Positions 1 to 64,000 of a DNA stretch of 64,000 nt are shown here, piece after piece. Location of the stretch: positions 3,286,001 through 3,350,000 of the forward strand of contig NZ_CP097218.1 of assembly GCF_023373525.1 (NCBI RefSeq). The letters are read 5' to 3'. The notes below the pieces were generated by a model. That model was not told the DNA's origin and did not search any database. It saw only the letters and a list, made by a program, of their open reading frames with translations. This stretch comes from Brachybacterium kimchii. GTDB taxonomy: Bacteria; Actinomycetota; Actinomycetes; Actinomycetales; Dermabacteraceae. Within the stretch, counting starts at the first letter, position 1. The number at the start of each line of letters is the position of its first letter. Both the position numbers and the translations under genes were made by a program.

Positions 1-1024
1 CCTTCGCGGGGATCGCGAACCCGACGGGCTGCGCCTCCACCAGGCCCTTGCCCGCATCGTCCCCGACGGAGGGGAAGGGGAACGAGCCGTACTCGATGCT
101 CGCGGGGTTCTCGCCCGACTTCTCGAGCGAGGCCGCGGCCTCGCTGGGCAGCCACGACCCCATGAGGATCACGTCGGTCTTCGAGGTCTGATCGGCCCAG
201 GACGCCTGCTGGGTGGGGAACTTCGTGCCGTTGAAGCCCTCGGGGAGGTACCCGCCCTCGATGAGGGCCTGCACGTTCTCGGTGGCGACCTTCCAGGCGG
301 GATCCTCGAAGCCCTTCCCGGTGGTGTCCAGCGCGGCCTTCTTCAGCGCTCCGGCGCCGCCCGCCCGCAGCACGCCCCATTCGACCCAGTACCCGCAGTA
401 GTCGGCGATGTCGCCGTCCAGGGCGATCGGGGTGCGGCCGTCGGCCTTCAGATCATCCAGGATCTTCATGAAGTCGTCCCAGCTCGCGGGCGCCTTGTCG
501 GCGAGCTCGGGCGTGACCTTCGCGTTGAACCAGAGGGTCGAGCCGATGACCTCGTAGGGCACCAGGAAGGGATCGCCGTCGTCGTTGCTCATCGTGTCCA
601 GGAGGGCCTCGGGCACCACGTCCCCCACGGTCCTGCCGTCCTCGCCGTCGATGTCCATGCCGAAGACGTCCTCGAGGCCCATGACGTTGTCCAGGCCCAG
701 CTTCCCGGCGATGTCGGGGGCGCCGTTGTCCACGAGGTCCGGCGGGTTCCCGGCGTTCAGGCGCGGCACGACCTGCGTGAGGACCTCGCGACCCGACCAC
801 TGGACGTCGACCTTCACGCCCGTGTCCTTCGTGAAGTTCTGGATCTCCTCGGCGAGGACCTTCTGCTGCGGCTCGCCCTCCTTCCACATCGACCAGTAGG
901 TGAAGGAGTCCGAGGCCTTGCCGCCCCCTCCGCCGCTCCCGCCGGAGGAGCAGGCGGCGAGCGCGGCACCGGAGGCGGCGGTGGTGGCGAGAGCGGCGAA
1001 TCGGCGGCGGGTCAACGGGGTCAT
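1..1024 (-). CDS. Sugar ABC transporter substrate-binding lipoprotein (family 1), 3' end cut by window
   Basis: Binds a sugar outside the membrane and hands it to ABC permeases. The N-terminus has a twin-arginine-like RRRF stretch and a lipobox LAAC with the lipidated cysteine at about residue 25, followed by a Gly/Ser linker and the family-1 fold (FTYWSMWKEG, then PRLNAGNPPDLVDNG). About 341 residues are present and the frame stays open to base 1, so roughly the last 80-100 residues lie outside. The start is ATG at 1022-1024, behind a GAAGGAGA ribosome-binding site. It is transcribed away from the ROK regulator at 1194, which probably controls it. The ligand cannot be read from the sequence. 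Confidence 0.9.
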   Translation of the reverse strand, partial: MTPLTRRRFAALATTAASGAALAACSSGGSGGGGGKASDSFTYWSMWKEGEPQQKVLAEEIQNFTKDTGVKVDVQWSGREVLTQVVPRLNAGNPPDLVDNGAPDIAGKLGLDNVMGLEDVFGMDIDGEDGRTVGDVVPEALLDTMSNDDGDPFLVPYEVIGSTLWFNAKVTPELADKAPASWDDFMKILDDLKADGRTPIALDGDIADYCGYWVEWGVLRAGGAGALKKAALDTTGKGFEDPAWKVATENVQALIEGGYLPEGFNGTKFPTQQASWADQTSKTDVILMGSWLPSEAAASLEKSGENPASIEYGSFPFPSVGDDAGKGLVEAQPVGFAIPAK

Positions 1025-1120
1025 CACGTGTCTCCTTCGACAGGTGCGTCGCGGTGCCCGGGCCGGCGCCGCTCCCACGGTGGCGATGCGCAGGACCGCA
1101 TCGACAGTGATGCGTGACAT

Positions 1121-1146
1121 ATTATGGACTCAGACATAAAGAGTCC
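1121..1146. promoter_or_regulatory. Inverted repeat GGACTC-N9-GAGTCC, probable ROK operator with -10
   Basis: Perfect 6-bp arms at 1126-1131 and 1141-1146 lie between the divergent sugar-binding gene and the ROK regulator. A minus-strand -10-like CATAAT (plus-strand ATTATG, 1121-1126) abuts the left arm, so a bound repressor would cover the promoter of the binding-protein gene. Binding by the neighbouring ROK protein is inference. Confidence 0.5.
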
Positions 1147-1193
1147 AGGGTCTCGACGGTGTGTCATCGTCGATCACCATGAAGGAGCCGTCG

Positions 1194-2363
1194 ATGCAGA
1201 CCACCGCGCAGCGTGCGGAGCCCAGATCGGTGCGCCGGTGGAACGAGAAGACGGTGATCGACGTGCTGCGCGCGCACGGTGCTCAGCGCATCAGCGCCCT
1301 GCGCTCCTTCACCGGGCTCACGCCCGGGCCTCTCGGCGATGTGCTGCGCGGTCTGAGTGCCAAGGGGTGGGTCGTGTCCGTGCCCGACGAGACGCCCGGT
1401 CGCGGGCGGCCCGCGCAGCGCTTCCGCCTCTCGCGCCCGGAGGGCTGGGTGCTGGGGGTGGACGTCGGCCCCCATGCGGTGCGCGCGGTGCGGATGGACC
1501 TGGCCGGCAATGCCGTCGAGCGGGTCGAGTGCGAGGTGCTGCGGCCGGGCGACCTCCAGGCCATGCACGAGCGGACGGCCGAAGCGGTCGGGCGCTGCCT
1601 GCAGGGGATCGGTGCCGAGGACCTGTGGGCGGGGACGCTCGCGGTGGGCGGCCATCTCGACGACGAGGGGAGCGTCGTCCGCTCCGTCGCGGTCCCCGCG
1701 TGGGAGGGCCACAGACCGCTCGAGCTCCTCTCCGACGTGCTTCCGCAGCCGTTCTCGCTGATCAACGACGTGCGCGCCGAAACCCTCGCGGAGCACGAGG
1801 TCGGCGAGGCGCAGGACGTCGAGGACTTCGCCCTCGCGCACCTGGGGCGCCGCCCCACTCTGGGGATCTTCCTGGAGGGGCGCATCCGACGCGGGGCGCA
1901 CGGCACGGCGGGAGATCTCTCCCTCCACCCGCAGCTGGGACGCGGGGTGACCGGGGCGACCGGCGACGGAGACGACGCGGACCAGCTCGTAGCCATGATC
2001 CGTCAAGCCCTCGCGGGGGATGAGGGCGCTCGGAGCGGGATCCGCGAGGCCCTCGAGCGCATGGCAGAGCCCTTCGCCCTCGCCGCCTCCGTGCTCGATC
2101 TCGCCGTGATCGTCATCGGCGGGCCATTCGCCGCCGTGCCAGACATCGCCGTTCCTGCGCTGGCGCGCGCCTTCGACGAGAGGTCCCGCAGCGTCCCGGA
2201 ACTGCGGACGACGGGCCTGGACCAGTTCGCCGCGGCGACGGGGGCGGCGCGCCAGGCGCTGGGGTGGGTGGACGGCACCCTCGCCTCCGCGGCGACGGGC
2301 GCGCTCGAGCGGGAGAGGTCCTGCTTCCGCGCCGAGGTGGGCGGCCGCGTGCTCGTGCACTGA
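1194..2363 (+). CDS. ROK family transcriptional regulator
   Basis: Probable sugar-responsive repressor of the adjacent transport genes. An N-terminal winged helix-turn-helix (about residues 15-85, with the wing GRGRPAQRFRL) precedes a ROK ATPase-like fold that begins GVDVGPHAVRAVRMD. The second lobe keeps the general shape (LINDVRAETLAEHEV, then RRGAHGTAGDLS), but I do not see the cysteine-rich zinc loop (CxCGxxGC) of sugar-kinase ROK proteins, so a pure regulator fits better. The start is ATG 1194 because AAGGAG sits 6 bases upstream; in-frame GTG 1161 and ATG 1179 lack such a site. It is divergent from the binding-protein gene and convergent with the lipoprotein gene (16 bp between stops). 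Length 389 aa, normal for the family. Confidence 0.88.
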   Translation: MQTTAQRAEPRSVRRWNEKTVIDVLRAHGAQRISALRSFTGLTPGPLGDVLRGLSAKGWVVSVPDETPGRGRPAQRFRLSRPEGWVLGVDVGPHAVRAVRMDLAGNAVERVECEVLRPGDLQAMHERTAEAVGRCLQGIGAEDLWAGTLAVGGHLDDEGSVVRSVAVPAWEGHRPLELLSDVLPQPFSLINDVRAETLAEHEVGEAQDVEDFALAHLGRRPTLGIFLEGRIRRGAHGTAGDLSLHPQLGRGVTGATGDGDDADQLVAMIRQALAGDEGARSGIREALERMAEPFALAASVLDLAVIVIGGPFAAVPDIAVPALARAFDERSRSVPELRTTGLDQFAAATGAARQALGWVDGTLASAATGALERERSCFRAEVGGRVLVH

Positions 2364-2379
2364 TCCTGCGCGTGCGGCC

Positions 2380-3642
2380 TCAGATCTCGATCCGCAGGAA
2401 GCGCGGCCGATAGATGCTCGCGTCGGCGTAGAGATCGTCGGGCTCCAGGGAGTTCACGTTATAGCTGACCAGCAGGCTGCGTCCGTCCCTCAGCTCCGGA
2501 TGCTCGTGCGCGTTGTACGCGTAGATGTTCTCGTCGCCGTATGTGCCCTCGGGACCGGTCTCCGTCATTCTCGCGAGGAGTGAGGCATCCCCGAACGGCC
2601 CCTGCGGGCGGCAGGAGGTCGACGCGACGATGCGATTCCCGTACGGCTCGGAGGTGTCCTGCGTGAGCAGGAGGAAGCCGTGCTCCCAGGGTGTCACGCT
2701 GATCTCGTTGGCCACGTCCTCACGGATCGTCGCGGCCTTCTTCTCCGACGAGGACCAGTCCTGACCGTCCCAGAAGCGCCAGGTCTCGAGGTCGGTGAGC
2801 GATTCCGAGGGGACCTCGGCGACGTGCAGGGTCTTGGCGTCCCCATCCTTCACCCCGTAGACGTATGTGGTGCCGGCGCGCTCCTGCAGCCAGCCCGACC
2901 ACTGGATCCCGGCCTCCGACGGCAGCCCTGCGCGGTCCGTCACCTCGCCCGCTTCGAGGTCGACGGTGACGAGCTCCGTTCCCCGCCAGGCGAAGTCGAG
3001 CGGACCGTCACCGGTCTTCTCGAAGCTCAGCGCCGTGACCTGCAGGTGCGACTCGGGAGAGAGTCGGCCTGCGCCGAACCAGCACCAGGCGTCGTCCGAC
3101 AGCGCCGGGACGAGGGACGTGGGAGCGCCGTCGCCGTCGGTCCCGACGACGGTGCGCAGCCGGGAGGAGTCCGCGGCGGACTGCACGACGACGCTGTTGT
3201 GGAGGAAGGGAGTGTCCTCGCTGCGGGTACCGTCCTCCGAGACGTCGCCGTAGAAGGTGTCGGAGAACAACCAGGCGATCGACCCGTCCGCGAGGGGCAC
3301 CGAGTACGTCGAGTCGGCACCGGACCACGCCCCCGACGTCACGGCGTAGTCCTCGAACGCTGTGGTGAGCTGCGTATCCGGTGCCGAAGACGCCGACTCG
3401 GGGAGCGGGGGCGCATCGGTGCACGTGCGTGCCGTCGTGGTGGCAGGGCCGGGCTCCGCCGCTCCCTGCCCACCGGGCTCCTGATCCGCCTCCCCGCATC
3501 CGGGCAGCAGTCCTGCCCCCAGAGCGGTCGCGCCGAGGACGGCACCTCCTCGGACACCCCCGCGCAGAAGGAGTCGACGGGACGGTCGACGGGGCCGCCT
3601 CCCGCCGCCCGCTGCCGAAGGGTCAGGGCAGTGGTCACTCAT
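2380..3642 (-). CDS. Secreted lipoprotein of DUF5005/DUF4185-like beta-propeller type
   Basis: Function unknown. The predicted product is 420 aa. The N-terminus is Tat-like (RR near residues 22-23) with lipobox LPGC (Cys49), then a Gly/Pro-rich linker and a repetitive fold with phrases such as IAWLFSDTFYGD, FLHNSVVV and GNRIVASTSC. These resemble five-bladed-propeller domains (DUF5005, DUF4185) found beside glycosidases; the family assignment is from memory of such motifs. The start is ATG 3640-3642, which overlaps the end of the upstream glycosidase-like gene by 8 bp. The longer in-frame extension up to 3774 would lie wholly inside that gene. It is the last gene of the leftward sugar operon and probably binds or trims the same carbohydrate on the cell surface. 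Confidence 0.75.
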   Translation of the reverse strand: MSDHCPDPSAAGGGRRPRRPSRRLLLRGGVRGGAVLGATALGAGLLPGCGEADQEPGGQGAAEPGPATTTARTCTDAPPLPESASSAPDTQLTTAFEDYAVTSGAWSGADSTYSVPLADGSIAWLFSDTFYGDVSEDGTRSEDTPFLHNSVVVQSAADSSRLRTVVGTDGDGAPTSLVPALSDDAWCWFGAGRLSPESHLQVTALSFEKTGDGPLDFAWRGTELVTVDLEAGEVTDRAGLPSEAGIQWSGWLQERAGTTYVYGVKDGDAKTLHVAEVPSESLTDLETWRFWDGQDWSSSEKKAATIREDVANEISVTPWEHGFLLLTQDTSEPYGNRIVASTSCRPQGPFGDASLLARMTETGPEGTYGDENIYAYNAHEHPELRDGRSLLVSYNVNSLEPDDLYADASIYRPRFLRIEI

Positions 3643-5833
3643 CGGTGCCGCCCTGACCGGTGCTGCCGTCGCCGTGCCGGGTGGAGCGGTCTCCGCCTCG
3701 CTCGACGAGGTGAGCGCCCGAGACGTCGATCCGGTACTCCGAGCCCTGCACCATGAGGCCCTCGAGGCGCGCACCGGGATCGAGTCGCTCGAGGCAGCCC
3801 TCCGTCGTGACGCTCCCGTCCAGTCCCGTCCGCACTCCGAAGATCCCGCGGATCACGAGGTCGCACCACGCGCCTGCGGAGGAGCATGACCAGTCCAGGA
3901 TGTAGGGCAACTGGGGCGGCGCCTTCCTCGCTCCGCCTTGCACGGGGTCCACTGCGTCCTCGACGAAGTGCGCTTGGCCCGGAGGTCCCTGGTTCGTCGA
4001 GCGGGCGAGTCCGGGGAGCCATTCGAGGACGGCCTCGGGATGGCCCAGCGCGATCGCTGCGCGCGCCGCGTCCGGCGGCCATGCCGGATAGGCGCCGTTC
4101 CACTGGTGATCCGCGCGCAGGGAGAAGCCCGCGTCGGCATCTTTCGGGGAGAGCGCGCGCATCCATGTGGGCGTGCGCAGCTCCTCGACGAAGAAGCGCA
4201 CCATCCTGTCCTTCAGGACCTCGGGCAGGTCCTGCGCGATGGTGGTGCCGATGGTGGCGAAATCGTAGACGTGGCGCACCTCGACGGAGGTCCCGTCCGG
4301 TCGGCCGGCGCGGAACCATCCTTGGCCCTCGACGGCGAGGTCGAGGATCGGGTCGATGAGAGCGTCGGCCTCGCTGCGCAGGGAGCGGGCGGATCCCGTT
4401 TCCCCTCGGTGCTCGGCGATGTCCGCGGCGGCGCGCATCGTCCACACGTTCGCGGCATTGAGGCTCGCCACCTGATGGGTGTAGGAGCTGACGCACTCCA
4501 GCAGGTTGTCGATTCCTCCGTAGTCGGCGAGCGCAGAGCCGCCGTGCCCCTCGAGGTCCGGCGATTCACCGCGCAGGCGCATCCATGCGAGAGCCCACTC
4601 CTGGATGTGCTGGGCGATGGAGGCTGTGGTCCCCTCCGGCGAGGTCAGAATCTCGTCCAAGAACCCGGGATCGCCGTGCCAGCGCAGATAGTCGTCGACG
4701 AGACGCGTCATCGCGAAGTGGTTCACCGAGTACCAGTTGCCGACCGGGCCGCCGGTCAGCCATTCGGTGCCGAAGTGGCGCTCGATGTCCAGTCCCGTCC
4801 AGTGCGAGATCTGGCGCCGCATCACCTGCGGGTCCAGAAGGGCGTGGACCAGAGAGCTCAGCGAGTAGTCCCAGATGAACGTCGTGGTCTGCCAGTAGCG
4901 CGGCATGAGCGTGTCGTAGGTGCGCCCCAGCACCGAAGCGGGGTTGTCGCGGCGGAACCACAGCACGCCCAGAGCTCCCCACCAGTACAGACGTCGCAGG
5001 GACGCGTCCTCGGTGACGAGTCGGGGGAGGCTTCCGCCGAACTCGTCGTTGCCCGGGGTGAACATCGCCGCAAGGCTGGTGTCCCACAGCTTCTCGCATT
5101 GGTCGATCGCCCCGCCAAGCTCAGCGGTGAGGCGGTCCAGGACCTGTCGGGCATGTGCGGGCGTCTCGTCGAGCACCTGGACGTACCAGAGCTCGTGCAC
5201 CCCGCCGGGCTCCACCGTGGTGCGGGTCGACAGCAGGTGGGGAGAGGAGGCGCTGTCCGGAGCCGTGTCCTCGCGAACCGGCAGCCCGTGGTCGTCGAGC
5301 AGAGCCTGGAGACACGCCGCCGCGCGGTCCTCGGGTGCGAAGACGCGCATGCCCGGCTCGGCGTGCAGGACATTGTCGGCCTCGGGCGGCTCCGGGGAGA
5401 GCCACGGCCTCCTGGCGGCCGTGACGGAGCCGTCGAGGCGCAGGCCGAGTGCGAGCGGGCGCGGACGGGTGGAGAGGTTGCGGGCGTGGATCCGGACCAT
5501 CACGGCGCGCTCGCCGGGAGGGCAGAGCGTCGCGGTCTCGAGGGACCAGTCGTCGATCTCGGTGCGTCGATCCACGCGGTCAGGCCGCCAGCGCGCTTCG
5601 ACGGTTCCGCCGAACGACCGGGCGAGACGTCCATCCAGGTAGAGCTGCGCCGTGAGTCTGTCGCCCTGCGCGAGGGGCGGCGCATTGACCGAGCGCACGG
5701 CCACGACGTCATGGTCCACCTGCGCGGTGACCAGGTGGTTCGTCAGCCCGGGTGGGTTGATCATGTCGTCGTGCCGGTCGGGGATCCAGTCCCCGGCGAG
5801 GTCTCGGGCACGAGGGATGCTCGGGAGGGGCAC
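3635..5833 (-). CDS. Large six-hairpin (alpha/alpha)6 glycosidase-like protein
   Basis: Probably a cytoplasmic glycoside hydrolase or lyase; no signal peptide is seen. An N-terminal beta-rich part of about 270 residues precedes a helical barrel. Signposts are a WDYSLSSLVHALL segment, GNWYSVNHFAMTRLVDDYL, and ADHQWNGAYPAWPPDAARAA, which resemble six-hairpin glycosidases (GH63/GH78/GH95-like). I cannot name the family or substrate. The start is GTG 5833 because GAAGGAG lies 5 bases upstream; the alternative GTG at 5839 overlaps that site. It follows the SDR stop by 2 bp, so they are co-translated. Length 732 aa. It belongs with the ABC importer upstream and would act on the imported oligosaccharide. 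Confidence 0.7.
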   Translation of the reverse strand: MPLPSIPRARDLAGDWIPDRHDDMINPPGLTNHLVTAQVDHDVVAVRSVNAPPLAQGDRLTAQLYLDGRLARSFGGTVEARWRPDRVDRRTEIDDWSLETATLCPPGERAVMVRIHARNLSTRPRPLALGLRLDGSVTAARRPWLSPEPPEADNVLHAEPGMRVFAPEDRAAACLQALLDDHGLPVREDTAPDSASSPHLLSTRTTVEPGGVHELWYVQVLDETPAHARQVLDRLTAELGGAIDQCEKLWDTSLAAMFTPGNDEFGGSLPRLVTEDASLRRLYWWGALGVLWFRRDNPASVLGRTYDTLMPRYWQTTTFIWDYSLSSLVHALLDPQVMRRQISHWTGLDIERHFGTEWLTGGPVGNWYSVNHFAMTRLVDDYLRWHGDPGFLDEILTSPEGTTASIAQHIQEWALAWMRLRGESPDLEGHGGSALADYGGIDNLLECVSSYTHQVASLNAANVWTMRAAADIAEHRGETGSARSLRSEADALIDPILDLAVEGQGWFRAGRPDGTSVEVRHVYDFATIGTTIAQDLPEVLKDRMVRFFVEELRTPTWMRALSPKDADAGFSLRADHQWNGAYPAWPPDAARAAIALGHPEAVLEWLPGLARSTNQGPPGQAHFVEDAVDPVQGGARKAPPQLPYILDWSCSSAGAWCDLVIRGIFGVRTGLDGSVTTEGCLERLDPGARLEGLMVQGSEYRIDVSGAHLVERGGDRSTRHGDGSTGQGGTDE

Positions 5834-5835
5834 GG

Positions 5836-6639
5836 TCACTCCTTCGGAAGAGCTGCCGAGAGGGCGGAGCTCAGTCCGCCGTCGACGCGGAGGTCCGCGC
5901 CGACCACGAAGCCGGCACTGTCGGAGAGAAGGAACTCGATGGCCATCGCCACGTCGCGCGGCGCGCCGACGCGGCCGATCGGATGAGAGGCGCCCCATTC
6001 GTCGATCAGATCCTCGGCGCTCCTGTCACCGCGGTGCACGTCGGCCGCCCAGCGCAGCATCGGCGTGTCGACCGATCCCGGACAGACCGCGTTGACTCGG
6101 ATCCCCTCCGGAGCATGATCGACGGCCATCGCGCGCATGAGTCCCAGCAGTGCGGACTTCGAGGCGGTGTATGCGGCGACATCGGTCTGCGTCGCATAGG
6201 CCTGGGCGGAGGAGACGAGCACGACGGCGCCGCCGCCCCGGGCACGCAGCAGAGGCATCGCGACGGCGCAGGTGTGGAAGGCACCGCCGACGTTCACATC
6301 CATCACCTGCTGGTATGTCGCAGCGTCGGTTGCGTCGACCGTGCCGTACCGCTGGATCCCGGCGGCGCACACGACGGCATCGAGACCGCCGGCCGATTCC
6401 CGGATCGTCGATGCCGCCGCCTCGAGGGCCGCGCGATCGTCGACTGCGGCGAGCACGGGGAGGAAGGTTCCCGGTGCGTCCGCCGCGGACTGCTGCGCAG
6501 CCGCGAGCGCATCGGGATCCCGGTCGATCCCGTGGACCCGTGCTCCGAGCTCGAGGAGCAGTACTGCAACGGCACCTCCGATACCGGCGCCTGCGCCGGT
6601 CACGAGGACGTCGCGTCCGGTCCATTCGGTGGGCTGCAT
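5836..6639 (-). CDS. SDR family NAD(P)-dependent oxidoreductase
   Basis: Classical short-chain dehydrogenase of 267 aa. Visible motifs are the nucleotide-binding GAGAGIGG, the CAAG variant of NNAG, catalytic Ser in VSSAQAYA, the YTASK pair of Tyr and Lys, and PGSVDTPML. The ATG at 6637-6639 has AAGGAG upstream; the longer ORF reaching 6840 would overlap the permease gene. It lies between the ABC permeases and the glycosidase-like gene in one leftward operon, so it probably oxidises the released monosaccharide or its lactone precursor. The substrate is not deducible. Confidence 0.88.
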   Translation of the reverse strand: MQPTEWTGRDVLVTGAGAGIGGAVAVLLLELGARVHGIDRDPDALAAAQQSAADAPGTFLPVLAAVDDRAALEAAASTIRESAGGLDAVVCAAGIQRYGTVDATDAATYQQVMDVNVGGAFHTCAVAMPLLRARGGGAVVLVSSAQAYATQTDVAAYTASKSALLGLMRAMAVDHAPEGIRVNAVCPGSVDTPMLRWAADVHRGDRSAEDLIDEWGASHPIGRVGAPRDVAMAIEFLLSDSAGFVVGADLRVDGGLSSALSAALPKE

Positions 6640-6724
6640 GGAGGGCTCCTTCGTCGATGCGGGGCCGCGGCGCTGTGGACCGGGCCGACGTTCTGAGATT
6701 TGCGGGCGGTAGTGGTCAGTGGGG

Positions 6725-7540
6725 TCAGAACTGCCCCAGGGCCAGCCCTTTGGAGAAGGCGCGCTGGGTGATGAGGAACAGCACGACGGTGGGCACCGAC
6801 ACGAGCAGTCCACCCGCGAGGACCGTGGGCATGGCCGCACCGCCGTATGTGCTCTGCAATGCCGACAGCGCTGGCATCACGGGGCGGGTGGACTCGGAAT
6901 GGGTGAGGGTGAGCCCCAGGATCAGATCGTTCCAGACCATCGTCGCCTGCAGGATGAACACTGCGACGAGCGCGCTGCGGGACATCGGCAGATGGATTCG
7001 CCAGAAGATCCGCCACGTGGTGGCGCCGTCCATGACCGCGGCCTCGAACACGTGGGCTGCGATCCCGGAGAAGAAGTTCCGCATGACGAAGGCCGAGAAG
7101 GGCACAGAGATCACCGTGTAGACGAGGATCATCCCGAGGTGCGTGTCGTAGAGGTCCACCGCCACGAACCCTTGGAAGAGCGGGACCAGCAGGATCTGCA
7201 TCGGCAGCACGGAGGCCGAGAAGATCACCACGAACCAGGCGAAGCCGTGCCGCAGGCGCAGCACGACGATCGCGAAGCCCGCCGACGCGCCGATCACGAC
7301 GGCGATCAGCGGGGAGACGATGCTGTAGAGGGTCGTGGACAGGACGCCGTCGGCGATCCGCCCCTGCGTCCAGGCGTCGGAGAGATTCGCCAGCAGGGGT
7401 GCGAAGCCGGATGGCATCCAGGCCGAGGTGGCGCCGTAGACCTCCGGCGTCTTCGCCGCATTGACGACGATGAGGTACACCGGCACGAGCCAGATGATGC
7501 CCAGGACGATGAGCGCGGCCCGGCGCAGTCGATCGGTCAT
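6725..7540 (-). CDS. Sugar ABC transporter permease, MalG-type
   Basis: Inner-membrane subunit of 271 aa with about six hydrophobic segments and the cytoplasmic EAA loop (EAAVMDGATTWRIFWRIHLP), which contacts the ATPase. The start is one base beyond the stop of the upstream permease gene (7542), so the pair is translationally coupled. The N-terminus is short and typical of the CUT1 family. With the second permease and the binding protein it forms a carbohydrate importer. No ATPase gene lies in the operon, so a shared MsmK-like ATPase encoded elsewhere is likely. Confidence 0.93.
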   Translation of the reverse strand: MTDRLRRAALIVLGIIWLVPVYLIVVNAAKTPEVYGATSAWMPSGFAPLLANLSDAWTQGRIADGVLSTTLYSIVSPLIAVVIGASAGFAIVVLRLRHGFAWFVVIFSASVLPMQILLVPLFQGFVAVDLYDTHLGMILVYTVISVPFSAFVMRNFFSGIAAHVFEAAVMDGATTWRIFWRIHLPMSRSALVAVFILQATMVWNDLILGLTLTHSESTRPVMPALSALQSTYGGAAMPTVLAGGLLVSVPTVVLFLITQRAFSKGLALGQF

Positions 7541-7541
7541 G

Positions 7542-8483
7542 TCATGCCCCCTTGTCCCCGGAGAGCTGCCGGCGAAGGTAGAGGACGGAGGCGGCGACCG
7601 TGATCACCGTGAGGAACAGGGCGATCGCCGCACCGAGCCCGTAGTCGCTGTTGACGAACGTTTCCTTGTACATCGAGAGCGCGAGGGTCTCGGAGCTCGT
7701 GCCGGGCCCGCCCTTCGTCATGGCCCAGATGACGTCGAACTGCTTGAGGGAGCCGACGATCGCGAGCCCCACCACGACAGTCGTCAGCGGGGTGAGCATC
7801 GGCCAGGTGACATGGCGGAACATGCGCCAGCCGGAGGCTCCGTCGAGGCGGGCGGCCTCGATCGGCTCCCTCGGTATGGACTGGAGGCCGATGCCGAAGA
7901 GCAGGGCGTTCACCCCGGCGCCCTGCCAGGTGGAGGCGGCGATCATCACGAAGGTGTTGAGCGGTGCGTCCAGCAGCCAGCGCTGGGACCACCCTCCCAG
8001 TCCGAAAGCCGCGAGGGCCGAGTCCAGCGCCCCGCCGCTCTGAAGGATGAACGTCCACACGACGCCGACGGCGATGCCGGAGATCGCGTACGGGATCAGG
8101 AACGGCAGGCGCAGCCAGAACGATCCGGTCAGGCCATGGGCGAGCAGTGCGATGACGAGCCCCAGGCCGACCGGCAGCACGAGGGTCCCGGCGACCCAGA
8201 AGAAGGTGTTGCGCAGGGCGATGAGGAAGCTCGGGTCCTGGAACATCGCCGCGAATTTCGCGAGGCCGACGAAGCGCGGGGACCCGAGGCCGTCGAAGTC
8301 GGTGAGGCTCAGGTAGGAGCTCCACAGGAACGGGGCGTACAGCAGGAGCGCGACGATCAGCAGCGCGGGGAGGATGAATCCCCGGGCGGATCTGCCGTAG
8401 CGGTTGCGGGACCGGATCGGTGGGGCAGAAGGCGCCGGGCGATGGTGCCCGGTTCCCCTGTCGGCGGGCGCAGCGGTGCTCAT
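7542..8483 (-). CDS. Sugar ABC transporter permease, MalF-type
   Basis: Second membrane subunit (313 aa) of the same CUT1 importer. A polar N-terminus of about 35 residues precedes six hydrophobic helices. The EAA loop reads EAARLDGASGWRMFRHVTWP, and the typical FDVIWAMTKGGPG segment follows. Its ATG overlaps the stop of the binding-protein gene as ATGA (8480-8483), and its own stop is one base from the MalG-type gene, so the three subunits are tightly coupled. Confidence 0.93.
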   Translation of the reverse strand: MSTAAPADRGTGHHRPAPSAPPIRSRNRYGRSARGFILPALLIVALLLYAPFLWSSYLSLTDFDGLGSPRFVGLAKFAAMFQDPSFLIALRNTFFWVAGTLVLPVGLGLVIALLAHGLTGSFWLRLPFLIPYAISGIAVGVVWTFILQSGGALDSALAAFGLGGWSQRWLLDAPLNTFVMIAASTWQGAGVNALLFGIGLQSIPREPIEAARLDGASGWRMFRHVTWPMLTPLTTVVVGLAIVGSLKQFDVIWAMTKGGPGTSSETLALSMYKETFVNSDYGLGAAIALFLTVITVAASVLYLRRQLSGDKGA

Positions 8484-9736
8484 CGGTTCTCCTCGCGCCA
8501 GTAGGACTCGGACTCGGCCTGCAGGCGCTCCAGGCCCTTGGTCGGGTCCGGAGCATTGGTGACGAAGTCCCCGAACACCTCTTGGGAAGCGGTGTAGACC
8601 GGCAGTGGGGTCGCCTCGAGATAGCGCTCCTGGATCTCGACGTCAGCATCGGGGTCCTGGATCCTTGCCAGGAGATCCGAGAGCTCGGGATCGTCGACCT
8701 GGACCTTCGGGTTGAAGGACGGCTCTCCGCGTGAGTCCGTCCACGCCTGCTGGGCGTCTCTGCTCATCCACCATCCGCTGTAGTCGAGGCACTCTTCCTC
8801 CCGGTGCGTGTCGGCCCCCGCGCAGAGCGGTCCGGTCTCCAGCGCCACCTGCTGCGTCTCGACCTCCGGGGCGAGGTTCGGGAGCAGGAAGATGCCGTAG
8901 TCCTCTCCTGCCTCCGCGCCGACCGAGGTCAGCTGGCCGGTGAAGAACGTTCCGTAGTAGGCCATCGCCACGTGGCCCTGCGCCAGCAGGGTCTGCGGAT
9001 CGGTGGCGACGCCCGGGTCCAGGAACCAGCCCGCGCGCAGCATCGCCCGCCACGTGTCCATGACCTCGTGGACCACCGGGTCGGTGTAGGACGCTTCGCC
9101 CGTCTGGAGGTTCCGGTAGAGCTGCGGATCGCGCCCCATGAGAAGCGCCTGGAACCACGCGAACTCGAAGATCATGTTCATCTGGAAGAACGGGACGACG
9201 CCGGACTTCTTCAGCGTGCGTGCGGCGGCCTTGAGGTCGGTCCAGGTGTCCGGCGGCTCCAGATCGTGCTGGGCGAAGACCTTTCTGTTGTAGTACATGA
9301 CCCAGTAGGCGCTGTTCAGCGGGACGCCGTACTGGTGGCCGTCCACGGTGAAGCTCTCCTTGAGGCCGGCCGGCACATTCCCCTCGCTCTCGGCGCCTCG
9401 CCACAGCCCAGTGGTCTCGGCGAGCAGACCGTTGGCCACGAGCTCTCTCAGCTGGCTGCCGGTGTGCCAGGTGAACAGGTCTGGGCGCTCCTTGGTGCGG
9501 AAGGACTGCTTGATGAAGGAGTCGTAGGTGACCTGATCGGAGTACCCCGTGAAGTCCAGGGTGAGCCCTGTCCCGGCGGAGGCCGAGTTCATGTCGGCGA
9601 AGCTGGGCTCCCACGCCGCCTTGTCCGTGAAGAAGGGGAGAGGTCCTGTGTCCTCGTTCCGGCCGGAGCAGCCGGCCGCCAGCAGAGCAAGGGCGCAGGC
9701 GGCCCCGAGACGACGACGGGAGAAAGCCGGGATCAT
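8480..9736 (-). CDS. Sugar ABC transporter substrate-binding lipoprotein (intact)
   Basis: Extracellular family-1 binding protein of 418 aa. The signal has RRR at residues 7-9 and lipobox LAAGC (Cys23). The mature part shows usual landmarks: KERPDLFTWHTGSQL, GVPLNSAYWVMYYNRKVF and VAMAYYGTFFTGQL. ATG 9736 has GAAGGAGA upstream. The first base of the start lies within an ATGA overlap with the short upstream fragment gene (stop 9733), so translation is probably coupled to it. Longer in-frame extensions to 10531 run through that fragment in another frame and are not real. Confidence 0.92.
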   Translation of the reverse strand: MIPAFSRRRLGAACALALLAAGCSGRNEDTGPLPFFTDKAAWEPSFADMNSASAGTGLTLDFTGYSDQVTYDSFIKQSFRTKERPDLFTWHTGSQLRELVANGLLAETTGLWRGAESEGNVPAGLKESFTVDGHQYGVPLNSAYWVMYYNRKVFAQHDLEPPDTWTDLKAAARTLKKSGVVPFFQMNMIFEFAWFQALLMGRDPQLYRNLQTGEASYTDPVVHEVMDTWRAMLRAGWFLDPGVATDPQTLLAQGHVAMAYYGTFFTGQLTSVGAEAGEDYGIFLLPNLAPEVETQQVALETGPLCAGADTHREEECLDYSGWWMSRDAQQAWTDSRGEPSFNPKVQVDDPELSDLLARIQDPDADVEIQERYLEATPLPVYTASQEVFGDFVTNAPDPTKGLERLQAESESYWREENR

Positions 9737-10200
9737 GGAGTGTCTCCTTCGATGCCTCGGACGGCGTGCGAGCTCTCGAGCGCCAGTGCGAGGACGAGCG
9801 CGACGGGCGCCGGAACCAGCACGTCCTTGTCCATGAATAGCCGGTGCCCCTCGGTGGCGGTTTGCACGATGTCGGGTGGCCGGCCGCCGGCGATGCGAGC
9901 GGCCTCGGCGTGGGCGACCTGGGGCCAGGTGCCGGACACCGACGGGGCCCGGAAGTCGATCTCGGGGTGCCCCGTGCTGAACTGCTCGAAGTGGTCCGCG
10001 AAGCCCTTGTGCTGGTTGATGCCGCCGCAGTGGACGAACTCGAAGGTGCCCGAATCCGTGTCGGTCGTCGCAGCGCCGGGATCGTCGAAGCATGTGGCGA
10101 AGGCGAGCGCGAGAGCACCGTTGGCACCGGTCCCGAGAGCGGCGCGGCGGCCGAGGCGGCGCCGGCACGCGACGGGCTCTGAGATCGCTCGCAGGAGCAT
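9733..10200 (-). pseudogene. N-terminal fragment of a sugar-binding protein gene, still with start and RBS
   Basis: 155 codons. After a basic, hydrophobic N-terminus (about residues 12-37) the translation matches only the beginning of a family-1 sugar-binding protein (FVHCGGINQHKGFADHFEQF, then HPEIDFRAPSV, AARIAGGRPPDIVQ and the MDKDVLVP phrase). It then runs into 25 unrelated residues and stops at the ATGA that starts the intact binding protein. A real binding protein has about 400 residues, so about three quarters are missing. The GGAGG ribosome-binding site and ATG at 10200 are intact, so the remnant may still be translated and feed ribosomes to the next gene. An internal deletion between two tandem paralogues is the simplest explanation. 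Confidence 0.65.
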
Positions 10201-10232
10201 TGCGCCTCCTCTCTGAGGCGTCGACTGTCCGA

Positions 10233-10244
10233 GTAATCGATTTC
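10233..10244 (-). promoter_or_regulatory. LacI-type operator, palindrome AATCGATT
   Basis: GTAATCGATTTC contains the perfect palindrome AATCGATT (10235-10242) with the central CG typical of LacI-family sites. It lies just downstream of the predicted -10 and about 33 bp before the fragment start codon, a position suited to repression of the whole leftward operon. No LacI-family gene is in this window. Confidence 0.5.
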
Positions 10245-10249
10245 TGTCC

Positions 10250-10278
10250 ACCGTAGGGTTCCGTTCGGCACCGGTCAA
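10250..10278 (-). promoter_or_regulatory. Predicted promoter of the leftward sugar operon
   Basis: Minus-strand TTGACC (plus 10273-10278) and TACGGT (plus 10250-10255) are separated by exactly 17 bp. The -35 matches the consensus in 5 of 6 positions; the -10 is weak (TA and final T). The expected start of transcription falls on the LacI-type operator. Confidence 0.45.
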
Positions 10279-10610
10279 TGCTGTAACCCGGCGAGGTCTG
10301 ATGCTCGTCCACCGAAAACGCGGACCCCGTGGTGAACCGCGGCGGATCCGACTGCCCGTGCAAGGCGACGAGAATCCACCGCAACTCGTAGCGCCCGCGC
10401 GAAGCGACCCGTGCACCGTGACCCTCGACACCCCGAGCGCCGAGATCGCCGACGAGTCCCCACGTCAGGGCGACGCGGGCCCATCGCGGCCCACCGAGCC
10501 CCATCGCGTGCGACTGACCGATCCTGCACAATCGGACCCGATTCTGACTGTTCTGCCGTCCAAGTGCTCATGGCTGAGCAGTGCGGCGCACCTTCCCACG
10601 TAAGGCGACG
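10279..10610. other. Intergenic stretch without a supported gene
   Basis: About 330 bp between the sugar operon and the PTS gene. The 100-codon ORF in it is Arg/Pro-rich, has no ribosome-binding site and resembles nothing I know. The only structured element is the inverted repeat AATCGG-AC-CCGATT at 10530-10543, a possible operator for the PTS gene 68 bp downstream. Confidence 0.5.
10530..10543 (+). promoter_or_regulatory. Inverted repeat AATCGG-N2-CCGATT upstream of PTS gene
   Basis: Perfect 6-bp arms with a 2-bp spacer, in the leader region of the PTS permease gene. It resembles a small-palindrome operator; the cognate protein is unknown. No match to the DasR-type consensus was seen. Confidence 0.3.
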
Positions 10611-12590
10611 ATGAAGTTCTTCCAACGACTCGGCAGGTCCCTGATGCTGCCGGTGGCGGTCCTCCCGGTCGCCGCGATCCTCAGCGGCCTCGGCTACTGG
10701 ATCCTCACGGCGACGGGCAACGACACCAACATCGCAGGCGTCTTCCTGAAGACCGCCGGCGGCGCGCTCCTGGACCACCTCCCGATCCTCTTCGCCATCG
10801 GCGTGTCGATCGGCATGGCCACCAAGCCCGACGGGACCTCGGCGCTCGCCGGCCTGGTCTCCTGGCTGACGGTGACCACGCTGCTGGACCCCGAGAACGT
10901 CGCCCTGTTCAAGGACATCGACGTCGCCCAGGTGAACCCCGCCTTCGACCAGATCGAGAACGTGTTCGTCGGGATCGTCTGCGGCCTCATCGGCGCCTGG
11001 ACGTACGACCATTTCAAGGACACGAAGCTGCCCGACGCGCTCTCGTTCTTCTCCGGCAAGCGCTCGGTCGCGATCGTCACCGCCGGCATCTCGCTCGTGG
11101 TCGCCCTGGTGCTCTTCTTCGTGTGGCCTCTGGTCTTCGGCGGTCTCGTCGCCTTCGGCGAGTTCATCCTGACGCTCGGCCCCGTGGGCGTGGGCATTTA
11201 CGGCTTCCTCAACCGCCTGCTGATCCCGTTCGGCCTGCACCACGCCCTGAACTCGGTGTTCTGGTTCGATGTGGCGGGCATCAACGATCTCAACAACTTC
11301 CTCAATGCCAGCGGCACCTACGGCGAGACCGGCCAGTACATGGCCGGCTTCTTCCCGATCATGATGTTCGGCCTGCCGGGTGCGGCCCTCGCGATGTACA
11401 CGACCGCGAAGACCAGCCGCCGCAAGATCGCCGCGGGCGTGCTGCTCTCGAGCGCGATCGCCTCCTTCTTCGTCGGCGTCACCGAGCCGCTCGAGTTCTC
11501 CTTCATGTTCCTGGCACCCGGCCTGTACGTGGTGCACGCACTGTTCACCGGCATCTCGATGGCGATCACGGCCGCGCTCCCGGTCCGCATGGGCTTCGGC
11601 TTCTCCGCCGGTCTGCTCGACCTCGGTCTGGGCTGGGTGAACCCGATGGCGGAGAACCCGTGGGCGCTGCCCGTGATGGGCGTGTTCTGGTTCGTCGTCT
11701 ACTTCCTGTCCTTCCGCTTCATCATCCGCCGCTTCGACCTGAAGACCGTCGGACGCGAGGACGGCGATCCCGAGGACGAGAATGCCGAGGATGCGGCCGG
11801 CGCGGCCACGGGCGATGCGAAGTATCTCGCCACGGCCACGGCCTTCCTCGCCGCCCTCGGCGGGCGCGAGAACATCCTGGATCTCGAGAACTGCGCGACC
11901 CGTCTGCGCATGCAGGTCTCCGACGCCTCCGTCATCGATGAGGCCGCACTGAAGAGGGCGGGCGCCGCAGGCACCATGAAGCCCGGTCGCGGCTCCGTGC
12001 AGGTCATCTACGGAACGAACGTCCAGTTCGTGAAGGATGCGATGGACGACCTCATGAGCGGCCGCGCGGAGCCGGTCTCCGCGTCCGACGGCGGCTCCGC
12101 CTCCGGCTCGGCCGACGGCGCCTCCGGCTCGGCCGACGAGGCCGGCGGCGTCGCCACGGCGGCCCGCACCACCCACCTGGTGCGCCTGCGCCAGGCGCTC
12201 GAGGGCACCGCCGTGCCACTCGCCGACGTCCCGGACCCGACCTTCGCGCAGGAGATCATGGGCCCCGGCATCGCCGTGCAGCCGCCCGAGGACCTCGCCG
12301 ACGCCGTGGTCATCGCCCCGGCGGCGGGCACCGTGCAGCACGTCTTCGACACCGGCCACGCCGTCGCCCTCACCCTGGACGACGGCACGGAGGTGCTCGT
12401 CCACGTGGGGCTGGACACCGTCGCCATGCAGGGCCGAGGCTTCGAGACCCTCGTGGCCACGGGCGATCGCGTGGTCGCGGGCACCCCGCTGCTGCACGTC
12501 GACCTGGCGGCGGTGCGCGCGGACGGGCATCCCACGATCACCCCGATCGTCGTCCTGAACGACAAGGACGCCGCGGTCGAGCTCGTCTGA
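10611..12590 (+). CDS. nagE: PTS N-acetylglucosamine-type permease, IICBA fusion
   Basis: Phosphotransferase permease of 659 aa that imports and phosphorylates an amino sugar, most likely GlcNAc. The order is IIC (about 1-385; IPFGLHHALN and VTEPLEFSFMF are the substrate-site loops), a charged linker, IIB (about 400-485; phosphocysteine Cys428 in LENCATRLRM), an Ala/Gly/Ser linker, and IIA (about 525-659; His583 in TGHA and phospho-His598 in VLVHVGLDTVAMQG). All three active sites are intact. ATG 10611 follows a GTAAGG site; the 10-residue upstream extension does not look native. GlcNAc rather than glucose specificity rests on family resemblance. Confidence 0.9.
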   Translation: MKFFQRLGRSLMLPVAVLPVAAILSGLGYWILTATGNDTNIAGVFLKTAGGALLDHLPILFAIGVSIGMATKPDGTSALAGLVSWLTVTTLLDPENVALFKDIDVAQVNPAFDQIENVFVGIVCGLIGAWTYDHFKDTKLPDALSFFSGKRSVAIVTAGISLVVALVLFFVWPLVFGGLVAFGEFILTLGPVGVGIYGFLNRLLIPFGLHHALNSVFWFDVAGINDLNNFLNASGTYGETGQYMAGFFPIMMFGLPGAALAMYTTAKTSRRKIAAGVLLSSAIASFFVGVTEPLEFSFMFLAPGLYVVHALFTGISMAITAALPVRMGFGFSAGLLDLGLGWVNPMAENPWALPVMGVFWFVVYFLSFRFIIRRFDLKTVGREDGDPEDENAEDAAGAATGDAKYLATATAFLAALGGRENILDLENCATRLRMQVSDASVIDEAALKRAGAAGTMKPGRGSVQVIYGTNVQFVKDAMDDLMSGRAEPVSASDGGSASGSADGASGSADEAGGVATAARTTHLVRLRQALEGTAVPLADVPDPTFAQEIMGPGIAVQPPEDLADAVVIAPAAGTVQHVFDTGHAVALTLDDGTEVLVHVGLDTVAMQGRGFETLVATGDRVVAGTPLLHVDLAAVRADGHPTITPIVVLNDKDAAVELV

Positions 12591-12594
12591 GGTC

Positions 12595-12637
12595 GAGCGG
12601 GCGAGGCCGGGCCCACGGAGGCCGACCTCGCCCGCTC
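12595..12637 (+). terminator. Hairpin after nagE
   Basis: GAGCGGGCGAGG at 12595-12606 pairs perfectly with CCTCGCCCGCTC at 12626-12637 across a 19-base loop, 4 bases after the stop codon. There is no T-run, as is usual in such GC-rich genomes. Confidence 0.5.
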
Positions 12638-12693
12638 ACGCGTCGTGGGGCTCGCCCGCTCGCGCGTCGTAGGCTCGGCCGCTCACGCGTCGG
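12631..12693. repeat. Degenerate 24-bp tandem repeat (about 2.6 copies)
   Basis: Units begin at 12631, 12655 and 12679 and share a CCGCTC(A/G)CGCGTCG core. The repeat occupies the gap between nagE and the YdcF-like gene and overlaps the hairpin's right arm. Similar octamer-multiple repeats occur at 17656, 24632 and 58821. Confidence 0.65.
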
Positions 12694-12818
12694 TCCCGCC
12701 GACACCCGTAGGCCCCCGCTCCCGTCGGCCCGCGGGTCCGACCACGGGCAGAGGCCCGCGCCGCGCGATCCCCCTGGCAGGGGATGTCCGGACGCCCGCG
12801 GGATGGGACTCTTGGGGC

Positions 12819-13847
12819 ATGTCCCTCCTCCTCTCCCCGGTGCCGATCCTGCTCGTCGTCCTGCTGATCCTGTCCCTGCGCAGGGACGCGCGCTGGACGG
12901 GCAACGCCTTCCTGCTGTCCCTGACGGCGCTCACGGTCCTCTTCGCGCTGGCCGCGGGATCCGACAGCGCCGCAGGTGCCCTCGTGGGCGGGGTGCTGGT
13001 GCTGATCGCGGTCCTCTCCCCGCTGCTCACGCTCGTGCTCATCGGCTTCCTCATCGCCAACGGCGTGTTCATGATGCGCAAGGAGGGGCGGAGCCTGGGG
13101 AACCTGCTGTCCCTGCTGGCGGGCCTCGGACTGCTCGCCGTCATCGTCGGCGCCGCGATCTCGCTCCGCTTCGCCGCCGAGCATCCTTGGCTCTTCGTCG
13201 TCCTCACGTTCGCGGCCCTGCTGGGCACATGGGCGGGGTACGTGCTGACCTCGTACCTCGTCTACGACGTCGTCTACGCGTGGATCGCCTCCCGCACCTC
13301 CGCCCGCTACGTGATGGTGCACGGCTCGGGCCTGATCCGCGGCAGGGTCCCCAAGCTGCTCGCGAACCGCGTCGACGCCGGCATCGCGCACTGGAGTCGC
13401 GTGCGAGAGACCCACCCCGATGCGCTGCTCGTCCTCTCCGGCGGCCAGGGACCGGACGAGCCCCGCTCGGAGGCCTCGGCGATGGCCGAGTACGCGCGCG
13501 AGCAGGGCGTCCCGCAGGAGGCGATCGTGCTCGAGGACCGCTCGCGCACCACCGAGGAGAACCTGCGCAACACCCGTGGGCTGGTGGGGACCGTGCTCCC
13601 GGCCGACGGGCCCGGCCTCACCGTCACCAGCAGCTATCACGTGCTCCGCACGGCCGCCCTCGCCCGCCGCGTGGGCCTGGACGCGCAGGTCGCGCCCGCG
13701 CGCACCGCCGGCTACTTCTGGCCGAGCGCCTTCCTGCGGGAGGTCGTCGCGCTCGTGGCCCGGCACAAGATCCTGCACGTCCTGGTCGCCGCGATCGTGA
13801 GCGTGCCGCTCCCGCTGGTCATCGCCTTCGCCGTCATCAACGCCTGA
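12819..13847 (+). CDS. YdcF/ElyC-like membrane protein (DUF218)
   Basis: 342 aa. The first 145 residues form about five hydrophobic helices. A DUF218 domain follows with ARYVMVHGSGLI, DALLVLSGGQGPDE, EASAMAEYA, LEDRSRTTEENLRNT and TVTSSYHVLR, the conserved acidic and Ser/His positions of the SanA/ElyC/YdcF group. A last hydrophobic helix closes the protein. Family members have been linked to envelope homeostasis, but the biochemical role is not settled. The ATG at 12819 begins the first helix; the 58-residue upstream extension from GTG 12645 is coded by repeat DNA and is rejected. Convergent with the ALDH gene. Confidence 0.85.
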   Translation: MSLLLSPVPILLVVLLILSLRRDARWTGNAFLLSLTALTVLFALAAGSDSAAGALVGGVLVLIAVLSPLLTLVLIGFLIANGVFMMRKEGRSLGNLLSLLAGLGLLAVIVGAAISLRFAAEHPWLFVVLTFAALLGTWAGYVLTSYLVYDVVYAWIASRTSARYVMVHGSGLIRGRVPKLLANRVDAGIAHWSRVRETHPDALLVLSGGQGPDEPRSEASAMAEYAREQGVPQEAIVLEDRSRTTEENLRNTRGLVGTVLPADGPGLTVTSSYHVLRTAALARRVGLDAQVAPARTAGYFWPSAFLREVVALVARHKILHVLVAAIVSVPLPLVIAFAVINA

Positions 13848-13870
13848 GGTCAGCGCCGGGATCGACGACA

Positions 13871-13898
13871 GACCGCGAACCGGCGGCGTGGCGCGGTC
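13871..13898. terminator. Weak hairpin between convergent genes
   Basis: GACCGCG (13871-13877) and CGCGGTC (13892-13898) with a 14-base loop lie between the YdcF-like gene and the ALDH gene. Arms are short, so this is tentative. Confidence 0.3.
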
Positions 13899-13908
13899 CG
13901 ACGGTCTC

Positions 13909-15420
13909 TCAGCGGATGCCGGACAGCCTGCGCATCAGGGTCCCGCGCAGCTGCGAGAACGGCGGGCGCATGAGCGCCAGGGTGTCCGGGACCAGGGGCT
14001 TCCGCAGCACCGGCTTCTGGTGGCTGAACCTCTCGTACGAGAAGCGCCCGTGATAGGCGCCGATGCCGCTCTCGCCCACTCCGCCGAAGGGCAGCGTCGC
14101 CGTCGCGACATGGATCAGGCACGCGCCCTCGACCACGCCGCCGGACGACGTCCGCTCCACGAAAGCATCGGCGACCTGGCGCGATGCGGCGAAGAGGTAG
14201 AGGGCGAGCGGCTTCTCGCCGGCGTCGACGAAGGCGATCGCCTCGTCGGGCCCGCCGACGGGCACGATTGGCAGGATCGGCCCGAAGATCTCCTCGCGCA
14301 TCACCGCCGGCGTGTTCTCCTCGGTGCGGGCGGCGCCGGGGGAGTCGGGCTCGTCCATCACCAGCACGGTCGGCGCGACGTACAGGTCCTCGCGATCCAC
14401 GGTCCCGCCGAGCGCGACGCGGCCCGCGCCGGTCTCGTCGGCCGCCTCGATGTATCCGGCGAGCCGGTCGAGGTGCCGCGGGGCGACGATGCGTCCGAAG
14501 TCGGGACTGCGCGAGGGGTCCTGGCCCCACTGCGCGGCGATCGCGCGCCGCAGGGCCGCGACCAGGGGCTCGACGAGGTCCGGGGTGGTGAGCACGTGAT
14601 CCGGCGCGACGCAGGTCTGGCCGGCGTTGACGAACTTCGCCCACGCCAGCTGCCGGGCCACCTCCTCGAGGTGCGCGGCGTCGTCGACCCACACGGGGCA
14701 CTTGCCGCCCAGCTCGAGCGTCACCGGGGTCAGGTGCTTCGCGGCGGCCGCCATGACGATCCTGCCCACGCTGCCGTTCCCGGTGTACACGATGTGGTCG
14801 AAGCGCTCCTCGAGCAGGGCCGTGGTCTCCTCGACGCCGCCCTCGACCACGGGATACGCCTGGGCGTCGAGGTAACGGGGCAGCAGCCGCGCGAGCGCAC
14901 CCGAGACGGTCGGCGTGACCTCGCTGGGCTTGATCACGGCCGTGTTGCCGGCGGCGATCACCCCCACCAGGGGCGCCAGCAGCAGCTGCATCGGATAGTT
15001 CCACGGCGAGATCACCAGGACGGTGCCCAGGGGCTCGGGCACCAGGCGGGCGCGGGCGGGCTGGAAGGTCAGCGGCACCGCGGCCCGACGCGGGCGGGAC
15101 CAGCGCTCGAGCTGCCGCAGCGCCTCGTCGATCTCGCTCATCACCGGGAAGATCTCGGTGAGGCGGAACTCCGTCGCGCTCTTACCGAGGTCGGCGGCGA
15201 CCGCCTCCTCGAGCTCGGCGTGGTGGGATCGCAGCAGTGCGCGCAGGCCGTGCAGCTGCGCGCGGCGGAACACCAGGGAGCGGCTCGCGCCGCGGGCGAA
15301 AGCGGCCCGGGCCCCGTCGACCCGCGCGCGGATCGTGGCGGGAGCGGTGGAGGGGGCGGCGTCGGCCTCGCGCCGTGCACGGCGCGAGAGGGCGGGCGAG
15401 GACGTGGTGGTCGATGGCAT
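13909..15420 (-). CDS. Aldehyde dehydrogenase family protein
   Basis: NAD(P)-dependent aldehyde oxidation; 503 aa. Asn141 in SPWNYP, general-base Glu236 in LELGGK and nucleophile Cys270 in [11 protein letters not shown] are all present, together with [11 protein letters not shown] and the [17 protein letters not shown]-terminal signature. The short N-terminus and a hydrophobic/basic C-terminal tail resemble class-3 (fatty or coniferyl aldehyde) enzymes. ATG 15420 has an AGGAGG site; the extension to 15576 has none. It stands alone, so the physiological aldehyde is unknown. Confidence 0.92.
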
Positions 15421-15538
15421 CGGTGCCTCCTGGCGCTCGGTCCGCGCATGCGGGGTGCGGCCCACTGTGCCACGGGCGCCCGGGCGCCGACCGAGTGGCT
15501 GAGTGGTCGCCCGGGCGGGCCGGGACATGAGGTCAGGG

Positions 15539-15988
15539 TCAGTCCGCGGGGCGCACGTCGAGCGTCCAGGTGACACCGAAGCGGTCCGTGAGCATGCCGA
15601 AGCCGGCGCTCCACGGCGAGGCCGCGAGCGGCTCGATTACCGAGGCCCCGTCGGCGAGGGCGTCCCAGATCGGGCGCAGCTCCTCGAGGCTGCCGGCGCC
15701 CGCTGCGAGGAAGAAGGGCTGATCGGTGAGGGTGGTGCCGTTCTCGCGGCGGGTGCGGGAGGGGAACGGCTCGTCGCGGCCCGGCACGTCGTACGCCATC
15801 AGCCGCACACCGTCCTCGGAGGTCAGGCTGCCGAACACCACCTTGCCGGCGTCGGGGGAATCGGCGGGCATGCCGAGGGCGCCGTAGGTGGTCGTGGAGA
15901 CCTCGCCGCCGAAGACGTCGCGGTAGAAGGTCAGCGCCTCGTGCGCGGTGCCGGGCAGGTTCAGGTGCGCGGTGGTGGAGATGCTCAT
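15539..15988 (-). CDS. VOC family protein (PhnB/glyoxalase-like)
   Basis: 149 aa, two beta-alpha-beta-beta-beta halves of the vicinal-oxygen-chelate fold. The start [20 protein letters not shown] and the [10 protein letters not shown] phrase, with [16 protein letters not shown] near the end, match the PhnB-like branch, whose members often lack a known reaction. The start is ATG 15988; longer extensions run into the divergent regulator gene. It is divergent from the WYL regulator at 16116 and is its likely target. Confidence 0.87.
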
Positions 15989-16075
15989 GGTGGTCCTCTC
16001 GGCGGTCCGCGGCGGGCGCCGCGGAGGCGGGTGGTGACGGCGGGGGTGCCGTCGAGGACGACGATTCCGCATGAA

Positions 16076-16094
16076 GAGGACAGGATGGGTCCTC
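16076..16094. promoter_or_regulatory. Inverted repeat GAGGAC-N7-GTCCTC between VOC gene and WYL regulator
   Basis: Perfect 6-bp arms at 16076-16081 and 16089-16094 sit in the 127-bp divergent intergenic region, 22 bp before the regulator start. This is a good candidate operator for autoregulation and VOC control; binding is inferred. Confidence 0.45.
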
Positions 16095-16115
16095 ATCATG
16101 GGGGAGGATCGGGGC

Positions 16116-17084
16116 ATGCCCACCACCTCCTCGCGGATGCTCTCGCTGCTCTCCCTGCTGCAGGTCCCGCGCGCATGGACCGGCCCGGCGCTCGCCGACC
16201 GCCTGGGCGTCACCCCGCGCACCGTGCGGCGCGACGTGGACCGGCTCCGCGAGCTGGGATATGCGATCCGGTCGACGAAGGGTCCCGTGGGCGGCTACCG
16301 GCTTGAGGCGGGGGAGCGGATGCCGCCCCTGCTCCTCGACGACGAGCAGGCGCTCGCCGTCACGGTGGCCCTGCGCACGGCACCCTCGAGCGGGGTCGCG
16401 ATCGAGGACGCGTCATTGCGTGCGCTCGCCGCGATCCTGCAGGTCATGCCCCCGGACCTGCGGCAGCGCGCGTCCTCCCTCGCTCTCGAGGTCGTGCCGG
16501 CGCCGGTCAGCGCGGACCCTGCGGCGCTCGAGACAGTGAGCGCCGCGGTGCGGCGCCGCGAGGTCCTCCGCTTCGACTACCCGGGGTCGACGTGGCCCCG
16601 TCGCACCGAGCCCCATGGTCTCGTGGCTCGCCAGGGCCTGTGGTACCTGATCGCCTGGGACCTCGAACGCGAGGACTGGCGCACGTTCCGCCTGGACAGG
16701 ATGGTGCCGCGCACGCCGACCGGACCGCGCTTCACCCCGCGGGAGCTGCCCGCGGGGGATGCGGCCACCTTCCTGTCCGCCCACCTCAAGGGGTCCCGCG
16801 AGGCCGACCGCTGGCCCTGCGAGGGCACCGTCGAGATCGACCTCCCGCTGCGCGAGCTCGCGCAGCGGCTGCCCGACGCCCGCATCGAGGAAGTCGCAGA
16901 GGGCCGATGCCGGGCCGTGCTCGGATCCTGGTCCTGGGAGGGGCTCATCGCCCAGGTGATCCGCCTCGGTGCCCCGTTCCGCCTTCTCGGGCCGCGCGAG
17001 CTCGTCACCGCGGCCCGCACTGCACAGGCCTCCCTCTCCCGCGCGGCCGACGGCATGGGAGGCTCTGCGCATGGCACCCGCTGA
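16116..17084 (+). CDS. WYL-domain transcriptional regulator (YafY type)
   Basis: 322 aa. The N-terminal HTH_11 (about residues 5-60: LADRLGVTPRTVRRDVDRLR, then the wing TKGPVGGYRLEAG) is followed by a WYL sensor domain (about 140-220) whose signature appears as GLWYLIAWDLEREDWRTFRLDRM, and a C-terminal WCX-like region. ATG 16116 has GGAGG upstream. The first 15 codons from ATG 16071 overlap the candidate operator and are excluded. Divergent from the VOC gene; its stop overlaps the next gene by 14 bp. Confidence 0.92.
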   Translation: MPTTSSRMLSLLSLLQVPRAWTGPALADRLGVTPRTVRRDVDRLRELGYAIRSTKGPVGGYRLEAGERMPPLLLDDEQALAVTVALRTAPSSGVAIEDASLRALAAILQVMPPDLRQRASSLALEVVPAPVSADPAALETVSAAVRRREVLRFDYPGSTWPRRTEPHGLVARQGLWYLIAWDLEREDWRTFRLDRMVPRTPTGPRFTPRELPAGDAATFLSAHLKGSREADRWPCEGTVEIDLPLRELAQRLPDARIEEVAEGRCRAVLGSWSWEGLIAQVIRLGAPFRLLGPRELVTAARTAQASLSRAADGMGGSAHGTR

Positions 17085-17640
17085 ACTCCCGCCCCCGCTC
17101 GTCGTCGCCGACGCCGCGGCCTGGCGAGCATGGCTCGACGCCCACGAGGACACCTCCGAGGGCGTCTGGCTCCTGCTCGCGAAGAAGGGCGGCAGTGGGC
17201 TGACGACCCTCACCTACCAGCAGGCTCTCGAGGAGGCCCTGTGCAGCGGTTGGATCGACGGGCAGCGCCGTGCGCACGACGAGCGCTCCTTCCGCCAGCG
17301 CTATACCCCGCGCCGCTCCCGCTCGATCTGGTCGCAGCGCAACGTCGAGATCATCGGCCGCCTCGAGGCCGCGTCGCGGATGCGCGAGCGCGGGCGGGCC
17401 GAGGTCGAACGGGCGAAAGCCGACGGACGCTGGGACAGCGCCTACGCCGGAGCGGCCAGCGCACAGGTGCCGCCGGCGCTCGCCGAGGCGCTCGCCGCCT
17501 CACCGCGGGCCCGCACAGCGTTCGACCTGCTCACCGGCAGCGCCCGCTACTCTGCCCTGCACCCGATCCTGAGCGCGACCCGCGAGGCGACCCGCCGCAC
17601 CCGCATCGCCGCGCTCGTCGAGAGACTCGAGAAGAACTGA
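17071..17640 (+). CDS. YdeI/OmdA-like family protein
   Basis: 189 aa. Conserved features of the YdeI/OmpD-associated family are seen: WRAWLDAHEDTSEGVWLLLAKK, a CSGWIDGQRR core, RYTPRRSRSIWSQRNV and the late helix AALVERLEKN. Family members are widespread and poorly understood. The ATG at 17071 lies inside the last codons of the WYL gene (14-bp overlap in another frame), so the two are co-transcribed. Confidence 0.85.
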   Translation: MAPAELPPPLVVADAAAWRAWLDAHEDTSEGVWLLLAKKGGSGLTTLTYQQALEEALCSGWIDGQRRAHDERSFRQRYTPRRSRSIWSQRNVEIIGRLEAASRMRERGRAEVERAKADGRWDSAYAGAASAQVPPALAEALAASPRARTAFDLLTGSARYSALHPILSATREATRRTRIAALVERLEKN

Positions 17641-17655
17641 CGGCGCGGGCGGCGG

Positions 17656-17719
17656 GCCGACGAGCCGACAGGCCGACAGGCCGGCGGGTTGACGGGCCGA
17701 CAGGTCGGCGGGCCGCAGG
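17656..17719. repeat. Octamer-period degenerate repeat (8 units)
   Basis: Eight consecutive 8-mers related to GCCGACAG (for example GCCGACGA, GCCGACAG, GCCGACAG, GCCGGCGG, GTTGACGG, GCCGACAG, GTCGGCGG) fill the gap between the YdeI-like and DUF1537 genes, which are convergent. Confidence 0.7.
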
Positions 17720-17749
17720 CTGAGGGCGTCCGCCGTCGGCCCGTCGGAC

Positions 17750-19060
17750 TCACCCGGTGATGCCGACGGCCTCGAGAACCCTGACGAGCGTGTCCTGGTC
17801 GCCCACGTTCCCGGGGACCACGATGTACAGCAGCTCGCGGCCGTCCCGCGCGCTCAGGCACCAGGCCGAGACCCCGGGCAGGATCTGGCCGAGCACGTGC
17901 GCGGTGCGCGCACCGAGTCCCCTGCGCGCGACCTCCGCCGAGGTGATCCCGCCCTTCGAGATCACCGTGCCCACGCGCGGCAGCAGGTCCGCGACGGCCG
18001 TGGTCAGCGCCGCCATCACCCGTTCGCCGTGATCGAGCGTGCCGTGGCTCGCGGAGCGCTGCCGCTCGGTCGACAGCAGCAGGAGGGACGCGGCGTCGTC
18101 GGCCGGGACGGTCCCGGTGGCAGGGGCGGCAGTGGCAGCACTGGTGGCGGTGCCGACCGAGGCGACCGCGTCCGCCGCCGCGTGCCCCGCCGTGGAGGGA
18201 TCCACGAGGGCCGCCTCGGTGCCGACGAGCGCCGGCTCGCCGAATCGCCGCGTGACCTGCGCGAGCTGCGTGGTCGCGCCCGCCGTGTGCGATCCGCAGA
18301 CGAGCAGGGTCCCGCCCGTCGGCCGCACCAGGGGAAGCGGCAGCCGGCCCTCGCTCGCGACCCCCGCGAGGTGCGCCGCGAGCGGGGAGGCCGAGCGCAC
18401 CACGACCCGCGTGCCGTGCTCCGCCGCCGCGTCGACCGCGCCGGCGATCCGCTTGATGTCCTCGTCGGTCACCGCATCGGGCAGGACCACGTCGCCCTCC
18501 GCGGCCGCGGTCAGTGCGTGTTCGAGAGCTCCCGCGCGCACGTCGGCGAGGGGCACGGGGACGCCGCGACGGCCCGAGGCACGGCCCACGTAGTCGGGCA
18601 GGTAACCGGTGGTGAAGCCGAACACCGGATCCTCGGCGTACTCCGTCTCGTGGGCCGGCAGGTCCTGGCCGTCGATGCACACCAGGTGCATGCCGTCGTG
18701 GGTGGTGCGCCCGCCGTCGGGGAAGGCCGGGACGAACAGCATGACGGCGTCCTCGAGGAACACCTCGGTCTCGGCGAACACGTGCCCGCGCAGCGTCGAA
18801 TCTCCGCGCAGCACGAACCGCACCTGCTCACCGGACCGCTCGGCCACGGCGATCCCCGCCGCCCGCACACGCCGGGCCAGGGCGACGGCCTCGTCCGGGG
18901 GCAGGGCGCGGCTGTTCGTCTGCACGTACACCGAGTCCGCTCCGGTCAGGGCCTCCTCGAGATCCCGCTCGAGCGTCTCCTCGGAGAGGTCCAGCAGCAC
19001 GGTCACGCCGGTCGCGGACTGCGTGCCCGTGGGGTCGTCGTCCAGGACGATGGTCTTCAT
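17750..19060 (-). CDS. Four-carbon acid sugar kinase family protein (DUF1537)
   Basis: 436 aa, a sugar-acid kinase (OtnK/DtnK family) that phosphorylates tetronates or related acids with ATP. The N-terminal substrate domain starts LDDDPTGTQSATGV and has VYVQTNSRAL and RGDSTLRGHVFAE. The C-terminal nucleotide domain has LLVCGSHTAGATTQL, VISKGGITSAEVA and YIVVPGNVGDQDTLVRVL. A low-complexity Ala/Thr stretch of about 30 residues separates them. ATG 19060 has GAGAGGA upstream; the 222-codon extension is a shadow frame. No usual partners (4-phosphate dehydrogenase, isomerase or class II aldolase) are nearby, so the substrate is open. Confidence 0.88.
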   Translation of the reverse strand: MKTIVLDDDPTGTQSATGVTVLLDLSEETLERDLEEALTGADSVYVQTNSRALPPDEAVALARRVRAAGIAVAERSGEQVRFVLRGDSTLRGHVFAETEVFLEDAVMLFVPAFPDGGRTTHDGMHLVCIDGQDLPAHETEYAEDPVFGFTTGYLPDYVGRASGRRGVPVPLADVRAGALEHALTAAAEGDVVLPDAVTDEDIKRIAGAVDAAAEHGTRVVVRSASPLAAHLAGVASEGRLPLPLVRPTGGTLLVCGSHTAGATTQLAQVTRRFGEPALVGTEAALVDPSTAGHAAADAVASVGTATSAATAAPATGTVPADDAASLLLLSTERQRSASHGTLDHGERVMAALTTAVADLLPRVGTVISKGGITSAEVARRGLGARTAHVLGQILPGVSAWCLSARDGRELLYIVVPGNVGDQDTLVRVLEAVGITG

Positions 19061-19253
19061 GGGGTCCTCTCGGGGTGGGTAGGGGGTGGGGTCGACGGCG
19101 GGACGTCGGGGGACTGGCATGAGCCTGTCACGGGGCGGGACCGCATCGGCAGCGCCGCCCGCGCGGCGGACGTGCCCGCCTCGTCGGCCGGACCGGATGT
19201 AGCGTCCCCCTCGATCTCGCGCGAAGCCGCGAGCCGCGCCCCGAGGAGGAATC

Positions 19254-20066
19254 ATCAGCGAGCTCCTGTCCCACCTGCCCCAGCTCGGCGCCGCCGGGTG
19301 GCTGCTCGTCGTCGCCGGGGCGCTCGTGGTCGGCTTCTCGAAGTCCGCCCTGCCGGGTGCCGGGACGATCGCCGTGGGCCTGTTCGCCCTGGCCCTGCCG
19401 CCCAAGGAGTCGACCGCCGCGCTTCTGATCCTGCTGATCCTGGGCGATGCGACCGCGCTGTGGATGTACCGCCGCGAGCCCGACTGGCGCACGCTGATCC
19501 GTCTGATCCCGAGCGTGCTCGTCGGTCTCGTGGTGGGCGCGCTGTTCCTCAAGTACGCCGAAGCCTCGGCCGTGCGCGGTGGCATCGGCGTGATCCTCCT
19601 TCTCCTGGTCGCGCTCACCCTGTGGCGCCGACGCCGCGCGACCCTGCGGGCTCGCCGCGACGAGAGCCGAGGCGACGGCACGGCAGCGGGAGAGGACGAG
19701 CCGACCGTCGGTCGGATCGGGCGCATCGGCTACGGATCGCTCGGTGGCTTCACCACGATGGTCGCGAACGCCGGCGGACCGCCCATGTCCATGTACTTCT
19801 ACGCGATGCGCATGCCCGTGCTGACGTTCCTGGGGACCTCCGCCTGGTTCTTCGCGATCGTGAACCTGCTGAAGCTGCCGTTCTCCGCGAGCCTGGGCCT
19901 GTTCAGCCTGCAGTACGCGCTCATGGACGTGCTGCTCGCGCCGCTGGTCATCCTCAGCGCACTGATCGGCCGACGCATCGCCCAGCGCGTCCCGCAGAGC
20001 GTCTTCGAGAAGGCGATCCTCGTGCTCACCGTGGTCTCCGCCGCCGCGCTGATCGTGGGGGCGTGA
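19254..20066 (+). CDS. TSUP (TauE/SafE) family membrane permease; start codon unclear
   Basis: Anion/organosulfur exporter-type membrane protein with about eight hydrophobic segments. GFSKSALPGAGTIAVGLFA and the repeated-half motif VANAGGPPMSMYFYAMRMPV are typical of the family. The first canonical start is GTG 19326, but it falls in the middle of helix 1. The reading frame continues upstream, coding a normal TSUP beginning (SELLSHLPQLGAAGWLLVV), to an AGGAGGA site followed by ATC ATC AGC, with an in-frame TAG at 19200. No ATG, GTG or TTG exists in between. I place the start at ATC 19254 and mark it uncertain. Confidence 0.75.
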   Translation: MSELLSHLPQLGAAGWLLVVAGALVVGFSKSALPGAGTIAVGLFALALPPKESTAALLILLILGDATALWMYRREPDWRTLIRLIPSVLVGLVVGALFLKYAEASAVRGGIGVILLLLVALTLWRRRRATLRARRDESRGDGTAAGEDEPTVGRIGRIGYGSLGGFTTMVANAGGPPMSMYFYAMRMPVLTFLGTSAWFFAIVNLLKLPFSASLGLFSLQYALMDVLLAPLVILSALIGRRIAQRVPQSVFEKAILVLTVVSAAALIVGA

Positions 20067-20261
20067 GCGGGCTCAAGGGGCGACAGCGGGATCCAGGCGG
20101 GATAGAGGCGGGACGCCGGCGGAGCACTGGTCCTCGGCTGCCCGTGGGCGCCACTTTGCGGGGCGGTCGCGGCGGCGTGCCGAGTCCTGGCCATTGCTCA
20201 GCGGGCTCTCTGCCCGCAGCGCCTATCGTGAGGCCGTCGGCCCCGCAGATGAGGAGATCCC

Positions 20262-21158
20262 ATGAGCACCCCGAGCCTCGCTGGCACGTATCCCATCGGA
20301 GGGCGCGACGTGCCCCGTATCGGCTACGGCCTGGGCAGTCTGCACCGCTCGGTCGAGCAGCCCGGCGGGCACGATGCCGCCGTCTCCCTCTTGCGCGACG
20401 TCTATGACCTGGGCATCCGCATGCTCGACACCGCGCACTTCTACGGGGACGGGCTCGCGAACTCGCTGATCCGCGAGGCGCTGGGCACGCACCGCGACGA
20501 CCTCTTGCTCGCCACCAAGGCCGGGGCGCGCTCGACGCCCGAGGGGCCGTTCCCGATGACTGCGGCACAGAAGCCCTCCGAGCTGCGCGACAGCGTGGAG
20601 ATCAACCTGCAGACCCTCGGCACCGACCGGTTGGACCTCCTGTACCTGCGCCGCATGGACTTCCTCCCCGGACTCGTCGTCGAAGGGGATCAGCAGGTGC
20701 CGCTCGAAGACCAGCTCGGCGAACTGCTCGCGCTGCAGAACGAGGGCAAGATCCTGGGGATCGGCCTCAGCCATGTGCGCCTCGAGCAGGTGCGGCAGGC
20801 GTTTGACCTGGGTGTCGAGGTGCAGGCCGTCCAGAACATCTTCAACGCCGTCGACCGCCATGACCAGGCGCTCGCCGACCTCGCCGAGAAGAAGGGCGCC
20901 GCGTGGATCCCGTACTTCCCGCTCGGCGGCGGCTTCCACCAGGGCCCGAAGGTCACCGACGACGAGACCGTGCAGCGCATCGCCGCCGCGCACGGGGTCA
21001 CATCCTCGCAGGTGGGCCAGGCATGGCTTCTGCACAGCGCCCCGAACACCGTGCTGATCTCCGGCACCTCCCAGCGAGCGCACCTCGAGGAGAACGTCGC
21101 CGCCGGCGATGTGCAGCTGAGCGACGAGGAGTGGGCGCAGCTCGACGCGCTGGGATGA
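20262..21158 (+). CDS. Aldo/keto reductase
   Basis: NAD(P)H-dependent carbonyl reductase-like TIM barrel, 298 aa. Asp56 (LDTAHFYGDG), Tyr61 and Lys86 (ATKAG) of the catalytic tetrad are present, but the usual His in the LYLH-type strand is Arg130 (LLYLRRMD). This could lower ordinary reductase activity or shift substrate. C-terminal cofactor motifs LISGTSQRAHLEENV are intact. GAGGAGATCCC precedes ATG 20262. It stands alone after the TSUP gene. Confidence 0.88.
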   Translation: MSTPSLAGTYPIGGRDVPRIGYGLGSLHRSVEQPGGHDAAVSLLRDVYDLGIRMLDTAHFYGDGLANSLIREALGTHRDDLLLATKAGARSTPEGPFPMTAAQKPSELRDSVEINLQTLGTDRLDLLYLRRMDFLPGLVVEGDQQVPLEDQLGELLALQNEGKILGIGLSHVRLEQVRQAFDLGVEVQAVQNIFNAVDRHDQALADLAEKKGAAWIPYFPLGGGFHQGPKVTDDETVQRIAAAHGVTSSQVGQAWLLHSAPNTVLISGTSQRAHLEENVAAGDVQLSDEEWAQLDALG

Positions 21159-21256
21159 TGCATCTCTGACGGTGTGACACGGGGGCTATGCGGGCCCTGG
21201 GGAAGCGGGGATGTTGCCCGCGAGGCGACCGTCCGATGGGGTCCGATCGGGTGGCT

Positions 21257-21274
21257 CCCGTTATCCACAACGGG
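21257..21274. promoter_or_regulatory. Hairpin with perfect DnaA-box-like TTATCCACA
   Basis: CCCGTT (21257-21262) and AACGGG (21269-21274) flank ATCCAC, and the stretch contains TTATCCACA (21261-21269). It is 70 bp before the DUF6318 gene. The same 9-mer occurs in reverse at 52458-52466 before the DUF559 gene. Confidence 0.45.
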
Positions 21275-21344
21275 GTGGGAGCAGTGGCGGGCTGGGCGTC
21301 GCCTGGATACTGTGCAGGCATCCCGCCCCCACCCGGAAGCCGCC

Positions 21345-21962
21345 ATGACGACGACTCGACGCACCCTCTCCTCCCTCGCCGTCCTCGCTCTCGCCGCCGG
21401 TCTGATGACCGGCTGCGGTGACAAGGACGACCCCTCTCCCAGCGCTGGCAGCGAAGCCACCGCGTCTGCCCCCGTGGAGCAGTCCGATGGGGGAGGCGAG
21501 AGCGCGAAGCCGGACGTGCCGAAGCCCGACCCGAAGGATTACGCGGGAATGGATGAGCACACGGATGAGGGGGCGGAGCAGGCATACAAATACTTTTGGG
21601 CTGTGATGCTTTGGTCCTATCAGACGGGGGACACAGAAGTGCTTAAAAGTCTCTTTGGCGAAAGTTGCGCCAGTTGTGATCAAAACTTGCATGAAATCGA
21701 GAAACTTAACAAGACGGGAAAATGGTGGTCTCGGGCTACGATCGATGACCGCGATCTCCGCACATATGAATCCGAGAAGCATGAGCTTGAAGTCGGCTAC
21801 ACCTTCATTCTCTCTGAACACTCGGAACCTGTTTACGGCAACTCGCGACTCAAGCAGGAGCCTGATACAAGGTACGGGACGGTGGGCGGCATGTCGTGGA
21901 GCGAAGGCTCGTGGGTGGTGAATGCCTTCAACTTGAAGACTGAGAAGGTCGTCGATGGGTGA
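21345..21962 (+). CDS. DUF6318 family lipoprotein
   Basis: 205 aa. Lipobox MTGC follows a hydrophobic signal, then a Ser/Ala/Pro linker and the family core DEHTDEGAEQAYKYFWAVML, with YQTGDTEVLKSLF and a paired-cysteine CASCDQNL segment. The function of DUF6318 is unknown; members are common in Micrococcales. From about 21560 onward the codons become clearly AT-richer than neighbouring genes (runs such as AAA, CTT, TTT). It overlaps the next gene by 8 bp. The ATG at 21345 starts the signal peptide. Confidence 0.85.
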   Translation: MTTTRRTLSSLAVLALAAGLMTGCGDKDDPSPSAGSEATASAPVEQSDGGGESAKPDVPKPDPKDYAGMDEHTDEGAEQAYKYFWAVMLWSYQTGDTEVLKSLFGESCASCDQNLHEIEKLNKTGKWWSRATIDDRDLRTYESEKHELEVGYTFILSEHSEPVYGNSRLKQEPDTRYGTVGGMSWSEGSWVVNAFNLKTEKVVDG

Positions 21963-23133
21963 GGGGGTGCGCCGCCGCTCTTGCTCGAGGGCAAAGTTGG
22001 CGATCGCGTTCCTTTTCGTGATTGCAGGCGTTCTGGCTGGGCATTCCTCGGCGTACGGAGATTTCCAGGGCTTCCTCGACGATGATTCGGTTGGGGCTGA
22101 CGCCGAAGAGCAAATCAATAAAGGGGAAGGCGGAGATGAGTCGGTCGACACGGGGCCGGGTCATTCTAAGGCTGATCGAGATCGACGCGATAGGCGGACT
22201 GGGCGCACGAAGGTGGTCGCGCCGCCTTCTAATCCGTTCTCGGGCTTGGTGGCGTCCATTTCTGCAATATTTGAAACTGAATGGAAGGATGTGGATCGCA
22301 CTCCCTACAAATGCACGCAAAACGGCAACGTTGGAAAGTGTGTGGCCGATCCTGATGCGTGTACGGCGGAAGAATTGCCGACGATTCGGACCGCAGGTGT
22401 CGATGTCATGATCCCGAACACCTCCGGAGTTTCCACAACTCGAGGCGGGGGTGGGGACGGGCAGAGTCAGGTTGGTACTACTTCACTGCGTGGTGCAGGT
22501 AGTTCTGCAGGTACCTCTACTTCTACTCGCTGCGTTGGTTCGAAGACTCCTGAAGCGCCTCAAGGCGCTCAGTCTCAGAGTGCCGAGGACGAGAAGCCGG
22601 TCGTCATCACCGTCACGCAGAAGGACTTCGCGAAGCTGCCGGTGAAGGCAGCGTCGGCGCATGCAGGTCCGGAGCAGGGGTGGTTGCCGGCGAACATGGA
22701 TCTGGTGCTCTATGCGGATTCGGAGCCGCAGGTGCTGGAGACGGAGCTGTTGGACACTCCGGTCAGGATCCGGGCGACTCCTGTGGAGTACCGGTGGGAT
22801 CTGGGCGATGGGAACGTGCTCGTCACGGATGATCCCGGGGAGCCGTGGCCGTCGAAGGATGTGAGCGCGACCTTCGCCTATGAGGGCTGGTACGACGTCA
22901 CGCTGACGACCACCTATGAGGGGCAGTTCTCCGTGGATGGCGGGGAGTGGCAGGACATCGACGGCACGGTGGAGATCGCTTCGGATCCCCAGGAGGTCTA
23001 CTCGAAGTCGCTGGAGTCCCGTCTGGTCAATCCCGACCGTCCGCATGACGAGGAGAAGGATCCCTTCGTGCCGAAGCGCTCGAAGGACACCGAAGGTCCA
23101 CGCGACCCGAACGCCACCACCAAGGAGATCTGA
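21955..23133 (+). CDS. Secreted PKD-like domain protein, partner of the DUF6318 lipoprotein
   Basis: 392 aa. The signal or anchor helix is at about residues 13-34. A low-complexity middle follows (Gly/Ser/Thr-rich, with scattered Cys pairs: KCTQNGNVGKCVADPDAC), then a C-terminal PKD-like beta domain (about 265-345: YRWDLGDGN, FAYEGWYDVTLTTTYEG). It starts inside the lipoprotein gene (8-bp overlap), so both are made together. The first half, to about 22455, has strongly reduced GC, and the last part returns to host-like codon use. No enzymatic motif seen. Confidence 0.8.
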   Translation: MGEGVRRRSCSRAKLAIAFLFVIAGVLAGHSSAYGDFQGFLDDDSVGADAEEQINKGEGGDESVDTGPGHSKADRDRRDRRTGRTKVVAPPSNPFSGLVASISAIFETEWKDVDRTPYKCTQNGNVGKCVADPDACTAEELPTIRTAGVDVMIPNTSGVSTTRGGGGDGQSQVGTTSLRGAGSSAGTSTSTRCVGSKTPEAPQGAQSQSAEDEKPVVITVTQKDFAKLPVKAASAHAGPEQGWLPANMDLVLYADSEPQVLETELLDTPVRIRATPVEYRWDLGDGNVLVTDDPGEPWPSKDVSATFAYEGWYDVTLTTTYEGQFSVDGGEWQDIDGTVEIASDPQEVYSKSLESRLVNPDRPHDEEKDPFVPKRSKDTEGPRDPNATTKEI

Positions 23134-23175
23134 GCGGAGGTCGGCTGCTGATCGTCGGCCGTCCGTCGGCCCCGA

Positions 23176-24504
23176 TCACCTCTCCTGGCCGGACACCTCC
23201 ACCCGCTCCGCGAACGACCTCGCTGGCGCGGGACCATCGGTCAGGTGCAGCGCGAGCTCGCAGAACATGGCGTCGGCCCAGGAGAACCAGGGGCGGGTGA
23301 AACGCTCGGGGTCATCCACGTGGAAGGACTCGTGCATGCGGTCCGTGCCGCCGTCGGTCGCGAGCAGCAGTCGGATGATCTCGCGTCCCCGCTCCGGCGT
23401 GCCGGTCAGGCCCTCGACGGCGAAGGCGATGGGCCACACATACTGCTCGGGGGTGTGCGGGCTGCCGATGCCCGTCGCCACCGTCCCCGAGTAGCGGTAC
23501 GGGTTCGCCATCCCCAGGCAGAACGCCCGTGTCGCGTCCGCGAGCTCGGGATCCAGCACGTCGGGCGCATCCAGCGGCAGGGACAGCAGCGAGGGCATGT
23601 TCGCGTCGTCCATCAGCAGCTGCCCGCCCAGGCCGTCAACCTCGTAGGCGTAGATCCGGGAGCCCTCGTGCTCGACCACGCCGTGCGCCGCGACGCCCTC
23701 GAGGATCGAAGTGCGCAGAGCATCGGCATCCGCCGCGAGAGCCTCGTCGCCGTACACAGACAGCGCCACGTCCGCGATCGCCATCAGGGCCTGCGCGGCC
23801 TGCAGGTTCGCCGGCACGTTGTAGCCGAAGGTGCAGGCGTCGTCGGAGGGTCGGAAACCGCTCCAGGTCATGCCGGTGACGCCGAGGGGCGATCCCAGTC
23901 CGTCGCGGTCCAGGGTCTCCGTGGGGATGCCGATGTCGCGCACGAACCTGTACTGCGAGCGCTCCTCGTGCTCGGTCTCGAGCCGCCACTGGTCCACGAT
24001 CGTGCGCAGCACACCGTGGGCCAGACCGTCGAACAGGTCCCCGCGACCGGTGATCCGCAGCAGACGGTGCCCGAAGATGATCGGGAACGCGAGGGAGTCG
24101 ACCTCGTACTTCTGCTCCCAGATCATCGGGTCCTGGCACAGGTCGTTCGCATCGTGGTGCGCGCCCGTGGGCCCCAGGTTCGCGGAGTTCGCGTACGGGT
24201 CGTGCGCGATCATCCGCAGTTGGCGGCGCACCACCGCGGCGAGCAGGTCCGCGAGCGGCTCGCAGTCGGCGGCGAGACGCAGGTAGGGGAACATCTGCGT
24301 GGTCGAGTCGCGCAGCCACATCGCGGGGATGTCGCCCGTGATGACGAAGGCGGTGCCGTCCTCCGCGAGGGTGATCGTGTCGGTGAGAGTGCGCAGCAGC
24401 GCCGCCTCGACGAACGATCCGGCCTCCTCGCCGAGCTCGCTGCGCACACGGTCGGCGGCCGAGCGCAGGGCATCGGCGATCTGGGGTTCCACGGTGAAGC
24501 TCAC
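23176..24504 (-). CDS. GH125 family exo-alpha-1,6-mannosidase
   Basis: Metal-independent alpha-mannosidase family (formerly DUF1237), 442 aa, normal length. Characteristic stretches are GDIPAMWLRDSTTQMFPYLR, RMIAHDPYANSAN, LGPTGAHHDANDL, YEVDSLAFPI, MTWSGFRPSDDACTFGYNVP and MDDANMPSLLSLPL. No signal peptide, so a cytoplasmic enzyme acting on imported mannosides. I use GTG 24504, where homology begins; no good ribosome-binding site is visible, and ATG 24561 is an alternative. Convergent with the PKD-like gene. Confidence 0.9.
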   Translation of the reverse strand: MSFTVEPQIADALRSAADRVRSELGEEAGSFVEAALLRTLTDTITLAEDGTAFVITGDIPAMWLRDSTTQMFPYLRLAADCEPLADLLAAVVRRQLRMIAHDPYANSANLGPTGAHHDANDLCQDPMIWEQKYEVDSLAFPIIFGHRLLRITGRGDLFDGLAHGVLRTIVDQWRLETEHEERSQYRFVRDIGIPTETLDRDGLGSPLGVTGMTWSGFRPSDDACTFGYNVPANLQAAQALMAIADVALSVYGDEALAADADALRTSILEGVAAHGVVEHEGSRIYAYEVDGLGGQLLMDDANMPSLLSLPLDAPDVLDPELADATRAFCLGMANPYRYSGTVATGIGSPHTPEQYVWPIAFAVEGLTGTPERGREIIRLLLATDGGTDRMHESFHVDDPERFTRPWFSWADAMFCELALHLTDGPAPARSFAERVEVSGQER

Positions 24505-24631
24505 CCGCGCAAGAGTATGCGGAAAGCGCTCTGCGGGGCGATCGGTTTCAGCGCTCCGCATCGTCTGCGGAGTCCATCGGACAGGTCCAGCGGGCGTCGA
24601 CCGGTCTCCGCTGCCCCTGCCCCGTCGTCCG

Positions 24632-24690
24632 CCCATCGTCTGCCCGTCGGCCTGCCCCATCGTCTGCCGGTCGGCCTGCCCCTTCGGGGT
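24632..24690. repeat. 24-bp tandem repeat made of octamers
   Basis: Units at 24632-24655 and 24656-24679 differ by one base (CCCATCGTCTGCC then C or G, then GTCGGCCTGC) and a third, decayed unit follows. It fills the divergent gap between GH125 and the uncharacterised gene at 24744. Confidence 0.7.
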
Positions 24691-24743
24691 GCGCCTTCGG
24701 TCTGCCCCTGGTCCTCGACCCTCGCGTGGGGCACCCTGGTGGC

Positions 24744-26264
24744 ATGCCCAGGAACAAGCGGCGGGCCCCGGACACGGGCGACCGCGAGCGTGCGCAGGCG
24801 CTCGCCGAGTACTCCGTCTGGCTGGAGGCACCGGGAGCGGGCGCGGATCCGGTCACGGCGCGGGGCGTCGACGTCACCTCGGAGACCCAGCTCGTGGACG
24901 CGCTGCTGCGTCTGAAATCCTCACGGCTCGCGAGCGACGACGTCGGCGAATGGACGGGCCCGGTGATCGAGCAGCTGCTCACGCAGCTGGTCCCGCGCAC
25001 CGTCATCCAGGTCCGCGAGGCCTCGATGGACCTGGTCCCGGCCCTCACCCGCTTCTTCGTGTTCCTCCAGGAGACCGGGCGCTGGTCGCGCCGCTCGATG
25101 CGTCCCGAGGCCGCCGCGCGCACGCTCGCCGACCTCGAGTTCGCGGTGCTCGAGGCGGCCGACGACCCCTCTCGCCGCTCCTTCTCCACGAACCTCATCG
25201 GCTACGGCCTCGAGCACGGCCTGGACCCGCGCGACGAGGCCGCGCTCATGGGGTACATCGACTGGTACGACTCGCTGCCCGATGACGAGCGCACCCAGCT
25301 CAGCCGGACGGGCCGCCTCACCGACCCCGCCGTGCCGTACGACCCCGCGACGATGCGCGCCCAGCCGGGGGATCACGACGGGATCGCGGACATCGACCGC
25401 CTCCAGCGAGGGCCTTCATCCGACGCCCATCGAGGACCGCACGCCGCCGGCCGACGACAGCCACGCGACAGCCTCACGCGAGGCCACCACGGCGAGGATC
25501 CGGAGGAGCCGTGGCCCGTGTGGCCGCCCGCCCCTCACCGCGTGAGCGAGCCGACGCCCGAGACCGCACCGAGCCCGGACCAGTCGGACGCTGGGGACAT
25601 GGCGCTGCGCGCGGAGATGGCCGCTAGGGTGCCGTTCGTGCGCGCGGCCGTCGTGCTGCTCGAGACGGTCGGCAGCGGCATCACCGTGACCTCCACGGCG
25701 GGGCTCGATCGCGCCGCGACCAGCACGGTCCTCGCCCGCCTGGGCACCGGGCCCGAAGCGCGGCCGAGGGACGTGCGGTCGATGTGGGAGGCGCCCGGGA
25801 TCGTGGGCCCCTGGATCGCGCTGCTCGACGGCGGGTGGCTGGTCCGCGAGGGCCGACGGGTCGTCCCCGATGCTCCGGCCGACGGCGGCGTCGGCGCGGC
25901 GGACGGGGCGGACTCGCCGCAGCTGCGCCCGACGACCGCGGAGCCCGAGGAGTTCCTCCGCTTCGCGCGCGCCGTGATCGTCAGCCTGCTCGCCGGCCTC
26001 GGCATGCGCGGCCCCGAGGAGGGAGGTCTGCGCGGACTGCCCGAGACGCTCTCCGCGCTTCGTGCGGCGTGCGGGCCCGATGGCGCAGAGGTGGCCACGG
26101 GGCCAGGAGGGGCCGACGTCCGTGCCGACCTCGAGGAGCTCACCGCCGTCGGCCTGCTCCGCCGCGAGGGGGAGCGCTTCGTCGGCGCCCCGATCCTCCG
26201 CGTCGCGCTCGACGAGGCCGAGCGGATCCTGCGGAAGGCGGGGCGCCGACGCGGGACCCCGTGA
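24744..26264 (+). CDS. Uncharacterised protein, two-part, paralogue of the gene at 34383
   Basis: 506 aa, soluble, not assigned to a named family. The N-terminal part (about 1-215) is helical and acidic. A disordered linker follows, then a part with PFVRAAVVLLETVGSGITVT, RDVRSMWEAPGIVGPWIALL and a late wing-like ELTAVGLLRREGERFVGAP. The middle motif recurs in the protein at 34383 and weakly recalls the helical domain of actinobacterial pRiA4b ORF-3-type proteins. Codon third-position use in 25407-25490 fits another frame better, suggesting two compensating indels in the linker. ATG 24744 is chosen over ATG 24726; neither has a strong ribosome-binding site. Confidence 0.75.
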   Translation: MPRNKRRAPDTGDRERAQALAEYSVWLEAPGAGADPVTARGVDVTSETQLVDALLRLKSSRLASDDVGEWTGPVIEQLLTQLVPRTVIQVREASMDLVPALTRFFVFLQETGRWSRRSMRPEAAARTLADLEFAVLEAADDPSRRSFSTNLIGYGLEHGLDPRDEAALMGYIDWYDSLPDDERTQLSRTGRLTDPAVPYDPATMRAQPGDHDGIADIDRLQRGPSSDAHRGPHAAGRRQPRDSLTRGHHGEDPEEPWPVWPPAPHRVSEPTPETAPSPDQSDAGDMALRAEMAARVPFVRAAVVLLETVGSGITVTSTAGLDRAATSTVLARLGTGPEARPRDVRSMWEAPGIVGPWIALLDGGWLVREGRRVVPDAPADGGVGAADGADSPQLRPTTAEPEEFLRFARAVIVSLLAGLGMRGPEEGGLRGLPETLSALRAACGPDGAEVATGPGGADVRADLEELTAVGLLRREGERFVGAPILRVALDEAERILRKAGRRRGTP

Positions 26265-26300
26265 GGTCCCGCGCCGCCGGTCGGCCCACTGCCGGAGGTC

Positions 26301-26324
26301 GCGGGCCGAGCACCGGTGGCCCGC
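26301..26324. terminator. Hairpin between convergent genes
   Basis: GCGGGCC (26301-26307) pairs with GGCCCGC (26318-26324) across a 10-base loop, between the uncharacterised gene and the GH13 gene. It could stop transcription from both sides. Confidence 0.4.
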
Positions 26325-26336
26325 GCTGCGCTCAGC

Positions 26337-28064
26337 TCACCGCCGCAGCCACACCGTGGTCGCGCCCGGCAGCACGCGCGCGCCGCCCGCCGCATCTTCC
26401 GACCCTCCGAGCTCGCCGCTCGCCACGAGCACCTCGCCCGCGGGCAGCGGGACCTCCTCGTCGCCGAAGTTCGTCGCGCAGACCCAGCCGCCTGTGCGCT
26501 CGAAGACGAGCACCTCGCCATCCGAGAGCGCATCGTCCCAGGTGAGGGTCTCCGCGCCGTGCAGCTCCCGGCGCAGGTGCAGCGCCCGTCGGTACATCTC
26601 GAGGGTCGACGTCGGATCGTCGGACTCCGCCTCGACGGAGAAGTCCGCGAACCACGAGGGCTGGGGAAGGTGCGAGCCGCCCTCGCCGAATCCGAACGAC
26701 GCGCCGCCGCGGGCCCAGGGCAGGGGGACGCGGCAGCCGTCGCGGCCCAGGCCGTCGTCGCTGCGGGTCTCGGGGGTCGTGCGCAGGAACGCGGGGTCCT
26801 GTCGCTGGTCGTCGGGGATCTCGGCGACCTCGTGCAGACCCAGCTCCTCGCCCTGGTACAGGTAGGCGCTGCCGGGCAGGGCCAGCTCGAACAGGGTCGC
26901 CGCGCGGGCGCGCCGCAGACCGAGCTCGCGGTCGATGCCCTCGTCGGGCCCGCCCGCGGCGACCCAGTCGGCCCCCTGCTTGCCGGGTCGGCCGGCGCGC
27001 GGCGGCAGGCCGTACCGGGTCGCGTGGCGCACCACGTCATGGTTGGAGAACACCCAGGTGCTCGAGGAGCCCGTCTGCGCGGACTGGGCGAGGTTCTCGG
27101 TGACGATGCGACGGTAGTCCGCCGCGTCGAAATCGGCCTCGAGCAGGTCGAAGTTGAACGCCTGGCCCAGGCCCTGCGGGCTCGCGTAACGGGCACGGCG
27201 CTCGGCGGAGCCCACCCAGGCCTCCGCGACCGCGGTGCGCGGCGGGGAGTACTCCTCGAAGACGCGCCGCCACTCGGCGTAGATCTCGTGGACCTCGTCG
27301 CGGTCCCACAGCGGGTGCCGTCCGTCCTGGGGCATCGCCTGGAGCTCCGCCGCGCTCGGCAGCTCCTCGCCGAGGTCCTTGGCGAGCGCGTGGGCGACGT
27401 CGACCCGGAAGCCGTCGACCCCGCGGTCGGACCAGAAGCGCAGCGTGGTCAGGAAGTCCTCGTGCACCTCGCGGTCCGCCCAGTTCAGGTCGGGCTGCTC
27501 GGTCGCGAACAGGTGCAGGTACCACTGGCCGTCCTCGACACGGGTCCATGCAGGCCCTCCGAAGATCGACTCCCAGTCGGCCGGGGGCAGCTCGCCGTGC
27601 TCGCCCCGCCCCTCGCGGAAGATGTAGCGCTCGCGCGCACGGGAGCCGCGGCCCGCGGCGAGGGCCTCCTGGAACCAGGCGTGGCCGCTTCCGGTGTGGT
27701 TGGGGACGAGGTCGACGATCAGTCGCAGGCCGGCCGCATGCAGGACGGACGAGAGCTCGTCGAAGTCCTCGAGGGTGCCGATCCTCGGGTCGACGTCGCG
27801 GTAGTCGTCCACGTCGTAGCCGCCGTCGGCCAGGGCCGAGGGGTAGAAGGGGCTGAGCCACACGGCGTCCACCCCGAGGTCCCGCAGGTAGGGGACGCGG
27901 GAGGTGATGCCCCGCAGGTCGCCGATGCCGTCGCCGCTGGCGTCCGCGAAGGAGCGCGGATAGATCTGGTAGACGGCCGCCTGGCGCCACCAGGTCGGAT
28001 CGTCGACGAGCAGCTCGGCGGACTCGTCGAGGGGGCGGATGTCGGCTGCGGACTGGGAGGTCAT
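26337..28064 (-). CDS. GH13 alpha-glucosidase
   Basis: 575 aa cytoplasmic retaining alpha-glucosidase of the oligo-1,6-glucosidase/alpha-glucosidase type. It has VYQIYPRSFADASGDGIGDL, the calcium-like/Asn-His site DLVPNHTG, nucleophile Asp222 in DGFRVDVAHA, acid/base Glu281 in AVAEAWV and the transition-state Asp343 in FSNHDVV. A C-terminal beta domain holds the malto-sugar end. It begins 25 bp after the permease gene, with GAAGGACC upstream of ATG 28064, so it is the last gene of the ABC operon and probably cleaves the imported glucoside. Confidence 0.94.
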   Translation of the reverse strand: MTSQSAADIRPLDESAELLVDDPTWWRQAAVYQIYPRSFADASGDGIGDLRGITSRVPYLRDLGVDAVWLSPFYPSALADGGYDVDDYRDVDPRIGTLEDFDELSSVLHAAGLRLIVDLVPNHTGSGHAWFQEALAAGRGSRARERYIFREGRGEHGELPPADWESIFGGPAWTRVEDGQWYLHLFATEQPDLNWADREVHEDFLTTLRFWSDRGVDGFRVDVAHALAKDLGEELPSAAELQAMPQDGRHPLWDRDEVHEIYAEWRRVFEEYSPPRTAVAEAWVGSAERRARYASPQGLGQAFNFDLLEADFDAADYRRIVTENLAQSAQTGSSSTWVFSNHDVVRHATRYGLPPRAGRPGKQGADWVAAGGPDEGIDRELGLRRARAATLFELALPGSAYLYQGEELGLHEVAEIPDDQRQDPAFLRTTPETRSDDGLGRDGCRVPLPWARGGASFGFGEGGSHLPQPSWFADFSVEAESDDPTSTLEMYRRALHLRRELHGAETLTWDDALSDGEVLVFERTGGWVCATNFGDEEVPLPAGEVLVASGELGGSEDAAGGARVLPGATTVWLRR

Positions 28065-28089
28065 GGGGTCCTTCGGGTCGGGGGAGTGG

Positions 28090-28995
28090 TCACTTCACGG
28101 CGCCCTGGGTGAGTCCGGAGATCACCCAGCGCTGCGCGAGCAGGTAGACGATGATCGCCGGGGCCATGGCCATGAGGTAGCTGGCGAAGGCGATGTTGTA
28201 GCTGTTGTTGAACTGGGTCTGGAACATGTTCTGCAGCACCGGCAGCGTCTGCAGGGTCGGGTCCGAGATGATCAGGCTCGGCATCATGAAGTCGTTCCAC
28301 GAGCCCAGGAACGCGAAGATGCCCACGGTCGCGGCCATCGGGCCCAGCAGCGGGAAGATCAGCCGCCAGTAGACCTGCCAGGTCGTCGCCCCGTCCACGC
28401 GCATCGACTCCTCGAGCGACATCGGGATCGCCCGCAGGAACGCCGTGAACAGCATGGTGTTGAAGGCGAGGGCGAACACGATGTGCAGGATCGCCACGCC
28501 CAGCGGGGTGTCCAGGTGGATGATGCCGGTGAGCTGCACCTGCGGCAGGGCGACCACGGGGAACGGGATGAACATCGCCGCGAGCAGGTAGAAGAAGGAC
28601 CAGCGGAAGAGCCGGCGATCCCAGTTGCGCACGATCGCGTAGGCGGCGAGGGAGGAGATCACGATCTCCCCGACCACCGCGAGCAGGGTGACGAAGCCGG
28701 AGACCGCGAGGGCGCGCGGGAAGTTCGTGAGCTGCCAGGCGTCCACGAACGCCTGGAAGGTCAGCGGGGAGGGGAGGGCGAAGGCCTCGCCCTCCACCGC
28801 CTGCGCGTCGGACTTCAGGGACATGTTGATCGTGACCAGCAGCGGCACCAGGACCGCGAGCGAGCACACGAGGAGGACGAGGGTCGCGGGCCAGTTGAAC
28901 CGCTCGCGCGAGCGGGCCGTCGGGCGCCTTCCGCCGGACGGGCCGGATGCGGTGCCCGAGGCTGTGGAGGCGGAGGTGGTGGCGATGGTGCTCAT
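28090..28995 (-). CDS. Sugar ABC transporter permease, MalG-type
   Basis: 301 aa. A polar Ser/Thr-rich N-terminus of about 30 residues is followed by six hydrophobic helices. The EAA loop is EESMRVDGATTWQVYWRLIF, and GSWNDFMMPSLIISD is typical of CUT1 permeases. Its ATG overlaps the stop of the MalF-type gene (ATGA, 28992-28995). It is coupled to the alpha-glucosidase gene downstream. Confidence 0.93.
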   Translation of the reverse strand: MSTIATTSASTASGTASGPSGGRRPTARSRERFNWPATLVLLVCSLAVLVPLLVTINMSLKSDAQAVEGEAFALPSPLTFQAFVDAWQLTNFPRALAVSGFVTLLAVVGEIVISSLAAYAIVRNWDRRLFRWSFFYLLAAMFIPFPVVALPQVQLTGIIHLDTPLGVAILHIVFALAFNTMLFTAFLRAIPMSLEESMRVDGATTWQVYWRLIFPLLGPMAATVGIFAFLGSWNDFMMPSLIISDPTLQTLPVLQNMFQTQFNNSYNIAFASYLMAMAPAIIVYLLAQRWVISGLTQGAVK

Positions 28996-29951
28996 GCTCC
29001 GAAGCTCGCTTTCCCGCGGGTGATGCTCAGCTGGATGACCGCGATGACGATGCTGATGAGGAAGAAGACGAAGGCGTTGGCCATCTGGTAGCCGTAGTCG
29101 CCTCCGGTGAAGCCTTTGAAGATCGACATGGCGACCGTGCGGGTCGCGGTGCCGGGTCCTCCGTCGGTGAGGCCCACGACGATGTCGTAGGCGTTCAGGT
29201 AGTTCTTGAAGCCCAGGATCGTGTTGATGACGATGAAGCCGGAGACCAGCGGCAGGGTGATGTTCCACAGCCGCTTCGCGGGCCCGGCGCCGTCGATCGA
29301 CGCGGCCTCGTAGACCTCGTCGGGGATCGTCACCAGTCCCGCGATGTAGATGAGCATCGTCGAGGGGATCGTCGACCAGGCGGTGACGATGACGATCGCG
29401 ATCCAGGCCAGCGACTCGTTCGCGAGGATCGAGGTGGACAGCGACTCGATGCCCAGCGCCGAGCCGATGCCGGGCAGCGTCGTGGAGAACAGGAACTTGA
29501 AGACGAAGGCGATGATGATCCCGGAGATCACCATCGGCAGCACGAACACCGTGCGCAGCGCCGCCTGCAGGCGGATCCGCGAGGTCAGGCCCAGGGCGAG
29601 GAAGAACGCGAGGACGTTCACGACGATCACGGTGACCAGCGCGAATCCGAGCGTGAACAGGTAGGCCGAGACGATGCCCTGGTCGCGGAACATCGCGACG
29701 TAGTTGCGCAGGCCGATGAACTCCCAGTCGCCGAACCCGATCGAGTTCGTGAAGGAGTAGGCGAAGCCGAGCACGGCCGGCAGGGTGATCGCGAGGGTGA
29801 AGATCGCGAGCGCCGGGAAGAGGAACAGGTAGTAGACGGGATCGACGCGGCGGGTGCTTCCGCTGCGGCGGCCCCTGCGGGCCCTGCGCCTCCGCGTGGC
29901 GTCGGCGGACCCCGTGGAGGGGTCGGCGACGGTGGATGTCGTCGTTGACAT
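28992..29951 (-). CDS. Sugar ABC transporter permease, MalF-type
   Basis: 319 aa. A long basic N-terminus (RRRRARRGRRSG) precedes six helices. The EAA loop is YEAASIDGAGPAKRLWNITL, and VVGLTDGGPGTATRTVAM is the usual periplasmic-side/late loop of MalF-type subunits. It starts 32 bp after the binding-protein stop and overlaps the MalG-type gene by 4 bp. No ATPase gene accompanies the set. Confidence 0.93.
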   Translation of the reverse strand: MSTTTSTVADPSTGSADATRRRRARRGRRSGSTRRVDPVYYLFLFPALAIFTLAITLPAVLGFAYSFTNSIGFGDWEFIGLRNYVAMFRDQGIVSAYLFTLGFALVTVIVVNVLAFFLALGLTSRIRLQAALRTVFVLPMVISGIIIAFVFKFLFSTTLPGIGSALGIESLSTSILANESLAWIAIVIVTAWSTIPSTMLIYIAGLVTIPDEVYEAASIDGAGPAKRLWNITLPLVSGFIVINTILGFKNYLNAYDIVVGLTDGGPGTATRTVAMSIFKGFTGGDYGYQMANAFVFFLISIVIAVIQLSITRGKASFGA

Positions 29952-29983
29952 GATGCGGTGTCCTTGCGTGTCGAGGGGAGGGA

Positions 29984-31267
29984 TCAGGAGCGGTAGGCGA
30001 GGCTCGCGAAGTCGTTGTCGACCTTCGCGAGGATCGTCTTCGGGTCCGCGCCGAACAGGATCGACTGCAGATAGTTCGTGAAGGGGATCGTGGTGGGGAT
30101 GAACTGCGAGGCGCCCTGGTAGAAGGCGGCGTCGTCGTAGAACTTCTGCATCGGCGCGATCCGCGGGTCCTTCGCGGGCGGGGCGTCCTTGGTGGTGCCC
30201 ATCGCCAGCAGCGCCTTGTTGTACGGGTCCATGACCTCCGGCGTCATCAGGAACGAGAGGAGCTCGCGGGCCTCGTCCTTGCGGTCCGCGCCCTCGGGGA
30301 TCCACAGCGAGAGGTCGATGTTCACGCGGATCTTGAGGTCGGCGGGATCATCCGTCACGGGCAGCGGGAAGCAGGAGAGGTCTTCCTTGCTGCCCGCCTT
30401 CTCGATCTCGGCGAGCGCCCACGGCCCCTGCAGGAGCATCGCCGCCTTGCCGTTGCCCATGGCCGTGTTGCCGTCGCCGTAGAAGCGGGAGGCCGCATCG
30501 TCCTGGTGGTACTTCTTGAGCTCGAGCATCCGCTCGATGGGCTTCAGCATGTCCTTCTGGAAGGAGGTGTCGGAGTCGGGGCCGACTTCCTCGCCCAGCT
30601 CGTTCACGCGCTCGAAGAAGGCGCGCACGTCCATCATTCCGCCGATGGTGTAGTCGAACAGGCCCTGGCTGACGGTCCACGGGTCCCCGAAGGTGCCGTA
30701 GATCGGGGTGATGTCGGCCTTCTGGAGCTTCTCGCAGACCTCGGTGAACTCGTCCCAGGTGGTGGGGATCTCGAGGTGCTGCTCCTCGAAGATGCGGCGG
30801 TTGTAGATCACCGCGGCGCCCGCGACGGAGAACGGGATCACCGAGGTGCGTCCCTCGTAGCCGGGATACCAGTTCACGAGCTCCTGGACGTCATCCCTGA
30901 TCAGGTCGGCCTCGGGCATGTCCGCGAGGTCGGAGAGGGCGCCGCGCTCCATGAACCGCGCCATCTCGAGGTTGTAGTTCTGGCAGGCGATGTCCGGAGG
31001 GTTCTTGCGCACGAAGCTCGCCGAGAGGTTCGTGGCGATGTCGTGCACCACGTTGATGTCCTGGTGCTCCTTGCGGAACGTCACCAGCAGGTCGTCGAAG
31101 TACTGGATGGCCTCGCGCTTGGACTGGTAGAAGATCACGGATCCGCCGGACCCGCCGGATCCGCCGGTGCCGCCGCATCCGGCGAGGCCCGCGGCGGCGA
31201 GCAGGCCGCCGGCGGCCAGCAGTCCGCGACGGCTCAGCGGCGATCGGGGTGGGGAGGAGGGGGACAT
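29984..31267 (-). CDS. Sugar ABC transporter substrate-binding lipoprotein
   Basis: 427 aa family-1 binding protein. Twin Arg at 13-14 and lipobox LAGC (Cys31) are followed by a Gly/Ser linker and the mature domain (SVIFYQSKREAIQYFDDLL, VRKNPPDIACQNYN, PFSVAGAAVIYNRRIFEE, GKAAMLLQGPWALAEIEKAG). It starts at ATG 31267 with GAAGGAGA upstream and is the first gene of the alpha-glucosidase operon, divergent from a ROK repressor. An alpha-glucoside ligand is suggested by context only. Confidence 0.93.
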   Translation of the reverse strand: MSPSSPPRSPLSRRGLLAAGGLLAAAGLAGCGGTGGSGGSGGSVIFYQSKREAIQYFDDLLVTFRKEHQDINVVHDIATNLSASFVRKNPPDIACQNYNLEMARFMERGALSDLADMPEADLIRDDVQELVNWYPGYEGRTSVIPFSVAGAAVIYNRRIFEEQHLEIPTTWDEFTEVCEKLQKADITPIYGTFGDPWTVSQGLFDYTIGGMMDVRAFFERVNELGEEVGPDSDTSFQKDMLKPIERMLELKKYHQDDAASRFYGDGNTAMGNGKAAMLLQGPWALAEIEKAGSKEDLSCFPLPVTDDPADLKIRVNIDLSLWIPEGADRKDEARELLSFLMTPEVMDPYNKALLAMGTTKDAPPAKDPRIAPMQKFYDDAAFYQGASQFIPTTIPFTNYLQSILFGADPKTILAKVDNDFASLAYRS

Positions 31268-31423
31268 CTTCGTCTCCTTCGAGGGATGGTGTGAGCGGGC
31301 CGCTCTGTGCGGCGTCGAGGCGCCCCGGACGGGGTCCGTCGGGGACCGGTGGAGCCCGACGGGAATGTTCGGGTCTCGGCGGGCCCGACATCCGCGTCGG
31401 CGGGCCCGTCACTCCTCGATCCG

Positions 31424-31446
31424 GTAAATATAGAACATAGATTTAC
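31424..31446. promoter_or_regulatory. AT-rich inverted repeat GTAAAT-N11-ATTTAC, probable ROK operator
   Basis: Perfect 6-bp arms at 31424-31429 and 31441-31446, plus an inner TA/TA match, stand out against GC-rich surroundings. It lies between the divergent binding-protein and ROK genes, immediately downstream of the predicted leftward promoter, so a bound repressor would block it. Confidence 0.6.
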
Positions 31447-31457
31447 GGCCTGCATGA

Positions 31458-31486
31458 AGTATGTGGAGGTGCTCCGGTACTGTCAA
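31458..31486 (-). promoter_or_regulatory. Predicted promoter of the alpha-glucoside ABC operon
   Basis: On the minus strand a perfect TTGACA (plus 31481-31486) is followed after 17 bp by CATACT (plus 31458-31463). Transcription would start near 31451, just before the 31424-31446 inverted repeat. Confidence 0.55.
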
Positions 31487-31489
31487 GGC

Positions 31490-32728
31490 ATGTCCGCAGG
31501 CTCCGCTCGATCACCGCGTCTCCTGCGGCACATCAACAGTGGTGAGCTGCTGCGGTTCGCCCTGGGCACGGGGGATTTCGCGGCGGGCGAGGCGATGGCG
31601 GCGAGCGGTCTGACGCGCGCCACCGTGCTGGGTGTGTGCGACGACCTGGTCGCCGCCGGGTGGCTCGAGGAGATCGCCGACAGTCGCGCCGCCGGCCTCT
31701 CGAGCCGGGGTCGCCCCGCGCGCCGCTACCGCGTTCCCGAGGACGCCGGGTACGTCGTCGGAGTCGACGCGGGAGAGCACCGACTTCACGTGCTCGTCGC
31801 CGACCTGCGCGGCCGTGTGCTCGCCTCCGCCCACGAGGAGCTGATCGCGGACGACGGGGAGCTCGGTCCCGCCGTCCTCGATGCCGAGGCGCGGGTGCGC
31901 GCCGTCCGTCGGGCGATCACGGGCACCCTCGAGAACGCGGGCGTCGAGGCGGCGGATGTGCTGCTGAACGTCGTCGGCGTGCCCGCGCCCGTCGATGCGG
32001 GCGGGCGCACTCCCGTGGGCGACGGCCGCTTCTGGCCGCGCATGAACCCTGATCTCGGGGCCCGGCTCGACGGCAGGGTCCTCGTCGAGAACGATGCGAA
32101 CCTCGCGGCCCTCGCGGAGCACGCCCATGATCCTGCCGACGACGTCGCGACCCTGGTCACCGGGGAGCGCTTCGGCGCCGGGCTGATCGTCGACGGCCAT
32201 CTGCTGCGCGGCTACCGCGGGGGAGCGGGCGAGCTGCGGCTGCTCGAGCTCACGCTGCGTGATGACCCGGAGACCGGAGCCGGGGCGACCGACGGTCTCG
32301 GCGCGCTGGCGCGGCGCTGGGCGCGCCACGAGCTCGAGACGACGACCGTCCCGTCGACCCTGCGCGGGATCGCGCGCGAAGAGGTCGGCGCCCCGGACGT
32401 GTTCGCGGCCGCCCTCGCGGGCGATGCGCTCGCCGAGCGCGTGATCGAGCGGCTCGGTGCCCGGCTCGCGCACGTGGCCGTCGTGCTCGAGAGCGTCCTG
32501 GACGTCGAGAAGATCGTGATCGCGGGCGGCATCGCGAGCGCGGTCGAGCCGGTGCTCGCGGCGGCGCGCACGGTGCTCGAGTCCGAGGCCTCCCCGCCGA
32601 TCCCCGAGCTGGTCGCGAGCGTGCTCGGACGCGAGGTCATCGCCCGGGGCGCCGTCGAGCTGGCTCTCACGCGGGTGCGTGAGGAGCCGCTCGCCTTCTC
32701 GCCGCGGACGTCGCGCGCAGGCGGCTGA
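31490..32728 (+). CDS. ROK family transcriptional regulator
   Basis: 412 aa. The N-terminal winged helix (LLRHINSGELLRFALG, ASGLTRATVLGVCDDLVAAG, wing SSRGRPARRYRVP) is followed by a ROK domain (GVDAGEHRLHVLVADLRG, VENDANLAALAEH, GAGLIVDGHLLRGYRGGAGE). The zinc-binding cysteines of ROK kinases are absent. ATG 31490 is preferred because the HTH begins soon after it; ATG 31454 would place the start inside the opposite promoter. Divergent from the alpha-glucoside operon, which it probably represses through the repeat at 31424. It ends in a strong bidirectional terminator. Confidence 0.9.
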   Translation: MSAGSARSPRLLRHINSGELLRFALGTGDFAAGEAMAASGLTRATVLGVCDDLVAAGWLEEIADSRAAGLSSRGRPARRYRVPEDAGYVVGVDAGEHRLHVLVADLRGRVLASAHEELIADDGELGPAVLDAEARVRAVRRAITGTLENAGVEAADVLLNVVGVPAPVDAGGRTPVGDGRFWPRMNPDLGARLDGRVLVENDANLAALAEHAHDPADDVATLVTGERFGAGLIVDGHLLRGYRGGAGELRLLELTLRDDPETGAGATDGLGALARRWARHELETTTVPSTLRGIAREEVGAPDVFAAALAGDALAERVIERLGARLAHVAVVLESVLDVEKIVIAGGIASAVEPVLAAARTVLESEASPPIPELVASVLGREVIARGAVELALTRVREEPLAFSPRTSRAGG

Positions 32729-32760
32729 GCGGACCGCCCGCAGGGCGAGCGCACATGCGA

Positions 32761-32791
32761 GGAGGGCCGGAGCGATCCGCTCCGGCCCTCC
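32761..32791. terminator. Strong bidirectional hairpin terminator
   Basis: GGAGGGCCGGAGCG (32761-32774) pairs perfectly with CGCTCCGGCCCTCC (32778-32791) around a 3-base loop, 32 bp after the ROK stop and 27 bp after the stop of the convergent oxidoreductase gene. It can serve both genes. Confidence 0.8.
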
Positions 32792-32818
32792 TGCGCGTCT
32801 GGTGCTGCGGTGCTGTGG

Positions 32819-33397
32819 TCAGCGGACCAGCCCGAAGCCCCCGGTCCACGAGATCTTCTCGCCCGCGGCGAGCGTGAGCTGGAGGAACCCGATCGACTCG
32901 AGCTCACGGGCGCGCGAGAGGGCGCCGGCGTCGACCGCCGAGAGGCCGCCCTTCTCGACGAGCCCGACGAGGGTCGACTTCGCCTCGGCGTCGTCGCCCG
33001 CGACCAGCACGGTGGTGGTCAGGTCCCCGACGGTGCCGGCGGCCAGCGTGCCCGCGAAGGTCGTGTTGAAGGCCTTGAGCACCTTCGACTCGGGCAGGCG
33101 CGCCTGGATCCCGGCGGCGGCCGAGGAGTCGGGCGGCACCACGAGGCTGTCGAAGGTCTCGAAGTTCAGCGGGTTGGTGATGTCGACGACCGTGCGGCCG
33201 GCGAGCTGGTCGCCGTACTGCGCGAGGATGCCGTCGACGGCTGGGTAGGGGACGGCCAGGACCACGATGTCACCCGTGATCTCGGCGCTGCCGGTCTGCT
33301 CGTGCGAGATGTGGGAGACATCCGCGCCCCCGCTGCTGAGCACACCCGCGATCGCATTCGCCATGCTCCCGGTGCCGAAGATCGTCACTGCCGTCAT
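32819..33397 (-). CDS. NADP-binding oxidoreductase (F420H2:NADP+ reductase-like)
   Basis: 192 aa Rossmann protein. The N-terminus TIFGTGSMANAIAGVL is the dinucleotide site; DIVVLAVPYPAVDGIL, VVDITNPLNFETFD and KVLKAFNTTFAGTL are the family signatures of NADP oxidoreductases coenzyme F420-dependent type. The small size and missing C-terminal helical domain fit the NPD/FNO branch. The real electron partner is unknown. AGGAGG lies 8 bases before ATG 33397; ATG 33403 is too close to it. Confidence 0.88.
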   Translation of the reverse strand: MTAVTIFGTGSMANAIAGVLSSGGADVSHISHEQTGSAEITGDIVVLAVPYPAVDGILAQYGDQLAGRTVVDITNPLNFETFDSLVVPPDSSAAAGIQARLPESKVLKAFNTTFAGTLAAGTVGDLTTTVLVAGDDAEAKSTLVGLVEKGGLSAVDAGALSRARELESIGFLQLTLAAGEKISWTGGFGLVR

Positions 33398-33554
33398 GTC
33401 CATCGCCTCCTGTGCGACGTGCCGGGGCCCTGTGTCCCGTCGTCGATGACTCCAGTGTGGCCCCAAATGATAGAAATTTCAAGAACATGGTGAGGGGCGG
33501 TGCGTCACACGAGATCCGGGGATCGGGGGCGGTCGCGGACGCGGCGCTCCGCGC

Positions 33555-34091
33555 TCAGGCCGCGAGCGCCTCGGGGATCCCGGGGATCACCTCGACGTGC
33601 CCGCCCACGCGATATGCGACCGCAGGATCGTAGGGCGCGAAGCGCAGGGGCATCTCTGCCTCCTCGGGCGTGCGGTCGGCCTTGCGGCCGTTGCAGTCGC
33701 GGCAGGCGGAGACCAGGTTCGTCCAGCTCGAGGCGCCGCCGCGGGAGACCGGCATGATGTGGTCGACGGTCGCCAGCAGCGCGGAGCAGGGCGGCGTCTT
33801 GGAGACGCTGCGCCCGCAGTAGGCGCAGGTCCAGTGGTCGCGCTCGTGGACGGCGCGGAAGGAGAACCCGACGGAGCGGCGGCCCTCGCCCTCGACCCAC
33901 GCGCCGCTCAGCTCGCGCGTCAGCTCCAGGGCCGTGGGGACGATGTCGTCGCCGGCCAGGGTCAGCTCGACGGGGTCCGCGACGCCACGCCGGATCATCC
34001 CGAACGCGTGCCGGACCGAGGTCGTGTGCAGCAGCTCGCCGATCCCGGTCGCCGGGTCGTACCCCTTGTTGAAGACCTTCACCACGGACAT
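33555..34091 (-). CDS. HNH endonuclease
   Basis: 178 aa. The C-terminal half is an HNH domain: Cys89 and Cys92 (CAYC), the DH pair at Asp110-His111 (VDHIMPVSRGG), Asn125 (WTNLVSACRDCN), Cys130 and Cys133 and Lys137. The two CxxC pairs bind structural zinc. The N-terminal 80 residues lack a known motif, as in the common actinobacterial McrA-like HNH proteins of this length. AGGAGG lies 9 bases before ATG 34091. Upstream ORF extension to 34976 is antisense to another gene and rejected. Confidence 0.9.
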   Translation of the reverse strand: MSVVKVFNKGYDPATGIGELLHTTSVRHAFGMIRRGVADPVELTLAGDDIVPTALELTRELSGAWVEGEGRRSVGFSFRAVHERDHWTCAYCGRSVSKTPPCSALLATVDHIMPVSRGGASSWTNLVSACRDCNGRKADRTPEEAEMPLRFAPYDPAVAYRVGGHVEVIPGIPEALAA

Positions 34092-34382
34092 CGCTGCCAC
34101 CTCCTGCCGCCGTGCGGCGGTGCGCCCGCGCGAGTGGGTTCCCGCGGGGCACGCTTGCATCGTTGCGCGTCGGGGTTCCGGAATCAACCGATTTCGCTCA
34201 CTCGTCGCCCGCGTGTCGTCCGCTCGTTCCCCGAGGAGACGGCGTTTCGTCGTGCCCTGTCGTGCCCTGTCGTGCCGCCACGTGCCGCGCGGGCGGGCGC
34301 GTCCGTTCCTCCCCAGAGCTCCGCCGTCCACATTCCTCGTCGGCCCCTCGCGGTCGCCCACGGCGACCGGGAGGCTCGGGCC

Positions 34383-35375
34383 ATGACGCACATGACGCAC
34401 GCACCCATCGACCCCGACGACGCCCAGGACGCGGACCGCACGCCCGGCGCCTGGGATGCCCCTCTCTGTGGTCACACCTGGCAGGAGGGCGGCGAGGGAT
34501 GGCCCCTCGAGGATCACGTCGCGGCGCCGTGGTTCCTGCCTCCGACGTCCTCCCTGCTCGAGGAGGAGGAGATCGACGACCTCGAGTGGGTGCGGCAGGC
34601 AGCCGCGATCCCCTTCGTGCAGCGCTGCCGGCTGCTGCGCGACTTCGTCGGCGACGGTCGGCCGCTCACCGACAGCGGAGTGCTGCCCAATGCCGCGGTC
34701 CGCGAGCTCAAGCAGCGGGCCGGGATCGTCCGCCCCGGCGGGCGGCTGCGCGAGGTCCCCGAGCTGCTCGGGCCGTGGGTCGTGCTGCTGAACCTCGGGG
34801 TGCTCGTCAGCGACGACGAGAACCACAGGGTGCGCCGCTGCAGCGCGGAGCATCCAGGCGTGCGAGGTGCCTTCGACGAGGGCGACGAGCCGCTGGGGGA
34901 GCTGGACGGAGAGGTCGACGGCGTTCTGGCGATCGCCGAACTGCTGCATGTCATCAGCCGCTACTGCCCCGGCCACGGCGGATTCCGGGACACGGGCCTC
35001 CTGCTCGAGTCCCTGCTCGCCGCGACGTGCGAGGACGGGGTCACATTGCCCGAGCTCCCCGCCGACGGGTGCCTTGACGAGGCCGCGATCGCGCGCCTGT
35101 TCCGGGGCATCGGCGCGAACACCGCGATCACGTGGGACCCGATCGACGAACGCCGTGGCGAGGTGGACCTGCAGGCGATCGACGACCTCGCCGACGCGCA
35201 GAGGGACCTCTTCCTGCTTGAGGCCTACGGGATCCTCGGCGCCTCCGAGCCCGGGCGGTCGGGCATCGTGTTCCGGGCGCCGCGACCCGTGCGCACAGCG
35301 GTCGCACTCCTCGCGCTGCGCCGTCAGCAGGAGGAGGACGCCCGACGAGAGTCTCCGGAGACGTTCCTGCGATAG
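34383..35375 (+). CDS. Uncharacterised protein, paralogue of the gene at 24744
   Basis: 330 aa, acidic and soluble, no signal peptide. Its N-terminal third contains IPFVQRCRLLRDFVGDGRPL and LREVPELLGPWVVLLNLGVL, which align position for position with the middle region of the protein coded at 24744 (PFVRAAVVLL, GPWIALLDGG). The rest is helical with no motif I know. The start at ATG 34383 follows a tail of GC-rich leader with no clear ribosome-binding site; a second ATG is 3 codons on. Divergent from the HNH gene (291 bp gap holding only a 10-bp tandem repeat at 34251-34270). Confidence 0.75.
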   Translation: MTHMTHAPIDPDDAQDADRTPGAWDAPLCGHTWQEGGEGWPLEDHVAAPWFLPPTSSLLEEEEIDDLEWVRQAAAIPFVQRCRLLRDFVGDGRPLTDSGVLPNAAVRELKQRAGIVRPGGRLREVPELLGPWVVLLNLGVLVSDDENHRVRRCSAEHPGVRGAFDEGDEPLGELDGEVDGVLAIAELLHVISRYCPGHGGFRDTGLLLESLLAATCEDGVTLPELPADGCLDEAAIARLFRGIGANTAITWDPIDERRGEVDLQAIDDLADAQRDLFLLEAYGILGASEPGRSGIVFRAPRPVRTAVALLALRRQQEEDARRESPETFLR

Positions 35376-35452
35376 GGCCGATCCATGAGGAGCTGATGCC
35401 GGATCGCTCGCGACGTGGGCGCGTCCCGTGACCTCGCCGGCCGATCACGGGA

Positions 35453-37219
35453 TCAGGACGCGGCGTACCAGAAGCCTTCGAAGGTGTCCTTGTAGACCCG
35501 GTAGCCCAGGTTGGAGGTGTCATAGCGGTAGGAGGCGAGCACCGCGCCCTCCGCGTCGCGCTCGGAGAACACACCGGACTTCCCGGAGTTCACCACGGCG
35601 TTCTCGTCGATGCCCCCGCTGCCCAGTCGGAACACGTTGGAGACCACGGAGGAGTACGGCACCTCGACCGCGAGGTCCTCGGTATAGCTCCAGGTGTTCT
35701 CGTCCACGAGGTAGCGCAGCATGTGGCTCGCGCCCTCGAGCTCGTCCGTCGAGGCGTTGTCCGGCCCCTCGTCCTTCCAGTCCACCTCATTGCGTGTGCC
35801 GACGTACCAGTAGTTGTTGTTGAACATCTCCAGGTAGAACTGCCCGTCGGGCAGGGAGTCGTCGTCGACGCGGTGCACCGAGTGCTGACCCGCGTTGCCG
35901 ATCATCGACCGGGAGGGCTCGAGGAACTTCCCCTCGTAGCCGGTGCCCTCCCAGAGGCCCTCCGCCCCGAGCATCCACCGCACGCTCGGTGTGGAGCCGG
36001 CTTCCAGCGCGTTCTCGAGGGCGAAGGCCGTGGAGGTCTCGCGCGAGGACAGGTACATGACGTCGTCGATGATCTGGAGGGTGTTGATGTGGATCCAGTC
36101 CTCACCGGTCGCGACGGGGTCCCCGAGCCCGTCGCCGGTGCGGGCGTGCGCGAGCTTCTCGTACTCGGGGAACACCTTCTGGAGGTCGACCACCTCCTCC
36201 ACCTCTCCCGTGCTCAGGTCCACCCGGGTCACCCGGTCCTCGGAGCGTCCGCTGCTGGTGACCGACGTCAGCACGAACGCGGCGTCGCCCACCACGTCCA
36301 GGTCGTGGTGCACGGACTGCTTCCCGAGGTCGATGATCGTGCCGGCGTGGCCCAGGTGGTCCAGCACCGAGACCTGCGCACTGCCCGTGGTGGTGACGAT
36401 GCGGCCGTCCTCGACCACCAGGTGGTGCTGGGCGGAGGTGGTCGAGGCGAGCTCGGCGCGCATGATCCCCGCGTTGTCCATGAGGAAGGAGTTGTTGCCC
36501 GGTCCGGAGATCCCGGACATGGCGAACAGGCCCTCGGTCAGCGCCCCCGCATCCTTCACGTCGGCGGAGATGGTCGAGGAGTAGCCCGAGGCGGTGGTGG
36601 GCGTGCGGATGCTCAGCGACCCGCGCACGGCCTGCCCGCTCTTCGGTCGCCAGGTGAGGGCGAGGGTGTTGGTCGCCCCCGGGACCAGTCCGACGACCAG
36701 ACCCTCGAAACCCGTCTCCGCATGGTTCGCGGCGGTCTTCGCGAAGTCCTCAGCATCGGCGACGGCGTCGACGAAGGAGAGCTCGCCCGCCGAGTCGTCC
36801 GCGAAGTGCACGTAGAGCCCGGTGCGGGTGGTGCCGTAGGGGTCGAGCACCAGCAGCGGGTTCTGCGAGGTCCAGCCGCCCTCGGCCTTCTTCGCCTCGA
36901 GCGCCTCGTGCCGCGCCGTCTGCGTCGCCTCGGTGTAGAGCTCGGGGTTCGACTCGCCGTCGTCGAGGTCGTAGGACGCCTGCCAGATCGTCCAGTCCCC
37001 GCGCGCGTTCTCGAACTCGGAGATCGTCACCTGCGGGGTCTTCGCCGCAGCGTCCGACGACCCGCCCGAGTCCTGGCAGCCGGCCAGCGCGAGGCCTGCG
37101 GCGCCCGCCCCCGCGCCGAGCAGGACGGAGCGACGAGTGGGCGCGCGGTGGGCGAGTCGGGCGTCGGCGTCCTGGGAAGGGGTGTCCCGGGCAGGGGAGT
37201 GCGGTGCGGGTCGGTGCAT
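35453..37219 (-). CDS. Aryl-sulfate sulfotransferase-like secreted lipoprotein
   Basis: 588 aa, Tat-type RR (29-30) and lipobox LAGC (Cys48). The rest is the beta-propeller of arylsulfotransferases, which move a sulfate from one phenolic ester to another without PAPS. Matching stretches include the catalytic-type His in KQSVHHDLDVV, EDWIHINTLQIIDDVMYLSS with Arg in SSRETSTAF, and GQHSVHRVDDDS. Whether all active-site residues are kept needs an alignment. Divergent from the GH2 gene (172 bp between). It could desulfate or relocate sulfate on glycans or phenols. Confidence 0.82.
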   Translation of the reverse strand: MHRPAPHSPARDTPSQDADARLAHRAPTRRSVLLGAGAGAAGLALAGCQDSGGSSDAAAKTPQVTISEFENARGDWTIWQASYDLDDGESNPELYTEATQTARHEALEAKKAEGGWTSQNPLLVLDPYGTTRTGLYVHFADDSAGELSFVDAVADAEDFAKTAANHAETGFEGLVVGLVPGATNTLALTWRPKSGQAVRGSLSIRTPTTASGYSSTISADVKDAGALTEGLFAMSGISGPGNNSFLMDNAGIMRAELASTTSAQHHLVVEDGRIVTTTGSAQVSVLDHLGHAGTIIDLGKQSVHHDLDVVGDAAFVLTSVTSSGRSEDRVTRVDLSTGEVEEVVDLQKVFPEYEKLAHARTGDGLGDPVATGEDWIHINTLQIIDDVMYLSSRETSTAFALENALEAGSTPSVRWMLGAEGLWEGTGYEGKFLEPSRSMIGNAGQHSVHRVDDDSLPDGQFYLEMFNNNYWYVGTRNEVDWKDEGPDNASTDELEGASHMLRYLVDENTWSYTEDLAVEVPYSSVVSNVFRLGSGGIDENAVVNSGKSGVFSERDAEGAVLASYRYDTSNLGYRVYKDTFEGFWYAAS

Positions 37220-37391
37220 CGGGCGAACGTAGCGAGCGTCCGTCGAGCCCCTGCTGTCGCCCGGCTGTGGATCCGCTGTGCGGCAGTCCGCCCTCGACGG
37301 GCACGACCATTCCCACGTGGAGAGAATCTCTGGCCTCGGGCTTCACGGACCGGTAGCGTCGGAGCCTCGCACCCTCGAAAGGCATTCGACG

Positions 37392-39278
37392 ATGACTGCT
37401 CGCGCGACCTCCGGCACGCCCCTGCGCGCTTCCGCCCAGGACGGCACCCACCCCCGCCCCACCCTGATCCGTGAGAGCTGGACCAGCCTCGACGGCACCT
37501 GGGACTTCGCCCATGACGTCGAGGACCGCGGCCTCGCCGAGCACTGGTTCGCCGGCGGATCGGCGGGTGGAGGCGCGTCCGACGCCACCCGTCCCGACCC
37601 GCTCGACCGGCAGATCCAGGTGCCCTTCGTCCCCGAGTGCGAGGCCTCCGGGATCGGCGACCGCGGCTTCCACCCCGTCGTCTGGTACCGGCGCACCGCC
37701 CGTGTCTCCCCGCCCGCGGGGCATCGCGCCCTGCTGCACCTCGGCGCGGTCGACCACGAGGCCATGGTGTGGGTCAACGGCCGGCTCGCCGGGCAGCACA
37801 CCGGCGGGCAGACCGCCTTCACCGTCGACCTCACCGACCACCTCGCCGACGACGGCACCGCGGTGATCGTGGTCCGCGCCTTCGACGACCCCCACGACGT
37901 CGACCTGCCCCACGGCAAGCAGGACTGGGAGGAGCGGCCCCACGGCATCTGGTACGACCGCACCACCGGCATCTGGCGCAGCGTCTGGATCGAGATCGTG
38001 CCCGAGCAGCACGTCACCGCCTTCACCGCCGAGACGGACCTCGCCCGCTGCCGGGTCGAGGTCGTCGTCGACCTGGCCCGTCGACCCCGCCCCGGCACAC
38101 GGGTGCGCGTCGAGCTCAGCAGCACGACGGATCGCGGCACCGAGCAGCTCGGCGCGATCGAGCTCGACGCCGTGGAGCCCCGCGTCGCCGGGGCCGTCGA
38201 GATCTCCGCGCTGCGCAACACCCAGGCCCGCGACCGCCTGCTGTGGCGGCCCGGACACCCGCACCTCGTGGACGCCCGCATCCTCGTGCTCGCGAGCGAC
38301 GACGACGGCGCGGATGCGGGCGCGGGCGCCGTCCGCGACGAGGCCTTCGGCTACCTGGGCCTGCGCACCGTCGGGGTCGACCGGGGCCGGTTCCTGCTCA
38401 ACGGCGAACCCTGCTACGTGCGATCCGTCCTCGAGCAGGGCTTCTGGCCGGGCACGCACCTCACCCCGCCGTCGGCCGACGCCTGCCGCGAGGAGGTCGA
38501 GCTCATCCTCGACCTCGGCTTCAACGCCGCCCGCATCCACCAGAAGACCGAGGACCCGCGCCTGCTGTTCCAGGCCGACCGCCAGGGCCTGATGATCTGG
38601 GGCGAGACGGCGAACGCCTACACGTACTCGCCGCGCGCGGTCTCCGCGCTCAGCGCCGAATGGGCCGAGATCATCGCCCAGTACCGCGCCCACCCGAGCA
38701 TCGTCACCTGGGTGCCGATCAACGAGAGCTGGGGCGTGCGCGACCTCGCCGACCACCCCGGACAGCGCCAGCTCGCCCTCGCCATGACCGCCCTGACCCG
38801 GGCGCTCGATCCGAGCCGGCCCGTCGTCTCCAACGACGGCTACGAGCACACCGGCGGCGACCTGCTCACCGTCCACGACTACTGCACCGACCCGCCGCGG
38901 CTGCGCGCCCACTACGCCGACGCCGCCGCCCTCGAGCGCACGCTCACCGGCATGGGCCCGCAGGGACGCAGGCCCGTCCTCGACGGCGCGACCGAGCTCG
39001 GCCCCGACGCCCCCGTGATGCTCACCGAGTTCGGCGGCATCGCCTTCGCCGTGGCCGAGACCTGGGGATACGCGGTCGTCGGCAGCGAGGAGGAGTTCAC
39101 CGAGCGCGTCGGAGGACTGTTCGAGGCCGTCACCGCGAGCCCCCTCCTCGCCGGCTTCTGCTACACCCAGCTCACCGACACCCAGCAGGAGGCCAACGGC
39201 CTCTCGACCGCCGACCGCCGGCCGAAGCTCGATGCCGCGGTGATCCGCGGCTTCGTCACCGGGCAGGCGGGCGCATGA
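37392..39278 (+). CDS. GH2 family glycoside hydrolase
   Basis: 628 aa, no signal peptide. The N-terminal jelly-roll (about 25-205, with WYRRTARV and WVNGRLAGQHTGGQTAF), an immunoglobulin-like domain and the TIM barrel (about 335-628) are in order. Acid/base is Glu445 in VPINESWGV, nucleophile Glu546 in MLTEFGGIAF. The signature HGIWYDRTTGIWRSVWIE is typical of a short GH2 group near beta-glucuronidase/alpha-L-arabinopyranosidase. The exact sugar is not clear. GAAAGG precedes ATG 37392. Its stop overlaps the GH127 start (ATGA), so the two enzymes very likely act on the same glycan. Confidence 0.9.
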   Translation: MTARATSGTPLRASAQDGTHPRPTLIRESWTSLDGTWDFAHDVEDRGLAEHWFAGGSAGGGASDATRPDPLDRQIQVPFVPECEASGIGDRGFHPVVWYRRTARVSPPAGHRALLHLGAVDHEAMVWVNGRLAGQHTGGQTAFTVDLTDHLADDGTAVIVVRAFDDPHDVDLPHGKQDWEERPHGIWYDRTTGIWRSVWIEIVPEQHVTAFTAETDLARCRVEVVVDLARRPRPGTRVRVELSSTTDRGTEQLGAIELDAVEPRVAGAVEISALRNTQARDRLLWRPGHPHLVDARILVLASDDDGADAGAGAVRDEAFGYLGLRTVGVDRGRFLLNGEPCYVRSVLEQGFWPGTHLTPPSADACREEVELILDLGFNAARIHQKTEDPRLLFQADRQGLMIWGETANAYTYSPRAVSALSAEWAEIIAQYRAHPSIVTWVPINESWGVRDLADHPGQRQLALAMTALTRALDPSRPVVSNDGYEHTGGDLLTVHDYCTDPPRLRAHYADAAALERTLTGMGPQGRRPVLDGATELGPDAPVMLTEFGGIAFAVAETWGYAVVGSEEEFTERVGGLFEAVTASPLLAGFCYTQLTDTQQEANGLSTADRRPKLDAAVIRGFVTGQAGA

Positions 39279-41185
39279 GCGGCACCTGGAACCCGCTCCC
39301 CGAGGTCGCGACCGCCCTCCCGCTCGGCACGATCCGGCCGTGCGGTTGGCTCGAGCGGCAGCTGCGGCTGCAGGCCGACGGGATCACCGGACGTCTGCCC
39401 GAGGTCTGGCCGGACGTCGGCCCCGACAGCGGCTGGCTCGGCGGGGACGGCGAGAGCTGGGAGCGCGGCCCCTACTACCTCGACGGGCTCGACCCCCTCG
39501 CGCATGTCCTCGGCGACGAGCATCTGATCGCCCAGGCCCGGCCCTGGATCGAATGGATGCTCGGATCCCAGCGCGAGGACGGCTTCTTCGGGCCGACGGC
39601 GGACGAGGACTGGTGGCCGCGCATGGTCGCCGCGAAGGTGCTGATCCAGCACGCCGAGGCGACCGGCGATCCGCGCATCGTCCCATTCCTGCTGCGCTGG
39701 CACCGCTTCCAGCTCGCGCACCTGCCTGCGCGCCCGCTCGCGCAGTGGGCGAAGGCGCGCGGCGCCGAGGACGTGCTCACGATCGCCTGGACCCGCGCCC
39801 ACCTCCCCGCGGAGCAGGCGGAGGAGACGGCATGGCTCGAGGATCTCGCCCGCCTCGTCCTCTCGCAGACCTTCGACTGGGACACCCACCTCATCGAGCA
39901 CGTCATCACCGGTCAGGCCCAGGTCTCCGCACATTCCGCCCACGGAGTCAACGTCGCGATGGGGCTCAAGACGGGCGCCGCCGCCCAGCTCCTCGACGGC
40001 GACCCCGGCCATCGCGCGCGCACCGAGGAGGCCCTCGCCCACCTCGTGCGCTGGCACGGTCAGGCCCACGGCTGGTTCTCCGGCGACGAGTGGCTGGGCG
40101 GGCGCGAGGCGACCGCCGGCATCGAGACCTGCCTGGTCGTGGAGATGATGCACACGGTCGAGGTGCTCTCGAAGGTGTACGGGGACGCCGTGCAGGGCGA
40201 CCGGCTCGAATCCCTCGCCTTCAACCTGCTCGCGGCCTCGTGCGATCCGCGGATGCTCGCCCACCAGTACCACCAGCAGGGCACCCAGATCGAGGTCTCC
40301 GTCGCCCACCGGGACTGGTCGTTCTCGAGCGACGACGCGAACATGTTCGGCCTCGAGCCGCACTTCGGATGCTGCACCGCGAACCTCCACCAGGGCTGGC
40401 CCAAGTTCGCCGCGAACCTCTGGGTGCGCGACCCCGACGGCGGCCTGCGCGTCGTCGCCTACGCACCCTGCACGATCGACGTCGACGCGGACGGCAGGCC
40501 CCTCCACCTCGACGTGATCACCGACTATCCGTTCCGCGACAGCGTGCGGATCCTGGTGCGCGGGGGAGACCGGTCGGAACCGGCCGCCGCGGTGCCGCTG
40601 CGCCTGCGCGTCCCCGCCTGGTGCGATGCGCCGCGACTGATCGTGGACGGCGAGGAGGTCCCGGTCGAGCCGTCGGCCGACGGCCACGTGGAGCTGCGAC
40701 GCGCCTGGCACGGCGAGACCACGATCGAGCTCACGCTGCCGATGCGCGCCCGCGTCGAGCGGCGCGAGCGGCAGGCCGCCGCGGTGCACGTGGGCCCGCT
40801 GGTCATGGTCGCGACCCCGGGCGAGAACTGGGTGGAGGTCCCGGACGCCCCCGGCCTGGGGGAGTGGGAGATCCGTCCGCGGGGGAACTGGAGCTGGGCG
40901 CTCGCCGACGTCGAGCAGGCGGGTTCCTGGCAGGTCGGCCACGGCGAGATCCCCGCCGCGCCCTTCGCCGCGGGCGAGGCCCTCACCCTCGAGGCCCGCG
41001 GCAGTCGCCTCTCCCAGTGGCAGGCGGACGGCGCCTCGGCGACCCCGCCGCCGGCGAGCCCCGTCCTCGAGCACGGTCCCGTGCACGGACTCCGCCTCGT
41101 CCCCTACGGCACGGCGCGCCTGCGCGTCATGGAGTTCCCGGTGATCGGGGCGTGGCTCAGCGACGGCAACGAGGACGAGTTCTGA
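39275..41185 (+). CDS. GH127 family beta-L-arabinofuranosidase-like protein
   Basis: 636 aa, formerly DUF1680. An (alpha/alpha)6 barrel (about 20-430) is followed by a beta domain. Zinc/catalytic residues of the family are visible: Glu284 and Cys286 in AGIETCLVVEMM, and the Cys366-Cys367 pair in HFGCCTANLHQGWPKF, one of which is the cysteine nucleophile. It releases beta-L-arabinofuranose in known members. Start ATG 39275 overlaps the GH2 stop by 4 bp; the long ORF upstream is a shadow of GH2. The protein has no signal peptide, so it works on imported oligosaccharides. Confidence 0.9.
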   Translation: MSGTWNPLPEVATALPLGTIRPCGWLERQLRLQADGITGRLPEVWPDVGPDSGWLGGDGESWERGPYYLDGLDPLAHVLGDEHLIAQARPWIEWMLGSQREDGFFGPTADEDWWPRMVAAKVLIQHAEATGDPRIVPFLLRWHRFQLAHLPARPLAQWAKARGAEDVLTIAWTRAHLPAEQAEETAWLEDLARLVLSQTFDWDTHLIEHVITGQAQVSAHSAHGVNVAMGLKTGAAAQLLDGDPGHRARTEEALAHLVRWHGQAHGWFSGDEWLGGREATAGIETCLVVEMMHTVEVLSKVYGDAVQGDRLESLAFNLLAASCDPRMLAHQYHQQGTQIEVSVAHRDWSFSSDDANMFGLEPHFGCCTANLHQGWPKFAANLWVRDPDGGLRVVAYAPCTIDVDADGRPLHLDVITDYPFRDSVRILVRGGDRSEPAAAVPLRLRVPAWCDAPRLIVDGEEVPVEPSADGHVELRRAWHGETTIELTLPMRARVERRERQAAAVHVGPLVMVATPGENWVEVPDAPGLGEWEIRPRGNWSWALADVEQAGSWQVGHGEIPAAPFAAGEALTLEARGSRLSQWQADGASATPPPASPVLEHGPVHGLRLVPYGTARLRVMEFPVIGAWLSDGNEDEF

Positions 41186-41198
41186 TACCTATGGGGCC

Positions 41199-42689
41199 AT
41201 GGAACCCCTGAACCGGTCGACCTTCTCCCCGCTCGCGCAGATCGGGGTCTCCGCCCCGCCGACCCCGGGCATGATCCATCTGGGTCTCGGGAACTTCCAT
41301 CGCGCCCACACCGCGGTGTACACCGCGCGGGCGATGGAGGCCGCTGGCGGGGACTGGGGGATCAGCGCGTTCGGGCACCGCAGCCGCGGCGTCGTCGACG
41401 CCATGACCGCGCAGGACGACCTCTACTCGGTGCTGCAGCTGTCCCCGCAGGGCGAGAGCGCGCAGGTCGTCGACGTGCACCGGCGCTTCGGGATCCTCAC
41501 CGAGGACCCCACGGCCGTGGTCGCGGAGATCGCCGATCCCGCGCGCAGGATCCTCACCCTCACCGTCTCCGAGGGCGGCTACGGCTGGTCGCCCAACGCC
41601 CGGGGCCTGGACCTCGAGGACCCGGCGATCCGCGCCGACCTCGCCGCCGGAACAGGGGCGAGCGACAGGTCCGGTGCCGCCCCGCGCACGGTCGTCGGCA
41701 CGATCGCCCGGGGCATCGAGCGCCGCGCCGCGAGCGGTGAGCCGTTCACGATCCAGTCCTGCGACAACCTCCAGGGCAACGGCGACGTGGCCCGTGCCGT
41801 GGTCACGCAGTTCCTCCAGGAGGCCGGGGCCGACGAGGACGTGCTGCGCTTCGCCGGCACCCGCGCCGGCTTCCCGAACTCGATGGTCGACCGCATCGTG
41901 CCCTCGACCACCGACGACACCCGGCGCAGCGTCGAGCGCCTGCTGGGCGTGCGCGACGAGGCCCCGGTGCGCACCGAGGAGTTCACCATGTGGGTCATGC
42001 AGGAGGACCACCCCGGCGGCCGGCCCGGCTGGGAGGCGGGCGGCGCCGTGATCAGCGACCAGGTGGACCGCTACGAGCTCGTCAAGCTGCGCCTGGTCAA
42101 CGCCTCGCAGTCGCTCCTCGCCTACCTGGGCGTGCTGCAGGGGATCCCCACCATCCCCGGCACCTGGCAGCGCCCGGCCGTGCAGGACACCGTGCTCGCG
42201 CAGATCCGCCGCGACGCCCTGCCGACGATCCCGCTGCCCGACGGCCTGGATCCCGAGGAGTACATCGCCTCGCTCGTGCGGCGCTGGGAGAACGTGCCGC
42301 TCGCGGACTCGACCTCCCGCATCGCCTCGCTAGGCTCCATCCGCCTGCCGCAGCGCATCCCGGTCGCCGCGCTCCAGCACCTGCGCGAGGGGCGCATGCC
42401 GCACGTGTTCGCCCTGCTCATCGCCGGGTGGATCGCGACGATCGTCCAGCCCGACGGTGTGGCCGTCACCCCCGAGATGGAGGCGGTCGACGAACCCGCG
42501 CGCGAGCGCATCCTGCATGCCGTCGGCTCCGCGACCGCTCCGCGCGAGATCGCCCGCGCCGTGCTCGACGCGGGCTTCCTGGGGCACGACCTGCCCCGCG
42601 AGGAGGCGTTCACCGAGCGCGTCGGCGGGCTGCTCGAGGTGATCGCCCGCCACGGCATCGAGGCGGCGATGAAGGACGCGGTGGGCTGA
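41199..42689 (+). CDS. Mannitol dehydrogenase family reductase (D-mannonate/fructuronate oxidoreductase-like)
   Basis: 496 aa polyol/uronate dehydrogenase. The N-terminal Rossmann half begins IHLGLGNFHRAH and contains FTIQSCDNLQGNG and RAGFPNSMVDRIVP. The C-terminal half holds YELVKLRLVNASQSLLAYLG with Lys296 and Asn301. The His found three residues after this Asn in typical members is Gln304 here. Members interconvert D-mannonate and D-fructuronate or mannitol and fructose; the neighbouring ManD-type dehydratase and gulonate/idonate dehydrogenase favour the uronate role (UxuB/RspD-like). No Shine-Dalgarno is visible before ATG 41199, so it may be leaderless. Convergent with iclR. Confidence 0.88.
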   Translation: MEPLNRSTFSPLAQIGVSAPPTPGMIHLGLGNFHRAHTAVYTARAMEAAGGDWGISAFGHRSRGVVDAMTAQDDLYSVLQLSPQGESAQVVDVHRRFGILTEDPTAVVAEIADPARRILTLTVSEGGYGWSPNARGLDLEDPAIRADLAAGTGASDRSGAAPRTVVGTIARGIERRAASGEPFTIQSCDNLQGNGDVARAVVTQFLQEAGADEDVLRFAGTRAGFPNSMVDRIVPSTTDDTRRSVERLLGVRDEAPVRTEEFTMWVMQEDHPGGRPGWEAGGAVISDQVDRYELVKLRLVNASQSLLAYLGVLQGIPTIPGTWQRPAVQDTVLAQIRRDALPTIPLPDGLDPEEYIASLVRRWENVPLADSTSRIASLGSIRLPQRIPVAALQHLREGRMPHVFALLIAGWIATIVQPDGVAVTPEMEAVDEPARERILHAVGSATAPREIARAVLDAGFLGHDLPREEAFTERVGGLLEVIARHGIEAAMKDAVG

Positions 42690-42705
42690 GGGCTCCTGCT
42701 CAGGC

Positions 42706-43503
42706 TCAGCCCCGCCCCGTCACCGTGAACCCGCTGGGGCCCAGCCTCTCGAGCTCCTCGCGCAGCAGCGCCCCGAGCTCGGCGCGCCGCTCCTCGTCCA
42801 TGCGCTCGGCGGGCCCGGTGATGCTCACGGCCGCGGCCCGGCCGTCGAAGCGCAGCGCGGCGACGCCCACGCAGGCGATGCCCTGCTCGTTCTCCTGGAC
42901 CTCGGCCGACCATCCGCGCTCCCTCGCCTCGTCGACGACCTCCTGCAGGCGGTCCAGCGGCACGACGAGGCCGCCGTCGGCGGTCGTCGCCTCCGCGTAG
43001 GGGGCGAGGGCAGCGCCGGGGACGCCCTGCGCGGCGAGCATCGCCCGCCCCAGGGCCGTCCGCGCGGCGGGCGCCCGGTTCCCCACGCGCGACCACACCC
43101 GCAGCGTGCGCTCGGGCTCGACCTTGTCGAGGTAGAGCACGTTCGTGCCGTCCATCGTCCCCAGGTGCACCAGCTCCTGCGAACTGCGGCTGACGCTCGC
43201 CAGCACGGGGGAGAACAGCGCCGGCAGATGGTCCCCGCGGGAGTAGCGCTCGGCGAGGACGATGGGCGCGCTGCCCAGGCGGTACCGCTGGTCGGAGGGG
43301 TCCTGGACGGCGAAGCCCCGGTGCGCGAGGGCCTGCAGGATGCGGTGCGAGGACGCCTTGTGGAAGCCGCTCGCCTCCGCGATCTCGCGCAGCATGAGGC
43401 CGTCGGGCCCCGCCTCGGCGAGCACGTCGAGCAGCACGAGCGCCTTGTCGACGCTGCCGACGGGGGAGGAGGACGTCGGGTCGGAGCCGGGGGCTGTCGG
43501 CAT
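42706..43503 (-). CDS. IclR family transcriptional regulator
   Basis: 265 aa. Winged helix at about 15-75 (SVDKALVLLDVLAE, IAEASGFHKASSHRILQAL, DQRYRLGS), then the effector domain (about 85-260) with VLYLDKVEPERTLRVWS, APAARTALGRAMLA and IACVGVAALRFDG. ATG 43503 has GAGAGG upstream. It faces the sugar-acid genes across an intergenic region that carries a perfect inverted repeat, and probably controls them in response to a uronate or KDG. Confidence 0.93.
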   Translation of the reverse strand: MPTAPGSDPTSSSPVGSVDKALVLLDVLAEAGPDGLMLREIAEASGFHKASSHRILQALAHRGFAVQDPSDQRYRLGSAPIVLAERYSRGDHLPALFSPVLASVSRSSQELVHLGTMDGTNVLYLDKVEPERTLRVWSRVGNRAPAARTALGRAMLAAQGVPGAALAPYAEATTADGGLVVPLDRLQEVVDEARERGWSAEVQENEQGIACVGVAALRFDGRAAAVSITGPAERMDEERRAELGALLREELERLGPSGFTVTGRG

Positions 43504-43635
43504 GGGGACCTCTCGGATCGGTGGGCACGCCGCGCTCCACGTCGGGAGCGGGCGGGTGGTCGGCGATGACCAGGGCGCGGGCGCGATCTTGCCCGACCTG
43601 CGAGGCGGGCCTATAGTGATCACGCATTGCGGAAC

Positions 43636-43660
43636 TGTCGTTTCATAATACAAAACGACA
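43636..43660. promoter_or_regulatory. Perfect inverted repeat TGTCGTTT-N9-AAACGACA, probable IclR operator
   Basis: Two 8-bp arms (43636-43643, 43653-43660) surround CATAATACA, whose CATAAT fits a rightward -10. It is the only such element in the 229-bp gap between iclR and the dehydrogenase gene, so it probably governs both promoters. Confidence 0.7.
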
Positions 43661-43732
43661 CGCGATTACGCCACCTGATCCACAGAAGCCGCCGACACCG
43701 GCGCCGCGCATCCCGCGCGAGGAGGAACGACG

Positions 43733-44737
43733 ATGAAGTCCCTGGTCATCCATGGTGCGGAGGACATCCGCTATGAGGATCAGCCCGTCCCCGAGCCCGC
43801 CGAGGGCCAGGTGCGCCTGCGCGTGAAGTACGTGGGCATCTGCGGCTCCGACCTGCACTACTACTACCTCGGCCGCAACGGCGAGAACCTCGTGCGGGAG
43901 CCCTTCGTCCCCGGCCACGAGCTCTCGGCGACCGTCGACCTCGACCCCTCCGGCGAGCTCGCCCCGGGCACCCCCGTGACCGTGCACCCCGCCCGCTACG
44001 GCGCCCCGGTCGAGGGGCTCGAGGAGCGTCCGCACCTCTGGCCCGGAGGCGACTACCTGGGCAGCGCGGGCGTGTTCCCGCACCGACAGGGCGCCGCCGC
44101 GGAGCAGCTCGTCGTCGAGCGAGCCATGGTGCGCGTCCTGCCCGAGGGCCTCTCCCTCGAGACGGCCGCGCTCGCCGAGCCGCTGGCCGTGTCCATCCAC
44201 GCCGTGAACATCGCGGGCGACGTCGCCGGACGTCCCGCCCTCGTCCTCGGCGCCGGCCCGATCGGCCTGCTCGCCGTCTCCGCGCTGCACCATGCGGGCA
44301 CCTCCGAGATCGTCGTCGGCGACGTGCGGCCCGAGCCCCTCGAGCGCGCGCAGGCGCTCGGCGCGACCCGCACCTTCCTCGTCACCGAGGAGCAGGTGGA
44401 TCCCGGGTCCTTCCCCGTCGTCCTCGAATGCTCGGCCGCCCCGGTCTCGCTCGGCTCTGCCGTGAGGGCCGTCGCCCCCGGCGGCATCGTCGTGCAGGTC
44501 GGGATCCTCCCGGACGCCGAGATCTGCGTGAACCTCGCCCCGCTGCTCGCGAAGGAGGCGGAGCTGCGCGGCACCTTCCGCTTCTCCACCGAGATCGACG
44601 ACGCGATCACGCTGCTCGTCCAGGATCCGACGATCGGCGAGGTCGTCACCCAGGTGATCCCCGCGGCCGATGCGACCGAGGCCTTCGCGACCGCTCGCGA
44701 CGCCTCCCGGTCCGCGAAGGTCCTGCTCGCTCTCTGA
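43733..44737 (+). CDS. Zinc-type L-idonate/L-gulonate 5-dehydrogenase-like
   Basis: 334 aa medium-chain dehydrogenase. Catalytic zinc ligands Cys37 (GICGSDLHYYYLG) and His62-Glu63 (PGHE) are present; the NAD site is LVLGAGPIGLLAV. The ICGSDLHYY and GSAGVFPHRQGAAAEQ phrases match L-idonate 5-dehydrogenase. However, the four-cysteine structural zinc lobe is replaced by HPARYGAPVEGL. In RspB-type members the substrate is L-gulonate, giving D-fructuronate, which fits the next enzymes. GAGGAGGAAC precedes ATG 43733. It heads the rightward sugar-acid operon. Confidence 0.88.
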   Translation: MKSLVIHGAEDIRYEDQPVPEPAEGQVRLRVKYVGICGSDLHYYYLGRNGENLVREPFVPGHELSATVDLDPSGELAPGTPVTVHPARYGAPVEGLEERPHLWPGGDYLGSAGVFPHRQGAAAEQLVVERAMVRVLPEGLSLETAALAEPLAVSIHAVNIAGDVAGRPALVLGAGPIGLLAVSALHHAGTSEIVVGDVRPEPLERAQALGATRTFLVTEEQVDPGSFPVVLECSAAPVSLGSAVRAVAPGGIVVQVGILPDAEICVNLAPLLAKEAELRGTFRFSTEIDDAITLLVQDPTIGEVVTQVIPAADATEAFATARDASRSAKVLLAL

Positions 44738-44861
44738 GCCGACAGCGCTCGGGCCGACGAGGTCCGGGCGCCCCCGGCCGCCGAGCGTCCGTCGGGCCTG
44801 ACCCCGCACCCCGAGAACCCCCACCCCACCTCCGCCTCCGGGCACCGCGCGAAGGAGCACG

Positions 44862-46265
44862 ATGACTCACGCCCCCACCACCGACGACTCCCCGTCGACC
44901 CCCACCGGGACCGGGCAGCCTGAGCGCAGCGTCGGCGACCTGGTGCGCGCGGCCGTCTCCGGCTGGCTGGGCACGGCGCTGGAGTTCATGGACTTCCAGC
45001 TCTACTCGCTGGCCGCCGCGCTCGTGTTCAGCGAGCTCTTCTTCGCGAACGACGACCCGGGCATGGCCGTGGTCGGCGCCATGGCCACCTACGGCGTCGG
45101 ATACATCGCGCGGCCCGTCGGCGCCTGGTTCTTCGGGCGCATGGGCGACCGCATCGGGCGCCGCAAGGTGCTCTTCTACACGATCGTGATCATGGGGCTG
45201 GCGACAGCCCTGATCGGCGTGCTGCCCGTGTACTCGCAGGTCGGCATGCTGGCTCCGGCGCTGCTGGTGGTCCTGCGGCTCCTCCAGGGCTTCGGCGCGG
45301 GCGCCGAGATCTCCGGCGCCGGCGTCATGCTCTCCGAGTACGCGCCCGCCCGCCGCCGCGGCGTGATCGCCTCGCTGGTCGCCCTCGGCACCAACTGCGG
45401 CACCCTGTTCGCCTCCGGCATCTGGGCGATCCTGCTGGTCGCCGTCACCGAGCAGCAGCTCATGGACTGGGCATGGCGCATCCCGTTCGTCGCGAGCGCG
45501 CTGGTGATGGTGTTCGCCGTGTGGGTCCGCCTCACCCTGAAGGAGAGCCCCGTCTTCGAGGCCCGCGAGGACGTCGTCGAGGGGGAGGCCCTCACGGCGG
45601 CCGACGTCGAGGCCGGGGACGCCCCCGCCGAGGCCGTCCGCGCGGTCGAGGCGAAGTCCCTGACCTTCAAGTCCGTGGCCGTGGCGTTCCTGCTGCGCTT
45701 CGGGCAGGCCGGCAACTCCGGGATGATCCAGACCTACCTGATCTCCTTCATCACCGTCGTGCTGATGCTGAACAAGCAGCTCTCGACCGAGGTAGTCATC
45801 ATCTCCTCGCTGGTGGCCTTCGCGACCGTGCCGATCGTCGGCGCCCTCGGCGACCGCTTCGGCCGGCGCACGATGTACGGCGTGACGAGCGCGGCCGCGC
45901 TCGTGCTCGTCGTGCCCTGCATGCTCGCGATCTCCAGCGGCACCACCTGGAAGGTGATCGTCGGCTACGTGGTCATCCACAACGTGTCCGTGATGTCGAT
46001 GGCCTCCATGGAGAACCTCGCCCTCCCCGAGATCTTCGGCGCGAAGAACCGCTACCAGGCCACGGCCGTCGTCCGCGAGATCGCCGCCATCATCGCCACC
46101 GGCGTCGCCCCCGTGGTCGCCGCCGCCTGGGTCACCGCCGCCTCCGGCTCGTGGATCCCCGTCGCCGTGATCATCGCGTTCTTCAGCGCCTGCGCGCTGT
46201 TCGCCGCGATCTGGATGAAGGAGGTCGCCGGCCGCGACCTCACCGACCCCGAGCCGGCGATGTGA
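44862..46265 (+). CDS. MFS transporter, metabolite:H+ symporter (MHS) type
   Basis: 467 aa with 12 predicted helices. The loop 2-3 signature FGRMGDRIGRRKVL and its echo ALGDRFGRRTMY in the second half are clear, and LRLLQGFGAGAEISGAGVML is characteristic of the MHS branch (shikimate/alpha-ketoglutarate/proline symporters). A charged central loop of about 40 residues separates the halves. AAGGAG lies upstream of ATG 44862. Its position between the gulonate/idonate dehydrogenase and the dehydratase suggests it imports the sugar acid. Confidence 0.9.
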   Translation: MTHAPTTDDSPSTPTGTGQPERSVGDLVRAAVSGWLGTALEFMDFQLYSLAAALVFSELFFANDDPGMAVVGAMATYGVGYIARPVGAWFFGRMGDRIGRRKVLFYTIVIMGLATALIGVLPVYSQVGMLAPALLVVLRLLQGFGAGAEISGAGVMLSEYAPARRRGVIASLVALGTNCGTLFASGIWAILLVAVTEQQLMDWAWRIPFVASALVMVFAVWVRLTLKESPVFEAREDVVEGEALTAADVEAGDAPAEAVRAVEAKSLTFKSVAVAFLLRFGQAGNSGMIQTYLISFITVVLMLNKQLSTEVVIISSLVAFATVPIVGALGDRFGRRTMYGVTSAAALVLVVPCMLAISSGTTWKVIVGYVVIHNVSVMSMASMENLALPEIFGAKNRYQATAVVREIAAIIATGVAPVVAAAWVTAASGSWIPVAVIIAFFSACALFAAIWMKEVAGRDLTDPEPAM

Positions 46266-46311
46266 CCGTGCCCCGCCCCGATCCCGCCACCGACCATCCG
46301 AGAGGACTCTC

Positions 46312-47550
46312 ATGAGCATCCGCAGCATCGACGTCGACGTCACCAGCCCGGGACGCAACTTCGTCACGGCGATCGTCACCACGGACGACGGCGTGACGGG
46401 CCTGGGCGACGGCACCCTCAACGGCCGCGAGCTCGCTGTCGCCTCCTACCTGCGCGATCACGTCGCGCCCACCCTCATCGGGCGCGACGAGACGCAGATC
46501 GAGTCGACCTGGCAGTACCTCTACCGCAGCCCCTACTGGCGGCGCGGACCGGTGACGATGGCCGCGGTCGCCGCGATCGACATGGCCCTGTGGGACATCG
46601 CCGCCAAGCGCGCGGGCGTGCCCCTGTACCGCCTGCTGGGCGGGGCGAGCCGCACCGGGCTCATGACCTACGCCCATGCCTCGGGCACCGACCTCGAGCA
46701 CCTGGACGACGCGATCCGCGGGTACGTCGAGCAGGGCTTCCGGGCCGTGCGCATCCAGACCGGCGTGCCGGGCCTGGGCCAGATCTACGGGGTGCACGAC
46801 TCCGCGCCCGGCGGCGCCTACGAGTACGAGCCCGCCGGTCGTCTCGCGGCCGACGCCCCGCGCCGCCCCGAGGAGGAGACCTGGGACACCGCCGCCTATC
46901 TGCGGCATCTGCCCACGGTCTTCGAGCACGTGCGCAGCGAGTTCGGCCCCGAGCTGCACCTCCTGCACGACGGCCACCACCGCATGCGGCCGATCGAGGC
47001 CGCCCGCCTGGCGAGCGACCTCGAGCCGTACCGTCCGTTCTGGCTCGAGGACTGCACCCCCGGGGAGGACCAGAGCGCGCTGCGCCTGGTGCGCGAGCAC
47101 TCCACGACGCCGCTCGCGATCGGCGAGGTCTTCAACTCCGTCTTCGACTACCAGACCCTCATCACCGAGCGGCTCATCGACTTTGTGCGCTCCTCCGCGA
47201 CGCACGCGGGCGGCGTGACCGGCCTGCGCCAGCTGATGACCTTCGCGGGGATCTACGGCATCCGCTCCGGATTCCACGGGCCGACGGACGTCTCCCCGGT
47301 GGGCATGGCCGCGCACCTGCACCTGGGGCTGGCGATCCACAACTTCGGCATCCAGGAGTTTATGCCGCACTCCGCGCGCACCCTCGAGGTGTTCCGCACC
47401 TCCTATACGTTCGCCGACGGCATGCTCCACCCGGGGGAGACCCCCGGCCTGGGCGTCGAGTTGGACCGCGAGGCCGCCGCCGCCCACCCCTACGAGCCGG
47501 CCTACCTGCCCGTGAACCGCCTGCGCGACGGCACCGTGCACGACTGGTGA
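46312..47550 (+). CDS. manD: Enolase-superfamily D-mannonate dehydratase (ManD/RspA type)
   Basis: 412 aa, Mg-dependent removal of water from D-mannonate to give 2-keto-3-deoxy-D-gluconate. Capping domain is about 1-110; barrel motifs are LLHDGHHRMRP (metal-binding Asp), FWLEDCTPGED (Glu), LAIGEVFNSVFD (Glu) and SGFHGPTDVSPVG (catalytic His). RIQTGVPGLGQIYGV matches the ManD loop. The residue after HD is Gly rather than the usual Val/Ala. RspA-type members are poor catalysts. GAGAGGA precedes ATG 46312. It follows the transporter by 46 bp. Confidence 0.9.
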   Translation: MSIRSIDVDVTSPGRNFVTAIVTTDDGVTGLGDGTLNGRELAVASYLRDHVAPTLIGRDETQIESTWQYLYRSPYWRRGPVTMAAVAAIDMALWDIAAKRAGVPLYRLLGGASRTGLMTYAHASGTDLEHLDDAIRGYVEQGFRAVRIQTGVPGLGQIYGVHDSAPGGAYEYEPAGRLAADAPRRPEEETWDTAAYLRHLPTVFEHVRSEFGPELHLLHDGHHRMRPIEAARLASDLEPYRPFWLEDCTPGEDQSALRLVREHSTTPLAIGEVFNSVFDYQTLITERLIDFVRSSATHAGGVTGLRQLMTFAGIYGIRSGFHGPTDVSPVGMAAHLHLGLAIHNFGIQEFMPHSARTLEVFRTSYTFADGMLHPGETPGLGVELDREAAAAHPYEPAYLPVNRLRDGTVHDW

Positions 47551-47612
47551 GCGACGTCCGCCCGATCGCCGGACCCGCCGAGCCCCTGACCCTCCGACCC
47601 GAGGAGCACCCC

Positions 47613-48335
47613 ATGACCGACCCCCGCACCTCCGCTGCCACGACCGACGCGGGCCTCCCGCCCGCCCCCGTCGACCGCCTCCCGCCCGCCCCCGTCGACC
47701 GCCTCCCGCTGCCTGAGCGCTCCCTCGCCTCACGGCTGGTCGTCGTCATGCGCGGACGCGAGGCATCCCAGTACCCGCAGGTCATCGACACTCTCGCGGA
47801 GGCCGGGGTGCGCAGCTTCGAGCTGACCCTCACCACCCCCGGCACGCTCGATGCCCTCCCCGGCCTCGTCGAGCGCTTCGGGGCCGAGGCCGACCTGGGC
47901 GTCGGCACCATCACCACACCCGAGGAGGCGCGCCGCGCGGCCGACGGCGGCGCCGCCTACCTCGTCACCCCGGTCACCGACCCCGCGGTCATCGAGGCCT
48001 CGATCGGCGCGGGCACGCCCATCGTCCCCGGCGGCCTCACGCCCACGGAGCTGTTCACCTCCTGGCGGGCCGGCGCGAGCGCCGTCAAGGTGTTCCCGGC
48101 GGGCACCGTCGGCCCCGGATACGTCAAGGACCTGCACGGTCCCTTCCCCGACCTGCGCGTGATCCCCTCCGGCGGGGTCGACCGCGCGGCTGCCCGGGCA
48201 TGGCTCGAGGCGGGGGCCGACGCGGTCTCCGTGGGCGGTCCGCTGCTCGGCGACGCCTTCCGCGGCGGAGACCTCGGCGCGCTCGCCGACCGCGCCCGCG
48301 AGTTCGTCGCGGTCTGCACGGAGGCGGGCAGGTGA
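47613..48335 (+). CDS. eda: 2-keto-3-deoxy-6-phosphogluconate aldolase
   Basis: 240 aa class I aldolase splitting KDPG into pyruvate and glyceraldehyde 3-phosphate. Schiff-base Lys159 in SAVKVFPAG, Glu70 in FELTLTTP and GVGTITTPEEA are present, with the phosphate loop IPSGGVD. The N-terminus is longer than usual and includes a duplicated PPAPVDRL octapeptide coded by a 24-bp tandem repeat. GAGGAGCACC precedes ATG 47613. It overlaps the kinase start by GTGA. Confidence 0.92.
   Translation: MTDPRTSAATTDAGLPPAPVDRLPPAPVDRLPLPERSLASRLVVVMRGREASQYPQVIDTLAEAGVRSFELTLTTPGTLDALPGLVERFGAEADLGVGTITTPEEARRAADGGAAYLVTPVTDPAVIEASIGAGTPIVPGGLTPTELFTSWRAGASAVKVFPAGTVGPGYVKDLHGPFPDLRVIPSGGVDRAAARAWLEAGADAVSVGGPLLGDAFRGGDLGALADRAREFVAVCTEAGR
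47653..47709 (+). repeat. 24-bp in-frame tandem repeat inside eda
   Basis: Exact units at 47653-47676 and 47677-47700, plus 9 more matching bases, encode the repeated PPAPVDRL. It keeps the frame, so it may vary in copy number between strains. Confidence 0.85.
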
Positions 48336-49477
48336 CCGTCGGGCCCACGCAGGATCCACGCGCGGGAGGGAGCGCGCGCGTCGTCACCGTCGGCGAGACG
48401 ATGGCGCTGCTGCACAGCGAGGGCATCGGCTCCCTCGCGCACGCGCGCACCATGACGATCGGCATCGGCGGCGCCGAGAGCAACCTCGCGATCGGCCTGC
48501 GCCGCCTCGGCGTCCCGGTCGCCTGGGTGAGCCGCGTCGGGGCCGACGAGCTGGGCACCCGGGTGCTGCGCGAGCTGCGCGCCGAGCAGGTCGAGGTGCG
48601 GGCGGTCGTCGATCCGGACCGGCCGACGGGCCTCATGCTCAAGTCCCACCCCAGCGGCGGCGCGACCACGGTGCGCTACTACCGCAGCGGCTCGGCGGCC
48701 TCCGCCCTCGATGCCGCGGCACTCGCGGGCGACGACGGGAATGGCCTGCCCGACGACCTGCTCGCGGGCGCCGAGATCCTCCACCTCACGGGCATCACCC
48801 CGCTGCTCTCGGACTCGGCCCGGGAGGCCGTGTTGGACCTCGTCGAGCGCGCCCGGGCGGTGGGGACGCTGATCAGCTTCGACGTGAACCTGCGCTCCGC
48901 GCTCGCGCCCCGCGAGGTCGCCGCCCCGCTGCTCGCGCGCCTCGCCGCCGCCGCGGACATCGTCTTCGGAGGCACCGACGAGCTCGCACTGGTCGCCGAT
49001 GCCCTGGCGGCGGAGGCGCAGGCCGCCGGCGCGAGCGCAGATGCGCGAGGCGACGCGGCGCGAGGTGGGGATGCAGGGCTCGGGCACGACACGGAGCGCG
49101 GGGGAGACGATTCCCTGGTGCGCGTCCTGCACGCCCACGGGATCCCCGAGGTGGTCGAGAAGCGCGGTGCCGAGGGCGCGCGTGCGCTCGCCGCTGGTGG
49201 GGCGAAGGGCGCAGACGCGAACACGCTCCCCGACGCGGAGCTGGCCGAGGTCCCCGGCCTCAGCGTCGACGTCGTCGACACCGTCGGCGCGGGCGACGCG
49301 TTCGTCGCCGGCTACCTCAGCGCCCGCCTCGAAGGCCTGGACCTCACCGCTCGCCTGGCGCGCGGCAACGAATGCGGAGCGCTCATCTGCACGACCCCCG
49401 GGGACTGGGAGGGCGCCGCCCACCGCGAGGACCTGGGCCGCCTCGCCGCCGGGACGGCGGACCCCGTCGCGCGCTGA
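48332..49477 (+). CDS. kdgK: 2-keto-3-deoxygluconate kinase, PfkB family
   Basis: 381 aa ribokinase-like enzyme phosphorylating KDG to KDPG. TVGETMALLHSEGIG starts the fold; GIGGAESNLAIGLRRLG, the RPTGLMLKSH substrate strand and the anion-hole/catalytic loop VDTVGAGDAFVAGYL are clear. Between about 230 and 265 there is an Ala/Gly/Asp-rich insertion (EAQAAGASADARGDAARGG) not usual in the family. It starts GTG 48332 inside the aldolase stop (GTGA) with GGAGG upstream. It completes the mannonate to pyruvate route. Confidence 0.92.
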   Translation: MTVGPTQDPRAGGSARVVTVGETMALLHSEGIGSLAHARTMTIGIGGAESNLAIGLRRLGVPVAWVSRVGADELGTRVLRELRAEQVEVRAVVDPDRPTGLMLKSHPSGGATTVRYYRSGSAASALDAAALAGDDGNGLPDDLLAGAEILHLTGITPLLSDSAREAVLDLVERARAVGTLISFDVNLRSALAPREVAAPLLARLAAAADIVFGGTDELALVADALAAEAQAAGASADARGDAARGGDAGLGHDTERGGDDSLVRVLHAHGIPEVVEKRGAEGARALAAGGAKGADANTLPDAELAEVPGLSVDVVDTVGAGDAFVAGYLSARLEGLDLTARLARGNECGALICTTPGDWEGAAHREDLGRLAAGTADPVAR

Positions 49478-49545
49478 GCCCTGGCCCTGCCGGACCCGGG
49501 GGCCGCGTGTGCCCTCGCGGCGCGGATCTCGGCCACAATGACGAC

Positions 49546-50904
49546 ATGACCTCCTCGATCGCGACCCTGGACTCCGTGCTCGCGCTGCTGAGGAGGGACC
49601 CGACCGGGGAGGCCGACCTCGAGCGTCTCGCGCACGAGGCGCACGCCCTGCCGGTCGGCGACCTCGTCTATCTCGTGCGCACGAGCGACGCCGAGCAGTC
49701 CGCCCTGCTCTTCCGCGTGCTCGACAAGGGGCAGGCCCTGCGCGTCTTCGAGGAGCTCGCGCCCCATCAGCAGGCCGAGCTCATCTCCGCCCTGCGCGAC
49801 CCCCAGGTCGCGCAGATCATCGAGCACCTCGATCCGGACGACCGCGCCTCCCTCTTCGACGAGCTGCCGGCCTCGGTCGCCGAACGGCTCCTGCATGGGC
49901 TCGACGCCGACGAGCGCGCGATGACGACGACCGTCCTGGGGTACCCGCGCGATGCCATCGGTCGCTATATGTCGCCCGAGGTCATCGCGCTGCATCCCGA
50001 GCAGAGCGTCGAACAGGCCCTCGCGCACGTGCGCGCCCACATCGACGAGCCGGAGACGATCTACCTGCTGCCGGTCGTGGACGGTTCGAGGAAGGTCCTC
50101 GGCGTCGTCGGCCTGCGCCGCCTCCTCGCCGAGGACGGGACGACCCGCGTCGACGACCTCGCGCACACCGCGGTCCTCGCCCGCGCGAGCGAGGAGCGCG
50201 AGCAGGTCGCGCGGCGCTTCCTCGCGGAGAAGCTGCTGGCCATGCCCATCGTCGACGGCGAGGGCCGGCTCGTCGGCATCCTCACCATCGACGACGCCAT
50301 GGCGATCATCGAAGAGGAGGACGCCGAGGACTCCGCACGCCACGGCGGCGCGGAGCCCCTCTCGCGGGCGTACCTCGCGACGCCGATCCTGCAGATCGTG
50401 CGCAGCCGCATCGTCTGGCTCGTGGTCCTCGCCGTCTCGGCGATCCTCACCGTGCAGGTGCTCGAGTTCTTCGAGGCCAGCCTCGACGAGGTCGTGGTGC
50501 TCGCCCTGTTCATCCCGCTGCTCACGGGCACCGGCGGCAACACCGGGAACCAGGCCGCGACCACCGTGACCCGCGCGCTCGCCGTGGGGGAGGTGCGCGT
50601 GCGCGACCTGCCGCGGGTGGTGTGGCGCGAGCTGCGGATCGGCGCGACCCTCGGGTCCGTGCTCGGCACGCTGGGGCTGGTGATCGCCGGGATCTTCTAC
50701 GGGCTGCCGGTCGGCATCGTGATGGGCCTGACGCTGCTGGCGATCTGCATGATGGCCGCGGTCGTCGGCGGACTGATGCCGCTGATCGCCAAGCGCATCG
50801 GCGCCGACCCGGCGGTGTTCTCCAACCCCTTCATCTCGACCTTCTGCGACGCCACCGGCCTGGTCATCTACTTCTCCATCGCGACGGCGGTGCTGTGGCT
50901 CTGA
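49546..50904 (+). CDS. mgtE: MgtE family magnesium channel
   Basis: 452 aa. The N domain (helical superhelix, about 1-130, with PHQQAELISAL and HLDPDDRASLFDEL repeats), two CBS domains (about 140-260, with YMSPEVIAL and AMPIVDGEGRLVGILTIDD), the plug helix and five membrane helices are in the usual order. The pore signature PLLTGTGGNTGNQAATTVTR is intact. It gates Mg2+ entry through Mg2+ bound to the cytosolic part. No Shine-Dalgarno precedes ATG 49546, so it may be leaderless. It ends in a terminator shared with the convergent PadR gene. Confidence 0.95.
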   Translation: MTSSIATLDSVLALLRRDPTGEADLERLAHEAHALPVGDLVYLVRTSDAEQSALLFRVLDKGQALRVFEELAPHQQAELISALRDPQVAQIIEHLDPDDRASLFDELPASVAERLLHGLDADERAMTTTVLGYPRDAIGRYMSPEVIALHPEQSVEQALAHVRAHIDEPETIYLLPVVDGSRKVLGVVGLRRLLAEDGTTRVDDLAHTAVLARASEEREQVARRFLAEKLLAMPIVDGEGRLVGILTIDDAMAIIEEEDAEDSARHGGAEPLSRAYLATPILQIVRSRIVWLVVLAVSAILTVQVLEFFEASLDEVVVLALFIPLLTGTGGNTGNQAATTVTRALAVGEVRVRDLPRVVWRELRIGATLGSVLGTLGLVIAGIFYGLPVGIVMGLTLLAICMMAAVVGGLMPLIAKRIGADPAVFSNPFISTFCDATGLVIYFSIATAVLWL

Positions 50905-50960
50905 CAGGGCGGGACGGGTCGGCCGACGGGCGGATCAGTGCGCGAGCCCGCGGGCATGAC

Positions 50961-50997
50961 GAAGCGCCCGCACCCCGGGTGGGGATGCGGGCGCTTC
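50961..50997. terminator. Bidirectional hairpin terminator between mgtE and padR
   Basis: GAAGCGCCCGCA (50961-50972) pairs with TGCGGGCGCTTC (50986-50997), and an inner CCCC/GGGG pair leaves a 4-base loop. The genes on both sides end here. Confidence 0.8.
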
Positions 50998-51022
50998 CGT
51001 GCGCGCGGAGCGCGTCAGGACG

Positions 51023-52180
51023 TCAGGCGGTCTGCTCGCCGGACTGCTCCGACGGGGACGACGGGCCCGACCCGTCGCTCTCCGCCCCAGTGCCGTCCGC
51101 ACCGCTCGCAGCGGCCGGGACGTCGCCCGCGAGGATCCGGTAGATCGAGCGCTTGGCCTCGGTGAGGACCTCGGCGACCTGGCTCATGTTCTGGGCCTCG
51201 CCCGAACGGGTGGCCTCGCGGACGGCGCCCGTGAGGTCCCGCAGCGAGCTGCGAAGATCGAGCGCGCCCTGCGCGAAGGAGTCGTCCTCACCCGCGAAGG
51301 GGTCGGACCAGGAGGCCTGGTGCTCCTCGACATGGGCCTTGCCGGAGTCGGTGAGGGTGGCGAGCTTGCGGCCGCCCTCCTTCGACATCTCGACGAAGCC
51401 CTCGTCCTCGAGCTGGGAGAGCGTCGGGTAGATCGCCCCCGGGCTGACGGACCACGTCCCGCCCGTGCGCTCGTCGATGGTCTGCATGAGCTGGTAGCCG
51501 TGCATCGGCTCCTCGCTCAGCAGCAGCAGGACGGCGGTGCGCACGTCACCGCGGGGCCGACGTCCGCGTCCGCGGCCACGACCGCGGCCTCCGCGGGGGC
51601 CGAAGCCTCGGCCCTGGCCGTCGGCGTCCTCGAAGCCGGGGCCCCCGGGACCCCGTCCGCCGAACCCGGGGGCACCCGGGCCGCCGAAGCCGCGTCCGCC
51701 GGGACCGGCCGGACCGCCCGGTCCGCCGAAGCCGCGTCCGCCGCGTCCTCCGAAGCCGTGTCCGCCGAATCCGGGAACGCGGCCCTCGAACTCGGGGCCG
51801 TCGACGCCGTGTCCGTCGAAGCCGCGCCCGTCGAACTCGCGGCCGTCGAACTCGTGTCCGTCGGCGCCTGGATGGGCGTGACCTCGACCGTGCTGTTCGA
51901 AGCCGTGGTGCTCAGCGTGTCCGGGACGCTCCGGACGCTCCGGACGCTCGGGACGCTCGGGGTGCTCCGGGTGTCCGGGATGGCCCGGGTGATCGCCCGG
52001 ACCACGGCCCGCGCGGGGACCGCCGCGCTGCTCGCGAGGGCCGAAGCCCATGTCGTCGGGGTACATGGCCCCTCCTTCCTCGGCGCGCCGGCGCTGGCCG
52101 CCGCGTCGCATGAGTGCCCGGCGCAGAGCGCGCGGGTCGAGTTCCTGATGCTGGTCGTGATGATCGTGATGGCGTCGCAT
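51023..52180 (-). CDS. PadR family regulator with a very long low-complexity N-terminus
   Basis: 385 aa. Residues about 210-300 are a PadR winged helix (RTAVLLLLSEEPMHGYQLMQ, PGAIYPTLSQLEDEGFV), followed by a short helical tail and a Ser/Gly-rich end. The first 205 residues are low complexity: His-rich start (HHDHHDQHQ), then HPGHPEHPERPERPERP, FDG(R/H)-type repeats, GFGG/GRGG repeats and RGRGRGRRPRG. Two starts have good sites: ATG 52180 (AAGGAG, 8 bases) and in-frame ATG 52066 (AAGGAGG, 5 bases). I take the first because the predicted promoter fits it. Convergent with mgtE. Confidence 0.88.
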   Translation of the reverse strand: MRRHHDHHDQHQELDPRALRRALMRRGGQRRRAEEGGAMYPDDMGFGPREQRGGPRAGRGPGDHPGHPGHPEHPERPERPERPERPGHAEHHGFEQHGRGHAHPGADGHEFDGREFDGRGFDGHGVDGPEFEGRVPGFGGHGFGGRGGRGFGGPGGPAGPGGRGFGGPGAPGFGGRGPGGPGFEDADGQGRGFGPRGGRGRGRGRGRRPRGDVRTAVLLLLSEEPMHGYQLMQTIDERTGGTWSVSPGAIYPTLSQLEDEGFVEMSKEGGRKLATLTDSGKAHVEEHQASWSDPFAGEDDSFAQGALDLRSSLRDLTGAVREATRSGEAQNMSQVAEVLTEAKRSIYRILAGDVPAAASGADGTGAESDGSGPSSPSEQSGEQTA

Positions 52181-52220
52181 GAGTGATCTCCTTACGGTCG
52201 TTCATGTCGTGACAGCATCA

Positions 52221-52249
52221 CGATATATCGCTAACGCGAACGAGCGCAA
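52221..52249 (-). promoter_or_regulatory. PadR promoter with palindrome CGATATATCG
   Basis: On the minus strand TTGCGC (plus 52244-52249), a 16-bp spacer and TATATC (plus 52222-52227) form a promoter. The 10-bp perfect palindrome CGATATATCG (52221-52230) covers the -10, a position suited to PadR autorepression. Confidence 0.5.
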
Positions 52250-52324
52250 GAGTGAGCTGCGCGACGCCGGGAACCGGCCCGCATCGCGCGAGCGCGTGGT
52301 GCGCCCGGCTGCCTGCTCGGGTCA

Positions 52325-52390
52325 TCCCGTGAGAAGTACGAAACCGTTGCCATCAGCGCTGATGGCAACGGTTTCGTACTTCTCACGGGA
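52325..52390. repeat. Perfect 66-bp palindrome, left of the DUF559 gene
   Basis: Every base from 52325 to 52357 pairs with 52390 to 52358, centred on AGCGCT. The arm contains GTGAGAAGTACGAAAC then CGTTGCCA. A closely related palindrome lies at 53535-53594. It is far longer than a transcription terminator and has no loop. Confidence 0.95.
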
Positions 52391-52457
52391 CTTTGCCCGC
52401 TGCTCGGTGCTGGGAACCCGCCGGCTCCCTGGTCCCAGCAGTGTGGAGGACCGGTGC

Positions 52458-52466
52458 TGTGGATAA
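52458..52466. promoter_or_regulatory. DnaA-box-like TGTGGATAA
   Basis: Reverse complement of the perfect 9-mer TTATCCACA, 40 bp before the DUF559 gene start and in the part of its leader without any ribosome-binding site. The same word precedes the DUF6318 gene at 21261-21269. Confidence 0.4.
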
Positions 52467-52505
52467 CTCCCGGTGCGCGGCGCGCCCGCGGGCATCCTGA
52501 TCGCC

Positions 52506-53438
52506 ATGCCCCCGCGCCGGTCGCCCCTGCCACAGTGCCTCGCCACCGTGTTCACGGTGGCCGAGGCCCGCGCTGTCGGCGTCAGCGCGCAGCGACTCAG
52601 GGCCCCGGACGTGCGTCGGCTATCCCGCGGCGTCTACGCGCGAACGGGCATGGATGCCACGATCCTCGATCTCGCCCGTGCGTTCTGCAGCGACGCGTCC
52701 GATGTGGTCGTCTGCGGTCCGACCGCGGCAGAGCTGCTCGAGATGCCCCTCCCGTTCCACCACCTGGCTCGCGAGACGGGGCTGCTCGACCTCGCTGCGA
52801 GGACGCGGCGCCGGGACGCACCGTACGTGCGATGGCATCAGCTCGGCGCGCTCGATGCGCATGACGTGCTGGAGACGGGAGGCGTCCGACTGACGCCGCG
52901 AGTCCGCACGTGGGGAGATCTCTCGACGCTCCTCGATCGCGACGAGCTGACCTCCGTGGCCGACCACCTCGTCCGCCATCCCAGGTTCCGTTTCGAAGGG
53001 CGCAACCGCCCCTACGCGACCCTCGACGAGCTTCGGGGATCCGTTGCGAGCCGTCCGGGGCGACGCGGCAACGAGGCGCTGCGGGCGGCGCTGGACCAGG
53101 CGCGCGTGGGGAGCGACTCGCCTGCCGAGACCCTGCTGCGTCTGCACCTGGTGCGCGCAGGTCTTCCTGAGCCGCAGCTCAACATCGCGATCGTCCAGGG
53201 CGGGGTGGGCCTGGGGGAGCCCGACCTCTCCTGGCCCGAGTTCCGTGTGTGTGCCGAGCACGAGGGGCCAACACATCTGACCCGTGAACAGCAGGAGCGC
53301 GACATCGCCCGGACCGAGGCGCGTCTCCGTCATGGATGGATCGAAGTGCGCACTGTCGCCGCGGACCTCCGCCGTGCTGGCAACCGGGCGGTCAGCAGAG
53401 TGTCCGATGCCCTGCTCCGACACGGCTGGAGAGGCTGA
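52506..53438 (+). CDS. DUF559/AbiEi-type protein with Vsr-like nuclease fold
   Basis: 310 aa. The N-terminal ~60 residues (FTVAEARAVGVSAQRL, RRLSRGVYAR) look like the AbiEi antitoxin HTH. The C-terminal third has the DUF559 PD-(D/E)XK-like motifs: SPAETLLRLHLVRAGLPEPQ, LGEPDLSWPEFRVCAEHEGP and GWIEVRT, with candidate acidic residues Glu, Asp and Glu in the usual order. Members are multicopy in Micrococcales and their job is not established. ATG 52506 has no ribosome-binding site. The gene is framed by two related palindromes (52325-52390 and 53535-53594), so it looks like a discrete cassette. Confidence 0.85.
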   Translation: MPPRRSPLPQCLATVFTVAEARAVGVSAQRLRAPDVRRLSRGVYARTGMDATILDLARAFCSDASDVVVCGPTAAELLEMPLPFHHLARETGLLDLAARTRRRDAPYVRWHQLGALDAHDVLETGGVRLTPRVRTWGDLSTLLDRDELTSVADHLVRHPRFRFEGRNRPYATLDELRGSVASRPGRRGNEALRAALDQARVGSDSPAETLLRLHLVRAGLPEPQLNIAIVQGGVGLGEPDLSWPEFRVCAEHEGPTHLTREQQERDIARTEARLRHGWIEVRTVAADLRRAGNRAVSRVSDALLRHGWRG

Positions 53439-53534
53439 CGCCACCCGGCGGCTCGCTGCTGCGCACCTTCGATTCCATCCGCGCTGCATGCAGGTAGCGG
53501 GGCCTCCTGAGTGTCCCGGCGTACCGAGAAGACT

Positions 53535-53594
53535 CGTGAGAAGTGCGAAACGGTTGCCAAGATCGATCTTGGCAACCGTTTCGCACTTCTCACG
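53535..53594. repeat. Perfect 60-bp palindrome, right of the DUF559 gene
   Basis: All 30 base pairs match about a centre at GATCGATC (53564/53565). The arm GTGAGAAGTGCGAAAC then GGTTGCCA differs from the left palindrome only at a few positions that change symmetrically on both sides, so each palindrome is conserved as a palindrome. It starts 97 bp after the DUF559 stop and 31 bp before the convergent MFS stop. Confidence 0.95.
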
Positions 53595-53624
53595 GCCGAT
53601 GGGGCCGATGGAGCGGGCGGAGGC

Positions 53625-54938
53625 TCACACCTCGTCGCCGGCGGTGATGGCCTCGGCCTCCTGCTCGCTGGTCAGGTGGTGCTGCTGGCCGACCTGGGAG
53701 AGGTGGCGTCGGCCGATGACGAGCATCAGCATGCTCAGCGCCACGGTGATCGCGCCCAGCACGTACGGGGCGGCGGCGCCGACGGCCTCGGAGAGCGGGC
53801 CGGCGACGGCCGGGGCGATCGCGCCGCCCAGGAAGCGCACGCCCGAGTAGGCGGAGCTGGCCACGCCGCGCGGCAGATCGGTGGCCTCCATGACGGTCTC
53901 GGTGAGTGCCGTGTTCATGACGCCCAGCAGCAGGCCGCCCACGATGATCAGCACGATGATGCCGATCATGGAGCCGTGCGCGAGGGCGAGGCCCAGCATC
54001 AGCACGGCCAGCAGACCCTCGATCGTCAGCAGCGTGGGGATCAGGCCCAGCTTGCGGGTGAGGATCGGGGCGACGAACACCGAGGTGATCGCGAGGCACA
54101 CGCCCCAGCCGAAGAAGACGCCGCCGATCTGCATGGCGCCGAACTCCTTGCCCTGGGCCGCGGCGGCGGCCTCGAGCGGGAACGGGGAGTAGGCGAGCAT
54201 CACGAAGAACGTGAAGTTGTAGAAGATCGCGACGAGCGCGAGGGTGCGCAGGGCCGGGTTGCCCAGCGCCCGCAGGGAGGCGAGCGGGGAGACGTGGACC
54301 GGCTTGGCCTCCTTCTTCAGCAGGGCGGTGATGGCGATGAAGCCGATGGCCATGAGCACCGCGGTGCCGAAGAACGGGGCGCGCCAGGAGACGCTGCCCA
54401 GCAGGCCGCCCAGCAGCGGGCCGAGCGCCATGCCGATGCCCAGCGCGGTCTCGTAGAGGATGATCGCGCCGCCGGACGGGCCCGCGGTGGCGCCCACGAT
54501 CGCCGCGAGCGCGGTGGAGATGAACAGGGCGTTGCCCAGTCCCCAGCCGGCGCGCAGGCCGATGATCTCGCTGACCGAGCCGGACGCGCCGGCGAGCGCC
54601 GCGAAGACGACCACGAGCGCGAGGCCGATCAGCAGGGTGGTGCGCACGCCCACCTTCGAGCTGAACCAGCTCGTGAAGAACATGGCGATCGCGGTGATGA
54701 ACAGGTAGCTGGTGAACAGCAGCATCGCCTGCGTGGGGGAGGCGTCCAGCTGGGAGCTGATCGCCGGGAGGATCGGGTCCACCAGGCCGATGCCCATGAA
54801 GGACACGGTCGCGGCGAAGGCGATCGCCCACACGGCCTTGGGCTGGTGGAAGGCGTCGCGCAGGGTCGGCGCGGCGTTCGACGCAGGGGCGGGCGCTGAG
54901 CCCGCGGTGTGCGGATTCGTGGCGGAAGGGGCTGTCAT
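53625..54938 (-). CDS. MFS transporter, DHA1-type drug exporter
   Basis: 437 aa with 12 helices. VSFMGIGLVDPILPAIS is the usual helix-1 opening, and GLRAGWGLGNALFISTALAA and the helix-5 antiporter motif ALGIGMALGPLLGGLLG mark a drug:H+ antiporter. GAAGG stands 11 bases before ATG 54938. It lies 118 bp downstream of a marR gene on the same strand and is its likely target. The natural substrate is unknown. Confidence 0.92.
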   Translation of the reverse strand: MTAPSATNPHTAGSAPAPASNAAPTLRDAFHQPKAVWAIAFAATVSFMGIGLVDPILPAISSQLDASPTQAMLLFTSYLFITAIAMFFTSWFSSKVGVRTTLLIGLALVVVFAALAGASGSVSEIIGLRAGWGLGNALFISTALAAIVGATAGPSGGAIILYETALGIGMALGPLLGGLLGSVSWRAPFFGTAVLMAIGFIAITALLKKEAKPVHVSPLASLRALGNPALRTLALVAIFYNFTFFVMLAYSPFPLEAAAAAQGKEFGAMQIGGVFFGWGVCLAITSVFVAPILTRKLGLIPTLLTIEGLLAVLMLGLALAHGSMIGIIVLIIVGGLLLGVMNTALTETVMEATDLPRGVASSAYSGVRFLGGAIAPAVAGPLSEAVGAAAPYVLGAITVALSMLMLVIGRRHLSQVGQQHHLTSEQEAEAITAGDEV

Positions 54939-55056
54939 GCGATCGGTGACCTTCTCATGATCGGTGGGGCGGGTTCGGGGGAGCGGGGCGCGGGCGGCTC
55001 CGCCGGGTCGGGGTGCGGGCGGCGCCACCGGGTGAGGGTACGGCGACGCCGACGAG

Positions 55057-55518
55057 TCAGGTCGCGGGAGGTGCGGGGTCGGGCGCGGGAGGCGCGGAGT
55101 CGTGGGTCTCCACGATCCGCGCCAGGATCTCGGCGGCCTGTGCGAGGGTGCGGCGGTCGTCGTCCCCGAGCTCGTCGAGGATGGGGCCGACGCCGTGATT
55201 CATGCGGCTGCGCCAGTCGGCGAGCTTCTCGCGGCCGGCAGGGGTGATGTCGACGAGGACGGAGCGCGAATCGGCGGGATCGGGGGTCCGGAAGACCAGG
55301 CCCTCCTCCTCGAGCCGCTTGGCCACGGTCGTCGCCGTGGGGCGGGTGACCCTCTCGCGCTCGGCGATCTCGCTGAGCCGCAGCGGCCCCCGCTGCTCGA
55401 TCGTGCTCACGACCCGCCAGGAGACGGAGGAGACGCCGACGTCCGCGCGGCGGGCTGCGAGCCGCACGAAGCGGCTGCAGGCGAGCGTCAGGTCCTGGGG
55501 GAAGTCATCGGTGGGCAC
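55057..55518 (-). CDS. MarR family transcriptional regulator
   Basis: 153 aa. The winged helix is about 40-105 (LRLSEIAERERVTRPTATTV, wing PADSRSVLVDITPAGREKL), framed by dimerisation helices. The GTG start at 55518 is only about 3 bases from the predicted transcription start, so the message is probably leaderless. Its promoter holds an inverted repeat for autorepression, and it likely also controls the MFS exporter that follows. Confidence 0.92.
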   Translation of the reverse strand: MPTDDFPQDLTLACSRFVRLAARRADVGVSSVSWRVVSTIEQRGPLRLSEIAERERVTRPTATTVAKRLEEEGLVFRTPDPADSRSVLVDITPAGREKLADWRSRMNHGVGPILDELGDDDRRTLAQAAEILARIVETHDSAPPAPDPAPPAT

Positions 55519-55526
55519 GTCGCCCC

Positions 55527-55555
55527 AATGTAGTTAGGAATGCGAACTACTGCAA
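55527..55555 (-). promoter_or_regulatory. marR promoter with operator GTAGTT-N9-AACTAC
   Basis: On the minus strand TTGCAG (plus 55550-55555) and TACATT (plus 55527-55532) are 17 bp apart. The inverted repeat GTAGTT (55530-55535)/AACTAC (55545-55550) fills the space between them, as in MarR autoregulated promoters. Confidence 0.6.
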
Positions 55556-55614
55556 CATGCTGTGGCGCACGGGACGGTCGGCGGTGGTCCGGGGCGGCTG
55601 GGCGGATGCCCCGC

Positions 55615-57147
55615 TCAGTCGCCCGTCGGCCGGGTCTCCGCGTCCGCGTCGCGAGCCGAGGCGGCATCGTGGTTCCAGTCCGGATGCCAGCTGCCGGGCC
55701 CCGTGTACGGGTGGTCGCCGACCTCGGCCTGCATCTGCGCGAGCTGCGCGGCGAGATCCTCCCGGATCGCGGCGTAGGCGGGATCGCCGGCCACGTTGTG
55801 GAGCTCGCCGGGGTCGGTGCGCAGGTCGTAGAGCTCGTGCTCGCGCTCGAAGATGCGGTCCGAGGCGCCGGGCGCACCGAGGCCCGCTCCGTAGTAGTCG
55901 ATGTAGGCGAACTCCTCGGTGCGGATCCCGTAATGCGCCGGGGCGTGGTGCTCGGGGTCGTCGTGCTCCCAGTAGCGGTAGTAGACGGCGCGCGGCCAGC
56001 CCTCGATCTCCTCGCCGCGCAGCAGCGGGCGGAAGCTGCGCCCCTGCTGGTCGGGCATCGCCTGCTCGGGATCGATCCCGGCGACGTCGAGCAGGGTGGC
56101 GGCCACGTCGACGTTGCGGAGCATCGAGGTCACGCGCGACCCTGCCGGGACCTCGGCGGGCCACCGCACGAGCATGGGCATCTGTAGCGACTCGTCGTAC
56201 ATCAGCCGCTTGTCGAACAGGCCGTGGTCGCCCAGGAAGAAGCCCTGGTCCGAGGTGTAGACGACCAGGGTGTCCTCGGCGATGCCGAGCTGTTCGAGGT
56301 GGTCGAGCACGCGGCCCACGCTGTCGTCGACCGCCTGGACGGTCTGCAGATAGTCGCGCAGGTAGCGCTGGTAGTTCCAGCGGGCGCGGTCCTCGCGTCG
56401 GTCCTCGGCGCGCAGCTCGGCGGGCATGTCCTCCTTGACGTCGGTGCGGGTGAGGTCGTCGGCGATCGACATGCGCGCGCCCTGCACCGCCTTCGAGCGG
56501 GTCGAGAGGTCCTCGAGGAGGGTCTCGGGCTCGGGGATGCTGCCCACGGGGTAGCGCTCGGCGTGCCGGGGGTGCGGGATCCACGGCCGGTGCGGCGCCT
56601 TGTGGTGGAGCATCAGGCAGAAGGGGGCCGACGGGCGCTGCGCCCGTTCCTCGTCGATCCACTCGAGGGCCATGTCCGTGAGCAGGTCGGTCACGTACCC
56701 CTCGTACTGCTCCTCGCCGTCCGGCGTGAGGAACCGCGGATCCCAGTACTCGCCCTGGCCGGGGAGGATCCGCCAGGAGTCGAATCCGCGCGGCAGGGCC
56801 GACGGCGAATGGCCCAGGTGCCACTTCCCGAACAGCGCTGTCGCGTAGCCGGCGCTCTGCAGCGCCTCCGAGACCGTGGGCACGCGATGGTCGAACTCGG
56901 TGTAGAGCGTCGCGGCGCCGTTGATGTGGCTGTAGGTACCGGTGAGGATCGAGGCGCGCGACGGCGTGCAGATCGAGTTCGTGCAGTACATGGCGTCGAG
57001 CCGAGCGCCCTCCTCCGCGAGACGGTCCATGTGCGGGGTGGAGTTCACGCGGCTGCCGTAGGCGGAGATCGCGTGCGCCGCGTGATCGTCGGACATGACG
57101 AAGACGATGTTCGGGCGGGTGGAGGAGGGGAGAGCGCTGGGCGACAT
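55615..57147 (-). CDS. Sulfatase (formylglycine-dependent)
   Basis: 510 aa, no signal peptide. Metal and active-site residues of type I sulfatases are visible: Asp20-Asp21 in VMSDDHAAH, the formylglycine precursor Cys60 in ICTPSRASILTGTY, Lys108 and His110 in LFGKWHLGH, and the SDQGFFLGDHG segment. Cys-type sites need a formylglycine-generating enzyme, not coded here. GAAGGAG precedes ATG 57147. It is divergent from the fucosidase gene across 346 bp, suggesting it removes sulfate from a fucosylated glycan; the position specificity is unknown. Confidence 0.92.
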   Translation of the reverse strand: MSPSALPSSTRPNIVFVMSDDHAAHAISAYGSRVNSTPHMDRLAEEGARLDAMYCTNSICTPSRASILTGTYSHINGAATLYTEFDHRVPTVSEALQSAGYATALFGKWHLGHSPSALPRGFDSWRILPGQGEYWDPRFLTPDGEEQYEGYVTDLLTDMALEWIDEERAQRPSAPFCLMLHHKAPHRPWIPHPRHAERYPVGSIPEPETLLEDLSTRSKAVQGARMSIADDLTRTDVKEDMPAELRAEDRREDRARWNYQRYLRDYLQTVQAVDDSVGRVLDHLEQLGIAEDTLVVYTSDQGFFLGDHGLFDKRLMYDESLQMPMLVRWPAEVPAGSRVTSMLRNVDVAATLLDVAGIDPEQAMPDQQGRSFRPLLRGEEIEGWPRAVYYRYWEHDDPEHHAPAHYGIRTEEFAYIDYYGAGLGAPGASDRIFEREHELYDLRTDPGELHNVAGDPAYAAIREDLAAQLAQMQAEVGDHPYTGPGSWHPDWNHDAASARDADAETRPTGD

Positions 57148-57361
57148 GGGGCTCCTTCGTCGTGACGACTGTGCGCGAGCGTATGGCTCCAGCATTGCAG
57201 GTCCGGCAGTCCGCCATCCTGCCGCTCCAGAATCTCGACACGAGGCAGTCGTCCGATCTCTCCGGCGGCTCCGCGCTGAATACCGTCCGGAGGACGTGCC
57301 CGATCATTGCTGCCCGGCTACCACTTCACGGTGGCGTCGCACCCGCCGTGCGCGTTCGGCA

Positions 57362-57399
57362 TTGACCGGTATCCCGCGGTCGGGCATGCTTGCATGACC
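57362..57399 (+). promoter_or_regulatory. Possible promoter and operator of the fucose operon
   Basis: TTGACC (57362-57367), 17 bp, CATGCT (57385-57390) could be -35 and -10. An imperfect inverted repeat GGGCATGC-TT-GCATGACC (57382-57399, 7 of 8 pairs) overlaps the -10 and could bind the GntR/FCD regulator. Nothing else was found in the 346-bp gap between sulfatase and fucosidase. Confidence 0.35.
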
Positions 57400-57493
57400 C
57401 GGAAAGATCCTATGAACTGTGCGGTCGAGGGGTCTACGAGACCGATGGATCAGGGGATCGAGCTCCCGCTCCCACCACAGGAAGAAGGTCGGC

Positions 57494-58789
57494 ATGCTCG
57501 CCGTCGTGCACGAGGATCCGCGCTGGGCAGCCCTGCCCACCCGCCACCCCGACTGGTTCCGCGACGCCCCGCTGGGCATCTTCATCCACTGGGGCGCCTA
57601 CGCCGTCCCGGCCTGGGCGGAGCCCATCGGGGAGCTCGGCACCTTCGACAACGACCACGAGTGGTTCTCCCACAACCCCTACGCCGAGTGGTACTTCAAC
57701 ACGATCCGGCTCGACGGCTCGCCCGCCCAGCGGCATCAGCAGGAGGTCTTCGGCGGCGCCCCCTACGACGACTTCCTCGACGCCTGGGACGCGAGCGACT
57801 TCGACGCGACCGCCTGGGTCGACCTGTTCCGCCGGGCGGGCGCCGACTACGTCGTGCCGACCACCAAGCACCACGACGGCATCACCCTCTGGGACGCTCC
57901 CGAGACGGGGGACCGCAACACGGTGGCCCGCGGACCGCACCGCGACATCGTCGGCGAGCTCGCCGCGGCGACGACGAGCGCCGGGCTGCGCTTCGGCGTC
58001 TACTACTCCGGGGGCCTCGACTGGCACGTGCGGCCGACGGACCCGATCGGCCTCGAGGGGGCGGCCGAGCGCATGCCCCGCCCGCTCGACGACGAGTACG
58101 GCCGGTACTGCTCCGCCCACGTGCGAGACCTCATCGACCGCTACGCGCCCGACGTCTTCTGGAACGACATCGGCTGGCCCGACGAGAACCACCACTTCGG
58201 GCCCGGCGGCCTCGGTGAGCTGCTCGAGCACTTCTACGCGCAGCGCCCGGAGGGCCTGATCAACGACCGCTTCTCCGATGCCCACCACGACTTCGTGACC
58301 ACCGAGTACCAGGCCGGGGAGATCCCCGAGGGCGAGGCGTGGGAGAACTGCCGCGGCATCGGCCTGTCCTTCGGGTACAACCAGGTCGAGGGCCCCGAGC
58401 AGTACCTCAGCGTCGCGCAGGCGATCCGACACGTCGTCGACGCCGTCTCCCAGGGCGGGCGCGTGCTGCTGAACGTCGGCCCGAAGGCCGACGGCACCCT
58501 GCCCGCACCCCAGGTCGCCGTCCTCGAGGGCCTCGGGGAGTTCATGGCCGAGCACAAGGCGCACCTCGCGGGCTCCACCGGCCTCGGCGCGCTCGAGATC
58601 CCCGGCGTGACCTGGGCGCGCGCCGTGGAGAAGGACGGCACCGTGCACGTCTTCCTCAGCGGGCCGGCGGGAGAGGTCGACGTCCCCATCGGCGCGCTGC
58701 CCGACGCGGCCTGGCCCGAGGGCGGCGTGCGCGTGCGCCTCGAGGGCGAGGACGCGCCGCCCGTCTCGATCAGCGCACCCGCCGCCTGA
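57494..58789 (+). CDS. GH29 alpha-L-fucosidase
   Basis: 431 aa, cytoplasmic. [24 protein letters not shown], the substrate-binding [10 protein letters not shown] (Lys125-His126-His127) and the nucleophile Asp225 in [11 protein letters not shown] are characteristic. A short C-terminal beta domain follows. The ORF continues upstream but AAGAAGG stands before ATG 57494. It begins the rightward fucose operon, so it feeds L-fucose to the dehydrogenase coded at 60236. Confidence 0.94.
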
Positions 58790-58820
58790 CACGGGCCGGG
58801 CGGCCGTCGACCCCGGGACT

Positions 58821-58884
58821 CGTCGGCCGCCCGGCCCGTCGGCCGCCCGGCCCATCGGCCGCTCGGCCCCGCGGCCGCCCGCCC
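58821..58884. repeat. 16-bp (octamer-based) tandem repeat, 4 units
   Basis: Two exact CGTCGGCCGCCCGGCC units (58821-58836, 58837-58852) are followed by two decayed copies (to 58884), in the 139-bp gap between fucosidase and fuconate dehydratase genes. It sits within an apparent operon. Confidence 0.75.
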
Positions 58885-58928
58885 CACGCATCCACCCCAC
58901 GAATCGACCGAACCGAGGACAACCACCG

Positions 58929-60239
58929 GTGAGCACCTTCCTCTCCTTCGACGTCCGCGACGTCCGCTTCCCCACCAGCCGCGACCTCGACGGCTCGGAC
59001 GCGATGAACCCCGACCCCGACTACTCGGCCGCGTACCTCACGATCCGCACCGACACCGAGGACCCCGCCGATGCCGGGACGAGCCTCGTGTTCACCATCG
59101 GCCGCGGCAACGACGTGCAGAGCGCGGCGATCCGCGCACTCGAGCCGCACGTGATCGGGCGGGACGTCGAGGAGGTGCTCGCCGACCTCGGCGGGATGCA
59201 GAAGGAGCTCGACGGCGACTCTCAGCTGAGGTGGCTCGGGCCGGAGACGGGCGTGATGGCGATGGCGATCGGCGCCGTGGTCAACGCGCTGTGGGACCTG
59301 CGCGCGCGTCGCGAGGGACGGCCGCTCTGGCTGACCCTCGCGATGCTCGACCCCGAGGAGATCCTCGACCTCGTCGACTTCCGCTATCTCACCGACGCCC
59401 TCACCCGCGAGGAGGCCCGGGAGATCCTGCAGCGCGGGGCCGAGGGCCGCGAGGAGCGGATCGCCGCGGTGCGCGCGCACGGCGTCCCCGCCTACACGAC
59501 GACCCCGGGCTGGCTCGGGTACAGCGACGAGAAGCTGCGCCGCCTGCTGCGCGAGGCGCGGGACGAGGGCTTCGAGATGGTGAAGCTCAAGGTCGGGGCC
59601 GATGTCGAGGACGACGTGCGCCGCTTCGCCCTCGCCCGCGCCGAGATGGGGGAGGGCTTCCCGATCGCGGCGGACGCGAACCAGCGCTGGGACGTCGCCG
59701 AGGCGATCGAGTGGCTGGGCCGCCTCGCCCCCTACGACCCCTACTGGATCGAGGAGCCGACGTTCCCCGGGGACGTCCTCGCCCACGCCGCGATCCGCCG
59801 CGGCGTGGCCCCGCTCAAGGTCGCGACCGGCGAGCAGGGCGCGAACCGGATCGTGTTCAAGCAGCTGCTGCAGGCCGGCGCGATCGACGTCCTCCAGCTC
59901 GACGCGACCCGTGTCGCAGGGGTCGGCGAGAACGTCGCGAACCTGCTGCTCGCCGCGAAGTTCGGCGTGCCCGTCTGCCCCCATGCGGGCGGTGTGGGCC
60001 TGTGCGAGATGGTGCAGCACCTCGCGTTCTTCGACGCCGTGGCGATCGGGGGCGAGGACCCCCGGCGCCGCATCGAGTTCGTCGACCACCTGCACGAGCA
60101 CTTCGAGGTGCCCGTGCGCGTCGAGCGCGGCGCCTACCGGGCCCCCGAGGAGCCCGGCGGCGGAGCGCGCATGCTCGAGGCATCCGTCCGGGACCACGAG
60201 TTCCCCGGCGGCATCGTGTGGTCGGGAGAGCCCGCATGA
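58929..60239 (+). CDS. L-fuconate dehydratase (enolase superfamily)
   Basis: 436 aa. Dehydrates L-fuconate to 2-keto-3-deoxy-L-fuconate. N-terminal [20 protein letters not shown] is the family opening. Barrel motifs are [11 protein letters not shown] (catalytic Lys), [33 protein letters not shown] (Asp/Glu/Glu metal ligands) and [11 protein letters not shown] (catalytic His). GTG 58929 follows a GAGGACA stretch. It is coupled to the aldo/keto reductase gene by ATGA. Confidence 0.94.
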
Positions 60240-61225
60240 GCGCGGCCGGCCTGCGCCTCCCGCTGCCGCGCCTCGGATTCGGCGCCGCCCAGCTCGGCAA
60301 CCTCTACCGGGTCACCACCGACGAGGAGGCCGACGGCGCGGTCGCCGCCGCTTGGGAGCAGGGGATCCGGTGCTTCGACACCGCCCCGCACTACGGGATC
60401 GGCACCAGCGAGCGCCGCCTCGGCGAGAGGCTCCGCGGCCTCCCGCGCCGGGAGTACCTGGTCTCCACGAAGGTGGGCCGCCTGCTCGACCCCGGCCCCG
60501 GCACGGGCGACGACCACGCGAACGCCTTCTGGGTCCCCGACGACCACGTGCGCCGCTGGGACTTCTCCGAAGTCGGAGTGCGCGCCTCCCACCAGGCATC
60601 CCTCGAGCGCCTGGGCCTGGACCGCGTGGACATCCTGTACGCGCACGACCCCGAGGAGGGGCCGACGGAGCAGGCCTTCGCCGAGGGCCTGCCCGCGCTG
60701 GCCCGCATGCGCGAGGAGGGCCTCGTGGGCGCGGTCGGCGTCGGCTCGAAGGACGCCGCCGTGTGCACTCGGGCCGTGCGCACCGGCCTCGTCGACCTCG
60801 TCATGCTCTCGGGCCGGTACACGCTGCTCGAGCAGGACGCCGCCCGCGAGCTGCTCGACGCATGCCTGGAGCACGACGTGCAGGTGGTCGCCGTGAGCGT
60901 CTTCAACTCCGGCCTGCTCTCCCGGCCCGTCGTCCCCGACGGCGCCACCTACGAGTACGCCGCCGCGCCGGCCGAGATCCTCGCGCACGCCCGCGCGCTG
61001 GCCGCGCTCGCCGAGGACCACGGCGTCACCCTGCCCGATCTGGCCGTCCAGTACCCGCTGCGCCACCCGGCGATCGCCTCGGTGGTGCTGGGCATGCGGA
61101 CCGCGGGGCAGGTGGTCTCGAACGTCGAGCGGATGGGGCAGCACGTGCCGGAGGCGGCGTGGGAGGCGGTCGCCGCGCTCGAGGCGGAGTGGGCGGAGCG
61201 GACCGCCGGGGCGCGCGATGCGTGA
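60236..61225 (+). CDS. Aldo/keto reductase, probable L-fucose dehydrogenase
   Basis: 329 aa. The family (D-threo-aldose 1-dehydrogenase/pyridoxal 4-dehydrogenase) oxidises L-fucose to its lactone. [13 protein letters not shown] opens the barrel; the tetrad Asp48, Tyr53 ([17 protein letters not shown]), Lys79 (STKVGR) and His137 (ILYAHDPE) is complete. [11 protein letters not shown]-like positions and [15 protein letters not shown] form the cofactor end. It starts inside the dehydratase stop and ends 8 bp into the lactonase gene, a strong sign of a common pathway. Confidence 0.9.
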
Positions 61226-62132
61226 TCCCGCCGGCCCCGCGGTCACCGATGCCCACCTGCACCTCTGGGACCTGCAGCGGAGCCCCTACGCGTGGCTCGC
61301 TGGGGCGCCCGAGGCGCTGCGGCGCACGGGCGAGTGGTCGATGGTGCACGACGGGCTGGCCGCGCTCGGCGTCACCCGCGTGATCCTGGTCCAGGCCGAC
61401 GACACCCCCGAGGACACCGCCCACCTGCAGCGCACCGCCCGCGCGATCGAGGCGGAGGGCACGGACATCACGGCCCGGAGTCCGGCCATCACGGCCGATG
61501 TCGTCGGCTGGCTCCCGCTCGAGGACCCCGCCGCGGTCGCGGACGCGCTCGTCGACCCCGCCGTCACCGACCACCTGGTCGGCGTCCGGCACCTCGTCCA
61601 CGACGAGCCGGATCCGGGTTTCCTCGAGCGCCCCGCCGTCGGCCGCTCGCTCGAGCTCCTGGCCGACGCCGACCTCCCGCTCGACGTGCCCGATGCCTTC
61701 CCCCGCCACATGGAGCAGGCGGCCCGCCTCGCCGAGGCGCACCCCGAGCTCACCCTGGTGCTCGACCACCTCGGCAAACCGCCGCTCGGCGACGACGAGC
61801 AGATGGGGGACTGGAGGGCGGCGCTCGAGCGGATCGCCGCCGCGCCGCGCACCGCCGCGAAGCTGTCCGGCCTCGCGACCAGCGGGAATGGTGCGTTCGC
61901 GCCGGCCGTCGCCGCGGCGCTCGAGCTGTTCGGGCCCGCGCGGCTGATGGTCGGCTCCGACTGGCCGATCGCCCCGTCGTCCTTCACCCTCGACGGCTTC
62001 TCCCCGCTGCTCGCGCACGTGCGCGAGCAACTCGCAAGAGACGACTGGGCGCTTCGTGAGGTGCTGCAGGGGACCGCGGAGCGGGTCTACACGCGGGCCA
62101 GGGTGACCGGAGAGGCCGGGGCGACCGGGTAG
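61218..62132 (+). CDS. Amidohydrolase family, probable L-fuconolactonase
   Basis: 304 aa TIM barrel opening the fucono-lactone ring. TDAHLHLWDLQ provides the two metal-type His (13 and 15), VGVRHLVHDEPDPGFL, LVLDHLGKPP and RLMVGSDWPIA are the usual later strands. The COG3618 family includes fuconolactonases. ATG 61218 lies 8 bp inside the reductase gene. Convergent with the GntR gene, only 4 bp between stops. Confidence 0.9.
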   Translation: MRDPAGPAVTDAHLHLWDLQRSPYAWLAGAPEALRRTGEWSMVHDGLAALGVTRVILVQADDTPEDTAHLQRTARAIEAEGTDITARSPAITADVVGWLPLEDPAAVADALVDPAVTDHLVGVRHLVHDEPDPGFLERPAVGRSLELLADADLPLDVPDAFPRHMEQAARLAEAHPELTLVLDHLGKPPLGDDEQMGDWRAALERIAAAPRTAAKLSGLATSGNGAFAPAVAAALELFGPARLMVGSDWPIAPSSFTLDGFSPLLAHVREQLARDDWALREVLQGTAERVYTRARVTGEAGATG

Positions 62133-62136
62133 GCGG

Positions 62137-62862
62137 TCACGCCCCCGTCGCCGGGTCCGTCCCCTCGGCCGCCGCGTCCTCGGGCATCCCCTGCCGGATC
62201 AGCCAGGACTCGACGCCCGCGACGTGGGAGGTCGCATAGGCGCGGGCGAGGTCGGCCCGACCTGCGCGCAGCGCCTCGAGGATCCGCGAGTGCTCGGCGA
62301 GCGTCCGCTCGACGGCCTCGGAGTCCGTGAGCCCGCGCCACACGCGCGCCCGCGAGGTCGAGCTCGCGAGCGAATCGAGCAGCGTGCTCAGGTACGCGTT
62401 CGGGCAGCGGTGGTTGATGAGCCGGTGGAAGGCGATGTCGGAGGCCACCAGCGCCTCGATGCCCGAGTCCGCGTTCAGCTGGGCGAGCATCTCGTCGAGC
62501 CGGGCGAAGTCCTCATCGGTCAGGTGCGGGGCGGCCTGCTCGACCGCGATGGGCTCCATCAGACGCCGCAGCTCGAGGATCTCGAGGTGCGAGGAGTCCT
62601 GGTGCAGGTCCAGCACGAAGGAGAGGGACTCCAGCAGCTGCTCGGGCTCGAGCGCGGTGACGTACGTGCCGTCGCCCTGGCGGACGTCCAGCACGCGGAT
62701 CACCGAGAGCGCCTTCACGGCCTCGCGCAGGGAGTTGCGGGAGACGCCGATCGTCTCGGCGAGCTCCTTCTCGGTGGGCAGGCGGTCGCCGGGCCTGAGC
62801 TGCCCGTCGACCACCATCTGCTTGATGGCGGAGATCGCCTTGTCGCTGACTGCCGAGGCCAT
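62137..62862 (-). CDS. GntR family regulator with FCD domain (FadR type)
   Basis: 241 aa. The N-terminal GntR winged helix (LRPGDRLPTEKELAETIGVS, RNSLREAVKAL, RQGDGTYVT) is followed by an all-helical FCD sensor (about 95-225) with metal-type Asp and His positions (SDIAFHRLINHRCPN, LAEHSRILEALRAGRADLA). It is the last gene of the leftward fucose-pathway operon, 1 bp from the SDR stop, and probably responds to a fucose intermediate. Confidence 0.92.
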   Translation of the reverse strand: MASAVSDKAISAIKQMVVDGQLRPGDRLPTEKELAETIGVSRNSLREAVKALSVIRVLDVRQGDGTYVTALEPEQLLESLSFVLDLHQDSSHLEILELRRLMEPIAVEQAAPHLTDEDFARLDEMLAQLNADSGIEALVASDIAFHRLINHRCPNAYLSTLLDSLASSTSRARVWRGLTDSEAVERTLAEHSRILEALRAGRADLARAYATSHVAGVESWLIRQGMPEDAAAEGTDPATGA

Positions 62863-62863
62863 C

Positions 62864-63625
62864 TCAGTCCACCGGCCGCGTGCGCAGGCCGCTCATGCCG
62901 CCGTCGACCGCGAGCGAGGTGCCCGTGGTCGAGGAGTTCAGCGGGCTCGCGAGGAAGACCACGGACTCGGCGACCTCCTGCGGGGTGACCATGCGGCCCG
63001 TCGGCTGGCGGGCGTCGAGCGCCGCCCGCTCGGCCACGGGATCGGGGAAGTTCTGGACCATGCGATCCACGAACTCGGTCGCGACCGTCCCCGGGTTCAC
63101 GCAGTTCACGCGGACGCCCTCGCGCACGTGGTCGGTGGCCATCGCGAAGGTCATCGCCTGCACGGCGCCCTTGGTCGCCGAGTAGAGCACCCGCTCCTGA
63201 AGCCCCGCGGTCGCCGCGATCGAGGACATGTTGACGACGGCCGCATGCGCGGAGCGGCGCAGGTGGGGGAGCGCGGCGGCGGTCACCCGCGCCATTGCGG
63301 TGACGTTCACGCTGAGCACGCGCGCCCACTCCTCGTCGTCGTTCGCGGTCACGTCGCCCACGGCGCTCACCCCCGCGTTGTTCACGACCACGTCGAGCCC
63401 GCCCAGGGACTCGGCGGCGGCGTCGACCGCGGTGCCCGTCGCCGCCCTGTCGCCGAGGTCGACCACGTGGACGGTCGCGCCCTCGGGCGCGCCCGTCGGC
63501 GAGAGGTCGAGGACGGCGACGTGCGCGCCGAGCTCCAGGAAGCGCGCCGACGTCGCCCGGCCGATGCCGGAGCAGCCACCGGTGACCAGGATCCTCAGGC
63601 CCTCATAGGGGTTCGTGGGACTCAT
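62864..63625 (-). CDS. SDR, probable 2-keto-3-deoxy-L-fuconate dehydrogenase
   Basis: 253 aa. TGGCSGIG binds NAD(P), VNNAGVSAVGD is the NNAG site, and NMSSIAATAG with YSATKGAVQ provides Ser, Tyr and Lys. The sequence closing with FLASPLNSSTTGTSLAVDGG is that of typical sugar-acid SDRs. It overlaps the hydrolase gene (ATGA, 63622-63625), and in known pathways the two work in sequence: oxidise C4, then cleave the diketo acid. Confidence 0.9.
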   Translation of the reverse strand: MSPTNPYEGLRILVTGGCSGIGRATSARFLELGAHVAVLDLSPTGAPEGATVHVVDLGDRAATGTAVDAAAESLGGLDVVVNNAGVSAVGDVTANDDEEWARVLSVNVTAMARVTAAALPHLRRSAHAAVVNMSSIAATAGLQERVLYSATKGAVQAMTFAMATDHVREGVRVNCVNPGTVATEFVDRMVQNFPDPVAERAALDARQPTGRMVTPQEVAESVVFLASPLNSSTTGTSLAVDGGMSGLRTRPVD

Positions 63626-64000
63626 CGGCCGGTCTCCTTCTCGGTGGTGGCGGACGCCGCGCCGGACGCCGGGGCAGGCGCGGTGGGGGCGGGGGCGTCG
63701 CGGAAGGTCTGGCGCTGGCTGCCCAGGCCCTCGATGGCGAGCTCGACGACGTCGCCGTCGCGCAGGTACGGCTGGCCGGGCAGGCCCATGGCGACGCCCG
63801 CCGGCGTGCCGGTGTTCACGAGGTCGCCGGGGTAGAGGGTCATGAAGCGCGAGAGGTAGGCGAGGACCTCGCCGACGCCGAAGATCTGGTCGGCCGTGGT
63901 GCCGTCCTGGCGGACCTGGCCGTTCACCGAGAGGGTGAGGGAGAGGTCCTGGACGTCGGCGATCTCGTCGGCCGTGACGAGGTAGGGGCCCATCGGGTTG
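63622..64000 (-). CDS. Fumarylacetoacetate hydrolase family, probable 2,4-diketo-3-deoxy-L-fuconate hydrolase; 5' end cut by window
   Basis: Only the last ~125 residues are present. NPMGPYLVTADEIAD, SLTLSVNGQVRQDGTTADQI, LYPGDLVNTGTPAGVAMG and LRDGDVVELAIEGLG are the core C-terminal motifs of FAH enzymes. An Ala/Pro-rich tail of about 25 residues follows. In the fucose pathway this enzyme gives pyruvate and L-lactate. The gene continues past base 64000. Confidence 0.88.
   Translation of the reverse strand, partial: NPMGPYLVTADEIADVQDLSLTLSVNGQVRQDGTTADQIFGVGEVLAYLSRFMTLYPGDLVNTGTPAGVAMGLPGQPYLRDGDVVELAIEGLGSQRQTFRDAPAPTAPAPASGAASATTEKETGR

Follow-up and report, generated by a model that had tools for sequence, protein, structure and literature searches.

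A probable nuclease gene of Brachybacterium kimchii stands between two related, perfect palindromes that have further copies elsewhere in the genome. This combination of a nuclease gene with private, dispersed palindromes points to an undescribed small-repeat system with a dedicated nuclease. We believe that gene and repeats probably work in the manner of REPIN-RAYT, on the basis of an unrelated nuclease. The DNA analyzed, called the window below, is a stretch of 64,000 nucleotides from contig NZ_CP097218.1. The features needed here are as follows, in window positions.

52325..52390, no strand: palindrome 1, arms of 33 bp, 66 bp in total, no loop and no mismatch; on the 5' side of the nuclease gene, between the divergent PadR-type regulator and nuclease genes
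52506..53438, plus strand: nuclease gene, ATG to stop, 310 amino acids
52512..53105, plus strand: residues 3 to 200, AbiEi-antitoxin-like winged helix and following domain, the presumed DNA-binding part
53112..53429, plus strand: residues 203 to 308, Vsr/EDxHD-like nuclease domain by structure alignment
53535..53594, no strand: palindrome 2, arms of 30 bp, 60 bp in total, perfect and loop-free; on the 3' side of the nuclease gene, between the convergent nuclease and MFS transporter genes
52266..53621, no strand: 1356 bp with the gene and both palindromes, absent in the relative G005, which has 60 bp there (blastn)

A first-pass annotation of this DNA had described two perfect palindromes with arms of 33 and 30 bp around one gene, and both were found at these positions. 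The gap of 115 bp that it gave between palindrome 1 and the gene was right, while the second, given as 97 bp, is 96 bp when counted from the end of the gene. The two palindromes differ at 5 of 30 arm positions and, since both are perfect, each of the five differences is mirrored on the opposite arm, as had been seen at first pass. Mirrored changes can arise by template switching within a palindrome, so they are no proof of selection. We rejected a chance origin of the window palindromes: perfect arms of at least 30 bp are expected about 1e-11 times per 64 kb (independent bases at this GC content), and with up to 3 mismatches allowed, the window contains 4 half-sites versus 0.33 expected. No other inverted repeat of the window with arms longer than 16 bp and a spacer of at most 20 bp exceeds 85% pairing. 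A known RNA family was also rejected. All matches of the palindromes were to microRNA and sRNA models and fell short of the gathering scores; the hairpin shape presumably accounts for them.

The AlphaFold2 model of the window protein had a mean pLDDT of 95. Using VIA-align, we found that residues 203 to 308 aligned with the EDxHD homing endonuclease I-Bth0305I (3r3p; Z 12.7 over 95 residues), NGO0050 (3hrl; Z 11.2), and Vsr (1cw0; Z 10.0 over 99 residues). Residues 3 to 200 aligned with the AbiEi antitoxin (6y8q; Z 10.7, rmsd 5.8, 172 aligned) and with Rv2827c (1zel; Z 7.8). As modeled, the protein is at the fold level an AbiEi-like part fused to a Vsr/EDxHD-type nuclease. The helix-turn-helix and Vsr-like nuclease proposed at first pass were thus both borne out at this level, while the DUF559 assignment was not, as DUF559 (PF04480) gave no match to the protein up to an E value of 1. 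The window protein belonged to no Pfam family at E 0.01 or better and to no NCBIfam family. No relative of solved structure was found for it by sequence up to E 10 and no Y1/HUH transposase (Transposase_17 or relatives) up to E 1; PADLOC returned AbiEi models only, weakly (best E 6.7e-7). Seven Pfam families appeared among 45 homologs at E 0.01, with DUF559 in 8 and MTES_1575 in 10 of the 45 and no Y1/HUH transposase among the seven. E208, D240, E251, H257, Q262, D266, and R269 were invariant in 45 of 45 aligned homologs. E208, D240, H257, and D266 among them are candidates for the E, D, H, and D catalytic residues of the EDxHD/Vsr nucleases. Four neighboring genes were scanned (PadR, MFS, MarR, and MgtE), and an AbiEii toxin partner was absent among them.

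Whole-gene dN/dS was 0.14 to 0.28 in all seven ortholog pairs, so the enzyme is kept by purifying selection. In the same pairs, the ratio was 0.10 to 0.29 for the nuclease part and reached 0.53 for the first 50 residues. Two observations concern the protein ends. A fourth paralog in the B. kimchii genome (L094, 6001-7143; G000:C1 4095067) matched only window residues 1 to 246 (35%), fell in no Pfam family, and is nevertheless followed by a hairpin whose arms are about 30 long; it is possibly a variant without the nuclease. In the homolog pair L103/L111, residues 1 to 90 were only 10 to 41% identical per 30-residue block and the remainder 80 to 93%, with palindromes 0.86 alike. The N-terminal difference may come from a wrong start or frame in L111.

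To see how hairpins relate to such genes, we scanned 61 loci of the window's own family (window included) and 37 from other families of the order, leaving L288 and L293 out of the latter as members of the window's own family. Hairpins were scored as matches minus twice the mismatches. At scores of at least 22, the 61 loci held 22 hairpins in the 60.7 kb beside the gene versus 4 in 669.5 kb elsewhere; at scores of at least 18, the 37 other-family loci held 32 in 37.0 kb versus 3 in 173.6 kb. When only intergenic DNA was counted (score of at least 20, crude gene caller), there were 44 hairpins in 74.5 kb beside the gene versus 4 in 66.4 kb. By gap, 42 of 188 intergenic gaps beside the gene carried a hairpin versus 4 of 276 others (Fisher, 5e-14). 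Gaps beside the gene are longer (mean of about 396 bp versus 241 bp), so the gap count overstates the contrast and the counts per kilobase are fairer.

A hairpin scoring at least 14 lay within about 560 bp of 60 of the 98 genes (both sides in 30, 5' only in 12, 3' only in 18), and the remaining 38 homologs had none at this threshold. The 98 are among the best matches and include ortholog groups instead of being a random draw, so these counts are not independent. Element length ranged from 36 to 76 bp and was 51 to 67 bp in 86 of 97. For the 30 two-sided genes, arm identity within a gene had a median of 0.89 and was at least 0.77 in 27, versus a median of 0.48 and a 99th percentile of 0.74 between genes; the within-gene value is favored by being the best of all hairpin combinations, with one hairpin per gene used between genes. 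Judged by these sequence comparisons, cognate pairing of gene and palindrome appears nearly certain. The orientation of the two bracketing copies to each other varied, being direct in 8 of the 30 genes, inverted in 6, and undecided in 16, and an IS200-like direct or TIR-like inverted order was unsupported.

Protein and arm divergence were correlated over 60 genes (Mantel r 0.36, reached by 0 of 1000 permutations), with the overall correlation resting on few pairs above 65% identity. Median arm identity was 0.96 for protein pairs at least 75% identical (6 pairs), 0.73 at 65 to 75% (8 pairs), and 0.53 at 55 to 65% (26 pairs). Against expectation, arm similarity tracked the nuclease part more closely (Spearman 0.21 with its identity) than the first 50 residues (0.11), an outcome that does not favor our view of the N-terminal part as the reader of the arms. 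Three homolog records were on plasmids and one on phages, and three regions were inspected. On the Arthrobacter plasmid NZ_CP012477.1 (L370, 2890-3998), the homolog has matched hairpins on both sides; the other inspected plasmid homolog has a hairpin on one side. The fecal scaffold MT837503.1 (L369, 777-1928), filed as Bacteriophage sp., carries a 41% homolog with a hairpin of 29-bp arms behind it, and a similar palindrome lies at G004:C3 1326-1382.

On the chromosome that contains the window (genome G000), the window palindrome has 19 copies, every one with a 54-bp core formed by two conserved arms. Dispersal alone would have favored a gene that sits by chance between two repeats. The first-pass annotation had set a link to the genes against a genome-wide scatter; the copies are indeed scattered, but the palindrome families follow the genes, with some orphans. 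An arm search of the genome and its relatives, which it had proposed, gave paired copies in G000 and in G011 and G034, two close Brachybacterium relatives with an ortholog. Paired copies were absent from the other 44 of the 47 family genomes, among which G023 showed a single unpaired arm, at 3 mismatches. The same three genomes are the only ones, among the matches listed, with homologs at least 75% identical to the window gene. As they are close relatives, shared ancestry alone explains part of this coincidence.

Each paralog of the window gene in G000 has its own, different palindrome. One such second family was searched in G000, G011, and G034, where it has 7, 5, and 12 half-sites, respectively. 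The palindrome of the G025 gene has 31 half-sites in G025, 3 in G004, 4 in G029, and 0 in the other 44 genomes, and that of the G239 gene has 16 in G239, 14 each in G051 and G191, and 0 in the other 27. The palindrome of a gene in another family of the order (G247) has 95 half-sites in its own genome, partly in tandem runs, 4 in G267 and 5 in G237 (three mismatches each), and 0 in the other 27. With the reversed control pattern of that search giving single matches in 5 of 30 genomes, the G267 and G237 half-sites are only modestly above background. Another reversed control, for one G000 search (15 bases, 2 mismatches), gave 7 matches; those of the remaining family searches, including the 47-genome, second G000, G025, and G239 searches, gave zero. 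All five palindrome families tested were multicopy. The G025 and G239 families had been picked knowing only the bracketing pair, and G247 knowing several copies beside the gene. Copies were also seen in G004, with no close homolog nearby (6 kb of one contig checked), and in G051 and G191, with none among the part of their genes examined, so palindrome copies can occur without a close homolog near by.

Placement was scored for 16 of the 19 G000 copies, as set by the mismatch limit and the loci covered. Five lie between convergent genes, 8 between same-direction genes (one of them inside a 600-codon open frame by the crude gene caller), and 3 between divergent genes; several copies stand shortly behind stop codons. 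Flanks of 17 copies, taken at 220 bp on each side, shared weak short matches only (best E 7e-5 over 48 bp), the tandem pair 1700264/1700417 excepted, which suggests that nothing beyond the palindrome itself is repeated.

Some further arrangements were observed. Tandem palindrome runs in G247 (C1 318816-319209 and others) have a spacing of 111 to 115 bp and are BIME-like. All 19 G000 copies lie within 43% of the chromosome (G000:C1 1605793-3438575), a clustering with a probability of about 1e-4 for 15 clusters, judged post hoc and without reference to the origin; by eye, no dnaA was seen among the long frames in the first 6 kb of the contig. Upstream of a paralog start, degenerate single-arm repeats stand in a row (L092, ~6927-7240, and L099, 6927-7264, by eye).

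We used the MFS neighbor as a probe for empty sites. It is present in 28 of 38 Brachybacterium genomes, and within the flanks examined the nuclease gene stands beside it only in G000, G011, and G034. In 3 of the 25 others (G005, G019, and G033) the PadR gene was in view, and the nuclease gene and both palindromes were missing together; in the other 22 it was outside the flank examined. Relatives thus have places, of the kind for which the first-pass annotation had suggested comparing strains, that lack gene and palindromes jointly, and the second half of its refuting condition, that no strain lacks them together, did not hold. By blastn, window 51969-52265 corresponds to L344 (G005) 1138-1434 and window 53622-54874 to L344 1495-2747, and the 60 bp between them in G005 hold an ordinary short hairpin after the MFS gene. 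At the dispersed site 1671425, G000 and G011 carry the palindrome, and G034, G005, G019, and G025 do not. In the alignment, the terminator-like hairpin of the neighboring gene is retained where the palindrome is missing, and about 195 bp differ between G000 and G034, more than the bare palindrome. Taken together, the empty sites and site 1671425 indicate gain or loss of the whole cassette as well as of an individual copy. Of 17 G000 copies compared, at least 13 have a counterpart at the same position in G011, and any spread is therefore slow.

At sites common to G000, G011, and G034, the arms either stay the same or carry changes on both sides, and much of the surrounding intergenic DNA differs; at one common site, the palindrome in G034 instead resembles the second family. 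The information content of three families was 1.75 to 1.88 bits per position in the arms, 0.83 to 1.13 in the center, and 0.39 to 0.58 in the outer flank. The G025 profile excludes the G004 and G029 loci, and the G025 and G247 profiles rest on only 12 and 15 whole copies. Elsewhere in G000 (C1 2364350-2366595; L061, ~2851-5095), two palindromes bracket a 641-codon frame with a RicinB lectin-like domain, and G011 has two palindromes at the corresponding places. G034 (L247, ~940-1000) is without this stretch and has a single palindrome that, by eye, joins the left flank of one copy to the right flank of the other, the product expected from recombination between the repeats.

At the level of sequence, then, we regard gene-repeat pairing, matched bracketing, dispersal, joint absence of the cassette at one locus, variable presence of a single copy at another, conservation of arms over center, and purifying selection as established. 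Our model builds on these. Each gene would have its own palindromic repeat, mostly 51 to 67 bp, made of two conserved arms of about 20 to 30 bp and a less conserved center, with copies adjacent to the gene, in many cases on both sides, and additional, mostly intergenic copies elsewhere in the genome. One protein molecule would bind each arm, and the two nuclease domains would meet over the less conserved center and nick or cut there; alternatively, they would cut the hairpin adopted by the palindrome in single-stranded form. Repair would transfer arm sequence to existing copies and, on rare occasions, to new sites. The 5' copy may double as the operator of the nuclease gene.

The geometry of this model comes from related proteins. 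AbiEi binds two 23-bp inverted repeats 3 bp apart, or 49 bp, and Rv2827c binds pairs of 23-bp repeats 13 bp apart, or 59 bp (PMC7319586). I-Bth0305I dimerizes on nearly 60 bp (PMC3943268). From the closeness of these sites (49 to 60 bp) to the element size, we infer one molecule per arm with the nucleases over the center. With another copy as the repair template, the arms would remain alike and could, rarely, spread. We are fairly confident that the protein binds the arms. The nuclease would, on balance, also act on the palindrome, and we are evenly divided on whether it drives the spread of the palindromes. A second, independently evolved REPIN-like system that is widespread in this actinobacterial order, in which homing-type nucleases, each with a two-armed palindrome of its own, would maintain and spread palindromes by central cuts, change together with them, and give rise to new families, has in our view an even chance of being correct.

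We weighed other readings of the same data. The palindromes could be AbiEi-type operators or regulatory sites for their own gene and for genes near the dispersed copies, with the nuclease in another role such as defense. AbiEi and Rv2827c repress their own promoters via paired 23-bp inverted repeats of similar geometry (PMC7319586), and 42 of the 60 hairpin-bearing genes have a 5' hairpin. However, 48 of the 60 have a 3' hairpin, the mostly convergent or same-direction placement of the G000 copies is unusual for operators, and the half-sites of G247 are many and partly in tandem. We consider this reading unlikely, though it survives best among the rivals. A defense or restriction-like nuclease, with palindromes that mark self or restrain the protein so that DNA without them is cut, or with invaders that carry them being cut, is less probable still. 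It would fit the AbiEi-like part, the joint divergence of protein and palindrome, and the homologs on Arthrobacter plasmids, but the PADLOC matches are weak and to AbiEi models only, and the scanned neighbors lack the AbiEii partner.

Spread of the palindromes by another enzyme (RAYT or IS transposase), with the nuclease genes as mere frequent landing places, has a precedent in the REPs attributed to RAYT transposases (PMC2817692, PMC8049555). We hold it to be very improbable, as different genes have different matching pairs, across several families of the order, and REP tags are rare at the element ends. Least probable of all is that the palindromes are common strong terminators, or arose by chance, next to a gene unrelated to them: several copies do follow stop codons closely, palindrome 2 lies between convergent genes, and other genes have hairpins too, but pairs match within a gene and not between genes, palindrome 1 lies between divergent genes, long hairpins are far rarer beside other genes, the neighbor at site 1671425 keeps its own terminator-like hairpin, and G005 has an ordinary one where the cassette is missing. 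A plain terminator was rejected on the matched pairs, the intergenic enrichment, and the hairpin at site 1671425. The first-pass view of the palindromes as too long and loopless for terminators gains some support from that separate hairpin at one site, though the palindromes may still affect termination.

A dedicated nuclease with its own palindromes, the reading we prefer, bears on repeats more widely. For REPs, the best-studied dispersed palindromes of bacteria, a single class of enzymes is implicated, the Y1 tyrosine transposases, and a large group among them is without a known enzyme (PMC3733652). Matched nuclease-palindrome sets in several families of the order provide dozens of directly testable candidate enzyme-site pairs, and the pairing suggests a role for some uncharacterized DUF559/AbiEi-like genes. 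The system would also offer sequence-specific nucleases with sites that can be read from the genome. We found no description of such nuclease genes with palindromes in the open-license PMC literature searched, and we call the system new in kind for this reason and because the enzyme class differs.

Four known systems are comparable. CGTC REPs, reported without a dedicated transposase from five other phyla (PMC3733652), are dispersed palindromes as well, but CGTC is not enriched at the element ends here (10 of 97). AbiEi and Rv2827c share the fold of residues 3 to 200 and the binding of paired inverted repeats (PMC7319586); here, however, this part is fused to a nuclease, no toxin gene is among the four scanned neighbors, and the repeats are also downstream and dispersed. 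The EDxHD homing endonucleases and Vsr share the C-terminal fold, and the I-Bth0305I site is of similar size (PMC3943268), so the homing-like character suspected at first pass found a counterpart in the nuclease part. Unlike them, the gene described here is free-standing between two others, is bracketed by its own repeats, and combines an AbiEi-like N-terminal part with dispersed repeats.

The closest comparison is with REPIN-RAYT, and the REP-transposase-like organization proposed at first pass was recovered as a nuclease gene with its own flanking and dispersed palindromes. The systems differ in the enzyme, which here has a hydrolytic nuclease fold, was found in actinobacteria, and matched no Y1 transposase family in the window protein (E 1) or in 45 homologs (E 0.01). 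They also differ in the repeat: a GTAG/GTGG head is lacking (GTAG in 1 of 97 elements and GTGG in 4 of 97, both under background), while CGAG (42 of 97) and TGAG (18 of 97) are above background at the element ends. In REPIN-RAYT, a single gene is flanked by two palindromic repeat copies, with dispersed intergenic copies and long vertical persistence (PMC2817692, PMC8049555), and in REPINs two inverted repeats enclose a highly diverse spacer (PMC8049555). The present system is alike in each of these respects: a gene is flanked by two repeat copies, in the window and in 30 of 98 homologs, inverted conserved arms enclose a diverse center, copies are dispersed between genes (1 of 16 G000 copies lies inside a called frame), and persistence is vertical and long.
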